From Lotus japonicus (Eukaryota > Streptophyta > Magnoliopsida > Fabales > Fabaceae): a DNA stretch of 64,000 nt. The stretch spans positions 47,817,127 through 47,881,126 of the forward strand of contig NC_080043.1 of assembly GCF_012489685.1 (NCBI RefSeq), read 5' to 3'. Shown one piece after another: positions 1 to 64,000 of the stretch. How positions within the stretch are numbered: position 1 is the first letter of the stretch; the number at the start of each line of letters is the position of its first letter. Position numbers and translations under genes: made by a program. The notes beneath the pieces were generated by a model. The model was not told where the DNA came from. It did not search any database and saw only the letters and a program-made list of their open reading frames with translations.

Positions 1-1263
1 TGTTCCAGTGGGTTTTTCTAAATCTTCACCTTCGATGTATTAGGCCTGATCAACTTAATATTGAGGGGGTGATATTCGGAATCAGAACTGGCAATGGACT
101 TTGATAGATGGATTGGTAAGATTAATTTGATTGGATCGAGGATTAGTTGAGTTGGGAAGTAAAGTTTTTGTTAAGTAATTGATTTCCTTTGGGGAGGAGT
201 TATAGTTTAAGAAATGGATATTCATTTAAGAAGTATTGAAGAATTAAAGGACATTTGAGGTCCAAACGTGGTGAAAGTTTAGGTTTTAAGTCTATGAATT
301 CTTGTCTTAAGTGCGTAGGACTCAAGGTTTGTCAGGTTTTGATCGAGAGACTAAGTATCGGATTGATGGGAGGACGATCTAGTTACGGAAATAAAGAGTT
401 AGTATTAAGATTAATACTTGAGGTTGTTATATGTGGACAAATTTCTTAGAGTCTAAGAGTGAATGGAACTTTGTTATGGAGTCCGATATTGCATGCTGGG
501 GTTAGCAAGTGAATTTCACTAAGTTAAGTGAGGATTTAAGGGTTAAGATTGACCTTGGGAGGTGAAAATCATGTTCGAATCAGAGATTTAGTGGTGTTGG
601 CATTAATGATTGTAGTTAAACCTCCGAATGTTGAGGGATCGGATGATAAAATGACTAGTTAAGTTTCCTGAGGTACAACTATGGTTTGATTTTCTAGGGA
701 ATAAGTTCGGATTTGGGGGAAGTGTTAAGGATTTTAGGTAATTGTAAAGTGGGTTGTGAATAAGTGAAGGTTGGTTTTATGGTTCAAGTAAGGGAAGTCT
801 CGAAAAAGGGGAGATGACAATAATGGATTGTAAGATATTAAGATGGTGATTAGCTTATAAGTTGCTGATGAATGGATGTTAAAAGGGATTGGGTCTAGCG
901 ATGCACAAGGTATAAAGACTCACGTCGAGTTTTACTTTGAGTGATGACTAAGTAGAAGATTGATTTCATGGTGCGAATGAGGATAGTTACGAAGTTGGAA
1001 TCGACGTTAATGGACTAGTAGATTCCAAGGGAATAGTTCGTCTATGAGTTATAGAGCGACCGAGTTAAGTTTTGAATCATGAGTGGAGATCACGAGGACA
1101 GGTTGAACATTCACTCTGGAATGCCAGAGGTGTACTGAGTTTAAGCCGAATTTTTGGACGAACAAAAGTAAAGGATCAAGTGGTTAAGGTTGTGCAATTG
1201 CACGTAGCGTCAACCAATGTTATTTCCAACATAGAACTGACACGAGTGGTCGAGCAGGACGAC
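1..1263. other. Unassigned C-poor sequence, no intact gene
   Basis: The plus strand is strikingly poor in C and rich in G, A and T, and every frame is broken by stops. No domain is recognisable. Around 1070-1200 there is weak word-level similarity to the integrase zinc-finger coding region of the intact gypsy element (the stretch around 38770-38910), for example a shared TTGAACATTCAC-like string followed by CTGGAATG. It may therefore be a heavily mutated or replaced internal part of element A. The clear homology to gypsy pol begins only at about 1264. Confidence 0.4.
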
Positions 1264-2959
1264 ATAGAGCTTAAAGTACTTGTTTGACCAGAAGGAGTTG
1301 AACATGAGACAACGACGCTGGATGGAATTTCTCAAGGATTACGATTTTACCTTACAATACCATCCTGGAAAGGCTAATGTCGTTACTGATGCATTGAGCA
1401 GGAAGATGCATATCTCATCAATGATGGTTAAGGAGCTGCAACTGCTGGAACAATTTTGAGATTTGAGCTTAGATGTGAGAGCATCTGAGGGAGAACTGAA
1501 GTTTGGGACGATCAAGATCACCAATGGATTGATGGAAGAAATCCGAGACCAACAGTTACAAGATGAATTTTTACTCGGAAAATAAGAATTTAGTAATTCA
1601 GGGTAAGGACCCGGAATTCAAGGTAGGGAGTGACAATATCCTGCGATGCAAGGATAGAGTGTGCGTACCTAACAACCCCGACTTAAGGAGGTTGATTATG
1701 GACGAAGGTCACAAAAGCAAGTTGAGCATTCACCCTGGAATGAAAAAGATGTATCAGGACTTGAAGGTGAATTTTGGTGGCCAGGGATGAAGAGACAAGT
1801 GGCAGAATATGTAGCTGCATGTTTAATCTGTCAAAAGGCGAAGGTGGAACATCAGAAATCTTCGGGTATGCTACAAAGTTTGGATGTACCTCAATGGAAA
1901 TGGGATAGCATATCGATGGATTTTGTCGTGGCGTTGCCAAGAACTCAAAAGGGATATGATTCGATTTGGGTAATCGTGGACCGATTGACTAAGTCAGCTC
2001 ATTTCATACCTGTGAGAACTACGTACAACGTGGATAAGCTATCAGAGATTTATATAGCTGAGATTGTGCGACGTCATGGAGTGCCAACAAGTATCGTTTC
2101 CGATAGAGACCCGAAGTTTAATTCACATTTGTGGGGAGCTCTTCATAATGCTTTGGGAACGAGGCTGAGATTAAGTTCTGCTTATCATCCACAGACTGAT
2201 GGGCAAACTGAGAGAACTATCCAATCATTGGAGGATTTGCTACGAGCTTGCGTGTTAGACAACAAGGGCAGTTGGGATACCCTATTGCCACTGATTGAGT
2301 TCACATACAACAACAGTTTTCATACGACCATAGGCATGGCACCGTATGAGGCTTTGTATGGCCGCAAGTGTAGAACACCTTTATGTTGGTATCAAGATGG
2401 AGAGAATTTGTTAGTAGGACCGGAACTTCTGCAACAGACAACTGAGAAGATTAAACAGATCAGAGAGAAGATGAAGGCTTCTCAGAGTAGACAGAAGAGC
2501 TATGCAGATCAAAGGCGCAGAACCCTGGAATTCGAAGAAGGAGATCATGTGTTTCTGCGAGTTACCCAGACTACAGGAGTTGGTCGAGCAATCAAGTCAA
2601 GAAAGCTTACGCCAAAGTTCATTGGACCTTATCAGATTACTCGTCGTGTAGGACCGGTAGTTTATCAGATCGCACTACCGCCTTTTCTATCAAACATTCA
2701 CGATGTATTCCATGCGACACAACTGAGGAAGTATATTGCTGATCCGACACATGTTATCGAGCTGGATGACATTGAGTTGAAGGATAACTTGTCTTTCGAG
2801 ACACCGCCAATCAGCATTGGTGACACAAGGATAAAGCAGTTGAGGGGAAAAGAGATCGAGTTAGTGAAGGTTATTTGGAACAAGGACACCGGCGATGCGA
2901 CGTGGGAGCTGAAGGAAAAGATCAAGGAACAGTACCCAGAACTTTTTACTGACCCTTAA
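1264..2959 (+). pseudogene. Gypsy A pol remnant: RNase H end, integrase, chromodomain
   Basis: Aligns by eye with residues about 915-1479 of the intact polyprotein encoded at 35609-40048. It starts at the RNase H C-terminus, then has an in-frame TGA near 1457, a stop near 1583 and a one-base deletion near 1775 in the codons for the FWWPG motif after the integrase zinc finger. From 1787 the frame is open to the TAA at 2957-2959. That stretch holds the integrase core, with catalytic aspartates in SMDF and VSDRDPKF and the glutamate in DGQTER, then the GPY motif and a chromodomain-like end with LVKVIWN and ATWELKEK. In a living element this part joins cDNA to host DNA and steers insertion through chromatin. 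Here the upstream breaks make it non-functional. Confidence 0.85.
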
Positions 2960-2978
2960 GTTTCGAGGTCGAAACTTT

Positions 2979-2996
2979 CTTTTTGGAGGGTAGTAA
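2979..2996 (+). promoter_or_regulatory. Polypurine tract of gypsy A
   Basis: The purine-rich run TTTTTGGAGGGTAGTAA lies directly before the 3' LTR start TGTAAGGC. The same string precedes the 3' LTR of element D at 40068-40085. By position it primes plus-strand DNA synthesis. Confidence 0.75.
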
Positions 2997-5139
2997 TGTA
3001 AGGCCCAAGTTTTAACGCTTTGGATAAGTGAATAAAATAAAAGAGTTATTTGATTAAGATAAATTTGAGAAGGAAAAAGGTTCAGGAAAAGTCCAAGAAT
3101 TTATCGAAGAACCGAAAGAGTTATAGCACGACTAACATACGCTTAATCCTAGGTCAAAGGTATTAGTGAATAGTTAATTTACGCTTTAGGACACGATGGA
3201 AACTAATTCCAAAAATCCTCAGAGAAATGTTAGAACTTCTCTTTTCCGTCCTTAAACAATCATTTCGATGCGAAATCCTGGAAAGTACGAACGTCAAATT
3301 CCAATTCTCGGAAGTTTGCCGAAACGGAATCCCTGATAGTTCGAGAAAACCTAAGATCGACAGACGATGAAGACTTTTTCTATTCGGAGCTGCAAAAGAA
3401 GATTCCACCCGCGTTCTCCTATTTCTCTCATCATTCCTAATCTTTCTTCAGAAGGAAGTTTTCTCATCCGACGATCACTGCAAAAAGTAGTTTTTCGGGA
3501 TAATCCGACTTACACCGACTTATGCCGATTTTGGATCTTTTGGTTTAATTCGAAGAATCCTGTTTTGAGTTCTGGAATTCTGTCGCCAGAACCTATCTTA
3601 GAATGCGCAGAGGAACGCGCAGGAAAAATCGGAATCGCAAAAAAATCATTTTTCCGTTTTTTCCAAAACCTATAAATAGCTTGAAAATTAGATTTTTGCA
3701 AAAAAATACCCATTTTCCCTCCCCCAAAACCGTGAGCAGCTAGAGAGAAAGAGAGGATCCGGATTTTCGCGAATCTTTGCCCGTTTTCTTCACCGATCGT
3801 TGCTAATCGAAGACCTTGAGGTAGGTAAACTATATCTCGCTTCTGATCGTCAGATCTGTCGACTTTTTCTATGTTTTTCTGAGCTCAAAGTTTGGAGCAT
3901 TTTGTAAAACTGTCCAAATAAGCTGATTTCAGCGTCTAAACTTCTTCCCTGCATGCTCCTGAGCGTGTTCTGCGGATTAGATTTTGTCGAATGTCGACGA
4001 AATGCCGCCGGGATCAATTTCTACCTTAAATACCCATTTTTCGGTAAAGTCGCAACCTTTAAGCTCTAATCTATCGACTTGGCTTAGTGCTAGTAGGATT
4101 TGTCGTCATAAACGTCGTTGTGGACGTCTCCATCCAATCTGTTTTTCAAAAATCCAATTTTGAAATTCTGAGCTAAAAATAATGACCAAACTACCCCTAT
4201 ATCAGTTTTCGATCCGAAAATTTTTCCGAGCCTAGAACCGTCTTAGTTACGGCTTATGTTAACCTAGGAACCAAGTTTGATCGAAGAAAAATCGACCCTC
4301 CCAATTAAGGAAAGTGGCCGAGAGCTATACCAAGGGGGAAGGAAATCCGACTTTTTCGAAAACTTGTCTTAACGCGTTAGATTGTCGTACCACAGAGTTT
4401 GTAATGTAACGTGTAACCCTAGGACTTATTGCTTGCTGAGTTTCTGACTCAATGTGTTGATTTCTGTGATTTTGGCTTAAGGTTCTTTTGAGGAGTTTCC
4501 TGGAGATCAAGGCGAGGAACGTGAAGGAGGTTGTGAGGAAAACGCTGGAGGAGTTACAGGTGAGGGCTACTCTCTGAATTACTAGATAATGCTTTAGGTG
4601 TCGACAAGTTCGACTTGATTTATGTGTTATGCACTTAATTGCTAAATGTCTGAATTGTTCTCTGAGGCTTCGGCCGACCTTGCTGAGTATTTGATGCCAT
4701 GATATTGTGTGCTAAATGATTCACATGCTATGTGCTACATGGTTAACTTAGGATGTGTTGGAATATGCTGTTATGCTTTTGACTGAGCTGCTTTATTTAT
4801 GCTATTCCACGTGCACCTGAGATTCTGAGGAGTGAGGATTGCGGGCAAGTCATGCCGAATTTTTATGAGATTTTGAGAAAGTTTAGAAGGACGAACGGAG
4901 TTCGGACCTTGTTATGTTTTAATGGATCGAGACCTTCTCAGGGAATTATTTGAGATTATGGGATCTCTGAAAACTCTTAGGAAGTATTATAAGATTAAAT
5001 GAAATCTATTTTATCACGGAAATTCATAAGACATTAATCAATTTCTAAATCCTTTGAACAATAATAGCATCCTTAGATAAGAGCATAGAGCCTGAGTATT
5101 AGTTTGGAAATATGAGAAGTGTCGTCGAGTCCAAGTTTT

Positions 5140-5316
5140 GAGGAAATCTATGAGTTTCAAGTACATTCGTACTCCTTCGCTCGTTGAGCAGGTTATTGTT
5201 TGGCTATCTAAAGTTTAGCCGGAAACTATAAGTTTCCAAGTACTTCGGTACCTTTCGCTCGAGGAGCAGTTTATTGTTTGGCTATCTAAAGTTTAGCCGG
5301 GAACCATGAGTTCCAA
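5140..5316 (+). repeat. Hairpin chain in LTR A (two ~76-bp units)
   Basis: Two tandem units each carry small stem-loops in the same order: GGCTA/TAGCC, then GGAAAC/GTTTCC (unit 1) or GGGAAC/GTTCC (unit 2), AGTAC/GTACT or GTAC/GTAC, and GCTC/GAGC with a 3-base loop. Equivalent stems with different paired bases occur in D (33699-33774) and G (59778-59850). The chain lies between the second donor-like site and the start of the LTR ORF, as in the other LTRs. Confidence 0.6.
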
Positions 5317-5993
5317 AGTATCTTCTTCTTTTGATTAATTCATTTTGTCGCAGAATCGACGTTTGCCTTAGGGTAGGCTTTTTAGAGACAATAAGTTAGC
5401 TAGAACACGTGACGACGTGTCGAGTGAGGTCGGAGACGTTGTTTGGCTAATCACTTGCATTCATGCACTCATTTTGAGGTTAATACACGGCGGATTACCG
5501 GACCTCGGTGGATTCCAAAATGGTCATAAGACCCGGATTTCCATATTTAGGACACTACGGTGGTCCTCAGTAGCAGACGGAATGGCAGACCTACGGGTTC
5601 ACTGCTGATCTGACTACTTTTGTGTGGTGTAAGAGACGCCCGAGCGGAATGGTCCCACTTTGGCCGGTGTTAGGGCTGACTCGATGGTGTCCATCCTTCT
5701 TCCGGAATGCATTTTGTTACCCAGCATTGCATTTCATGCAACATACATGCTGACTTAGTTGCTGAGTGTGATTGGTACCTGTTTATCCTACTTGAGGCAT
5801 GCTAATTGTTATTATGATCTTCATATTCATTGTGATATATGCAACCCTAGGATTTTATCCCTAAACGTATAAGCCTGAGAGGCTAAATAATTATTACCCT
5901 ATATATCTGGTTTTATTATTTATATAATTCTTTGGAGTTGACCCTCGCGTCTTCTGTGTGTGTTTGGGCGGACTACGCCATTGTCAGTTGAGT

Positions 5994-6125
5994 ATGGCGG
6001 ACCGGTTCACGATGGTTCACCCTTCAGGGGGAAACTAGGTTGAAGAAGCTTGATCAGGAGGACTACGGTTCAGGGGTGGTCGACCCCGCTGGCCACCGAG
6101 CGACTTACTCGAGATGGGGTTAGTG
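5994..6125 (+). pseudogene. Remnant of the LTR-encoded ORF in A
   Basis: An ATG followed by codons for MADRFTMVHPSGG matches the start of the LTR ORF in F (54172) and its counterparts in D and G. The frame then meets TAG. In another frame the conserved VVDPAGHRATYS motif follows. The C-terminal half is missing, and sequence jumps to the block beginning GGTTAGTGTAGGAGTAG. This is a truncated, frameshifted copy. Confidence 0.6.
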
Positions 6126-6568
6126 TAGGAGTAGTGTCGATGCTCTGACCGTCATGCTTCAGTTTTGGGGACAGGGTAGTTTCCTACCGGTAGCTTTTTG
6201 TGTGGTTTCCTATGGAGATCACAGAGAGCTGGTTGGATCTAGGGGGTCTTCTCTTAGGCCGCTGGGCCAACTTGTTCTCAGATTTTGAGGTTTAGTGTTG
6301 CGGACACAATATTTTTACCTTGGTTTGTACTTTTGCCTACGGGCGTTACTCTCTTTTACTTTCCGTCACTGGAGGTTTACTCGTGACGTGGTTTACAACT
6401 TACAGTGGGGGCTGTAATCATATTGTATATTAGTTCTGTTATCTTCGTTTTAGAGTTTCATCTCTTTCTGTCTTTACTTACATTATCGAAAAAAAAATAA
6501 TTCACGTTTTTCCGCTTAAGTTATTTCTTTGGTTACTAAAGTGACGCCACCGAAATCGGGGTGTTACA

Positions 6569-8632
6569 GGCTTCACATTGAAAGGTGGCTCAAGGATCTG
6601 GACATCATCATCTTCCTTTTCTTTCTCAGCAGGGATCTCACCAGTCTGGGTTATGAGAAAGGTGTGTGGAGGGGATGCTGGCTTGGGAGTGAATTGCTCA
6701 ACCAAGGTTTTTAGAGTTGCCTCACTTTGAATAATGCCTTGAATGAAGGAATTGAAAGGAGGTACTGGTTCAGTTGGGATGGATGTGGAAGAGGTGTAAA
6801 TTGGAATGGAAGGGATGGCTGTGGTAGCTGTTTGGATGGTTGAAGTAGGAGCTTGAGGTTCAGCTTGTGTGTGAGTTTGTGTTTCAGGTTGAGTGGGTGC
6901 TGTTTGGGTTAAGGTAGGCATGGAAGTAGATATAGGCAGGGGTTGTTCAGTTATAACTACTAAAGCAGAATCAGAATTAATGCTTTCAGTAATTACCTTA
7001 CTGGGGCTTCTGATGGGTGAGGTTCTGGTGAGACTTGCAGCCCTTGCTGGATCAGAAGTGCGTTTAGATCTTCTTTCTCTCTGAACTTCTGAAGTTGGTT
7101 CAGATGCTTGTTCTGCCGCTGTTTCCTTCTGCTGAAGTGGTCCCCTCAGAGGAAGCTTCCTTCTCTTCACTAGGGGAATAGCGTCAGAATCAGTGGATTC
7201 TTCAGCATCTGAATCTTCCCTTATACCCTGAATCACATTCTGAATGATCTCATGGTCATCCTGCTCATCTTCCTCTTCCTCAAGAATAATTTTGCGTCTC
7301 TTAGCCAGAGGCATGTCTTCATCTTCAGTTTCTTCACTTGGGAAGTCTTCCCATGTGTCTTCTAAGCTTTCAGAATCAGACATTTGTTGTTGTTGAGCTG
7401 AGGTTCTCTTCAGATGCCTTTCAGGAGATGGTTCCCTGATGATCACAGTCTTGGAAGCAGCCTTCTTCTTTGCAGGTTCCTCTATCAGAATCCCTTTGCC
7501 CTTAGGATCTGAGGGCTTGCTGCTTGTTGTTCTCCTGGATTTCCTGGTTGCCAGGTTAGGAGGACTCTCAGGAAGAGTGCTAACAAATTCTGTAAGGGTG
7601 ATTGGATCACCTTGACTTCTGAGCATCCTGACATATTCCAGAATGCATGTTGGATTGTCCTTTTTGGACCAAATGGGAAAGTCATCAATGGGGTAATTTC
7701 TCCGACGAACTTCATCAGAGGTGTCTTCTTTGGGAGCAACTTTAATCTTCTCAATGATCTGCATTTTCTTCAATTTTGTGCCATTGAGAGCATCACCAAC
7801 TGTCATGGCCAGATCTTCGTGAAGTCCAAGATCTGATAGAGTCTTGACAAGCTTATTTTGGACGAAGATGTCTGACAGGAGCCTTTCCATACGGAATGTA
7901 AGAGATGAATCTTTTGTTCTCAGAACCAGTTGTGGTCCTTGATTTTCCAACACATTCCTTCAGATAATTGAAAAGTAGGAATGGCAGACATATAAGCTCA
8001 CCAGTTGAAATATAGTACATGATTACCTTCTGAGTTGCATTCAGGTAATCAGTTCCTCCAGTTCTGGGGTGAATACAGTGCATGAAGATCTTTTGCCAAA
8101 TCTTCATTTCAGACTTCAAGTCCTTAATGTTGTACTTGGTTTTCTCATAAGACCAGTTATCATAGAGCGCCTTGTTGACCACGGTCCTCATTCCAGCAAC
8201 ATTTGCTTCAACATTCTTGATCCTTTTTCCCTGCTGAAACTCCATACCCAGCAGTTTTGCTATAGATTCTTCAGAGATCACAATTTTCTTGTCCAGTACA
8301 TGGGAGACGACGTAGTAGTCGTTGCAGACTGCATTCTTCCAGAACTCGACAACCAATTTGTGATAGATTGGACCAACGAGCCTGTTGAAGTACCCAGACC
8401 ATCCTTGCAAATTGACTTGGTTCCTAATATCAAACCCATGTTGAGCAAGATTATCAAAATCAACTCTTGCTTCGCAGCACACACTTAGTTCTTCCACTTT
8501 CTTTGCACAGGTGACTACATTTGGTGCATTCAGAATCTTCTGAGCTTCCTCGAATCTTTGCTTCTCTTGATCTTTGGCAGTTTGTGTGGTAGAAGCAGGA
8601 ACATTCGCCTTAGTTTTCCTCGATTTGCCCAT
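6569..8632 (-). pseudogene. Env-like gene of copia B, frameshifted and truncated
   Basis: The start is taken at the ATG at 8632-8630 (MGKSRKTKANV), because a conserved promoter-like block lies about 135 bp upstream. The N-terminal half carries the plant 'putative transposon protein' type domain, with motifs NLAQHGFDIR, LQGWSGYFNRLVGP, VVSHVLDKKI and LKECVGKSRTT that match the copy in C. The frame shifts between about 7880 and 7950, then continues in a second frame with KLKKM and EDTSDEVRRR. After that comes a low-complexity acidic and Ser/Thr/Pro-rich part. Gypsy A cuts it at 6568 in a DDVQILEP segment. The function of env-like proteins in SIRE elements is unproven. I see no convincing signal peptide or transmembrane segment. 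Confidence 0.75.
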
Positions 8633-8762
8633 GATTTTCAGAGATGGAGGTTTAGGGTTCAGAGAGAGGAGGAAATGTTGGAGGAAGGAATATGAATGAA
8701 TGCAATGCACACGGGAGTTTCAAAACCGTAAGTGTAAGTGAGTGGGAGATCGTGTGTGACGG

Positions 8763-8793
8763 TGCATATAGTGGGTTTATGGTAACCGTTGAC
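8763..8793 (-). promoter_or_regulatory. Promoter-like block before env-like gene (B)
   Basis: On the minus strand it reads CAACGGTTACC, then ATAAACCCACTATA. The same two strings with similar spacing occur before the env-like gene of C (18537-18566). The CTATA is about 135 bp upstream of the env-like ATG here and about 140 bp in C. That conservation suggests separate transcription of the third gene. The 8794-9123 stretch between this block and pol shows no other gene. Confidence 0.5.
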
Positions 8794-9123
8794 AGTTTTT
8801 CTAAGAAATTAAAGGCAAAATCAACGGTTATAAAGTATATAGTCTGAAAATAGCATAGTAGAGGAGAGTAGACGTCATCATTATAGCAGATATACCACGC
8901 GACTCAAGGAACTATGTCACAAATGAAGTGACACGTGTATTGTTGTCTACCACAGAAGTTTAACCAGTGGGTTAAGTGCTTCTGATCGAGTAACTTCTAA
9001 AGGAGGTAACATCTGATGACTTCAGAAGTACCAGGGTCAGAAGTTCTGAAGAAAACCTTACTCTGGACAAAAATCCATGTTCAGGTTTTCAAGAATAAAT
9101 AAAAACCTATCTTCTGCCAAGGG

Positions 9124-12100
9124 CTAAGTAAAGATATCTGCCCACTGATGGTCAGTATCAACATACTCTAATGATAGAGTGCCCTTCTGAACATGATCAC
9201 GAATATAATGATACTTTACCTCTATATGCTTTGCTCTTGAATGTAGAATAGGATTCTTGCTGAGTGAAATAGCAGCTGTGTTCTCACAGTAGATAGGAAC
9301 CTTCTTCATAGACAATCCATAGTCCTCTAGATGGTTCTTCATCCATATGGTTTGTGTACAGCAAGTGGCAGCTGAGACATACTCTGCTTCAGCAGTTGAT
9401 AGAGCAATTGTGTTCTGTCTTTTGCTTGACCAAGATACAAGATTTGATCCAAGGAAATGACAGCTTCCAGAGGTGCTTTTCCTTTCCACTCTATCTCCAG
9501 CAAAGTCAGCATCACAAAAACCTGAAAGTGTATACTCTGATGTTTTTCTATACATCAAGCCAAGGTTAGTAGTTCCTTTCAGATATTTGAGGATCCTCTT
9601 AACAGCAGTTAAATGAGTCTCTCTAGGATCTGATTGGAATCTAGCACAGAGATGCACACTAAACAATATATCAGGTCTAGATGCAGTTAAGTAAAGAAGA
9701 GAGTCTATTATTCCACGATAGAGCTTCTGACAAACCTTAGAGGAAACTTCCTCTTTCTCAAGAATGCATGTTGGATGTATTGGAGTCTTTGAGATGTTGC
9801 AGTCACTCATGTAGAACTTCTTCAGAAGTTCCAGGGTGTACTTCTTCTGATGGATATAGGTGACTCCTGGTCGTTGATCTATTTGAATTCCCAGGAAGTA
9901 TTTAAGTTCTCCCATCATGCTCATTTCAAATTCAGACTGCATTAACTTAGAAAATTCCTTGCACAAGGAGGGATTAGCAGAACCAAAAATGATATCATCA
10001 ACATAAATCTGAACTATAAGAATGTCATTCTTATAGGTTCTGCAGAAAAGAGTATTGTCACCTTTACCCCTTACAAACTCATTCTGTAGAAGAAAGGAGC
10101 TGAGCCTTTCATACCACGCTCTGGGAGCTTGCTTCAATCCATAGAGTGACTTCTTGAGCTTGTAGACATGCTCTGGGTGTTTGTCATCTTCAAAGCCAGG
10201 AGGTTGCTTGACATACACTTCTTCTGAAATGTAGCCATTGAGGAAGGCACTTTTGACATCCATCTGATGGAGAATGATGTTGTGATTTACTGAGAAGGAA
10301 ATCAGTAGCCTTATAGCTTCAAGCCTTGCTACAGGAGCAAAGGTCTCAGTGTAATCAATTCCCTCTTGTTGACTGTAGCCTTGAGCTACCAGTCTTGCCT
10401 TGTTTCTTGTTACTTCTCCTTTTTCATTCAGCTTGTTTCTGAATACCCACTTGGTTCCTATGACATGGAAACCTTTGGGTTTGGGCATTAAGGTCCATAC
10501 ATCATTCTTGGTGAATTGATCTAGCTCTTCTTGCATTGCTTGAATCCAACTTTTGTCTTCAAGAGCTTCATCAACTGATTTCGGCTCAATGAGAGACACA
10601 AATCCCTTCAGACTCAGAAGAGTCTCTTCTGAAGGTTTGAGCATATACCTGGTTCTGACGGGAGCATCTTTGTTGCCAATGATCAGTTCTTGTGGATGAG
10701 AAGCAACTATTATTTTCTTCTTCTGAAGTGGATCAGAAGTTGTTGGAAAATCTTCAGATGCTTCTCTCTCTGAAGCAACATCCTCTGGGCTTTTCATTGG
10801 TTGATTTGCTTCTGAACAGTCAATGCTTAAATCTGCAAATCTTTCAAACAGCTTTGACTTTTCTGAGCCAAGCTTATCATCAAATCTAATCTGGATGGAT
10901 TCCTCAACAGTTTGATGAATAATATTATAAATTCTAAAACCTTTAGATCTTTCAGAATTACCAAGAAAATAACATTTTAAAGCTTTAGAATCGAATTTAC
11001 CCAATTGCTCCTTAGTGTTGAGCATGAAGCAAGTACTTCCGAATGGATGGAAGTAAGAGATACCAGGTTGTCTTCCTTTGCATAGCTCATACGGAGTTTT
11101 CTCCAGAATTGGTCTAATGGAGATTCTGTTATGGATGTAGCAAGCAGTGTTGATTGCTTCTGCCCAGAAGTGCTTGGCCATACTTGATTCTTGCATCATG
11201 GTGCGAGCCATCTCCTGAAGAGTTCTATTCTTTCTTTCAACTACTCCATTTTGTTGAGGAGTGCGAGGACAAGAGAAGTTATGGGAGGTTCCTTGAGAGT
11301 TGAATAAATCTTCAAAAGCTTTGTTCTCAAATTCTCCACCATGATCACTTCTGACAGTAATCACAGAAGATTGAAACTCCTTCTGAACTTGGGTAATGAA
11401 GTTAGTGAACACGGTATGTGTTTCATCTTTGTGCCTTAGGAACTTTACCCATGTCCACCTGCTATAGTCATCCACAATAACTAACCCATACTTCTTTCCT
11501 CCAATGGATTCAGTTTTCACTGGTCCAAAGAGATCAATGTGAAGTAGCTCAAGGGGCCTTGTTGTAGATACTACATTCTTTGCTTTAAAAGGCTTCTTGG
11601 TGAATTTACCCTTCTGACAAGCTTCACATAGAGCCTCTGATGAATACTTCAGACGAGGCAATCCTCTGACGAGATTTAGCTTGCTAAGTTGAGAGATTTT
11701 CCTAAGACTTGCATGTCCTAGACTTCTGTGCCAGATCCATTGCTCATCATTAACTGACATGAGACACTTGACCTTCTGAGATAGCAGTTCAGAGGATCTG
11801 ATTTTGTAAATATCATTTTTCCTCTTCCCAGAAAACAGAACAGATCCATCTGTTTGACTAACAGCTTTGCATCCGGTTTGATTGAAGATCACATCGTAAC
11901 CTTTGTCAGCAATTTGGCTTATGGAGAGCAAGTTGTGAAATAATCCTTCCACCAGAAGTACATGATTGATAACTGGAATTTTTCCATCTCCTATGGAACC
12001 TTTTCCAATAATTTTTCCCTTCTGGTTTCCTCCAAAGCCAACGTCTCCTCCTGACTTAAGCGGTGTCAGTTCTTGGAATATAGACCTTGTGCCCGTCATG

Positions 12101-12300
12101 TGTCGCGAGCATCCACTGTCCAGGTACCATGACAGGTGTCTTAACTGAGCTGCATAAGATGTCTGTAACAGGAATAATTTTTGCTTTAGGTACCCACACC
12201 TTGGGTCCTTTCTTGTTAGTTTTCCCAGAAGTTCTTGGAACTTTGGGTGCAACAGGAGGATAATGCAGAGGAACTTGAGTATAATATTTAGACATATCAA
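9124..12300 (-). CDS. Pol polyprotein of copia B: PR-IN-RT-RH
   Basis: A 1058-residue open frame. The protease active-site motif [12 protein letters not shown] has DSG at about residue 61. An integrase zinc finger follows (H191, H196, C225, C228), then the integrase core with D256, D319 and E355, correctly 35 residues apart. The reverse transcriptase has DVKSAFLNG and YVDD at 766-769, and RNase H has CDADFAGD. The start given is only the upstream limit of the open frame. The protein is probably made by frameshifting from gag, whose frame overlaps it between 12056 and 12300. It ends early: WADIFT is followed by TAG where C encodes KPLAEDRF, so about 25 residues are lost. Catalytic motifs look intact otherwise. 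It cuts the polyprotein, copies RNA to DNA and integrates it. Confidence 0.9.
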
Positions 12301-13217
12301 GTTTAAACTTCCCCTTTGGTTTCACCACCTTTGGTGTAACCTTTTCTGGAATGACAGTGCCAGCGGGAACGAAATGTTTATGCAAGGGTTCGCGTTTGGA
12401 CTGAATTGACTCATCTTTCATGGATTGAAGGTAGCCAAGGCCACTGTTCCCATTTCTGCTCATGCCATAGATCATTGAAGCCATAAGACTTCTGTCTATG
12501 CCCTTTGCAAGGAACTTTTGAAACGCTTTCTCATATTTTGTCTCATACTTAACATCAGATGATGCAAGTTGATCTTCTAACACATCATTTTTAGCACGAA
12601 GAACAGCATTGTCATTGACAAGAATATAGTTTTCATCCATGAGTTCAGAGACTGACTTCTCATGAACTTCTGAAGAACTGGTTTTAGCAGCATACTTCTT
12701 TTTAAGCTCTTTATGCTTATTTAGCAAAATATCATGTTTCTTCATTATTTCAGATAAAGCAGTTCTTAGCTCAGATAGAGAAAAGTCAGAGAATACCTCA
12801 TCATCATTCTCAGAGTCTAAATCATCTTCTGAAGCTTCAGCATCTCTGCTAGTGGTAGCCATTAGAGCCTCCACAGCTTCATCTTCTTCTGACTCAGCTT
12901 CTTCTGAATCAGTTGCATCAAAGGTTATGAGGGCTTTCTTCTTGAAGACTTTTCTAGGTCTCTTGTCCTTCTTAAGCTTGGGACAGTCACTCTTGTAGTG
13001 CCCAGATTCCTTGCACTCGAAGCAAGTGACTTCCTTTCCAGATGATTTCTTCTGACCAGATGAAGATTCATATCTTCCTGAACTTTTCTTTGGTCCTTTG
13101 CCTTTGCTATGTCTGTTCTTCCAGAGTTTGCTTAACCTCTTTGTGAAAAGAGATAGCTCTTCATCATCAGACGCGTCTGATAGCTCTTCAGATGAATTTT
13201 CCTCTTCTGCCTGATAG
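12056..13217 (-). pseudogene. Gag of copia B, C-terminal part
   Basis: Continuation of the gag frame after element C. It opens with an acidic Ser/Glu-rich segment, then a CCHC zinc knuckle ([14 protein letters not shown] near 13000), a coiled-coil region rich in Lys, Leu and Glu, and motifs [16 protein letters not shown] and WVPKAKII that match C. The frame runs on across the DNA for the protease active site in a different phase and ends at 12056. Together with 24137-24849 it forms one gag gene; the frame is continuous once C and its target duplication are removed. Gag packages the RNA and builds the particle. Confidence 0.85.
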
Positions 13218-13222
13218 GCATT
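13218..13222 (+). repeat. Target-site copy left of C (GCATT)
   Basis: The five bases before the 5' LTR of C are GCATT; the five after its 3' LTR (24137-24141) are GCTTT. One mismatch apart, they are the expected 5-bp duplication, changed since insertion. Confidence 0.65.
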
Positions 13223-14429
13223 TGTAAGATCAAGTTTTGATCTAGTAGTACAACTCTATGTTTTGATGATTACAAGTTAACCTTTTGATATGAACAATTG
13301 TGGTACTCTAACGTGTTTTTCTGAGTGTGCTATTTACAGGCTCTGACCTCAACTCAATCTCACACAAATCAGAAGCACTGTGTATAAAGAGTGACCCAAG
13401 CAACGCTTTCGCATTCACCATGTTCAACATGAACAGTGGAAAAGCTTCAGAAGTTCTGAAGTTATACAAACTCTGATGAGGACTCAGTCACTAGAAGCTC
13501 TGAAGATCCAGAAGTTCTGATAATCAAGAAACACTGAAGGTTCAGATGTTCTGATGGTGTAGAAGACTCTGAAGATCCAGAAGCTGAATAGTGGAAACTC
13601 TGAAGTCCAGAAGCAAGAAACTCTGAAGGCCATGTTCTCCCCTCTGAGTTCAGAATCAGAAGATACAATGGTCAGAGGATCTGTGCTTTCCCTCTGACTC
13701 TGATCAACCGGCTTCACAAGTTCCAATACGAAGCATTCCTCTGATCAGAAGTCTCCTAGGTTTAAAGGTCGCGTCGCTATCCAAGTACAAAAGCTACTGT
13801 ACCTTCCTGACGACCTACCTAACGTTCTCAGCCACAGCAGAAGCTGGATTTTCCAGAACTGCCCTCCAACGGTAGCATTTCCCATGCATCGCTCAACCCT
13901 AATCCTTGGAGTATATAAAGAGGCTGAAGACTGAAAGAAACATCAAGAAGCATTCACATACGCAAGACATATTCGAAAATCTTCTAAGTTTTCTTTCATC
14001 TGAAATTCATTGAGTTTACTATTAGCTTTTTAGAAGCAAATCTCTTGTAAACGATTCTTTGATAAACAGTTTGTTTAGTTCCTTTAGGAGATCAAGGTTG
14101 ATCGGATCCTAGAGAAGACTAAGAGAGTGAATCTTAGTGTGAGCTAAGTCAGTGTAATTGTTAGTCACTTGTAGGTTTCAAGTGCAGTTGTAACTCTTAC
14201 CTGATTAGTGGATTGCCTTCATTCTAAGAAGGAAGAAATCACCTTAACGGGTGGACTGGAGTAGCTTGAGTGATTTATCAAGTGAACCAGGATAAAATCC
14301 TTGTGTGCTTTTCTATCTCTTATCTTTAGCACTTAAATTCTCGAAAGATTTGTCAAAATCTTTAAGGTGGAAGTTTTATACTGAAAACGTTATTCAAACC
14401 CCCCCTTTCTACCGTTTTTCATACCTTCA
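13223..14429 (+). repeat. 5' LTR of copia C (1207 bp)
   Basis: Begins TGTAAGATCAAG and ends CATACCTTCA, immediately before the primer site. A TATA-like GAGTATATAAAGAGG lies near 13911-13925. The interior is full of AGAAGTTCTGA-type and CTCTGA words typical of SIRE LTRs. It matches 22927-24136 with very few differences, including A-to-G changes near 13430 and 13674 and a longer C-run in the 3' copy. Confidence 0.95.
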
Positions 14430-14445
14430 ATTGGTATCAGAGCGC
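14430..14445 (+). promoter_or_regulatory. Primer binding site of copia C
   Basis: ATTGGTATCAGAGC follows the LTR end directly. TGGTATCAGAGC is the usual plant site complementary to the initiator tRNA-Met 3' end. It primes minus-strand DNA. Confidence 0.9.
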
Positions 14446-14501
14446 AAGTTCTGATTACCACACCTAACAGTGTTCAGTGATCCGAGCCGGTGTGAAAAAC
14501 A

Positions 14502-16412
14502 ATGGCTGCCACCACCAGTGAAACTCAAAGAGATGGTTACAATGCAAAGCCTCCTATGTTCGACGGTCAATGGTTCGAATATTGGAAAGATAGACTGGAA
14601 AGTTTCTTTCTGGGTTTCGATGCAGATCTCTGGGATATTATTGTGGATGGCTACGAGCGTCGAGTTGATGCAGATGGCAAGAAGATCCCAAGGTCAGAGA
14701 TGACTGCAGATCAAAAGAAGCTGTACTCACAACATCACAAAGCAAGAGCAATTCTTCTAAGTGCTATTTCCTATGAAGAGTACCAGAAGATTACAGATCG
14801 TGAGTTTGCAAAAGGCATTTTCGAATCTCTGAAGATGTCTCATGAAGGAAACAAGAAAGTCAAAGAATCAAAGGCATTGTCTTTGATCCAAAAGTATGAA
14901 TCCTTCATCATGGAGCCAAATGAGTCCATTGAAGAAATGTTCTCCAGATTTCAGTTGCTTGTAGCTGGCATACGACCTCTCAACAAGAGCTACACAACAA
15001 AAGATCATGTCATAAGGGTCATCAGGTGCCTTCCTGAAAGTTGGATGCCTTTGGTGACTTCAATAGAGCTCACGAGAGACGTTGAGAATATGAGTTTAGA
15101 AGAACTCATCAGCATTTTGAAATGCCATGAGCTGAAGCGCTCAGAGATGCAAGATCTGAGGAAAAAGTCCATAGCCTTGAAATCCAAATCTGAAAAGGCT
15201 AAGGTTGAGAAGTCAAAGGCTCTTCAAGCTGAAGAAGAGGAATCTGAAGAAGCATCAGAAGATTCTGATGAAGATGAGCTGACTCTGATCTCCAAGAGAC
15301 TCAACCGCATCTGGAAGCACAGGCAGAGAAAGTTCAAAGGCTCTGGAAAGGCAAAAGGAAAGTATGAGTCCTCAGGCCAGAATAAGTCTTCAATCAAGGA
15401 AGTCACATGTTTTGAGTGCAAAGAATCTGGGCACTACAAAAGTGATTGTCCAAAGTTGAAGAAAGACAAGAAGCCAAAGAAGCACTTCAAGACGAAGAAG
15501 AGTCTGATGGTGACATTTGATGAATCAGAGTCAGAGGATGTTGACTCTGATGGTGAAATCCAAGGACTCATGGCAATTGTCAAAGACAAGGAAGCAGAGT
15601 CAAAGGAAGCTGTTGACTCTGACTCAGAATCAGAAGGAGATCCTAACTCAGACGTTGAAAACGAGGTATTCGCTTCTTTCTCTACCTCTGAACTGAAACA
15701 TGCATTGTCTGATATTATGGATAAGTATAACTCCTTATTGTCTAAGCATAAGAAGCTGAAAAAGAACTTATCTGCTGTTTCCAAGACTCCTTCTGAACAT
15801 GAGAAAATTATTTCTGATTTGAAAAATGATAATCATGCTTTGATCAATTCTAACTCTGTGCTTAAGAACCAGATTGCTAAGTTAGAAGAAATTGTTGCCT
15901 GTGATGCTTCTGATTGTAGAAATGAATCTAAGTATGAAAAGTCTTTTCAAAGATTCCTAGCTAAAAGCGTGGATAGAAGCTTAATGGCTTCAATGATCTA
16001 TGGCGTAAGCAGAAATGGAATGCATGGCATTGGCTATTCTAAACCAATTAGAAATGAGCCCTCTGTGTCTAAAGCTAAATCCTTGTATGAATGCTTTGTT
16101 CCCTCTGGTACCATATTGCCTGATCCTGTACCTGTTAAAGTTGCTAAACATCCTCTTAAAAAGGGATCTTTCTCTATGACTAAATATCATGCAAATATTC
16201 CTTTAAAATATCATGTTGAGACACCCAAGGTGATCAGAACCTCTGGGGTAACTAACAAGAGAGGACCCAGAAAGTGGGTACCTAAGGACAAGATTATCTA
16301 TGTTGCAGATATCCTTGATAGCTCCACTGAAACACCAATCATGGTATCTGGACAGTGGATGCTCGCGTCACATGACGGGAGAAAGGCGTATGTTCCGAGA
16401 GCTAAAACTTAA
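14502..16412 (+). CDS. Gag of copia C
   Basis: 636 residues from an ATG in good context (AACAATGGCTGCC), 57 bp after the primer site. The N-terminal copia gag domain has [12 protein letters not shown] near residue 20 and the [14 protein letters not shown] segment near 197. A CCHC zinc knuckle follows (C303, C306, H311, C316), then a Ser/Asp/Glu-rich linker, a coiled coil around 385-460 and the conserved [13 protein letters not shown] segment. The last residues read across the protease active-site DNA in the wrong frame ([11 protein letters not shown]), as in B. It forms the particle and binds RNA, and appears intact. Confidence 0.9.
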
Positions 16413-16444
16413 GCCTGGAGGCGAAGTTGGCTTTGGTGGAAATG
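16330..16444 (+). pseudogene. Protease stub of copia C
   Basis: Overlapping the end of gag, a second frame encodes [13 protein letters not shown], the copia protease active site, and reads on to GGEVGFGGN. In B the protein continues with the rest of protease and integrase. Here it jumps straight to sequence matching B residue about 478, losing roughly 385 codons. The junction also shifts frame, so gag, protease stub and reverse transcriptase occupy three different frames. Confidence 0.85.
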
Positions 16445-18259
16445 AAAAGGCTTGACTCTGACCAGTCAAAGCTAGTTGAAAAGTTTGCAGATTTAAGCAT
16501 TAATGTTTCTGACAAAGGCAAAGCTCCAGAGGAAGATGAGCCAGAGGAAGATGAACCAGAGGAAGAAGCTGGTCCCTCTAACTCACAAACTCTGAAGAAG
16601 AGCAGAATCACTGCAGCTCACCCTATGGAATTGATTCTGGGCAACAAAGACGAACCAGTCAGAACCAGATCTGCCTTCAGACCCTCTGAAGAGACCTTGC
16701 TCAGTCTGAAAGGATTGGTGTCCTTAATTGAACCCAAGTCCATAGATGAAGCTCTTCAGGACAAGGATTGGATTCTGGCCATGGAAGAAGAACTGAATCA
16801 ATTTTCCAAGAACGATGTTTGGAGCTTAGTGAAGAAGCCTGAGAATGTCCATGTTATTGGAACGAAATGGGTATTCAGAAACAAGCTGAATGAGAAAGGA
16901 GATGTAGTCAGAAACAAGGCAAGGCTAGTTGCTCAAGGCTACAGCCAGCAGGAAGGAATAGACTACACTGAAACATTTGCTCCAGTAGCAAGACTGGAGG
17001 CTATCAGACTGTTGATCTCTTTCTCAGTAAATCACAACATAGTTCTACATCAGATGGACGTAAAGAGTGCCTTCCTAAATGGTTATATCTCAGAGGAAGT
17101 CTATGTTCATCAACCCCCAGGTTTTGAAGATGAGAAGAAACCAGACCATGTGTTCAAATTGAAGAAATCACTCTACGGTCTGAAGCAAGCTCCCAGAGCA
17201 TGGTATGAGAGACTTAGCTCATTCCTTCTGGAGAATGAGTTTGTAAGGGGTAAAGTAGATACAACTCTTTTTTGCAAGACTTATAAAGATGATATCTTAA
17301 TTGTGCAAATCTATGTTGATGATATTATATTTGGTTCTACTAATCAATCTCTATGCAAAGAATTTTCTGAGATGATGCAGGCTGAATTTGAGATGAGTAT
17401 GATGCGAGAATTAAAGTACTTTCTGGGAATACAAGTTGATCAAACACCAGAAGGAACATATATCCATCAGAGCAAGTACACTAAAGAACTTCTGAAGAAG
17501 TTCAATATGCTGGAATCTACAGTGGCCAAGACTCCAATGCATCCTACATGCATTTTGGAGAAAGAAGATAAAAGTGGGAAAGTATGTCAGAAGCTCTATC
17601 GTGGCATGATAGGTTCACTTCTATACTTAACTGCATCTAGGCCAGACATATTATTTAGTGTTCACTTATGTGCTCGTTTCCAATCAGATCCAAGGGAAAC
17701 CCACTTAACTGCTGTTAAGAGGATCCTAAGGTATCTGAAAGGCACCACTAACCTTGGCTTGATGTATAAGAAAACATCAGAGTATAAGCTTTCAGGTTAT
17801 TGTGATGCTGATTATGCTGGAGATAGAACAGAGAGAAAAAGTACTTCTGGAAATTGTCAATTTCTGGGAAGCAATCTAGTCTCATGGGCAAGCAAGAGGC
17901 AATCAACCATTGCACTATCAACTGCAGAGGCAGAATATATCTCAGCAGCAATATGCAGCACTCAGATGCTCTGGATGAAACATCAGCTGGAGGATTATCA
18001 GATCCTTGAGAGCAATATCCCAATTTATTGTGATAACACTGCTGCAATCTCATTGTGTAAGAACCCTATCTTGCATTCAAGGGCAAAGCACATTGAGGTA
18101 AAGTATCACTTTATTAGAGATTATGTACAGAAGGGCGTACTTCTTCTGAAGTTTGTTGATACTGACCATCAATGGGCAGATATCTTTACAAAGCCCTTAG
18201 CTGAGGATAGATTTAATTTTATTCTGAAAAATCTGAACATGGACTTTTGTCCAGAGTGA
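16427..18259 (+). CDS. RT-RNase H of copia C (integrase missing)
   Basis: 610-residue open frame; the true start is uncertain because the upstream junction is a deletion. After an acidic stretch come the reverse transcriptase motifs [18 protein letters not shown] and YVDD (296-299), then RNase H with CDADYAGD and the C-terminal [14 protein letters not shown]. It ends at the normal place for SIRE pol. Most of protease and all of the integrase zinc finger and catalytic core are absent. Reverse transcriptase itself looks intact, but would need a frameshift or new initiation to be made. Confidence 0.9.
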
Positions 18260-18536
18260 AGATGGATCAGAACCTCTGACTATGATACTTCTTGATCAGA
18301 AGATGTCTAGTCCAGAAGGTAACTCAATCAGAGTGTGTGTGCCCACTGGTACTGACTCTGAAGCTGAGACAACAACGCGTGTGTCAGTTTTTCTGATGCA
18401 TTGTTCCTTGTGCCCGTGTGACAGTCTGTTATGATTGCGTGTAGATGTGCTTCTCTCCTGTGTGTGATTGTGTATTTTACTGTTACTATCTATCTTTAAT
18501 TTTCAACCGTTGATCTTAAAGTGCTTTTTGAATCAA

Positions 18537-18566
18537 CAACGGTTATTTGATAAAACCCACTATACA
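18537..18566 (+). promoter_or_regulatory. Promoter-like block before env-like gene (C)
   Basis: CAACGGTTATTTGATAAAAC then CCACTATACA, shared with element B (8763-8793, minus strand). It sits in the 440-bp gap between pol and env-like, about 140 bp before the env-like ATG. The rest of the gap (18260-18701) is pyrimidine-rich leader sequence with no other gene visible. Confidence 0.5.
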
Positions 18567-18701
18567 CACACGTTCTCTTTCACTTCCGGTTTTTACTCTC
18601 GCTCTCTCTGCTTTTCAAAACTGCTCCTCTCGATTTCTCTCTCGATCTTTCTTCATCTTTCAACCTTCATCTTCTACCTCAAACCTTCAACCTCTTCAAA
18701 A

Positions 18702-20927
18702 ATGGTGAGACAAACCAGAAGATCTACTGCAGATGCACCTCAGTTCCCTCACATGGTAGTTGGTCTGGCAACGGGTCAAAGGGGCCCTGAGAATCCAACT
18801 CAAGATCAAGGTCAAGCTCAAGAGCAGATTCTTCCAATTGCAGAACGGGGCTGTGCCGTTCACTGTGTTTATCCTCCTGAGGAACTCCAAGTCCTGGCAG
18901 AATGGAGATTCAACCTCGACAACTTGGCTACAAATGGGTATGATCTACGTCCTGAAGTCCAAGCTCAAGGTTGGGGAAATTACTTCAACAGACTTCGAGG
19001 ACCGGTGTATGATAGATTGGTCAAGGAATTCTGGAAGCACGCCGACTGCGATGATACTCAGGTGGTATCTCATATTCTTGGCAGAAAGATCATCATCACG
19101 GAGAAGTCCTTCGTGAACTTGCTGGGTGCAGATACTGCTTATGGGTATCGGTTCCAACTCACGGAATCGAAGCTGAAACCCAGCACCAAGGATACAATCA
19201 ACCAGGCCCTGTACACCACCTTCAAACCGGGCAAGACGAGTTACAAGGTGATGGACCTTCATCCCAAGCTCAGGATCTGGCACAAGATCCTGCTTCACTG
19301 CATAAACCAGAGACCGAAGGGCAGTTCTCCAGACTACATCAACTTCAACCAGAAGGTGATGTTGTTCTTCATCCAAGATCAGAAGAAGATCTGCCTTCCC
19401 TACTTCCTGTTCTCCTACTTGAAGGAATGCATCCGGAAGTCTCGCACCACTGCCTCCATCAAGTCTGCAATCAAATATATCCCTTTTGGGAGGCTGCTCT
19501 CAGACTTTCTCATTGAAAGCAACCTGGTGCAAGATTTGGTCAATGCTGGATGTGTAGAGGATCTGAGCACAATTGTCAGTGATGTCTTCACTGCAAACTC
19601 TCTGAAGAAGATGGGTTTGGTCCAGAAGAAGATTGCTCCTGCTCATGAAGACACATCTTCTGAGATCAGAGGTAGAAGGATGCCTCTGAATGACTACCCT
19701 CTGTGGACTCAGGCAGACAATCCTGACGCCATCAGGTGCTATGTTGAAGACCTCAGGGCTCAAGGATTCGAAATTGACCTTGATGATTTCGTCAGCAGAC
19801 TACCGCCAGCTCCAGAGTTTCCTTCTCCTCCCAAGAAGAAAGCTCAGAGGAAGATGCTACTGGACGAATCTTCTGAGGAATCCGATGTCCCTCTGGTCCA
19901 AAAGAAGAAGAGAAAGCCTGATGATGGTGATGATAGTGACAATGAGGATGGTCCTCCCAAGAAGAAGAAGAAGAAGGTCAGAATCGTGGTGAAGCCTACT
20001 CGGGTGGAACCAGCTGCTGAAGTGGTCAGAAGGACTGAACCTCCTGCCAGAGTGACTCGATCATCAGCACATCCAAGTAAGCCTGCACTTGCTTCTGATG
20101 ATGATTTGAATTTATTTGATGCACTCCCTATTTCTACCTTGCTCACACACTCCTCAAATCCCCTCACTCCTATTCCTGAATCCCAACCAGCCGCACAAAC
20201 CACCACTCCACCACATTCCCCAAGATCTTCTTTCTTTCAACCTTCCCCTACTGAAGCACCTCTTTGGAATTTGCTTCAGAATCAACCCTCTAGGTCAGAA
20301 GAACCAACCTCTCTCCTCACCATTCCGTACGACCCATTATCTTCTGAACCCATCATCCATGAACAACCAGAGCCAAACCAAACAGAACCACAACCCAGAA
20401 CGTCTGATCACTCTGTTCCCAGAGCATCAGAACGTCCTGCTGCCAGAACCACGGATACATACTCTTCAACAACCTTTACACCTGTATCCTTCCCAACCAA
20501 TGTTGCTGATTCTTCTCCCTCCAATAACTCTGAATCCATTAGAAAATTCATGGAGGTTAGAAAAGAAAAGGTGTCTACCTTAGAGGAATATTACCTTACT
20601 TGTCCAAGCCCTAGGAGATATCCTGGCCCTAGACCTGAACGTCTAGTAGACCCAGATGAACCTATCTTCGCTAATCCTATCCAAGAGGCAGACCCTTTGG
20701 CTCAACAAGCTCACCCTGTCCCTGACAAACAAGAGCCTATTCAACCAGAACCTGAACCCGAACATTCAGTGTCTAACCAATCCTCGGTTAGATCACCCCA
20801 TCCTCTGGTTGAAACTTCAGACCCTCACCTTGGAACCTCTGACCCCAATGATCAAATGATTAACATTGGTTCTCCACAAGGTGCCTCTGAAGCTCATAGC
20901 AGCAATCACCCAGCCTCTCCTCCATAA
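18702..20927 (+). CDS. Env-like protein of copia C
   Basis: 741 residues from the ATG in AAAAATGGTGAGA. This start is chosen over the upstream in-frame option because it lies just after a CT-rich leader and a shared promoter-like block. Residues about 65-290 form the plant 'putative transposon protein' type domain (NLATNGYDLR, GWGNYFNRLRGPVYDR, VVSHILGRKIII, YLKECIRKSRTT). After that come a lysine-rich nuclear-signal-like run (PPKKKKKKVR) and a long Pro/Ser/Glu-rich, probably disordered part. A frame break near 20920 separates it from its coiled-coil end (20930-21547). Its role is unknown; SIRE env-like genes are only presumed to have an envelope history. I see no clear transmembrane anchor. 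Confidence 0.8.
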   Translation: MVRQTRRSTADAPQFPHMVVGLATGQRGPENPTQDQGQAQEQILPIAERGCAVHCVYPPEELQVLAEWRFNLDNLATNGYDLRPEVQAQGWGNYFNRLRGPVYDRLVKEFWKHADCDDTQVVSHILGRKIIITEKSFVNLLGADTAYGYRFQLTESKLKPSTKDTINQALYTTFKPGKTSYKVMDLHPKLRIWHKILLHCINQRPKGSSPDYINFNQKVMLFFIQDQKKICLPYFLFSYLKECIRKSRTTASIKSAIKYIPFGRLLSDFLIESNLVQDLVNAGCVEDLSTIVSDVFTANSLKKMGLVQKKIAPAHEDTSSEIRGRRMPLNDYPLWTQADNPDAIRCYVEDLRAQGFEIDLDDFVSRLPPAPEFPSPPKKKAQRKMLLDESSEESDVPLVQKKKRKPDDGDDSDNEDGPPKKKKKKVRIVVKPTRVEPAAEVVRRTEPPARVTRSSAHPSKPALASDDDLNLFDALPISTLLTHSSNPLTPIPESQPAAQTTTPPHSPRSSFFQPSPTEAPLWNLLQNQPSRSEEPTSLLTIPYDPLSSEPIIHEQPEPNQTEPQPRTSDHSVPRASERPAARTTDTYSSTTFTPVSFPTNVADSSPSNNSESIRKFMEVRKEKVSTLEEYYLTCPSPRRYPGPRPERLVDPDEPIFANPIQEADPLAQQAHPVPDKQEPIQPEPEPEHSVSNQSSVRSPHPLVETSDPHLGTSDPNDQMINIGSPQGASEAHSSNHPASPP

Positions 20928-20929
20928 TT

Positions 20930-21547
20930 CCCTATACTCACCTCCAACCTACATCTCTCTCTGAGTGCATCAATATTTTCTATCATGAAGCCTCTTTGAG
21001 GCTCCGCAATGTGCACGGTCAGACTGACCTCAGTGAGAATGCTGAATGTGTGGCTGATGAGTGGAACAATCTGGGCACTTGGCTAGTGGCTCAAGTTCCA
21101 ATTATGATGCAGCTCCTGCATGCAGAGGGAAGTCAGAGCATTGAGGCTGCAAAGCAAAGGTTTGCTCGAAGGGTGGCTCTTCATGAACAAGAACAGAGAA
21201 ATAAGCTTCTTGAAGCTATTGAAGAAGCCTAGAGAAAGAAGGCTCAAGCAGAAGAAGCTGCACGTCTAGCAGCAGCTCAAGCTGAACAAGCCAGACTTGA
21301 GGCAGAGCGACTTGAAGCTGAGGCTGAAGCTCTTAGATGCCAAGCACTTGCACCAGTTGTGTTTACTCCTGCTGCTTCTGCTTCCATTCCAGACTCTCAA
21401 GCTGCTCAGAATGTTCCTTCCAGCTCTACTCAGACAAGCTCATCCAGACTCGACATCATGGAACAGCGTCTTGACATTCATGAATCCATGCTGATTGAGA
21501 TGAAGGACATGATGATGGAACTTCTGCGACGATCTGACAAACCTTAG
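20930..21547 (+). pseudogene. C-terminal coiled coil of the env-like gene, frameshifted
   Basis: A different frame continues the env-like protein (SECINIFYHEASLRLRNVHG, then NAECVADEWNNLGTW). A TAG at 21229-21231 interrupts it, then an Ala/Glu/Gln-rich coiled coil resumes (AEEAARLAAAQAEQARLEAE) and ends with MLIEMKDMMMELLRRSDKP. It reads as the natural C-terminus of the gene, damaged by one frameshift and one stop. Confidence 0.7.
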
Positions 21548-21699
21548 TTTTAGGATCTCTTCTTTTTCCTTCTTTTTATTTAACGTTGTTTTAATTAAAC
21601 TCTGTTTCTTTTTATTTATTTAGTCTCTTTATTCGTTTGTGATTCTATTTGCATAGCTATATATATATATTTGTGTCACATATGTTTGCAAAAATTTTT

Positions 21700-21705
21700 T
21701 TTATT
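21700..21705 (-). terminator. Poly(A) signal of the antisense gene
   Basis: AATAAA on the minus strand, 46 bp after the antisense stop codon and followed by an A/T-rich run. Spacing fits a plant 3' UTR. Confidence 0.5.
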
Positions 21706-21750
21706 CATCATAATTCTATGTTTACATCATATTTCTTTACATCATAAAAT

Positions 21751-22143
21751 CTAGAATGGAGGATCCCTCCTCATTCTTCTGCACAACTGGCGCTGCTCTG
21801 ACCTATCTTTCTCCAGACGCTCCAGTACATGCTGGATGTTGTTGAGCCTGACCTTTAGCTCATCCCTCTCCAGACTCTCTTCTGAAGTCTTGAGCTTCTC
21901 TTCCAAGATTTCTTTTTCTTCCAGCAGCTTGAGTTCAAGCCGGCTGAGTTCTTGCACCTCCTCCACGAAGGCAAGAAATTCCTTCAGGTCTCTCTCCAAC
22001 TCTGGACGCAGGTCCTCTTCCAGCAGTGTCCTTGTTAGCTCCGAGATGGTCGCTGTACCCTCTGGATGCCTGATGTTCAGGAACAAGTCCTCTTCAAAGG
22101 CCTTCTTCCTCAGCTCTTCTAGTGCTACGATGTATGATGCCAT
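21751..22143 (-). CDS. Antisense coiled-coil ORF inside copia C
   Basis: 130 residues from the ATG at 22143-22141 (MASYIVALEELRKKAFEEDL), antisense to the element, between the env-like gene and the 3' LTR. An in-frame upstream Met at 22194 is rejected because it lies against the TATA box. From about residue 45 the protein is rich in Leu, Glu and Lys in heptads, predicting a long coiled coil, and it ends in a basic RRMRRD segment. TATATAAA lies 55 bp upstream and AATAAA 46 bp downstream, so this looks like an independent transcription unit. Antisense genes are known in some plant Tat/Ogre gypsy elements; I do not recall this one in SIRE elements. Function unknown. The equivalent part of B is outside the window. 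Confidence 0.6.
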   Translation of the reverse strand: MASYIVALEELRKKAFEEDLFLNIRHPEGTATISELTRTLLEEDLRPELERDLKEFLAFVEEVQELSRLELKLLEEKEILEEKLKTSEESLERDELKVRLNNIQHVLERLEKDRSEQRQLCRRMRRDPPF

Positions 22144-22197
22144 TTTTTTCTTACTGAAAATTGTTCGAGGTGTGAAGCTTACCTCTCTCTCCAACGC

Positions 22198-22205
22198 TTT
22201 ATATA
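22198..22205 (-). promoter_or_regulatory. TATA box of the antisense gene
   Basis: Minus-strand TATATAAA within GAAGCCTATATAAAGCG. A start about 30 bp downstream would leave a 5' UTR of about 25 bases before the ATG at 22143. Confidence 0.55.
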
Positions 22206-22389
22206 GGCTTCACTTTCTCTCTGAAAGTTAATGCTCCTACGGTTTCTCGAGGTTAAGTTCTTGGTAACTGACCCTTCTCTTTACTCACTTGACCGGTGGT
22301 AAACGTTCTTCTCTTGCATTAACTCTTCCATTTATTTCGCCTAACTCTGATTCTTGCATCATTTTCTTTTTCTTTAAACTTAGACCTTC

Positions 22390-22926
22390 TCTAAGGGGGA
22401 GTACCTTGTACTTCAAGCTAAGTTTTTCACACCCCAAGCTTTTTGCTTATGACAAAAAGGGGGAGTAAACCCAGTTTTTGATGTGTAAGATGTGTTAGTG
22501 TGATTTATTTTTCTTTTGGAGATTTTAAGAGTTCTACCTTCATGACCATAGATGTGTCACTGGGCAAATACAAGGAATACATTTCACTTCTTCTGAAGTG
22601 ATTACAAGTTGACTCTGATATCCATGACTCTGATTACTTATGCGCTCTGATTATTCGATTTTCATCTATGTCATAAGTTTTTCACTCTGAACTCTTATAT
22701 TATTTAGCTCAGAATCTAGACTTTACTAACGTTTTCATCAAGTATTAGATTCAGGGGGAGCTAAGCTCAGAATCAAGCAGTGACTTGAATTCAGAATGAG
22801 CAAGATAAACTATTCACATCAGGATAAGTATTATTCTATATCTCTAAACTCTGAGTGAATTCAGTTTAATGTTTAAGAATTGTTCATCAAAAATCTTAGT
22901 TTTGTCATCATCAAAAAGGGGGAGAT
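22390..22926 (+). promoter_or_regulatory. Polypurine tract cluster before the 3' LTR of C
   Basis: Four near-identical purine tracts occur: TCTAAGGGGGAGTA near 22390, AAAAAGGGGGAGTA near 22454, TTCAGGGGGAGCT near 22751 and AAAAAGGGGGAGAT ending at 22926. The last touches the LTR and is the functional tract. The others may be extra priming sites or relics. The sequence between them is AT-rich with no gene visible. Confidence 0.6.
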
Positions 22927-24136
22927 TGTAAGATCAAGTTTTGATCTAGTAGTACAACTCTATGTTTTGATGATTACAAGTTAACCTTTTGATATGAACA
23001 ATTGTGGTACTCTAACGTGTTTTTCTGAGTGTGCTATTTACAGGCTCTGACCTCAACTCAATCTCACACAAATCAGAAGCACTGTGTATAAAGAGTGACC
23101 CAAGCAACGCTTTCGCATTCACCATGTTCAGCATGAACAGTGGAAAAGCTTCAGAAGTTCTGAAGTTATACAAACTCTGATGAGGACTCAGTCACTAGAA
23201 GCTCTGAAGATCCAGAAGTTCTGATAATCAAGAAACACTGAAGGTTCAGATGTTCTGATGGTGTAGAAGACTCTGAAGATCCAGAAGCTGAATAGTGGAA
23301 ACTCTGAAGTCCAGAAGCAAGAAACTCTGAAGGCCATGTTCTTCCCTCTGAGTTCAGAATCAGAAGATACAATGATCAGAGGATCTGTGCTTTCCCTCTG
23401 ACTCTGATCAACCGGCTTCACAAGTTCCAATACGAAGCATTCCTCTGATCAGAAGTCTCCTAGGTTTAAAGGTCGCGTCGCTATCCAAGTACAAAAGCTA
23501 CTGTACCTTCCTGACGACCTACCTAACGTTCTCAGCCACAGCAGAAGCTGGATTTTCCAGAACTGCCCTCCAACGGTAGCATTTCCCATGCATCGCTCAA
23601 CCCTAATCCTTGGAGTATATAAAGAGGCTGAAGACTGAAAGAAACATCAAGAAGCATTCACATACGCAAGACATATTCGAAAATCTTCTAAGTTTTCTTT
23701 CATCTGAAATTCATTGAGTTTACTATTAGCTTTTTAGAAGCAAATCTCTTGTAAACGATTCTTTGATAAACAGTTTGTTTAGTTCCTTTAGGAGATCAAG
23801 GTTGATCGGATCCTAGAGAAGACTAAGAGAGTGAATCTTAGTGTGAGCTAAGTCAGTGTAATTGTTAGTCACTTGTAGGTTTCAAGTGCAGTTGTAACTC
23901 TTACCTGATTAGTGGATTGCCTTCATTCTAAGAAGGAAGAAATCACCTTAACGGGTGGACTGGAGTAGCTTGAGTGATTTATCAAGTGAACCAGGATAAA
24001 ATCCTTGTGTGCTTTTCTATCTCTTATCTTTAGCACTTAAGTTCTCGAAAGATTTGTCAAAATCTTTAAGGTGGAAGTTTTATACTGAAAATGTTATTCA
24101 AACCCCCCCCCCTTTCTGCCGTTTTTCATACCTTCA
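22927..24136 (+). repeat. 3' LTR of copia C (1210 bp)
   Basis: Starts TGTAAGATC and ends ATACCTTCA. It is nearly identical to 13223-14429; the main differences are single substitutions and a longer C homopolymer near 24105. The next base returns to the gag of B. Confidence 0.95.
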
Positions 24137-24849
24137 GCTTTTGCTTTGTCAGACTTTGACTTAAGAGCAATAGACTTGTCTTTCTTCTGAGGCTTGTCTA
24201 CTTTGAGTTCAATCTCATGGCTTCTGAGATGACTCACGAGCTCTTCTAACTTCAAAGAGTTCAAGTTTCTGGAGAGTTTCAGGGCAGTGACAAAAGCTCT
24301 CCACTCTTTAGGCAAACTTCTGATAATCTTCTTGACATGATCACCAGTAGAGTAGCCCTTGTTTAGCACTCTGATTCCAGCAATCAGAGTTTGAAACCTT
24401 GAGTACATCTCCTCAATGGTTTCACCAGATTCCATCTTAAACTGCTCATATTGTTGTATGAGAGCAAGAGCCTTGGTTTCCTTGACCTCTTCATTTCCTT
24501 CATGCGTCATGACCAAGGAGTCAAAGATGGATTTAGCAGTTTCTTTGTCAGAGATCTTCTCATACTCAATATATGATATTGAGCTGAATAGCATGGACTT
24601 CGCCTTGTGATGATCCTTGAAACGCTTCTTCTGAGCGTCAGTCATTTCAGAACGAGGGAGCTTCACTCCTGAAGCATCTACTGGATCAGTATAGCCTTCA
24701 ATGACCATATCCCAGAGATCTGGGTCAGTGCCAAGGAAATAACATTCTATTCTATCTTTCCAGTACTCAAACTTTTCACCATCAAAGATTGGTGCTCTGA
24801 GTTGATTGTTGTTGTTGTTGTTGTCAGCGGAAGTATTGGCTTGGGCCAT
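24137..24849 (-). pseudogene. Gag of copia B, N-terminal part
   Basis: Starts at the ATG at 24849-24847 (MAQANTSADNNNNNN), about 65 bp after the primer site. The copia gag domain is present (FDGEKFEYWKDR, PRSEMTDAQKK, SLKLEELVSHLRSHE), followed by a lysine-rich stretch. It is cut at 24137 by element C; the rest is at 12056-13217 in the same frame. No stop occurs in either part, so the insertion of C is what disabled this gag. Confidence 0.9.
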
Positions 24850-24913
24850 GATTTGTTTTTCACACAAGGTTCTGGATCACTGAACACTGTTAGGTGTTAA
24901 AATCAGAACCGGA

Positions 24914-24927
24914 GCTCTGATACCAAT
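24914..24927 (-). promoter_or_regulatory. Primer binding site of copia B
   Basis: Minus strand ATTGGTATCAGAGC directly after the LTR end, identical to that of C. Confidence 0.9.
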
Positions 24928-26167
24928 TGAAGGTGCGAAAAACACTAGAAAGGGGGGGTTTGAATAGAGTTTTTGAATCTCGGGTATACTTTTAAGCTTT
25001 TTCAAAACTCAAAGATAAAAACTAAGTGCTGAATAATAGGAAGTAAAGCACACGAGTATTTTATCCTGGTTCACTTGAGATAAAAGCTCAAGCTAATCCA
25101 GTCCACCTGTGAAGGTGATTTCTTCCTTCTTCTGATGAAGGCAATCCACTAAAATCAATGAGTGTTACAACTGCACTTTGCAACCTGCTAAGTGACTAAC
25201 AATACACTGATTTTCTCACTAGTATCCTCTTAAGAAGCTGATCTACCGATCCTCTTAAGACTAGCTAAATACTGAATCAACCTTGATTCAGTCCTCTCAA
25301 GATCCGACCAACCTTGGTCTCTTGATGAACTTTACAAAATGTGTAAAAGGTTTCGGGTTTACAATAAGTGTTTCTAACAAGCGAATAGTAAACTCAGAAG
25401 TTTAAGAACAGTGAAGAAATAATGCTAAGAGAATGGTTCGTATGTGTTGAATATTTTCAGCAAAGTTTCTTAGCTTCTTTCTTCTTTCTTCAGCCTTTAT
25501 ATACTCCAAGACTTGTGATGTAGCCGTTGCTAGGGTTTTATCCATTGGAGTGGCAATTCTGTAATATCAGACTGCTAGGCTGTACAAGGTAGGTGGCGGA
25601 CAGACTGAGACTTGTACGATGTTGTACTGTGATAGCGACCTGTCCTCTCACCGGTTGACTTGAGATCAAGGAGCTTCAGATGAATGTAGGTGAAGCTTCT
25701 GATCATCGTCAGATTGAAGCTTGGAGTCTTCTGACCATGCAACTTCTGCTTCTGAACAAGTTCCTCAGAACTTCTGATCGTCAGAGCTAGAATAGCCTGG
25801 GTCTTCAAAACCAACTTCTTGCAAGTCTTCAGAACTTGAGTCTTCTGCTTCTGGACCGTTCCACTGGAACATCTGGTCTTCAGAACTTCTGACTTGAGTT
25901 CTTCAGATCTTCTTAAGAGCTTCCATCTTCAGAACTTCTGAAGTATTTGCCACTGTTCAGAACGAACATGGTAGGATAATGAGCTCTCTTTTTAGTAACC
26001 CTTGGTTCTTCTTCTTCTGAACGAATAGGCTTGGGTCAGATTCAGAACCTGTTTGTCACAACTTAAAAAGACAAACGTTAGGGTACCACAATTGTTCATC
26101 ATCACAAACCTTAATTGTAATCATCAAAACATAGAGATGCAACCACTGATCAAACCTTGATCTTACA
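24928..26167 (-). repeat. 5' LTR of copia B (1240 bp)
   Basis: On the minus strand it begins TGTAAGATCAAGG and ends GCACCTTCA. The ends and the AGAAGTTCTGA-type words match C, but much of the sequence differs, so B and C belong to related but separate families. A TATA-like element (GGAGTATATAAAGG on the minus strand) lies near 25497-25510. The outside flank is TATAC; its matching copy cannot be seen because the left end of B is not in the window. Confidence 0.9.
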
Positions 26168-29100
26168 TATACCACACATTAAAATGCACATAGCCAATGT
26201 TTCTGACAATTTTGCCTAGATCAATTGAGTTAATCTCATCTATATCCTAGTTTGGTAGAGTAAGACAAACCCCATTTATATAATCTACCCTAGGTTCACA
26301 CACAAATTTCCCACCATGCCATACATGCACTGTTGCTAAATCTCGACTAGTGGGCCTGCAGTGAAAACAACATGGAATGGGAATAAACAAGAGGCAATAA
26401 ACAAATGTGCATCAACATCAACATTTTAAAACACACTTTATCAACAAAAGGACAAACAAAAGATGTTTAAAAATTGGAGAATAATCTTTAAAAATAGTAC
26501 CTAAACCGATAATTGTCAGGAAACTTATCCCCCCACCACCAGTATGCAGGGTTATCTGCTGACTTTTCGCATGTGCTCTCTTCAGGGACCACATTTTTCC
26601 CTTTATCCTGTCTCGGGGACCCTCTTCCTCTCCCAACAAGATCACGCCCACGACCTCGACCTCGATTAGGAGACCCAACAACCATGTGAGAAGATTCGAA
26701 GAATAGGTTTGATGAAAGTTCTGGGGCCTGGAACGCACAAGGTTTCCAAATCAGGGTTCACAACCACTCCTTCTCTTCTTGTTCTTCGATGGAACCTAGG
26801 TTCCAATTTGGGGATTTAAGAAACCCTATTCTCAATTGACCAGCACGTGCAATCCATCCTTTTTCCTTTTTTTTTGTTTTTGTTTTTAGTTGATAAAATC
26901 CACATGGCAGTAGAGGAAATAAAGGAAAAAGTAAAAAGTAAAAATAATATCCACGTCTGCCCCTCCGTTAGGATTTTAACGTCAACCTGATGGAGGGGCA
27001 TTCGCTGTACTTTCTCAAAACAAGGGGGTACAAACGTCGACAAAAAAAGATTAGGGTTATCTTTTGCACATTGGCAATACATCAAGGGCACCAAATGCAT
27101 TTAAGCCTAACTTATATGCATAGGTGCTATGAATTTTTATGGTTGTATGCAAAAGGGGTAGAAATACCTGTTTTTACTCAAATCTTAGCCTTTAACTGTG
27201 TTAGAAAGACATCCATGCTTAGGACCTTTCTATTAGTTGTTGGTATATGCTTTAATTAGAGCTATGTGAAATCAATTTCGAAAAATCTTAACTTTGAAAT
27301 TATAGGTCTCCAAAGTTGACTCAAAAAAATTTAATTTGCAATTTGAGTCTCTTAATTATTTTGAACGTATTTCTATCCTAGTTATCATTTGAAAATACCT
27401 AGGAATCTGTGAAGCACGGGTACGCCCACATTGCTCACGAACCCGCACTAGGTACGCACTGGTTTCGGGTACGCGTCCGATACGCTTTGTGCGTACCCAA
27501 ATTCGTTTGTAGACAAAAAAACAGGTTGCGTAGGGGGTACATATTTAGGTATGTATTAGGGTACGTATTTGAGGGGCTCATTGCTCTTGCATAGCACATA
27601 ACGAGAAATATTAAGTACGAGAAGAAAATAAGAGTTGCAGAAACGGTGGAGAGGAGAATAAGAATGGTGGCAGCTACTTTCTGAGTACTAATTTTTTTTT
27701 TGTCACATTCTGAGTACTACTAAAAGTGATAAGACCGGTATGGATTTGGATCCCCTCATGTGTTAATCTCACATGATCATGGCATGTGAAGATCTCAACC
27801 ATTAATTCTATTTTAATGAAATCTGGACCCTTAATGGATATATGGGAAGAGAAAATTAAAATTGTGTGAGAAATAATACTGACCATCAGATTTCATTAAA
27901 GAAAGTAATTAAAGGTAGAGATCTTTCACATTATATGGTCATGTGAAATTAACACATGAGGGGATCCAAATCCGACTAGGATAGGGGTTCAAAAATTTGG
28001 GCTTTGTTTCGTAAGCCCAAATATAAAGTAAGCTTATTTGCTTTTATTCCTAGCATAATCATCATTGAGGGTGGGGTCATTTTGACAAAAAAGGGAGGAG
28101 TCATAACCTGGTGAAAAAATTCAAATTGATGCAGAAACATTTTTTTTTTGAAACAATTGATGGTTATTTAAAAAAGACTTAAATACTCTTTTGGTCCCTG
28201 TAATTGTAAAGGGAATCAGACGTGGTTGTTGTAAAATTTTCGCATGAAGTTGGGTTCTGTTCCAGTATAGAACTCTCCGGTCAGGGCTAAGCAATTAGAG
28301 AGCAAAAGTAATACAAGACAAAGTAAGAAAATGAGTAAAAATGTGTTGGATCCCCCACCGCTTGGGCGGTGTCCTTTATTTATATGTTGGTTCTGATCCG
28401 TGCGGATCATGGGTCGCCTGGCCCGATATTACAAAGTTGATAAGCCCACTAAGTTACAAGGGCGGTAAGCCCAATATCAGTACACAAGCCCACAAGACAC
28501 CTAATCTTAAAATGCTCTTTAAGATGTAGCGTGTCTTACAGCTGAGCCCACAATACGACTCTTTCGCACTATAAGTATGAAAATCACAAAACAAGACCTA
28601 CAATGAGCTCGTAGGCTCTGACATAATGATTACATGATTGTTACATTACCTCTAAAATAAGTGCAAAATAACTTCGCCCATCTTTTCACAACCTCGCATG
28701 TGTTGATATGATGAAGCCATTTAACTTGCTTCAGATTGTAAAATCTTTACCTGTCGCTTCAATGTCCTGTCCCTGTCATAATCACACACAAGATATGCAA
28801 ATATTTTGGAACTTGAAACTATCGACCTCATCACGTGGCGAAGCAAAGCCTGACCATTCCCAACGTTTGCTTTCACTCAGCACTTAAAACCCACTGACTT
28901 AATTTTACCAAACGAAATATGCAAATTTCAATTCAAAACGCCAAAGACACGACCGTTCCCCCGAAAAAACATTTCAGTGGTAAAATTCACTGGCCCCTAA
29001 AGAGACACGTTTTTAAAACTTATGGCCCCAATCAATGCGTGAACATACACGTCTGTTCCCAACCCTTACAACTAATACTCTTTCATCTTCCTCTCACCGC

Positions 29101-29497
29101 ATCTAAAAACACCACTAGTCTTCTTTCTTACCACTTCCAAATTTCAAGTAATTTTCTCTAAAGTTTTAAACAAGATTTATTTCCTGCTCTCAAACACTTG
29201 AAGCACTTCTGGGATTTAGAAGAAGCGTTCTTTTCACCTCCAAAACTCTCTGCAACTATACTCCTGGTAACTTCTCTTCTCCTCCAAACATTTTACTACT
29301 TCCGCTTTTAAAACTTCATCTTTTCATACTTCTTTCTACCATCTAAAATCTGAAAATCAAACTTAAACTTTCTACTGCCAATGAACTACCCAGAACCGAT
29401 TGCCTAGTTCAATGCATAACCCAAAAGTATTACTCACATTAATCACCACCCTCATAATCCCCATTTCCTTTTAATTTCAGGAAGGTTTTCTCTCAAA
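26168..29497. other. Older non-coding DNA between copia B and the decayed transposon gene
   Basis: No convincing intact gene. A short Arg/Gly-rich reading (MVVGSPNRGRGRGRDLVG) lies at 26488-26685 on the minus strand, possibly an old exon. Near 27410-27560 a cluster of GTACG/CGTAC words resembles a GGGTACG-rich plant repeat. A foldback MITE occupies 27742-27973. Around 28377-28384 a minus-strand TATAAATA is followed by a CACCGC/GCGGTG hairpin, which could be an old LTR promoter. From 28900 to 29490 the sequence looks like an AC/T-rich leader to the gene at 29498, ending in an acceptor-like TTTCAG at 29475-29480. Confidence 0.5.
27742..27973. mobile_element. Foldback MITE (about 232 bp)
   Basis: The ends are inverted copies: GGATTTGGATCCCCTCATG at the left and CATGAGGGGATCCAAATCC at the right. 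The pairing continues inward almost to the centre (AGATCTCAACCATTAATT against AATTAAAGGTAGAGATCT), so the whole element can fold into one long hairpin. There is no coding capacity. I could not settle the target duplication, so the superfamily is not assigned. Confidence 0.75.
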
Positions 29498-30278
29498 ATG
29501 GTTGCAAAACATTCTCGTAAGGCACCTAGGAACCGTAAGAACCCCACGGTTGCTGATTCCATCTGGATTTCCCGGAAAGTCACTACTCGATATAATGACT
29601 ATTGTACTACCCCCAAAGTGATGGATTTAATAACTGAATACACATTTAGGGCTGACGATGATGATAATTATTTAGATATAGTTGAATGCGCCCTAGATGA
29701 ACCTTGTTGTTTCGGGAAATCCGACCCTAATTGGAAAAATCACACTTATTTCTTCAAAACCATGTTCTTTGACCTTGAGTACAAACTTCCCCTCTCTGGT
29801 TTTACCTGTTCTAGCCTAACCTTAATGAACATCGCCCCAACCCAACTCTCTGCTAATGGCTGGGCCTATCTTAGGGATTTCGAACTTTTATGTACCTGCC
29901 TAAACATAGTGCCAACCTGCAAAAAGTTTTTCTCCTTTTTTGAAACCGCTGGGATGATGGTTAAAGGCGAATATATTTCCTTATCCTCTGCTAGGGGAAG
30001 TGGGCTATTCACCCTGTTTAGGAGCAATTACAAGCACTGGAAAGGAAAATTTTTTAAGTAGAAAGAAACAGAGAGATGTAAGGACATCTTCTATTTTGAC
30101 GATGGTACCCCCAGATTCCCATTCTATTGGACTGATAAGCCCGAGCTTATCTACAAAGTGGCTAAAACTTCTTTAACAGCTTTTGAAAAATTGGAAGTTG
30201 ATTTTCTATCAACTATCCACCTAAACCTCTATGAATTTTACCTTGCATTCTATGAAAGAAAATTGGCTGACTTTATTG

Positions 30279-30365
30279 GTAAGAATCATGTTTTTGACTT
30301 TCTTCAAATTATATCTCTGGAAAGGAAATCCTAACTTTTGTTTTTTCTCTTTGTGCTTTTCTCAG
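30279..30365 (+). other. Intron of the decayed transposon gene
   Basis: Begins GTAAGAATC and ends TTTTCTCAG, AT-rich, 87 bp. Removing it joins LADFI to AKMSRLSED in frame. Confidence 0.6.
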
Positions 30366-31347
30366 CCAAGATGTCTCGCCTTTCAGAAGATGACATTCTC
30401 CGATTTAGCCGCGAACAACAACGCTGAAGAACAAACCCTCGCCCGCAAAAACTTTAATTAAACCTGAGGGGAGCCATTCGGAAACAAAAAAGAACCCTCC
30501 CCAAAAAAGAAAAAGAAAGAACCGAAGTTCTGAAAAGCCCGCGGAAAAGGTTTCCATCCAATCTTCAATGGAAAAATTCATGGTGAACGGGGGAAATCAG
30601 TACGGGACTTCCAGCGCCCCGCCCCCTTCCTGGAAGTATGAACTCAAGGAGTTTGAAGACATGACTTCTGAGGAGGTCACATCGCTCTGGGATTCCCGCA
30701 TCAACTTCAAATCTTTGGTTGACACAAACCTTGTGCTTGAAGCAGATCGAGAGAAACTAAAGAAGATTGGCCTTCAAGAGGTGTGTCAAGCCATAATGAC
30801 GAAGGGCTTGGAAATTGCTGCAATCTCCAAGAAGATTGAGATGGAGTCCAATGGCTTTGATGGACTTTCTACTGCCAAAAGACTTGAAGATAAAGAAAAG
30901 GAGAATGCCAAGTTGAAATTAGCCATGAAGTTGATGGAAAAATCCAACAAGGCTAATGAGAAAAAAGCCGCGGACCTGGCTTTGGAACTTGAAAAATTGA
31001 AGAACACAGTGGAAGAGAAAGAAACCTTGATAAAGGCGAAGGAAGAAGAAGCCAAAAATTTGAAGGAAGAGGCGAACCTTTTAGCCTCTGAAAATGAAAG
31101 TTTGAAAAAATCTACTGCCAACCGTTCTGCTGAGACTACCTCCTTGAAGACTTCTATTCTTGCACAACTCGAAGCTGGCTTTGCCAAAGCTAAAGAACAA
31201 ATTTTGCTCCTCAATCCTAATGTGCCTGTCAAGACTGAAGGCATTGATCCTTATGTTAGGACCATTGATGGGAAGCTGGTTGTTCCCAGTTTTGAAGAAG
31301 AAGAAGGATGTAGCTATCACAGTAAAATCGAAGAAGAAGGATGTAAC

Positions 31348-31352
31348 TATCA
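31348..31352 (+). repeat. Target-site copy left of gypsy D (TATCA)
   Basis: TATCA directly before the 5' LTR and again at 44131-44135 directly after the 3' LTR: a perfect 5-bp duplication. Confidence 0.95.
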
Positions 31353-32059
31353 TGTAAGGCCCGAGTTTTTAAGTTCATGCTAAGTGAATAAACTTCTTAT
31401 TCACGATTAGGGTTGATGTAATGTGAAGGGAAACCTAAACGAAAGTTTATTAAATGAAATATATTTATGAAGGAGAAAGTTCAGGAAAAGTTCAAGGATT
31501 TCATTATGATCGATAAAAGTTATAGCACGAACGTTTTACGCTTAAACCTAGGTCAGAAACCCTAGTATATAGCTAATTTTCACTTTTAGGCACGATGGCA
31601 GTTAATTCCATAAATCTTCAGAGAAATGTTAGAACTTCTCTTTTTCCATATATCACAATCGTTTCGAGGCGAAACTCTAGGATCTACGAACGTCCGATTC
31701 CAATCATCGGAAGTTTGCCGAAACCGAAACCCTGGTATTTCAAAACCCTAGAATTTCTCGACAATGAAGACTTTATCTATTCAGAGCTTCAAATGAATAT
31801 TCTACACGCGTACACCCATTTCTCTTGATGATTTCAATCTTTCTTCCAAAGGAAATTTTCTATTCCGACATTCGATGCAAAAAGCAACTTATCGGGTAAA
31901 ATAGTTTTATACCGACTATGCATTAGTTGCCAAAAATACAAGGAGACCTCTTTATAGTTTTGGAATTCTTTTGCCAAAACATATCTATTAATTCACGGAG
32001 AATGTCGCCGGAAAAATCAGATTCGCGAAACTTTCATTTTCCCGCGAATTTCCAACCTT

Positions 32060-32067
32060 TATATATA
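32060..32067 (+). promoter_or_regulatory. TATA box in LTR D
   Basis: TATATATA within CCTTTATATATAGC. Equivalents: A 3671-3678, F 51943-51950 (both TATAAATA) and G 57265-57272. The position about 0.7 kb into the LTR is the same in all full copies. Confidence 0.65.
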
Positions 32068-33600
32068 GCAAAGAAAGGAAGAAAAACTCAAATTCTCCTC
32101 CATTTTCTCTCCTCAAATCCGCGAGCTCATCCAAGGAAGAAGGAAGAAGAGTTTTTGTTCAAACCTTGCTTGATCGTTGATCCGTTAGTCGCTGCTTCAA
32201 GGTTTCGAGGTATAGTCGCTAATCCTTACCTCCGATCGCTTTTTCCATAGCTTTTCTGTAGAGTTTTCTGAGTGGATAGTTTATGGGTTTTTGCAAAACT
32301 ATCCTGAATCTTTCATTTCTGATTCTAAACCTCTTCTATATGTGCCCAAGATCACTTCTGCCGGATTAGATTTTCCGTTATGTCGCCGGAATTCCGCCGG
32401 AATCAATTCTAGCCTAAAATACCCATTTATGTAGTTTTTGAGTAAAGTTCCAACCTTTAGGCTGTAAACTATCGCCTTAGCTTAGTGTTAGTAGGATTAG
32501 TTGTCATAAACGTCGTTAGTAACGTCCCTGCAAAATTTTATTTTTGGGATTTCAGTTTTGAAAATCCTAAGTTAAAAATCATGACCAAAATACCCCTGCG
32601 ACAGTTTTTGATCCGATAATTTTTCCGAGTTCAGAATACCCTTAGTTACGGCTTATGAAAGCATAGGAACCAAGTTTGATCGAAGAAAAATCGAGCCCCA
32701 TAATTAGCCAAAGTGGCCGAGCCCTATTAAGGGGGAGGAAGAAATTTCCTTTTTCCGAAAACTTGTCTTTCGCGCTAGATTTTCGTACCTTAGAGTATAG
32801 ATTACTTCGAGTAACCTTAGTACGTATCGATAACTTAGTTTTCGATAGATTCTGATAGTATTTCTGTGATTTTGTTTTAAAGGAACTTTTGAGGAATTTC
32901 CCGAGGAGCAACACTTTGAGTGCGAGGAAGCACTAGTTGATCATTCTGGAGAACTTTCAGGTGAGGGCTTCTCACTGAATCTCTAGTTAATGCTTAGGGT
33001 CGATGTTTCGACATTGTTTACTGTTTATGCACTGAGATTGTGTGTGATTGAAAATGTTTTCTGAGGCTTCGGCTGACAATGTAGATGATTCATCTACTGA
33101 ATGTTTTTGAAGATTGACTTACATGCTATGTGCTATGTGGGTAATCTAGGATGTGTGGTGCATGCTTTATATGCTAAGTGCTAAGTGTTAATGTTGAGAT
33201 TTCTTGATATATGACATGTTGTTGATTGTGATGATTTAAATATGCTCTGTACTGGAAATCTGAGATTCTGAACGGTGAGAATAGCGGGCAGGTCATGCCG
33301 ATTTTATTTTGAGAGTTTTGAGAAAGTTTGATAGGACGAACGAGGTTCGGGCCTTGTATAGGGTTTATGGATCGAGACATTCTCTGGAGTCATTTGGGGA
33401 TTCGAAGATCCCGAGAACTTATAGGAATTGCGATAAGACTAAAAAGGATATTATTTTGAAAAGAAAATTCATAAGACATTAAACAACCTCTAAATCTTTA
33501 AGTAAGGGTAATAATCTCGAAAGGAGGCTTTGGATGAAAATCATAGTTTTGGAAAACGAGAAGTGTCGTCGGATCCAAGTGTTGAGTCAGTTGTTGATGT

Positions 33601-33774
33601 GCTGTTGGAGCAGCGTTTGTTGATGTGCTGTTGGAGCAGCGTTTGTTGTTGTGCTGTTGGAGCAGCGTTGGTTGTTGTGCTGTTGGAGCAGCTATGTTGT
33701 GGGGCTATCCTGGGGATAAGTCCGGGGAACCGTTAGTTCCCGAGTATGTGATACTCTTGTGCTGTTGGAGCAGC
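33601..33774 (+). repeat. Hairpin array in LTR D (5' copy)
   Basis: GCTGTTGGAGCAGC occurs at 33601, 33627, 33653 and 33679, an exact 26-bp period, and again at 33761. Each can form a GCTG/CAGC stem. Between the fourth and fifth lie three more stems: CTATCC/GGATAAG, GGGAAC/GTTCCC-like and GAGTAT/ATACTC. The 3' LTR carries the same array at 42334-42507. Confidence 0.75.
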
Positions 33775-34445
33775 GATGTGTGTTGTGAAGTGTGTCTTTT
33801 GTCGCAGAATCGACTTTGCCTTAGGGTAAGACTTTAGAGACTTTAATTTACCTAGAACACGTGGCGACGTGTCGAGTGAGGACGGAGACGTTGTTTGACT
33901 AATCATCCTGCATTCATGCAACATTAATGGGGTATTAACACAGGACGTGCTCTGGACCTCGTCGGATTCCAAAATGGTCATAAGACCCGGATTTCCGTGA
34001 TAGAGCGTCTGTAGACGTCTCTTGTAGCAGACCGAAATGGCAGACCTACGGGTTACGGCTGATCTGACTACCGTTGTTGTTGGTGTAAGAGGCACGCGGG
34101 CCGAAATGGCACCACCGTGGCTGGTGAAGGGCTGATCCGTTGATGTCCATCCGTTCCGGATTGCATATTGGTTGACTGGGTTAACCTGCATACATATCAC
34201 GCAACATGCATACTGACTTAGTTGATGAGTGTGGTTGCTATTTGATAAACTTACTTGGAACATGCTAATTGTTATTATTGTCGTTATGATCTTGTGGAAC
34301 ATGCAACCCTAGGAATGATATCTCTAGTTATAAGCCTAAGTGGCTATCTATTAATTGTACCTATTGGGTTTATTATCTAAATAGTTCTTTAGAGTTGACC
34401 CTCGCGTCTTCTGTGTGTGTTTTGGCGGACAACGCCTTTTGTCAG

Positions 34446-34923
34446 ATGAATATTGCGGACTGGTACACCATGGTCCACCCTTCGGGGGGATTAGGTATGA
34501 GATGATCGATCAGGACGACCCCGGGTCGTGGGTGGTTGACCCCGCGAGCCACCGAGCGACGTATTCGGGGCGTATCATGGAGGATCACGTGGACAGTGGA
34601 GGACTCTTGAGGTCAGGAGTGTTGAGGCGATGCTCTATCAGCTTCAACTTGCCACCGGGCGTTCACTGCGGACCAGGATTCGGAGGAGCACCGCCGCCAC
34701 CGTCATCTTCAGAGGAGGAGGATCCCTCAGAGGAGATTCCAGTGGAAGTGCCTTCGGCAGGGTCTAGTGCACCCTCTGTTGCGATCATTGATGATCAGGG
34801 TTCGGGCCCTAAGCCCGTGAGTCCAGCATCGGAGCGCACTGCGGTTGCGAGGGGAGGACGGATAGGGTTGGTAGACTTGGTTGTCTGGATTCTGATTCAG
34901 ACGACGATCATGCTAGCACATAG
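34446..34923 (+). pseudogene. LTR-encoded ORF, 5' LTR copy of D (C-terminus frameshifted)
   Basis: Same gene as in the 3' LTR at 43179-43657. The domain with GIRYEMIDQDD, SWVVDPASHRATYSGR and LPPGVHCGPG is present. A short indel near 34881 (TTGTCTGG against TCGTTCTGG) throws the acidic tail out of frame, and the reading then runs to 34954. The break is absent from the 3' LTR, so it arose in one LTR around or after insertion. Upstream the frame is open to at least 34415 without an ATG. Confidence 0.6.
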
Positions 34924-35399
34924 TTTGAGTGTTGGTATGAGCTCCTCGAGTTAGGATTAGTGTAGGAGTAGAGTCTTAGCTCTGACAGTCTTACTTCATT
35001 TGTTACTTAGGGGACAGGGTAGATCCGCCTATAGCTTTTTGTGTGGTTTTCTTACGGGAATCACAGAGAGTTGGTTGGACTTAGGAAGTCTTATTTTCAG
35101 GCCATTGGGTCAGCTGATTCTCAGTTCTGAGGGATAGTGGTGCGGGCACTTCACCCTTTTCATTTGGTTTGTATATATTGCCTACGGGCGTTGCACTTTT
35201 CTTTCCGTCACTGGAGGTTACTCGTGACGAGGTTGCTACTACAGCGAGGGCTGTTTATATATTGTATATTAGTTCTAATTTTTGTTATTGTTGGGTTTTA
35301 TTTAATTCAGTCTTATCAAAAAAAAAATATTCACGTTTTTCCGCATTAAGTTTATTTTGGTTACTAAAGTGACGCCACCGAAATCGGGGTGTTACATTG

Positions 35400-35411
35400 T
35401 GGTATCAGAGC
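35400..35411 (+). promoter_or_regulatory. Primer binding site of gypsy D
   Basis: TGGTATCAGAGC, three bases after the LTR end; complementary to the initiator tRNA-Met 3' end. F has the same site at 55299-55310. Confidence 0.9.
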
Positions 35412-35433
35412 TTGTCGAGTCTTTCGGGAGTTG

Positions 35434-35498
35434 TTGGGGAATAGGTCTTCTGTGCTAGGTTGTGTGACTCTGCAAAGAGTGAAAATTGATTGTCTGCA
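35434..35498 (+). promoter_or_regulatory. Strongly conserved gag leader of D
   Basis: 65 bp between primer site and gag, identical to 55334-55398 in F although the LTRs and gag of D and F differ a great deal. It contains GTGTGACTCTGCAAAGAGTG, which can form an ACTCTGCAAAGAGT hairpin. A packaging or dimerisation signal is the natural guess. The remainder of the 35412-35608 gap shows nothing else. Confidence 0.55.
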
Positions 35499-35608
35499 AG
35501 CGATTTTTCGCTTAAAAATTGATTGAAGTTATTGCTTACTCATATTGTATAGTGATGCTAGATGCTATCTTATGATAAGTACTGACTGTTTGCTTCCTTT
35601 AACAAAAT

Positions 35609-38600
35609 ATGGTGAATACTAACCAGCTAGCTGAGATGATGGCCACTATGGCCCAAGCGGTAACAGCGCAGGCCCAAGCGGTAACAACACAGGCAAATGA
35701 TAATGCCATGAGGCGTGCTACTGAAGAAGCACGTGAACAGCATCAACGTCAGAGAGAGATAACTCTGGACCAGAACAAAGGCCTCAATGACTTCAGGAGG
35801 CAAAACCCACCAAAGTTCTCTGGTGGTACTGACCCAGACGCAGCGGATCTCTGGATCCAGGAAATCGAGAAGATTTTCGGCGTTCTGCAGACTGTAGAGG
35901 GTGCCCAGGTGGGCATGGCGACTTATCTTCTGTTGGGAGATGCTGAATACTGCTGGAAGGGCACCAGGGGAATCATGGAAGCCAACCATGAAGAAATTAA
36001 CTGGAACTCGTTCCGGACCGCATTCTTGGAAAAGTATTTTCCGACAAGTGCCCGGGATGAGAGGGAGGCGCAGTTTTTGACACTCCGTCAGGGAGGTATG
36101 TCTGTACCGGAATTTGCTTCGAAGCTGGAGTCTTTGGCGAAGCATTTCCAATTCTTTAATGATCATGTTGACGAGCGCTACATGTGCAAGCGCTTCGTGA
36201 ATGGACTGAGGCCGGATATTGAGGACTCAGTGAGGCCACTGGGAATCATGCGATTCCAATCAGTGGTGGAGAAAGCCACTGAAGTGGAGCTGATGAAGAA
36301 CCGGAGGTTGAACCGGGCTGGAACTGGAGGGCCGATGAGGTCGGGCTCCCAGAATACTCAGAACAGGGGGAGGTTTCAGAACAGGAGGCCGTATCAGCGC
36401 CCTGCTGGTAGAGGGTTTGCATCAGGATCTTACAGGCCCATGGTGGGTGCTGCTGGTGGTTCAGGAGGTCAGACTCAGAACCGGGAACTGATTTGCTTCA
36501 AGTGTGGGAAGTCAGGGCATTATGCTCGTGATTGTCCCGACACGAGGCCTCAATGTTACAACTGTAATAAACTGGGGCATACTGCGGCACAGTGTAAGGT
36601 ACCAAAGGCGGAATCAACCGTCAACACAGCTCGAGGGAAGCGTCCTGCTGCGAAGGCGAGAGTCTACACCATGGATGGTGAGGATGCTGAGGGAGTCGAT
36701 GGACTGATTAGAGGCGACTGCGGGATTGACGGTAATCTTCTATCCGTACTTTTTGATTCCGGAGCAACGCATTCATTTATCTCTAGAGATTGTGCAATCA
36801 GATTAAGACTTCCTATTACTGCTTTGAGCTTCGATCTGATAGTTGCTACTCCTGCCAAGACTCTACTTGCTAATTCAGCATGCATGTATTGTCCGATAAC
36901 ATACAACAATAGGATCTACCATGCTAACCTAGTATGCCTAACTCTTAAGAACCTAGATGTAATCCTAGGAATGGATTGGTTGTCCCGCTATCATTGTCTT
37001 TTGGACTGCAACCGAAAGAGAGTGGTATTCCCTGATTCGGATCTTTCCGAGTATCTATCTGCCAATCACATCAGCGTCGCTTTGAACGAGGGATCTCAGG
37101 AGTATTCTATTTTGCTAAGCTTGGAGAGCAAAGGGAACCCAGAAGTTGGCAGTATCCCAGTGGTGAAAGAATTCACGGATGTTTTTCCTGGCGATGTACC
37201 TGGATTGCCGCCTGTGCGCGACATTGAGTTTGCTATAGACATCGTACCGGGAACAGGGCCGATTTCGATTGCACCATATCGTATGGCACCTGCGGAGCTA
37301 GTAGAATTGAAGTCCCAACTCGAAGATCTTCTGTCAAAGGGATTCATACGACCAAGCGTTTCACCTTGGGGAGCGCCAGTCTTATTGGTGAAGAAGAAGG
37401 ACGGGAAGTCGAGATTATGTGTCGACTACCGACAATTGAACAAGGTAACCGTCAAGAATAGGTATCCGTTACCTAGGATTGATGATTTGATGGACCAACT
37501 ACGAGGAGCTACAATATTCTCGAAGATCGACCTGAAGTCGGGGTATCATCAAATCAGGGTCAAGACCGAGGATATCCAGAAGACGGCATTCAGAACCCGT
37601 TATGGACACTATGAGTACTTAGTGATGCCATTTGGGGTGACAAATGCGCCGGCAATATTCATGGCTTACATGAATATGACTTTCCATACATTCCTGGATC
37701 GATTCGTCGTGGTGTTTATCGACGACATTCTGATCTATTCAAAGAATGCTGAAGACCATGAGGAGCACTTGCGACAAGTTTTACAAGTGCTGAGGGAGAA
37801 GGAGTTGTATGCCAATCCTTCTAAGTGCGAATTTTGGCTCAAAGAGGTAAAATTCTTAGGCCATGTGATCTCTAACGAGGGGATAGCTGTGGATCCAGCA
37901 AAGGTAGAGACCGTATTGTCGTGGGAACGGCCGAAGACAGTGACGGAGATCAGAAGTTTTGTCGGTTTGGCGGGATACTATCGTCGTTTCATCGAGAACT
38001 TCGCGAAGATAGTTGGACCTTTGACTCAACTGACGAGGAAGGACCAACCTTTTGCATGGACTGAAGCGTGCGAAACTAGTTTTCAGACGATGAAGGAACG
38101 GTTGACGACGTCACCTGTACTCGTCTTACCGCAACCGGAGGAACCTTATGAGGTATACTGTGATGCTTCGCATCAAGGTTTGGGATGTGTGCTGATGCAA
38201 CATCGGAAGGTGGTTGCTTATGCTTCAAGACAACTGAAGGTGCATGAGAAGAATTATCCGACTCATGACTTGGAACTAGCTGCAATCGTATTTGCGCTGA
38301 AGATTTGGAGACATCACTTATATGGATGCAATTTCACCATATTTAGTGATCATAAGAGCTTGAAGTATTTGTTTGAGCAGAAGGAGCTGAACATGAGACA
38401 GCGTCGGTGGATGGAATTTCTCAAAGATTACGAGTTCACTCTGCAATATCATCCTGGAAAGGCGAATGTTGTTGCTGATGCCTTGAGCAGGAAGATGCAC
38501 ATCTCGTCGATGATGGTGAAGGAGCTGCAGCTGTTAGAGCAATTTCGAGATTTGAGCTTGGATGTGAAATTATCCGAGGGAGAACTAAAGTTCGGGATGA

Positions 38601-40048
38601 TCAGAATTACCAATGGGTTGATGGAAGAAATCCGAGACCAACAGTTACAAGATGAGTTTCTGCTCGGGAAAAGGAAATTGGTAAGTCAAGGTAAAGACCC
38701 AGAATTCAAGGTGGGAAGTGACAATATCCTACGGTGCAAGGATAGGGTTTGTGTGCCTAACAACCCTGACTTGAGAAGATTGATTATGGATGAAGGTCAC
38801 AAGAGCAAGTTAAGCATTCATCCTGGAATGAAGAAGATGTACCAGGACTTAAAGGTGAATTTTTGGTGGCCAGGAATGAAAAGACAAGTGGCTGAGTATG
38901 TAGCTGCATGTCTGACATGTCAGAAGGCGAAGGTGGAGCATCAGAAGTCTTCAGGTATGCTACAAAGCTTGGATGTGCCAGAATGGAAATGGGATAGCAT
39001 ATCGATGGATTTCGTCGTGGCTTTGCCAAGTACTCAGAAGGGATACGATTCTATTTGGGTAATCGTGGATCGACTGACTAAGTCGGCTCATTTCGTACCG
39101 GTGAGGACTACGTACAACGTGGAGAAACTATCAGAGTTATATATAGCGGAGATCGTACGACTTCACGGAGTATCGACAAGTATTGTATCCGATCGAGACC
39201 CGAAGTTTACATCACATTTTTGGGGAGCTCTTCAAGAAGCTTTGGGAACAAGGCTGAGACTAAGTTCTGCTTATCATCCGCAGACTGATGGACAGACTGA
39301 GAGAACTATTCAGTCGTTGGAGGATTTGCTACGCGCTTGCGTTCTAGACAACAAGGGCAGTTGGGATACCTTATTGCCATTGATTGAGTTCACATACAAC
39401 AACAGTTTTCATACGAGCATTGGTATGGCACCGTATGAGGCCTTGTATGGCCGCAAGTGTAGAACACCTTTGTGTTGGTACCAAAACGGAGAAAATCTGT
39501 TGGTAGGACCGGAACTTCTGCAACAGACCACTGAGAAGATCAAGCAGATCAGAGAGAAGATGAGGACTTCTCAGAGTAGACAGAAGAGTTATGCAGATCA
39601 GAGGCGCACAACTCTGGAGTTCGAAGAAGGAGATCATGTATTTCTGAGAGTTACTCAGACGACGGGTGTTGGTCGAGCAATCAAGTCAAAGAAGCTTACG
39701 CCCAAGTTCATTGGACCGTATCAGATCACTCGTCGAATTGGACCAGTCGCATATCAGATTGCACTACCTCCATTTCTATCAAATATTCATGATGTATTCC
39801 ACGTGTCACAACTGAGGAAATATATTGCGGATCCGACACATGTTATCGAGCTGGATGATATTGAGTTGAAGGATGATCTGTCTTTCGAGAGACCGCCAAT
39901 TAGCATTGGTGACACCAGGATAAAACAGTTGAGAGGGAAAGAGATCGAGTTAGTGAAGGTCATTTGGAATAAAGACACTGGTGATGCGACATGGGAGCTG
40001 AAGGAGAAGATTCAAGAACAATATCCAGAACTTTTTACTAACCCTTAA
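35609..40048 (+). CDS. Intact Gag-Pol polyprotein of gypsy D
   Basis: 1479 residues from ATG 35609 ([11 protein letters not shown]), a start shared with F. Gag covers about 1-290, with two CCHC zinc knuckles at C297-C309 and C316-C329. The aspartic protease has DSGATHSF (383), and the reverse transcriptase has VDYRQLNK (605) and FIDD (703-706). RNase H has YCDASHQG (850) and DHKS (914). The integrase zinc finger has H1064, H1071, C1101 and C1104, and its core has D1134, D1195 and E1231 (35 residues apart). After a GPY motif near 1368, residues about 1430-1475 form a chromodomain-like end ([27 protein letters not shown]). Every catalytic residue I can check is present. It makes the particle, copies RNA to DNA and integrates it; the chromodomain of this clade is thought to guide insertion to heterochromatin. 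Confidence 0.97.
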
Positions 40049-40067
40049 GTTTCGAGGTCGAAACTTT

Positions 40068-40085
40068 CTTTTTGGAGGGTAGTAA
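40068..40085 (+). promoter_or_regulatory. Polypurine tract of gypsy D
   Basis: TTTTTGGAGGGTAGTAA just before the 3' LTR start TGTAAGG; same as in A. Confidence 0.75.
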
Positions 40086-43000
40086 TGTAAGGCCCGAGTT
40101 TTTAAGTTCATGCTAAGTGAATAAACTTCTTATTCACGATTAGGGTTGATGTAATGTGAAGGGAAACCTGAACGAAAGTTTATTAAATGAAATATATTTA
40201 TGAAGGAGAAAGTTCAGGAAAAGTTCAAGGATTTCATTATGATCGATAAAAGTTATAGCACGAACGTTTTACGCTTAAACCTAGGTCAGAAACCCTAGTA
40301 TATAGCTAATTTTCACTTTTAGGCACGATGGCAGTTAATTCCATAAATCTTCAGAGAAATGTTAGAACTTCTCTTTTTCCATATATCACAATCGTTTCGA
40401 GGCGAAACTCTAGGATCTACGAACGTCCGATTCCAATCATCGGAAGTTTGCCGAAACCGAAACCCTGGTATTTCAAAACCCTAGAATTTCTCGACAATGA
40501 AGACTTTATCTATTCAGAGCTTCAAATGAATATTCTACACGCGTACACCCATTTCTCTTGATGATTTCAATCTTTCTTCCGAAGGAAATTTTCTATTCCG
40601 ACATTCGATGCAAAAAGCAACTTATCGGGTAAAATAGTTTTATACCGACTATGCATTAGTTGCCAAAAATACAAGGAGACCTCTTTATAGTTTTGGAATT
40701 CTTTTGCCAAAACATATCTATTAATTCACGGAGAATGTCGCCGGAAAAATCAGATTCGCGAAACTTTCATTTTCCCGCGAATTTCCAACCTTTATATATA
40801 GCAAAGAAAGGAAGAAAAACTCAAATTCTCCTCCATTTTCTCTCCTCAAATCCGCGAGCTCATCCAAGGAAGAAGGAAGAAGAGTTTTTGTTCAAACCTT
40901 GCTTGATCGTTGATCCGTTAGTCGCTGCTTCAAGGTTTCGAGGTATAGTCGCTAATCCTTACCTCCGATCGCTTTTTCCATAGCTTTTCTATAGAGTTTT
41001 CTGAGTGGATAGTTTATGGGTTTTTGCAAAACTATCCTGAATCTTTCATTTCTGATTATAAACCTCTTCTAATTGTGCCCAAGATCACTTCTGCCGGATT
41101 AGATTTTCCGTTATGTCGCCGGAATTCCGCCGGAATCAATTCTAGCCTAAAATACCCATTTATGTAGTTTTTGAGTAAAGTTCCAACCTTTAGGCTGTAA
41201 ACTATCGCCTTAGCTTAGTGTTAGTAGGATTAGTTGTCATAAACGTCGTTAGTAACGTCCCTGCAAAATTTTATTTTTGGGATTTCAGTTTTGAAAATCC
41301 TAAGTTAAAAATCATGACCAAAATACCCCTGCGACAGTTTTTGATCCGATAATTTTTCCGAGTTCAGAATACCCTTAGTTACGGCTTATGAAAGCATAGG
41401 AACCAAGTTTGATCGAAGAAAAATCGAGCCCCATAATTAGCCAAAGTGGCCGAGCCCTATTAAGGGGGAGGAAGAAATTTCCTTTTTCCAAAAACTTGTC
41501 TTTCGCGCTAGATTATCGTACCTTAGAGTATAGATTACTTCGAGTAACCTTAGTACGTATCGATAACTTAGTTTTCGATAGATTCTGATAGTATTTCTGT
41601 GATTTTGTTTTAAAGGAACTTTTGAGGAATTTCCCGAGGAGCAACACTTTGAGTGCGAGGAAGCACTAGTTGATCATTCTGGAGAACTTTCAGGTGAGGG
41701 CTTCTCACTGAATCTCTAGTTAATGCTTAGGGTCGATGTTTCGACATTGTTTACTGTTTATGCACTGAGATTGTGTGTGATTGAAAATGTTTTCTGAGGC
41801 TTCGGCTGACAATGTAGATGATTCATCTACTGAATGTTTTTGAAGATTGACTTACATGCTATGTGCTATGTGGGTAATCTAGGATGTGTGGTGCATGCTT
41901 TATATGCTAAGTGCTAAGTGTTAATGTTGAGATTTCTTGATATATGACATGTTGTTGATTGTGATGATTTAAATATGCTCTGTACTGGAAATCTGAGATT
42001 CTGAACGGTGAGAATAGCGGGCAGGTCATGCCGATTTTATTTTGAGAGTTTTGAGAAAGTTTGATAGGACGAACGAGGTTCGGGCCTTGTATAGGGTTTA
42101 TGGATCGAGACATTCTCTGGAGTCATTTGGGGATTCGAAGATCCCGAGAACTTATAGGAATTGCGATAAGACTAAAAAGGATATTATTTTGAAAAGAAAA
42201 TTCATAAGACATTAAACAACCTCTAAATCTTTAAGTAAGGGTAATAATCTCGAAAGGAGGCTTTGGATGAAAATCATAGTTTTGGAAAACGAGAAGTGTC
42301 GTCGGATCCAAGTGTTGAGTCAGTTGTTGATGTGCTGTTGGAGCAGCGTTTGTTGATGTGCTGTTGGAGCAGCGTTTGTTGTTGTGCTGTTGGAGCAGCG
42401 TTGGTTGTTGTGCTGTTGGAGCAGCTATGTTGTGGGGCTATCCTGGGGATAAGTCCGGGGAACCGTTAGTTCCCGAGTATGTGATACTCTTGTGCTGTTG
42501 GAGCAGCGATGTGTGTTGTGAAGTGTGTCTTTTGTCGCAGAATCGACTTTGCCTTAGGGTAAGACTTTAGAGACTTTAATTTACCTAGAACACGTGGCGA
42601 CGTGTCGAGTGAGGACGGAGACGTTGTTTGACTAATCATCCTGCATTCATGCAACATTAATGGGGTATTAACACAGGACGTGCTCTGGACCTCGTCGGAT
42701 TCCAAAATGGTCATAAGACCCGGATTTCCGTGATAGAGCGTCTGTAGACGTCTCTTGTAGCAGACCGAAATGGCAGACCTACGGGTTACGGCTGATCTGA
42801 CTACCGTTGTTGTTGGTGTAAGAGGCACGCGGGCCGAAATGGCACCACCGTGGCTGGTGAAGGGCTGATCCGTTGATGTCCATCCGTTCCGGATTGCATA
42901 TTGGTTGACTGGGTTAACCTGCATACATATCACGCAACATGCATACTGACTTAGTTGATGAGTGTGGTTGCTATTTGATAAACTTACTTGGAACATGCTA

Positions 43001-44130
43001 ATTGTTATTATTGTCGTTATGATCTTGTGGAACATGCAACCCTAGGAATGATATCTCTAGTTATAAGCCTAAGTGGCTATCTATTAATTGTACCTATTGG
43101 GTTTATTATCTACATAGTTCTTTAGAGTTGACCCTCGCGTCTTCTGTGTGTGTTTTGGCGGACAACGCCTTTTGTCAGATGAATATTGCGGACTGGTACA
43201 CCATGGTCCACCCTTCGGGGGGATTAGGTATGAGATGATCGATCAGGACGACCCCGGGTCGTGGGTGGTTGACCCCGCGAGCCACCGAGCGACGTATTCG
43301 GGGCGTATCATGGAGGATCACGTGGACAGTGGAGGACTCTTGAGGTCAGGAGTGTTGAGACGATGCTCTATCAGCTTCAACTTGCCACCGGGCGTTCACT
43401 GCGGACCAGGATTCGGAGGAGCACCGCCGCCACCGTCATCTTCAGAGGAGGAGGATCCCTCAGAGGAGATTCCAGTGGAAGTGCCTTCGGCAGGGTCTAG
43501 TGCACCCTCTGTTGCGATCATTGATGATCAGGGTTCGGGCCCTAAGCCCGTGAGTCCAGCATCGGAGCGCACTGCGGTTGCGAGGGGAGGACGGATAGGG
43601 TTGGTAGACTTGGTCGTTCTGGATTCTGATTCAGACGACGATCATGCTAGCACATAGTTTGAGTGTTGGTATGAGCTCCTCGAGTTAGGATTAGTGTAGG
43701 AGTAGAGTCTTAGCTCTGACAGTCTTACTTCATTTGTTACTTAGGGGACAGGGTAGATCCGCCTATAGCTTTTTGTGTGGTTTTCTTACGGGAATCACAG
43801 AGAGTTGGTTGGACTTAGGAAGTCTTATTTTCAGGCCATTGGGTCAGCTGATTCTCAGTTTTGAGGGATAGTGGTGCGGGCACTTCACCCTTTTCTTTTG
43901 GTTTGTATATATTGCCTACGGGCGTTGCACTTTTCTTTCCGTCACTGGAGGTTACTCGTGACGAGGTTGCTACTACAGCGGGGGCTGTTTATATATTGTA
44001 TATTAGTTCTAATTTTTGTTATTGTTGGGTTTTATTTAATTCAGTCTTATCAAAAAAAAAATATTCACGTTTTTCCGCATTAAGTTTATTTTGGTTACTA
44101 AAGTGACGCCACCGAAATCGGGGTGTTACA
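40086..44130 (+). repeat. 3' LTR of gypsy D (4045 bp)
   Basis: Offset from the 5' LTR by 8733 bp for most of its length and nearly identical. It carries the same TATA box, donor and acceptor-like sites and hairpin array (42334-42507). The LTR ORF here (43179-43657) keeps its acidic C-terminus. Confidence 0.95.
43179..43657 (+). CDS. LTR-encoded conserved ORF, 3' LTR of D
   Basis: Encodes a domain shared with the ORF in F (54166-54831) and more distantly E (44996-45460). Shared positions: IRYE..D.D, WV.D.A.HRATY.GR, a run of Arg/Leu, LPP.VHCGPG, then a Ser/Glu/Asp/Pro-rich linker. It ends in VDLVVLDSDSDDDHAST, resembling a SUMO-interaction motif. D and F differ at many third codon positions while these residues are kept, which argues for selection on protein. 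The frame is open from at least 43148. The F-type start (ATG 43179, MNIADWYTMVHPSGG) is separated from the main frame by one missing G in a G-run, so either D is frameshifted or initiation is by splicing. Function unknown; I know of no named family. Confidence 0.55.
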
Positions 44131-44669
44131 TATCACAACAAAATCTTGGATTAAGACTCTAAATCGAAAAACTCATAGTATTGCATAACTTCATAGTAAT
44201 ATGAAATGTACTAAACAATATAATAATAAAATGAAGAAATAAAATAATTCACTGCACGAGTACCGTTGAAAAATCGGTACTACGCAATCGTGAAAAACCG
44301 TTGATATTTCTTCACCAACTATTCTTTGAATTCATAAGGCCTTACCATTTTTGAGTTTAATAAAAAATAATGTGTCAGAAGTTCAACTTTTTCTGATATA
44401 AAATTTTGCTCGCTTGGAGACTTGTGCTTAATTTGGACAAGCTTAATCCAAATTAACGTTGTGCTTATGAATTTGCGGTCAAATGCTCTAGTTTTAAGAG
44501 ACGTACTCTTTCTCAATTGTCTAGCGTCGCCCAATTGATAGACCTAAGTTGGAAATCAAATAATGTGCTGAAAAGCAACTATACAATTTTTTTTAAAAGG
44601 TTATGCCTCGTTAAAAACTCTCCCGCCTGGGGTAGAGAAAAGAATGCATACCTATAATATTGTGTCATG
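44131..44669 (+). other. Flank of D: target copy, end of the transposon gene, old element tail
   Basis: TATCA (44131-44135) is the target-site copy. 44136-44154 holds the last codons of the decayed transposon gene (NKILD, then TAA) in frame with 31352. The rest is AT-rich. It includes GGTTATGCCTCGTTAAAAAC near 44602, a string I associate with Tat/Ogre-type gypsy elements, which supports the idea that the decayed gene belonged to one. No other gene is visible. Confidence 0.55.
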
Positions 44670-44995
44670 TGTAACGCCCCGATTTCTCGAGTGTCACACA
44701 GTAACCAAACGTCATAAATTTCATAAAGAATTTTCGTCGATTCAATTGTTAATCTTTAATTAATGACAAAAGTTCATTTATTGCGTAACTCTTGAAAGGT
44801 TAACCAAATTAACTTGCGGAATAAACAAATAGTCGGAAACCTCGATATTAAATTAAACCATGACATAATAAGATAAATGTTGAAAAGATCCTCAAAATGT
44901 GATTACAACAATCTTCCAAAAAGGAAATAAAATCCAAAGTAAGAAAATAAATAAGTACGGTGCTATCGATCACTCAACCCAACAGTAAAGTAAAG

Positions 44996-45460
44996 TCACT
45001 CGGACCACTCTTCCTCTTTATCTTCATCTTCATCTACTTCTATGGGCTCCAGTCGATCAAAGAATCCCCTAAGCCTTTCTTGTTCCTTAGCCTTCTGCTC
45101 GATGGGAGCGGCCTCCGGAACTGGTACCAATGGTGCACTAGGCCCTGCCAATGGCTTCCCCAAAGCTATCTCCATATCCTCCAAATGATCTAGCTCCTCC
45201 TCAGATACTTGTGCAGAAGATGTCCTGGATCCCGCGTCCATAGGGAAATAGAAACGAGGGGGTGCAAAAGGCATCTTCACCCTCCCATGTTCCATTTCCT
45301 GAGTCTGGATGACTCCTCCTCTGCTGTCGCGTCCCGTGACCGTAGCCTTGCCGACATAAATACGACGCACCTGGCGCGAGGCGACCACCCAGGCATCGTC
45401 ATTGTCCTCATCATGGAGTTTCAGTGTCCAAGAATACACTGAACTCGTCGTCAGCACCAT
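44996..45460 (-). CDS. LTR-encoded ORF of gypsy E
   Basis: 154 residues from ATG 45460-45458 (MVLTTSSVYSWTLKLHDED), preceded by CCAG. Compared with the ORFs in F and D it keeps a Trp or Tyr, then D.D, AWVV, R..Y.G, D.RG, F.PP and a final P in the same order and spacing over about 65 residues. The C-terminal half is acidic (SEEELDHLEDMEIALG) and ends with EPIEVDEDEDKEEEWSE, again a hydrophobic core followed by acidic residues. Overall identity is low, but position within the LTR, order of motifs and acidic tail agree. It has survived open in an element whose gag-pol is riddled with stops, which is noteworthy. Function unknown. Confidence 0.5.
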   Translation of the reverse strand: MVLTTSSVYSWTLKLHDEDNDDAWVVASRQVRRIYVGKATVTGRDSRGGVIQTQEMEHGRVKMPFAPPRFYFPMDAGSRTSSAQVSEEELDHLEDMEIALGKPLAGPSAPLVPVPEAAPIEQKAKEQERLRGFFDRLEPIEVDEDEDKEEEWSE

Positions 45461-45692
45461 CTGGCCCCCTCCCAGAATAAACAAATAACAGACAATAGAG
45501 GGTTAGATCCCATACAATACTAGCAAGTAAAACAAGTAATCACATAATATTATCACATGAATAAATAGGGACTATACATATTCATATCTCAGTTAGCAAC
45601 CTAATAGTTTAGTTAGCCTAACGTCCTCACCATGACACAACCACCACATTCACCTTGGCCAATCACGATCATCCGCAGATGAACAATCTCGA

Positions 45693-45795
45693 GGGGACCA
45701 CACAGTCAACCCACATTTCTTGGGGAGACCACACAGTCAATCCCTAACCCATGACTCGGTCAGGGTTAATCACATGGAGACCACACAGTCAATCC
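45693..45795 (-). repeat. Three-unit hairpin array in LTR E
   Basis: Plus-strand units start at 45693, 45724 and 45776. Read on the minus strand, each has GAC/GTC closing an invariant TGTGTG loop. The outer arms are GGA/TCC in two units and GGG/CCC in the third, so both arms changed together. Confidence 0.6.
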
Positions 45796-47429
45796 ATAAA
45801 GTTTCTCCCTCGCGTGCAAGCAAGTGTTTGTCTCTAACGACACCATCGTTCTCATGGTCCATAGCCTATACCCTAGCACTTTAACCATATCATTCACTAC
45901 TTGCAAGCGAAGTTCGCATCTCTAAAGTTGACTACTAATATCATAATATATAAGTATACCGATAAACCATCATGCAAAGCATATTATTAGGGTTTTCCCC
46001 GCATCCTTGCCAAAACAGAGAACTTATCAAACATCTCCCATCACATAAACAAGTTCAAACGCCTAACCCTTGGGAGCTTTGGGTTCGGCCAAGCATCATC
46101 AACTAACCCATAATCATGTTCTCAAATTAATCATACTAAAACTAGTACCAAAACATCTAGCTATTGCATGGTCAAAGGAACATAAGAAAAATCCGCCGAA
46201 ACCCTAAAAATCGGGTTCGGCCGTGAGCATGATTTAGGCTAGGGTTATCCAAATCTTTGATCTTGTTGGATCAAGTTTTCTCTAGCCTGTCCAGTAGGGT
46301 TTCATCATCAAGTTTCATAAAAAATCCAGATCCAATACATGTTATGTAATCCAAGACAAATCTAAGCAACATAGTGGAAAAATGGCAACTTTTCTCATGT
46401 GATCAACAAGGATTCATGGCAACACATAAAGACATGAACAAAAACAGAAACATTGCACCTTGTTCATGCATAAGAAAGCCTTTTATCATGCAAATAATTT
46501 CCCCATAGCATAAGCAACCCAGAATTGCATATTTTCACATAAAATCATAGGTTTTCATGAAAGAATTCAGCTAGACTTTACCAAAGACCAGATCTACCCT
46601 CACCTCTAGTATTGGAATGAAAGGATGATGAAAATGGTGAATGAAGAAGACCACTCCTTGCTGTTCCTCTCAGCCCCTGCTTGATCTCCTTCCTTCTCCC
46701 TTGATCTCTCTCTTCTTCTCTCTCTATCACGTCTCTTTCTCTCTTCTCACCCGTTTCTCTTCTTTTCTTTTCTTTTCTTTTCTTTCTCTCCTCCGAAGTT
46801 CTAAGGAAAGTAGAAGAAGTTTTTCTCTTTAAGATCAGTTTTTGTGGAAAAATAAGTATTCTCCCCTCACCCCCTTTAGTAGCCGCGGCTACACACACAC
46901 ACACACACTAGAATTAGGTTTTTTTTTCTTTTCTCTTAGCCCAAGCCCAAGACAACCTAATTAATCTCATTAATTACCAATAATCAGAAATAAAAGGAAG
47001 CAAAAACTCTCCCCTTTTCACCCTAGGTGGCCGGAGGACACACTCAACATCTAGGGTTCCAAAACCCTATTTTCCTTCTCTTCACAAACATAATTGAATT
47101 TAATTCAATTATCCAATCTTTATTATATAAAAACTTAATTAAAATAAATAAATAACCTAATCCTCTTCTCTTTTAACTAATCTCCATCTTTTCCAAATAA
47201 ATCAAATATAATTTCGAGACCAACATTCTCTTCTCTTTTCTCTGCACTATGCGACCAAAACCCTTTTCTTGGCCCTCAAGTAACCTTCATCACATCATGT
47301 AATCAACCAAACAAAACTCATCATTCACTAAACTTCACATTCATTTTTTATGTTAAATAGTAATACAATACTTATTAAAATCAGGGCTTTACAATACCAA
47401 CCCCCTTAAAACAGTTTCGTCCTCCAAAC

Positions 47430-50400
47430 TTAGGGTTCCACAAACAAATCGGGGTGTGACTCCCGCATCTTGCTCTCTAGTTCCCACGTGGCGTCGCCCG
47501 TCGCTTGATTCCAAAACATTTTCACCATGGGCAGCTCCTTGTTTCTTAAGCGTTTGGTACTCTTGTCAACGATCTTGATGGGTTGCATCACCATCGTTAG
47601 ATCATCCTTTGGCTGAATATCGTCAGGTTCAATCACATGAAAATCGTCAGCCATGTACTTCCGAAGTTGCGACACATGAAGCACATCATGAATGTTGGAT
47701 AGGAATGGTGGTAACGCAATCCTATATGCCACTGGGCCAACAGGTTCCGTAATCTGGTTCGGTCCAATGAATTTCAGAGTCAGTTTCTTTGACTTGATTG
47801 CCCTTCCGACACTTTTCATCGGGGTAACCCGCAAGAAAACATGATTTCCCCCGCCTGGAATTCCAGCCCTTTCCTTCTATTGTCAGCATAACTCTTCTGA
47901 TGACTCTGCGAAATCCGCATCCTCTCTTGGATCCGCTTCACCTCTTTCATGGTCTGTTGAACCAATTTAGGCCCAATAACCAAGTTCTCTCCATCCTGAT
48001 GCCAACATAAGGGAGTACGATACCTCCGGCCATAAAGAGCTTCGTAGGGCGCCATCCTTATGCTCGCATGGAAACTGTTGTTGTATGTGAACTCGATCAG
48101 TGGCAGCAGCTCATCCCAACTTCCTTTATGGTCCAACACACATGCTCGCAACATATCCTCTAGTGATTGGATTGGCCTTTCTGTCTGCCCATCCGTCTGT
48201 TGATGGTAAGCGGAACTCAACCTCAGCTTGGTTCCCAATGCTTGCTGCAAAGCTCCCCAGAAGCATGAGGTAAACCTCAGATCCTTGTCCGACACAATGC
48301 TAGACAGTACACCATGCAGACGTACAATCTCAACTATATAGATCTCTGCCAGCTTCTCCACCTTGTAGCTTAAATTGATTGGCACAAAGTGAGCAGTCTT
48401 TGTCAACCGATCATCTACTGCCCATATCGTATCGAACCTTCTTCGCGTTAGCGGTAAGGCCATCACGAAGTCCATGGATATGCTGTCCCACTTCCACTCT
48501 GGGACATCCAACGATTGCAACTTTCCCGCAGGCTTCTAGTGCTTCACCTTCGCCTTCTGACATGTCAGGCATGTTGACACATACTCAGCCACTTGTTTCT
48601 TCATTCCAGGCCACCAGAAATGAAGCTTCAAGTCCTAGTACATCTTTGTCATCCTCGGATGAATGCTCAATCGGCTCTTGTGTCCTTCATCCAAGATCAG
48701 TTTCCTCATTGCTGCGTCGTTGGGTAAACAAACCCGCCTTTTGCAACGTAGTAAGCCATCGTTTCCGATAGCGAACTCTAGCGCCTTTCCTTGAGTCACA
48801 AGCTTGCGCCTCTCAACTAGCTCTTCAGCGGTTCCTTGTCTCGACTTTATCCCTTCCAAGAGCCCACTGGACACCGTCACCATACCGAAGCTCAACTTCC
48901 CTAGTGCAAACTTGACATCCAAACTTAGATTTTGGAATGCTTCCAACAGTTCCATCTCCTTGATCATCAACGAGGATGCATGTATAGCCTTTCGACTGAA
49001 AGCGTCGGCCACAACATTTGCCTTCCCCGAATGATACTGCAAGGTGAATTCATAATCTTTCAAGAACTCCATCCACCTTCACTGCCTCATGTTCAGATCC
49101 TTCTGATCAAACAAGTACTTCAGGCTCTTGTGATTACTATAGATTGTGAACGTACTACCGTAGAGATAATGCCTCCAAATCTTGAGTGCATAAACTATCG
49201 CAGCCAACTCCAAGTCATGCGTAGGGTAATTCTTCTCATGAATCTTCAGCTGCCTCGAAGCATAAGAGATCACCCTTTTCTCTTGCATCATCACACAACC
49301 CAATCCATGATGCGAAGCGTCACAGTATACGTCGTAGGGTTCCCCCTCCATGGGTAAGGCTAGTATTGGTGCAGTAGTCAGTCGTTTCTTCAACTCTTGG
49401 AAGCTAGCCTCACATTTCTCCGTCCATGCAAATGGTTGATTCTTCTTCGTCAGTTGCGTCAACGGAGAAGTTAACTTCGCATAATCCTTGACAAAGCGTC
49501 GATAGTATCCAGCAAGTCCTACAAAGCTCCTAATATCACTTACTGTCTTAGGTTGCTCCCACGCCAAAATCGACTCGATCTTGCTGGGGTCCACTGCCAC
49601 ACCCTTACTTGATATGACATGACCCAGAAACTTCACTTCTTTCATCCAGAACTCACACTTTGACCCATTAGCATAGAGTTCCTTCTCCCGCAACACTTCT
49701 AGCACTTGACGTAAATGCTCCTCATGTTCCTCCTTACTCTTCGAGTAAATTAGAATATCATCAATGAAGACCACCACGAACTTGTCCAGGAATGGCCTGA
49801 ACACTCGGTTCATGTAGTCCATAAACACTGCGGGTGCATTTGTAAATCCAAACGGCATCACGAGATACTCATCATGCCCGTATCGAGTTCTGAATGTAGT
49901 CTTCTGAATATCAATCTCCTTGACCTGGATCTGGTGATATCCTGACTTCAGATCTATCTTCGAGAAAACAACAACACCTCGAAGTTGATCCATCAAGTCG
50001 CCTATTCGAGGCATCGGATAACGATTCTTCACCGTCACCTTGTTGAGTTATCGGTAATCTACGCATAGTCTTGATCTCCCATCCTTCTTCTTTACCAACA
50101 GCATTGGTGCACCCCAAGGCGACACACTTGGTCGGATAAATCTCTTTGAAGATAGGTCCTCCAACTGCTTGGCTAACTCCGCCATCTCCGCCGGTGCCAT
50201 CTGATAAGGTGTCATTGATATTGGTCCCGTGCCGGGCATCACATCAATGGTAAACTCTGTCTCCCTCACCGGTGGTAATCCAGGCACATCCTCTGAAGAC
50301 ACGTCCACATAATCCTACACTATCAAAATGTTGCGCACATCACTGTCATTCTTCGCTTCAGCTACAACGGAGTTCACGAATGCTGGTGAACCCTTCCTCA

Positions 50401-51705
50401 AGGTGTACGAATTCAAGTAATCCGTAACGCCTGAATCTGGAAACACAACGGCCTTGTTAACACAATCCAAGGGAACATGATACTGTGCCAACAAATTCAT
50501 TCCCAAAATCACATCGAGCCCTGTAAGCCCTAAGCAGACGAGGTTCGCAAGAAACTTTCGATCCTTGTATATCAACGGACATTGCAAGCATGCCGTGCGT
50601 GTAACTAATCGATTGGCGGCAGGGGATATCACCACCAAATCGAAGGGTAGATCAGCAGTTAGCAATCCTAATCTCTTCACACACTCCTCAGCAATGAACG
50701 AGTGTGTAGCACCAGAATCAAATAAGACCATTAAGGAGTTTCCAACGATAGTACACGTACCCTGGATAAGGTCATCAGTCACTGCAGCTTGTTCCCCAGA
50801 TATTGCGAACACATGCCCTAGAGTAGAAGGTCGCCTTCCTCTAGCAGTATTCGGCACTGGCTCGGCCTTGGTAGCATTAGGACAGTTCCTCTCAATATGC
50901 CCTGGCTTTTGGAACTTCCAGCTCATAACTTCCTTTCTGCACTCATTTGCAAGTGCCCCTTCTGATTACACTTGAAACAGACAACCTCCTCCTTGGGAAT
51001 AGCTGCTCCACCCTTTCCAGTGAAAGGTACCTTGTCAGCAGGACGTTGATAAGGCTTCCTCAGCGGTGCCTTGCCTTTGTCAAACCTTCCAACTTGCCTC
51101 TGTCCATCGAACCTTCAGGTCTATCTCTGCCCAGAACGGATTGGTCCCCCACTTTTAGTTTGCTCCTTTGGCGATTCTTCATTGTCTCAACTTCACGAGC
51201 TTTCTCCACCAATTGTTGAAAAAATCTGATTCCCAACGGTTTCACAGACTCTTCTATTTCATTCCTCAGCCCCTTCAAGAACCGATTGCACAGATACGAT
51301 TCATCCACCTGCGCTTGAAAGAAGCGAAAATACTTCGAAAATGTCTCCAATCTGGCAGCATACTCTCCCACTGTCATTGCTACTTGTCTCAGGCCAAGGA
51401 ATTGCTTTTCCATATCTTCCCTAGAAGGCTCAGGGAAGTACTTCTCCATGAAATCTCTTTTGAAAGAGTCCCAAGTGATAGCTACATGGTTAGCAGTCAT
51501 CAGCTGTTTGGCACTCGTCCACCAGTACTCGGCATCGCCTTTCAGCATAAAGGTAGCCAAGTTCACCTTCGCCGCATCCGGAGTGTGGAGAGCCTAAAAT
51601 ATCTTCTCCATTTCCTGTATCCACAAATCAGCTTTCTCAGGCTCAACCTCGCCTTGGAACTTGGGTGGTCCATGGCGGTCGAAGTCAGCCAGATTTGTTT
51701 CGACG
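47430..51705 (-). pseudogene. Gag-pol ruin of gypsy E
   Basis: In minus-strand order: gag from FDRHGPPKFQGE (near 51690) with a TAG near 51595; degraded zinc knuckles near 50950-50880; protease DSGATHSF near 50720; reverse transcriptase with [13 protein letters not shown] near 49770; RNase H with YCDASHHG near 49315; integrase with VSDKDLRF and DGQTER; and a chromodomain-like end (LRNKELPMVKMFWN, ATWELESK) stopping at 47430. Breaks lie near 51060-50926, 50315, 50048, 49079, 48635-48520 and 47834. The integrase zinc-finger segment near 48640 is interrupted by a stop. It cannot make a working polyprotein. Confidence 0.85.
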
Positions 51706-53395
51706 TTTCCAATCTTTCTTCAGAAGGAAGTTTTGTCGTCTGACCATCACAGCAAAAAGTAGTTTTTCGGGACAGATTAACTTACACCGCTTTTGGGATT
51801 TTAGATATCATTTTTCCCAAATGTCTGAGATTTGTTTTGAGTTCTGGAATTCTGACGCCAGAATCTCTCTTAGAATTCATCGGTGAACGTGCTGCAAAAA
51901 TCGGAATCGCGAAAATTTCATTTTCCCGCGATTTCGCCTGCCTATAAATAGCTCAGAAGTTCAAAGATATCCTCATATTCTTTCTTCAAGGCCGCGAGCT
52001 TCAGGGGGAGGAGAGGAGAAGAATTTTTCGGCAAAACTCGACTGATCTTCGCGCAGTTCGTTCCTACTTCAAGGTACCGAGGTAACTAGCTTGATTCTTA
52101 CCTCTGATTACTATTTTTACTGCGTTTCTGTAGTCGTTTCTATGCTCAAAGTTTTGAGCTTTTTGTAAAACTGTCCGTTTTTCCTGATTTCTCTGTTGGG
52201 TTATCTTCCCTACGTGCCCAAGAGCCTAGAACCTCCGTTAGTATTCGCCGATATGGATCGAGTTGTCCAAGATCTGAAAAACTGTTTCAAAACCTTTTTT
52301 GCGCACATTTCGAAACTTTACTGTCGAAAATTCGAAATCTGACTTCGTGCCTTTAGGATTTGTTGTCACGGATGTCGTTAGGATCATTGCTGTCGAATTT
52401 GTTTTCCGAACTGATAACTTTGAGGGTTTGAGCTTTTATTTTGGACCAAAACGCCCCTGAACAGCCGTATTTCGATCCGATTGTCTGAAAATTGTTCCGA
52501 CAGTTTCTTTGCCTTAGTTTTACCCTAAAACTACCTTGTAAATAGATTTGATCGAAGAAAAAGAGCCGGAGCCCTTTCTCCCTTATGGCCGAGAGCTATA
52601 TCAATGGGGGGGGGAGTTTTTCGTTTTCGAAAACTTGTCTTTTCGTATCCGATTGTTGTATTCTGAAGCTTTAATGCTTTGTCTATCGTTTATGGGTTGT
52701 TTTGCGATCGAACTAATCGATTTTGTTTGGATTCTACTTTGTTTTTCTCCGAGGTTCAGTTGAAGGAACTTTGGGATCTTCAGAGCATTTGAGTGAAGGA
52801 ACCTTTGATTGCGAGGCTGGAACAGCTCGAGGTTAGGGCAACTTACTAATAGCTATGACTGCATGATAGGCGTCGATAAACTCGACTTATGTTTTGCTTG
52901 ATGTTGATTATGTTGATGAATTGATGTTATGGTGTTTTACATAACTTGTGATGTTGAGATGTTGATGAATTGTGCGTTTTGACGCGACTTCGGAGTGGAG
53001 ATTCATTGATCTGGTGATCTTTGATATTTCGGGTTGGATGAACAACCCTAGGCAAGTCCAAATGTGGGGTTTGAGACTTAGCCATTTGTTCGTATCCTTA
53101 GACTTTCCCCGGGAATTGCTTTTGTTGGGTTTTTGGAAAAATTTAGAATGAATAGAGTTTCGAAAACTAAAGACTTGGGAAACTTAGACTTTGAGAAATA
53201 AATTCATAACTTGACTAATTTGAATTGAAACAATTTTTATTAACGTTTAAGCATAGGAGAACTGAAGGGGAAAATATTTACGAAAGATGGGGAAAAGTCG
53301 ACTTCTGTTGTGGGTTTTGGTTTTGGGGAAAGCCACTGAAGTGAGCTACGGTGATGATTGAAAGTCACCGAAAACTTTAAGTACTCTTGTTGTTG

Positions 53396-53599
53396 GGGTT
53401 GTGTTGTATTGACCGACACTAAACCCTTGTTTACTCTTGTTGTTGGAGTTGTGTTGTATTGACCGACACTCAGTGCTCTTGTTGTTGGGGTTGTGTTGTA
53501 TTGACCGACACTACACCCTTGGGTTCTATTGTGGTGGGAGTTGTGTTTTATTGACCGACACTAAACTCCGAGTTGTGTTGTATTGACCGACACTAACTC
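53396..53599 (+). repeat. Hairpin array 1 in LTR F (five units)
   Basis: Each unit has an inner GTGTTG/CGACAC stem around an invariant TATTGAC loop (one unit has GTGTTT). Outer arms vary together: GGGTT/AACCC (unit 1), GGAGTT/AACTCC (unit 4) and GAGTT/AACTC (unit 5); unit 3 has GGGT/ACCC and unit 2 pairs poorly. Units start near 53396, 53445, 53488, 53538 and 53570. Confidence 0.75.
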
Positions 53600-53685
53600 T
53601 TGGGTTTGTTTTGAGATTGGGTTTGAGCTAAACGCTTGTGTGGTGAGGACGATTCGATGTTTGGCTAACCATATTGCATCAATCG

Positions 53686-53923
53686 GGTGAATAACGGGAA
53701 TGGTTTACCTGTGCATCTTTTGGTGAATAACGGGAATGGTTCACCATTGCATCATTTGGTGAATAACGGGAATGGTTCACCAATGCATTAATGATGAATA
53801 ACGGGAATGGTTCATCATACGGTGAATTACGGGAATGGTTCACCAAGGATGAATAACGGGAATGGTTCATCCATAGTGAAGAACGGGAATGCTTCACTTG
53901 TGGCGAACGGGAATGCGTCACAA
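53686..53923 (+). repeat. Hairpin array 2 in LTR F (eight units, constant loop)
   Basis: Eight units share the loop core AACGGGAATG (one has TACGGGAATG). Stem arms: GGTGAA/TTTACC (53686), GGTGAA/TTCACC (53722, 53758, 53821), ATGATGAA/TTCATCAT (53791), GGATGAA/TTCATCC (53847), AGTGAAG/CTTCACT (53875) and TTGTGGCG/CGTCACAA (53898). Both arms change together while the loop stays fixed. Confidence 0.85.
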
Positions 53924-54165
53924 TCCGGATCATATTGATTGCATTTCACGCATACATTCATTCTGACTGGGATTGTGTGCTGTTTGATTTATTGAAGCAT
54001 TGTTAGAGCCATAACATGCTAGGATTATCTATATGTTTATATAACAACATATATATCTATACCCCATATCACATGTTGAGTGTATATCTACTTTATTTCG
54101 TGAGTTGACCCTAGCGCCTTGGCTTTGGTTTCATGTTTGTGTTTGGGCGGTCGGCCTGCTGCCAG

Positions 54166-54831
54166 ATGTCGATGGCCGACTGGTTTTCGATGGTCTCTCC
54201 CTCGGGGGGGATCAGGTATGAGTTGGTGGATCGAGATGCCCCCACCGCCTGGGTGATCGATGTGGCTGGTCACCGAGCGACGTACAGGGGAAGGGTCAAG
54301 GAGGACCGGACTGATGAGCGTGGACGTCTGACGAGAGGAGTGCTACGACGTATGGAGCTGAGCTTTGACTTGCCGCCCCCAGTTCACTGTGGACCAGGTT
54401 CTGGTCGAGGACCACTTGCACCATCTCCCGCTTCATCTTCTGATGACGAGGACCCAGCGGAGATCGAACCTGTTGTTGTTGCACCTGTTGCGCCACCTAC
54501 TGCTACTGCCATTGATCCTACCGACGTGGCGTCGTCCTCTAGGCTTGTGCGGCCGAAGAGGGAGTCTGTTGTGCCATCTGCCTCACGTCTCTTTTCCTTT
54601 GCTTCACCACTCGGCTACCGTGTGGACCCCTTGCTTAGGGTGGTGGAGGAGGATGTTCTTACAGGAGAGGTGGATGTTGAGACCGGCTCGACTAGGACGG
54701 TGCGCAGGACAGTTAAGAGGGAGGTCGTGGACTTGGACACCGAGATGATTACGGTGGATTCCGACTATGACTCCGAGAGCATTGGGGACAGCTACTCGCC
54801 GAGCAGCGACGAGGAGGAGGAGGAGCTATGA
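54166..54831 (+). CDS. LTR-encoded conserved ORF of gypsy F
   Basis: 221 residues from ATG 54166, preceded by GCCAG; another ATG in frame lies at 54133 and a third at 54172 (MADWFSMVSPSGG). The conserved domain spans about residues 15-85: GIRYELVDRDAP, WVIDVAGHRATYRGR, GVLRRMELSFDLPP and VHCGPG. An acidic Ser/Asp linker, a Pro/Ala/Val stretch and a basic patch (RTVRRTVKRE) follow. It ends in VVDLDTEMITVDSDYDSE and a Glu-rich end, with two hydrophobic-plus-acidic segments like SUMO-interaction motifs. This is the most complete copy. It is open over 666 bp of an LTR, and domain positions are shared with D and E. Possible roles (regulator of transcription or silencing, or a partner of the hairpin arrays) are guesses only. 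Confidence 0.65.
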   Translation: MSMADWFSMVSPSGGIRYELVDRDAPTAWVIDVAGHRATYRGRVKEDRTDERGRLTRGVLRRMELSFDLPPPVHCGPGSGRGPLAPSPASSSDDEDPAEIEPVVVAPVAPPTATAIDPTDVASSSRLVRPKRESVVPSASRLFSFASPLGYRVDPLLRVVEEDVLTGEVDVETGSTRTVRRTVKREVVDLDTEMITVDSDYDSESIGDSYSPSSDEEEEEL

Positions 54832-55298
54832 GCTGGGAGGGTAGGTTAGGCTAGCGTCATTTTTTGTGTAGAGCTCTGATCGTCTTACTTTGGGACAGGG
54901 TAGGTTCCTGATGTGTGGCTTTTTGTGTGGTTCTTTTGATGAGGAATCACAGAGAGTCTGTCGGGTTATAGAGGTCTTTTGTTCCGGCCATTTTTGGGTG
55001 CCGACTTTCTCTTGGATGACTGTATTTTGATACTTTTGAGTACATTACTGGTGTTGTACATATTTGCCTATGGGCATACTACTTTGGAGTCACTGCGGGT
55101 TCGCGTGACGTGGAGTGCAGCTGAGGCTGTACATGTGTATATATTGTATATCGGTTAGTTTAGTTGATAGGTTATGTTTTTATTTCTTTATCTCTTTTAA
55201 TTAAAGGAATCAATCGGAAAAAAAAAATTACCTGTTTTCCGCGTAAAGTTTATTTTTGGTTAATAAAAGTGACACCTGGAAATCGGGGTGTTACATTG

Positions 55299-55310
55299 TG
55301 GTATCAGAGC
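55299..55310 (+). promoter_or_regulatory. Primer binding site of gypsy F
   Basis: TGGTATCAGAGC three bases after the LTR end, as in D. The 65-bp leader identical to D follows at 55334-55398; nothing else is visible before gag at 55504. Confidence 0.9.
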
Positions 55311-55503
55311 TTAGTCGAGTCTTTTGGGAGTCTTTGGGGAATAGGTCTTCTGTGCTAGGTTGTGTGACTCTGCAAAGAGTGAAAATTGATTGTCTGCAGA
55401 ACGATTTTTTGTTCTAATTACTTTCATTGTTACTTAATCATATGGAATAGTTTTGGTGCTATCATACGATTAGGACTAACAGTTTTCTTGGGGGTAACAG
55501 ACG

Positions 55504-56510
55504 ATGGTGAATACGAATCAGCTAGCAGAGATGATGGCCTCTATGGCCCAAGCAATGACTAATCAAGCGAATGACAATGCTTTGAGGCGTGCTACGGAGG
55601 AAGCGCGTGATCAACACCAGCATCAGAGGGAGGCGACTCTGGATCAGAACAAAGTGTTGAATGATTTCAGGAGACAGGATCCACCTATGTTTTCGGGAGG
55701 TACTGACCCGGACAAAGCGGATCTCTGGATTGAAGAAATAGAGAAGAAATTTGGTGTGTTACAGACTGCTGAGGGAGCCAAGGTGGGAATGGCAACCTAT
55801 CTGCTGTTGGGTGATGCTGAGTACTGGTGGAGGGGAGCCAGAGGGACAATGGAAGCCAATCATGTGGAGGTGAACTGGAATTCTTTTCCAACTGCTTTTC
55901 TCGAGAAGTATTTTCCTGACAGTGCTTGTGATGAGCGTGAATCACAGTTTCTGACTCTTAAACAAGGGAGCATGACCATTCCGGAATATGCTGCTAAGTT
56001 GGAGTCTCTAGCAAAATATTTTCGATTTTTCCGTGACCAAGTTGATGAGCCCTACATGTGCAAGCGCTTTGAAAGGGGATTGAGAGCTGATATAGAGGAC
56101 TTAGTGAGACCGTTGGGGATCATGAGATTCCAGGCATTGGTTGAGAAAGCAACTGAGGTGGAGTTGATGAAGAATCGAAGATTGAACAGGGTTGGAACAG
56201 GAGGACCAGTGAGGTCGACACCACAGAACTTTCAAGGAAGGGGAAGGTTTCAGGCGAGGAAGCCATATCAACGTCCTACGGGGAGAGGGTTTACCCCGGG
56301 ATCTTACAAGCCGATGGCTGCTGCTGCTACTTCTGGAGGGTCGGGAAGCCATACCCAAAACCGTGAGGTGACTTGTTTCCGATGTGGAGGGGCCGGACAC
56401 TATGCAAATAATTGCACGAAGCCACCAAGATGCTACAACTGCAATAAATCTGGGCATCTGGCTATGGATTGCAAGGCACCAAAGGCTGAACCGTCTGTGA
56501 ATGCTGTTAG
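55504..56510 (+). pseudogene. Gag of gypsy F, interrupted by G
   Basis: Starts [18 protein letters not shown] like D. The gag domain is present ([34 protein letters not shown]), then an Arg/Gly-rich region and two CCHC knuckles (CFRCGGAGHYANNC and CYNCNKSGHLAMDC). The frame is open until solo LTR G begins at 56511; the open reading beyond (to 56595) is LTR sequence. The protein continues at 60935. Confidence 0.9.
56506..56510 (+). repeat. Target-site copy left of G (GTTAG)
   Basis: GTTAG before the LTR and again at 60935-60939 after it: a perfect duplication, proving G is a single inserted LTR. Confidence 0.95.
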
Positions 56511-58931
56511 TGTAAGGCCCAAGTTTTTCAGTTTATACCAAGTGAATAAATTCTTATTCACCAGTAGGTTTGATGCATGGCGAAGGGAAACCTGAACAAG
56601 AGTTTAGTAAATGAAATAAATGTATGAAGGAGAAAGTTCAGGAAAAGTCTAAGGATTGTATCGAAGTCGATTTAAGTTATAGCACGACTAATATTCGCAT
56701 TTAAAACCTAGGACAAGAACCTTAGGAAACAAAACTATGTTCCAGCTTTGGAACACTATAGGAATATAATTTCCAACAAACTTCCAGCTTTGGAACACTG
56801 TAGGAATTTAGTCCAAAAATCTTTAGAGAAATATTAGAACTTCTCTTTTTCCATATATCACAATCATTTCGAGGCGAAACTCTAGGATCTACGAACGTCC
56901 GATTCCAATCATCGGAAGTTTGCCGAAACCGAATCCCTGGTTTTTCAAAACCCTAGAATCAACCGTCAATGAAGACTTTTTCTATTCAGAGCTTCAAATG
57001 AAGATTCTACACACGTGCACCCATTTCTCTTGATGATTTCAATCTTTCTTCAGAAGGAAGTTTTCCATTCCGACATTCGATGCAAAAAGTAACTTATCGG
57101 GTAAAATAGTTTTACACCGACTTTGCATTAGTCACCTAAAATATAAGGAGACCTCATTTTAGTTTTGGAATTCTTTCGCCAAAACCTATCTTAGAATTCA
57201 TGGAGAATGAAGCCGGAAAAATCAGATTCGCGAAACTTTCATTTTACCGCGTTTTGCCAACCTTTATATATAGCCAAGAAATAAGAAAATATCACAAATT
57301 TCCACCATTTCTCTCCAAAACCTGCGAATTTGCTAAGAGGAAGAAGGAAGAAGAGCTTTTGTTCATTTCTTGCTTGATCTTCGATCAATCAGTTGCTACT
57401 TCAAGGCTTCGAGGTATAGTCGCTAATCCTTACCTCTGATCGCTTTTTCCATAGCTTTTCTGTAGAGTTTTCTGAGCGGATAGTTTATGGGTTTTTGCAA
57501 AACTATCCTGAATCTTTCATTTCTGATTCTAAACCTCTTCCTTATGCGCCCAAGATCACTTCTGCCGGACTAGATTTTCCGTTATGTCGCCGGAATTCCG
57601 CCGGAATCAATTTGAGCCTAAAATACCCATTTTTGGAGTTTTTGGTGTAAAGCTTCAACCTTTAGGCTGAAAACTATCGCCTTAGCTTAGTGCTAGTAGG
57701 ATTAGTTGTCATAAACGTCGTTGGTGACGTCCCTGCAAAATTTTATTTTTGGGATTTCAGTTTTGAAAATCCTAAGTTAAAGATCATGACCAAAATACCC
57801 CTGTGACAGTTTTTTATCCGATAATTTTTCCGAGTTCAGAATACCCTTAGTTACGGCTTATGAAAGCATAGGAACCAAGTTTGATCGAAGAAAAATCGAG
57901 CCCCACAATTACCAAAAGTGGCCGAGCCCTATAGGGGAGGAGGAGGAAATTTTCCTTTTCCGAAAACTTGTCTTTCGCTCTAGATTATCGTACCTTAGAG
58001 TATAGATTACTTCGAGTAACCTTTGTAAGTATCGATAACTTAGTTTTCGATAGATTCTGATAGTATTTCTGTGGTTTTGCTCTAAAGGTGATTTTGAGGA
58101 ATTCCCAGAGGAGCAAGCCTTTGATTGTGAACGAGTGTTAGGAGATCGTCCTGGAGAATCTACAGGTGAGGGCTTCTCACTGAATCTCTAGTTAATGCTT
58201 AGGGTCGATGTTTCGACATTGTTTACTGTTTATGCACTGGAATTGTGTGTGATTGGAAAATGTTTTCTGCGGCTTCGGCTGACAATGTAGATGATGCATC
58301 TACTGAATGTTTTTGATGAGTGAATGACATGCTAAGTGCTAATTGGGTAATTTAGGATGTGTGGTGCATGCCTTATATGCTAGGTTCTATGAGGTTATTG
58401 CTTAAGATATTGACATATGACATGTTGATTGATTATGATGAGTTAATTCTGCTTTTGCACTATAATCTGAGTTTCTGAACGGTGAGAAAAGCGGGCAGGT
58501 CATGCCGATTTTATTTTGAGAGTTTTGAGAAAGCTTGAAAGGACGAATGAGATTCGGGCCTTGTTGTGGTGTTGTATGGATCGAGACATTCTCTGGAGTC
58601 ATTTGGGGATTAGGAGATCCCGAGAACTTATAGGATTCGCGATAAGACTAAAAGGATAATTAATTTGTAAAGAAAACTCATAAGACATTAAACAACCTCT
58701 AAATCTTTAAGTAATGGTAATAATCTCGGAAGGAAGCTTTGGATGCAAATCATAGATTTGGAAAACGAGAAGTGTCGTCGGATCCCAGCATTGAGAAAGT
58801 TGAGGGGCTTCGAGTATGTAGATGTTGTGGTGCTGTTGGAGCAGCGTTTGTTGTTGTGCTGTTAGAGCAGCTATTGTGGTTGTGCTGTTGGAGCAGCTAT
58901 GTTGTTGGGTGTATCTTCGACTTTGCGGCGC

Positions 58932-59775
58932 GAATCCGTATGTCCAAACCCGACGGGTTGGGCCGATTCGGCAATAATTTTCGACACGCGCGAATCCGTA
59001 TATTCAATCCGATGGATTGGATCGATTCGGCGGTAGTCACTCAGGCACGCGTGAGTCCGTATGTTCAATCAGAGGGATTGGATCGATTCAGCGATTGCCA
59101 TTTTACCTCGCGTGAATCCGTATGTTCAATCCGAGGGATTGGATCGATTCAGCGACAACTTTTCGACACGCGCGAATCCGTATATTCAATCCGATGGATT
59201 GGATCGATTCGGCGGTAGTCACTCAGGCACGCGTGAGTCCGTATGTTCAATCAGAGGGATTGGATCGATTCAGCGATTGCCATTTTACCTCGCGTGAATC
59301 CGTATGTTCAATCCGAGGGATTGGATCGATTCAGCGACAACTTTTCGACACGCGCGAATCCGTATATTCAATCCGATGGATTGGATCGATTCGGCGGTAG
59401 TCACTCAGGCACGCGTGAGTCCGTATGTTCAATCAGAGGGATTGGATCGATTCAGCGATTGCCATTTTAACTCGCGTGAATCCGTATGTTCAATCCGAGG
59501 GATTGGATCGATTCAGCGATAACCCTTCGACTCGCGCGGATCCGTATGTTCAATCCGATTGGATTGGATCGATTCGGCAATAGTCATTGGACACGCGCAA
59601 TGTCCGTATGTTCGACTCTTTTGAGTGAACCGACTTGGCGTTGTCATTTGTTGCGTGTGCGAGTCCGTATGTTCAACCCAAGGGGTTGGATCGACTCGAC
59701 ATGCCTAATTGTGGGAGTTGCGTGTGTGAGTCCGTATGTTCAACCCAAGGGGTTGGATCGACTTGACATGCCTAA
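58932..59775 (+). repeat. Fourteen-unit hairpin minisatellite in LTR G
   Basis: Units of 60-61 bp. Ten of them (after the first) are arranged in three-unit 182-bp higher-order repeats starting at 58992, 59174 and 59356. Each unit has an outer GAATC/GATTC stem, an internal loop CCGTATGTT opposite GATC, and an inner CAATCC/GGATTG stem. In the late units (59661, 59728) these become GAGTC/GACTC and CAACCC/GGGTTG. One unit near 59601 has GTC/GAC with ACTC/GAGT. The array contains short chance open readings in several frames that are not genes. Confidence 0.85.
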
Positions 59776-60289
59776 TTGTTGGGCTATCCTGGGGATAAGT
59801 CCGGGAAACCGGTAGTTTCCGAGTATGTGATACTCTTTGCTTGTTGAGCAGTTGTGACCATCGGTTTGAGATGAGTCGGATGATCCGGAGATCATCATGA
59901 GTTACTATGTTGATGTGAAGAAGTGTCTTTTGTCGCAGAATCGACTTTACCTTAGGGTAAGCTTTTAGAGACTTTAATTTACCTAGAACACGTGGCGACG
60001 TGTCGAGTGAGAGTCGGAGACGTTGTTTGACTAATCATCCTGCATTCATGCATACTGATTTAGTTGTCGAGTGTGATTGTTATTTGTTAATCCTATTTGG
60101 AACATGTTAATTGTTATTATTGCTGTTAAGTTCATTATGGAAAATGCAACCCTAGGATGTTATCCCTAGCTATAAGCCTAAGTGGCTATTCAATTATCTA
60201 TATCTATTGGTGCTATTATTTATGTAATTCTTTGGAGTTGACCCTCGCGTCTTCTGTGTGTGCTTTGGCGGACAAACGCCCTTTGTCAG

Positions 60290-60450
60290 ATGTCTTTGGC
60301 GGACTGGTTCACGACGGTTCACCCTTCGGGGGAAACTAGAGTTGGGATGCTGGAACAGGAGCCCATCGCGATAGCGAGCGGAGGACGGATGGTGTACATA
60401 GACTAGGTCGTTCTGGATTTCGAATTCGGACGACGATCATGCCAGCATGT
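60290..60450 (+). pseudogene. Remnant of the LTR ORF in G
   Basis: ATG 60290 begins MSLADWFTTVHPSGE, matching the start in F. The central domain is deleted. The sequence jumps to a part matching the C-terminus of the D copy (GGRMVYID, then TAG), and the acidic tail follows out of frame. LTR H (minus strand, near 62782) has the same deletion. Confidence 0.65.
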
Positions 60451-60934
60451 AGGATTGAGTGTTAGTGTGAGCTCCTCGAGATGGGATTAGTGTAGGAGTA
60501 GAGTCTTAGCTCTGAACATTATTTGTTTCATTCGGGACAGGGTAGTTTCCCACCTATAGCTTTTTGTGTGGTTTCTTTACGGGAATCACAGAGAGTTGGT
60601 TGGACTTAGGAGGTCTTGTTTCAGGCCGATGGGCCAGCTTATTCTCAGTTTTGAGGGATAGTGTTGCGGACACTTACCTTTAGATTTGGTTTGTACATTT
60701 TGCCTTCGGGCGCTACACTTTTCTTTCCGTCACTGGAGGTTACTCGTGACGAGGTTGTTACTTACAGCGGGGGCTGTTTATATATTGTATATTAGCTCTA
60801 TTACTTTTCGCTTTTGGGTTTTAATTAATTCAGTCTTGTCTTAGTTATTATCGGAAAAAAAAATATTTCACGTTTTTCCGCATTAAGTTTACTTTTGGTT
60901 ACTAAAGTGACGCCACCGAAATCGGGGTGTTACA

Positions 60935-62140
60935 GTTAGTGGGAAGCGCCCAGTGGCGAAGGGAAGAGTGTATACAATGGATGGTGAAGAGACTGAAGGA
61001 GCGCATGGATTGATCCGAGGAGAATGTGAAATTGACGGTAATCTTCTAACTGTACTCTTTGATTCTGGTGCAACTCATTCATTTGTCTCTAAGGATTGCG
61101 TATCAAGACTGCATCTGCCTATTACTACTTTGAGTTTTGATCTTATGGTAACTACACCTGCTAGGACTCTAATTGCTAATGCCGCATGCATGCACTGTTC
61201 AGTAGTATATAGAGATAGAACTTTTCATGCCAACCTAGTATGTCTACTCCTTAAGAACCTAGATGTAATCCTAGGGATGGATTGGTTATCCCATTACCAT
61301 TGTCTTTTGGACTGTAGTCGAAAGAAAGTGGTGTTCCCAGACTCGGATCTTTTCGAGTATCTTTCTATTAACCACATTAGCGCATCGTTGAGCGAGGGCA
61401 CTCAGAGGTACATTTCATTGCTAAGTCTGGAGGGGAAGAAGGAATCGGATATTCATGGTGTTCCGGTGATTCGAGATTTTGTGGATGTTTTTCCTGGAGA
61501 TGTACCTGGACTACCGCCTGTACGCGATGTAGAGTTTGTGATCGACATTGTACCTGGAACAGGACCGATTTCGATTGCACCTTACCGTATGGCACCTGCG
61601 GAGTTAGTAGAGTTGAAATCTCAGTTGGAGGATCTTTCAGCAAAAGGATTCATTCGACCAAGTGTTTCACCGTGGGGAGCGCCAGTGCTTTTAGTTAAGA
61701 AGAAAGACGGAAGGTCGAGATTATGTGTGGATTATCGACAACTGAACAAGGCGACGATCAAGAACCGATACCCGTTGCCGAGGATAGATGATTTGATGGA
61801 TTAATTACGAGGGGCTGTCGTATTTTCCAAGATAGACTTGAAGTCAGGCTACCATCAGATCAGAGTGAAGGCTGAGGATATACCAAAGACTGCATTCAGG
61901 ACACGTTACGGACACTACGAGTACCTAGTGATGCCGTTTGGAGTGACAAATGCACCTGTTGTTTTCATGGATTACATGAACCGCATCTTTCATGAGTTCT
62001 TAGATCGGTTTGTGGTGGTGTTTATTGATGACATACTGATATATTCGAAGGACGCGAAGGAACATGAAGGACATTTGCGTCAAGTTTTACAAGTGTTGAG
62101 GGAGAAAAAGCTGTATGCGAACCCTTCCAAGTGTGAATTC
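60935..62140 (+). pseudogene. Gag end, protease and reverse transcriptase of gypsy F
   Basis: Continues the gag frame after G ([15 protein letters not shown]). Protease DSGATHSF lies near 61063 and the reverse transcriptase part follows: VDYRQLNK near 61729, KSGYHQIR near 61840 and FIDDILIY near 62021. A TAA at 61802-61804 stands where D has CAA (Gln), a single C-to-T change. LTR H cuts the gene after NPSKCEF at 62140. Integrase and chromodomain are beyond the window or lost. Confidence 0.9.
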
Positions 62141-64000
62141 TGTGACACCCCGATTTCGGTGGCGTCACTTTAGTAACCAAAAGTAAACTTAATGCGGAAA
62201 AACGTGAAATATTTTTTTTTCGATAATAACTAAGACAAGACTGAATTAAATAAAACCCAAAAGCGAAAAGTAATAGAGCTAATATACAATATATAAACAG
62301 CCCCCGCTGTAAGTAACAACTTCGTCACGAGTAACCTCCAGTGACGGAAAGAAAAGTGTAGCGCCCGAAGGCAAAATGTACAAACCAAATCTAAAGGTAA
62401 GTGTCCGCAACACTATCCCTCAAAACTGAGAATAAGCTGGCCCATCGGCCTGAAACAAGACCTCCTAAGTCCAACCAACTCTCTGTGATTCCCGTAAAGA
62501 AACCACACAAAAAGCTATAGGTGGGAAACTACCCTGTCCCGAATGAAACAAATAATGTTCAGAGCTAAGACTCTACTCCTACACTAATCCCATCTCGAGG
62601 AGCTCACACTAACACTCAATCCTACATGCTGGCATGATCGTCGTCCGAATTCGAAATCCAGAACGACCTAGTCTATGTACACCATCCGTCCTCCGCTCGC
62701 TATCGCGATGGGCTCCTGTTCCAGCATCCCAACTCTAGTTTCCCCCGAAGGGTGAACCGTCGTGAACCAGTCCGCCAAAGACATCTGACAAAGGGCGTTT
62801 GTCCGCCAAAGCACACACAGAAGACGCGAGGGTCAACTCCAAAGAATTACATAAATAATAGCACCAATAGATATAGATAAGTGAATAGCCACTTAGGCTT
62901 ATAGCTAGGGATAACATCCTAGGGTTGCATTTTCCATAATGAACTTAACAGCAATAATAACAATTAACATGTTCCAAATAGGATTAACAAATAGCAACCA
63001 CACTCATCAACTAAGTCAGTATGCATGTTGCGTGATATGTATGCAGGTTAACCCAGTCAACCAATATGCAATCCGGAACGGATGGACATCAACGGATCAG
63101 CCCTTCACCAGCCACGGTGGTGCCATTTCGGCCCGCGTGCCTCTTACACCAACAACAACGGTAGTCAGATCAGCCGTAACCCGTAGGTCTGCCATTTCGG
63201 TCTGCTACAAGAGACGTCTACAGACGCTCTATCACGGAAATCCGGGTCTTATGACCATTTTGGAATCCGATGAGGTCCAGAGTACGTCCTGTGTTAATAC
63301 CTCATTAATGTTGCATGTATGCAAAATGATTAGTCAAACAACGTCTCCGACCTCACTCGACACGTCGCCACGTGTTCTAGGGAAGTTAAAGTCTCTAAAA
63401 GCTTACCCTAAGGTAAAGTCGATTCTGCGACCAAAAGACACACTTCATAACGACACATAGCTGCTCCAACAGCACCACCACACACACAAGCTGCTCCAAC
63501 AGCACAATAACACATGCTGCTCCAACAGCACAACAATAAACGCTGCTCCAACAGCACAACATCAAACGCTGCTCCAACAGCACAACAACGACATACTCAA
63601 CACTTGGATCCGACGACACTCCTCGTTTTCCAAAATTAAGATTTCACTTCCAATGCCTTCCTTCGAGGTTGTTATCATTACTTAAAGATTTAGAGGTTAT
63701 TTAAGGTCTTATGAGTTTTCTTTATAAAATAGATTCCATTTTGTCTTATCGCAAGTCTTATACATTTGCAGGATCTCCCAATCCCAAGTCGCTTCCAGAG
63801 GATGTCTCGATCCACTAAACAAAATAAAGGCCCGAACCTCGTTCGTCCTATCAAACTTTCTCAAAACTCTCAAAATAAAATCGGCATGACCTGCCCGCTA
63901 TTCTCACCATTCAGAATCTCAGATTTCCAGTGTAAAGCATATTTAAATCATCACAATCAACAACATGTCATATATCAAGAAATCTCAACATTAACACTTA
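62141..64000 (-). repeat. Partial LTR H, minus strand
   Basis: On the minus strand it ends AATCGGGGTGTCACA at 62141 and runs off the window. The part 62141 to about 62990 follows G, including the deletion in the LTR ORF (ATG at 62784-62782). Beyond about 62990 it follows D, including five GCTG/CAGC hairpins (63460, 63490, 63516, 63542, 63568). It is therefore a mosaic. Whether it is a solo LTR or part of a full element cannot be seen. Confidence 0.85.
63460..63581 (-). repeat. D-type hairpin array in LTR H
   Basis: Five copies of GCTGCTCCAACAGC (plus strand) at 26-30 bp intervals: the reverse complement of the D units, with one more tandem unit than D. Confidence 0.75.

Follow-up and report, generated by a model that had tools for sequence, protein, structure and literature searches.

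A tandem hairpin array with a nearly constant loop and covarying stems in a long terminal repeat of a Lotus japonicus retrotransposon

The long terminal repeat that we call LTR F holds a row of short inverted repeats, the arms of which differ from unit to unit while the segment between them hardly changes. This locus raises two questions: have the repeats been maintained by selection as a structure, and, if so, is that structure RNA or DNA and what may read it? The initial annotation of this DNA took compensatory change among neighbouring repeats as the mark of a selected secondary structure, in RNA or in extruded DNA. We analyzed the 64,000-nucleotide stretch of Lotus japonicus DNA that contains the repeats (the window) and copies of the repeats elsewhere in the genome. 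As described below, the array is very probably a selected array of hairpins in sense-strand RNA.

Hairpin arrays in the window

Eight stem-loops stand in tandem at 53684-53924 of the window on the + strand. Unit 1 (53684-53711) reads GGTGAAT-AACGGGAATG-GTTTACC, with one G.U pair in the stem (GGTGAA/TTTACC) and a T.G closing pair. Units 2 (53720-53747; TGGTGAAT-AACGGGAATG-GTTCACCA), 3 (53756-53783; TTGGTGAAT-AACGGGAATG-GTTCACCAA) and 4 (53791-53818; ATGATGAAT-AACGGGAATG-GTTCATCAT) follow. Unit 5 (53819-53846) is GGTGAAT-TACGGGAATG-GTTCACC, and unit 6 (53846-53873) is GGATGAAT-AACGGGAATG-GTTCATCC. The last two units, 7 (53873-53900; AGTGAAG-AACGGGAATG-CTTCACT) and 8 (53897-53924; TTGTGGCG-AACGGGAATG-CGTCACAA), have a G-C closing pair, and unit 8 has one G.U pair (GGCG/CGTC). 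The core-to-core spacings are 36, 36, 35, 28, 27, 27 and 24. Thus, the eight units of the initial annotation and the five pairs of arms that it quoted are all present in the sequence. Its description of the loop as essentially constant holds: AACGGGAATG is exact in seven of the eight units and unit 5 has one change. The switch of the closing pair that it noted is seen as T.G in six units and G-C in two. We considered a coding repeat and rejected it, because there are stops in all three frames and not all spacings are multiples of three.

Between the units of the window, the loop diverges by 2.5 % (7/280 sites) and each arm by 30.4 % (68/224 sites). Standard pairs occupy 96.9 % of the 64 cells (8 pairs x 8 units), and two-sided change is seen at 5 of the 8 pairs. 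When the letters of the array were shuffled, the paired share and the covariation score were each reached in 0 of 500 shuffles, and five two-sided pairs in 3 of 500. When 18 parsimony substitutions were placed randomly on the tree of the units, the observed pairing was reached in 0 of 3,000 trials. These results bear out the claim that the two arms change together. Folding of the region had been proposed as a check. When pairs may span no more than 40 nt, each of the eight hairpins forms, and the inner six pairs have a probability of at least 0.84; the global folding energy is modest (z -2.95 for the + strand and -2.31 for the - strand). In the unrestricted fold, units 2 and 3 are able to cross-pair. 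The array was not prominent when folding energy was scanned in 1,065 windows of 120 nt (both strands; 30 shuffles per window).

The density of hairpins, counted in stem bases, exceeds that of 60 shuffles in the zones of LTR F (13 versus 6.1 ± 1.9) and LTR G (21 versus 13.5 ± 2.8). Because a gag zone of the related element B is also in excess (17 versus 9.2), this density is not specific. LTRs A (6 versus 8.6), B (11 versus 7.5) and H (10 versus 7.0) have no excess over 60 shuffles; therefore, the element group overall does not need such an array.

Several other searches were made. The idea that the stems of neighbouring units avoid each other was rejected, because 3,968 of 5,000 random unit orders cross-pair at least as weakly as the real order. 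The complement of the loop, CATTCCCGTT, is absent from the + strand of the window with one mismatch allowed, and thus a loop-loop partner was not found there. An Rfam search of 51400-60950 gave nothing above the gathering score; the sole match was SNORD96 at 51734-51860 (23.6 bits versus a gathering score of 43). No match was found in plasmids, and none in viral contigs by DNA or by protein.

A second array lies in LTR G at 58926-59771 (+ strand). It has 14 units (9 distinct) with a two-part nested stem, and its sequence is unrelated to that of the F array. Paired cells amount to 93.6 % and two-sided change occurs at 6 of 19 pairs; shuffles reached the former in 0 of 500 cases and the latter in 17 of 500, and the tree-based null gave 0 of 3,000. 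The number of standard pair types is not above that of shuffles (387/500). The pattern of this array has 2,102 matches in the genome. At the pair of its first and next-to-last bases, A-T, G-C and G.T were seen and A.C was not, as judged by eye in the 100 matches listed.

Other LTRs of the window contain further features. A non-coding segment is strongly conserved among LTRs A, B and H (33905-34215, 5450-5740 and 63025-63335 (-)); this segment has a predicted hairpin around GGTCATAAGACC, whose outer pair reads T-A in A and C-G in B. LTRs B, G and A have in common a single hairpin (33724-33756, 59800-59835 and 5220-5236) with matched changes, GGGAAC/GTTCCC versus GGAAAC/GTTTCC. Tandem repeats of 26 bp in LTRs B, G and H (33601-33779, 58832-58910 and 63450-63581 (-)) have a weak invariant hairpin, GCTGT-TGGA-GCAGC.

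Copies of the array in the genome

In the genome (553.7 Mb), AACGGGAATGNTTCA has 9,804 exact matches (4,766 + 5,038) and its reversed control has 0. Our sample comprises 89 loci in 69 insertion groups with 157 distinct units, all on C1 and C2. Nineteen loci are arrays from the first 100 AACGGGAATGNTTCA places listed. The other 70 were reached via a flank anchor that has 434 matches at no more than three mismatches; 30 of these loci were taken first and then 40 of the other 70 listed places. Places no more than 15 kb apart on one strand were merged into one insertion group, as were five places that had been fetched twice. Six to eight units per locus are present in 75 of the 89 loci. Among 597 core-like places, 17 were dropped because fewer than five of the eight positions pair; two of them (L069 and L070, one insertion group) look like true broken units, and the other 15 fall outside arrays. 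Separately, L012, L017, L040-L042, L047, L048, L075 and L081 contain a conserved motif that resembles AGCGGAAATG and has no hairpin; its distance to the closest array unit is mostly 139 nt.

A first set of 43 distinct units was drawn from the window and the 19 arrays. Of the 41 distinct units in these arrays, 36 entered the set; three repeats of window units and two hairpin-less places were left out. In this set, 93.9 % of cells are paired and all eight pairs show two-sided change, a result reached in 0 of 500 shuffles.

A variant found in at least three insertion groups must have gone through transposition. In contrast, variants confined to one insertion group mostly arose after insertion. 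Therefore, we compared shared units (in at least three groups, n = 33), for which changes were counted on a minimum spanning tree, with private units (in one group, n = 107), each of which was compared with its nearest shared unit. For the inner six pairs, a cut chosen post hoc after the outer pairs had proved loose, shared units have 10 both-arm changes, 3 one-arm changes that keep pairing and 0 that break it, with 2 loop changes. Private units have 1, 17 and 21, respectively, with 37 loop changes; most of their stem changes are one-arm, and the loop has decayed at roughly the rate of the arms. The two classes differ in both-arm changes versus the rest (Fisher, 1.9e-7) and in keeping versus breaking (6.0e-4). 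The ratio of loop to arm changes is 2:23 in shared and 37:40 in private units (Fisher, 2.7e-4). Thus, genomic copies decay regardless of structure, and transposing lineages keep the pairing and the loop. The initial annotation had named one-arm changes as frequent as paired changes in other copies as the observation that would speak against it; the shared inner pairs present the opposite picture, and its reading of compensatory change as selected secondary structure holds for these pairs.

Over all eight pairs, the counts are 12 both-arm, 5 keeping and 11 breaking changes in shared units and 3, 26 and 57 in private units (one of the 57 is a two-sided break), with Fisher values of 1.6e-6 for both-arm versus the rest and 0.015 for keeping versus breaking. 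The outermost two pairs of the hairpin are loose, and there the marks of a selected structure are poorly expressed. When shared units were redefined as those in at least two groups, their inner pairs gave 10, 5 and 1 with 8 loop changes, and those of private units 0, 17 and 21 with 36 loop changes (Fisher, 3.3e-7 for both-arm and 0.020 for loop versus arm changes). Under this definition, keeping versus breaking over all eight pairs has a Fisher value of 0.066.

These counts bear on a rival idea, in which template switching from one arm to the other while DNA is synthesized matched the arms as a side effect and the structure was not selected. Template switching is documented, in the available part of PMC8794818, as a source of perfect stems and multibase compensatory changes, and some changes in the array are double transversions (A-T to C-G and T.G to G-C). 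However, private units, which are copied as DNA, have one both-arm change versus 38 other changes at inner pairs. Moreover, template switching predicts neither a constant loop nor G.U pairs kept without A.C. We consider this explanation very improbable. Arm copying during reverse transcription could, on the other hand, supply changes that are later sorted by selection. The comparison of shared with private variants in one genome separates selected RNA structure from mutational arm copying, and it can be applied to any repeat family.

A palindrome is able to fold in either strand, and so the repeats might act as DNA, in the form of cruciforms or of a protein-binding array for silencing or anti-silencing. 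A G.U pair in the sense RNA corresponds to an A.C mismatch in the opposite strand. At the inner pairs of shared units, 20 G.U and 0 A.C were found among 198 cells (the T.G closing pair accounts for 14 of the G.U cells), and all eight pairs have 23 G.U versus 4 A.C. In the two window arrays, G.U occurs in 13 pair-columns and A.C in 3 (p 0.375 and 0.065; neither array is significant alone). Because G.U is kept without A.C, sense RNA is the likely selected form. Furthermore, the arms of a DNA site would not be free to change. An action as DNA is extremely improbable in our estimation. Accordingly, of the two media that the initial annotation had offered, RNA is favoured and extruded DNA is not.

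The host element and candidate readers

LTR F spans 51700-55295 (+ strand). Its right end is GTGTTACA, and its left end appears to be cut near 51.7 kb. The right end is followed by TGGTATCAGAGC at 55299-55310 (+ strand), which we take to be the primer binding site (PBS). The gag ORF of element F (55504-56595, + strand) has two matches to CCHC zinc knuckles, and its tail enters solo LTR G (56511-60934), which is inserted in element F with GTTAG on both sides. Element F thus has an LTR end, a PBS and gag; farther downstream it is interrupted by LTR G and LTR H. The related element B has two 4,047-bp LTRs at 99.6 %, and gag, protease, reverse transcriptase, RNase H and integrase in one ORF; CCHC knuckles are present in the gag of both F and B. 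By its LTR pair and domain order, element B is a Ty3/gypsy LTR retrotransposon. From its sequence, the clade may be Tekay/Del chromovirus. None of the 13 Pfam matches (E 0.001) is to a chromodomain family. A spliced leader was also considered for the element, on consensus-like sites judged by eye.

The array has a TATA box on its upstream side and an LTR-encoded ORF on its downstream side, and it is approximately 1.4 kb upstream of the PBS. The TATA box (TATAAATAG, 51943-51951, + strand) is approximately 1.74 kb upstream of the array and may serve as a promoter; similar boxes occur in LTRs A, B and G. Because a second A+T-rich box is present near 54036, transcription of LTR F could start at either box. 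Whichever TATA box is used, every LTR position enters the genomic RNA at one or both of its ends. Therefore, the array should be part of the RNA that undergoes packaging and reverse transcription. Upstream of the array, a tandem repeat at 53396-53596 (+ strand) has five copies with GTGTTG-TATTGAC-CGACAC, copy 4 being altered. Across 56 units from 30 loci, its hairpin hardly changes, and a stem so uniform gives no covariation evidence.

The LTR ORF (54133-54831, + strand) has a probable start at 54166 (MSMADWF). Six of its seven protein matches are annotated Lotus japonicus homologues, the best annotated relatives have 77-88 % identity, and a distant counterpart occurs in a second element type. 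ORFs without a Pfam family and with annotated Lotus relatives were seen inside LTRs of several elements (54133-54831, 34415-34954 and 44996-45484 (-)).

In one alternative, the array is a response element, much like the export elements of retroviral LTRs: an accessory or host RNA-binding protein would recognize it and export, stabilize or translate the unspliced RNA of the element, and the LTR ORF would then be the first candidate for the binder. The conservation and distant counterpart of this ORF fit such a role, as does its position: 27 of the 30 anchored loci have the array 320-454 nt upstream of a conserved sequence that precedes the ORF. However, the ORF belongs to no Pfam family and is also present in LTRs that have different arrays or none; thus, it does not travel with the F loop. 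We regard a response element as unlikely. Alternatively, the hairpins might serve the translation or stability of a long leader, by shunting or by blocking ribosomes or decay enzymes, with a host factor reading the loop. Should transcription start from the first TATA box, the array would be in the 5' leader, 1.7 kb downstream of the box and before the LTR ORF and gag. Structured leaders also have a precedent in RNA export of a plant pararetrovirus, as far as described in the accessible part of PMC12786077. A mechanical function alone, however, needs no constant loop, and the loop is the most constant part of the array. A leader role is, in our judgement, quite improbable.

We return to the selected RNA array and its possible reader. 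Because the loop is constant and the stem sequence is free, the loop is most likely the part that is read, and the stem would present it. Each unit would present one 10-nt loop, AACGGGAAUG, on a short stem of any sequence that remains paired. The constancy of the loop suggests that some reader binds it. Repetition of the unit suggests avidity, and the six to eight loops in a row may act as a single multivalent docking site. Since selection is seen in transposing lineages, the array is expected in genomic RNA and Gag has zinc knuckles, Gag is the natural candidate: the element's own Gag, encoded next door, would use the array to select and condense genomic RNA. Given a selected RNA array, we put binding by Gag at an even chance, judging from sequence features; the LTR ORF product is a second candidate binder. 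The complete proposal, a multivalent stem-loop platform in the genomic RNA of a Ty3-type element that is most likely bound by Gag, is tentative, and our confidence in it is slightly less than even.

A wider proposal is more doubtful. The array may represent a new control element of retroelements: a self-renewing, LTR-encoded tandem platform of RNA hairpins with identical loops. Its stems would be free to diverge, whereas a dedicated reader encoded by the element, either Gag or the product of the LTR ORF, would hold the loop constant; in related elements, unrelated hairpin arrays would take its place, as in LTR G. If this is true, the platform is a natural counterpart of engineered MS2-type arrays. 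A constant loop on a varying stem, in thousands of genomic copies, also provides a short RNA ligand for direct binding tests with Gag, the LTR protein and host factors.

Comparison with known systems

The array is probably a structured cis-acting RNA of a retroelement, a kind already known. To our knowledge, little is known about the recognition of self-RNA by plant LTR retrotransposons. Among open-access titles and abstracts (subscription papers were outside this scope), we found none that describes an LTR with a tandem array of covarying hairpins. The retroviral packaging signal Psi resembles the predicted RNA of the F array in that adjacent stem-loops with exposed G-rich loops stand in the genomic RNA leader of an LTR element that has a CCHC Gag. 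However, Psi consists of a few unlike hairpins, whereas the F array, a putative binding platform, repeats one loop six to eight times in a regular tandem inside the LTR, well before the PBS. Complex retroviruses possess LTR-located export elements, namely the Rex, Rem and Rec response elements. Like the F array, these are structured LTR RNAs beside an LTR-linked accessory reading frame. In contrast to the F array, in which one hairpin is repeated and an export role is putative, they are large branched structures.

Among plant elements, BARE is a Ty1-type LTR retrotransposon. Its packaging is attributed to conserved RNA signals, and, unlike in F, no tandem hairpin array is described in the available part of the source (PMC3735527). 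Large plant LTR elements have tandem repeats in non-coding regions, as F does (PMC6317226). These repeats belong to large non-chromovirus elements, and the accessible portion of that paper describes no base-pairing constraint on them; in contrast, the F unit is a hairpin with a covarying stem. Single-stranded RNA viruses have dispersed packaging signals, in which many stem-loops share a common loop motif, are variable elsewhere and are read by the coat protein, according to the part of PMC6281560 available. The viral signals are scattered and degenerate in that account, whereas the F array is tandem, is placed in a non-coding zone of the LTR and has a nearly fixed 10-nt loop.
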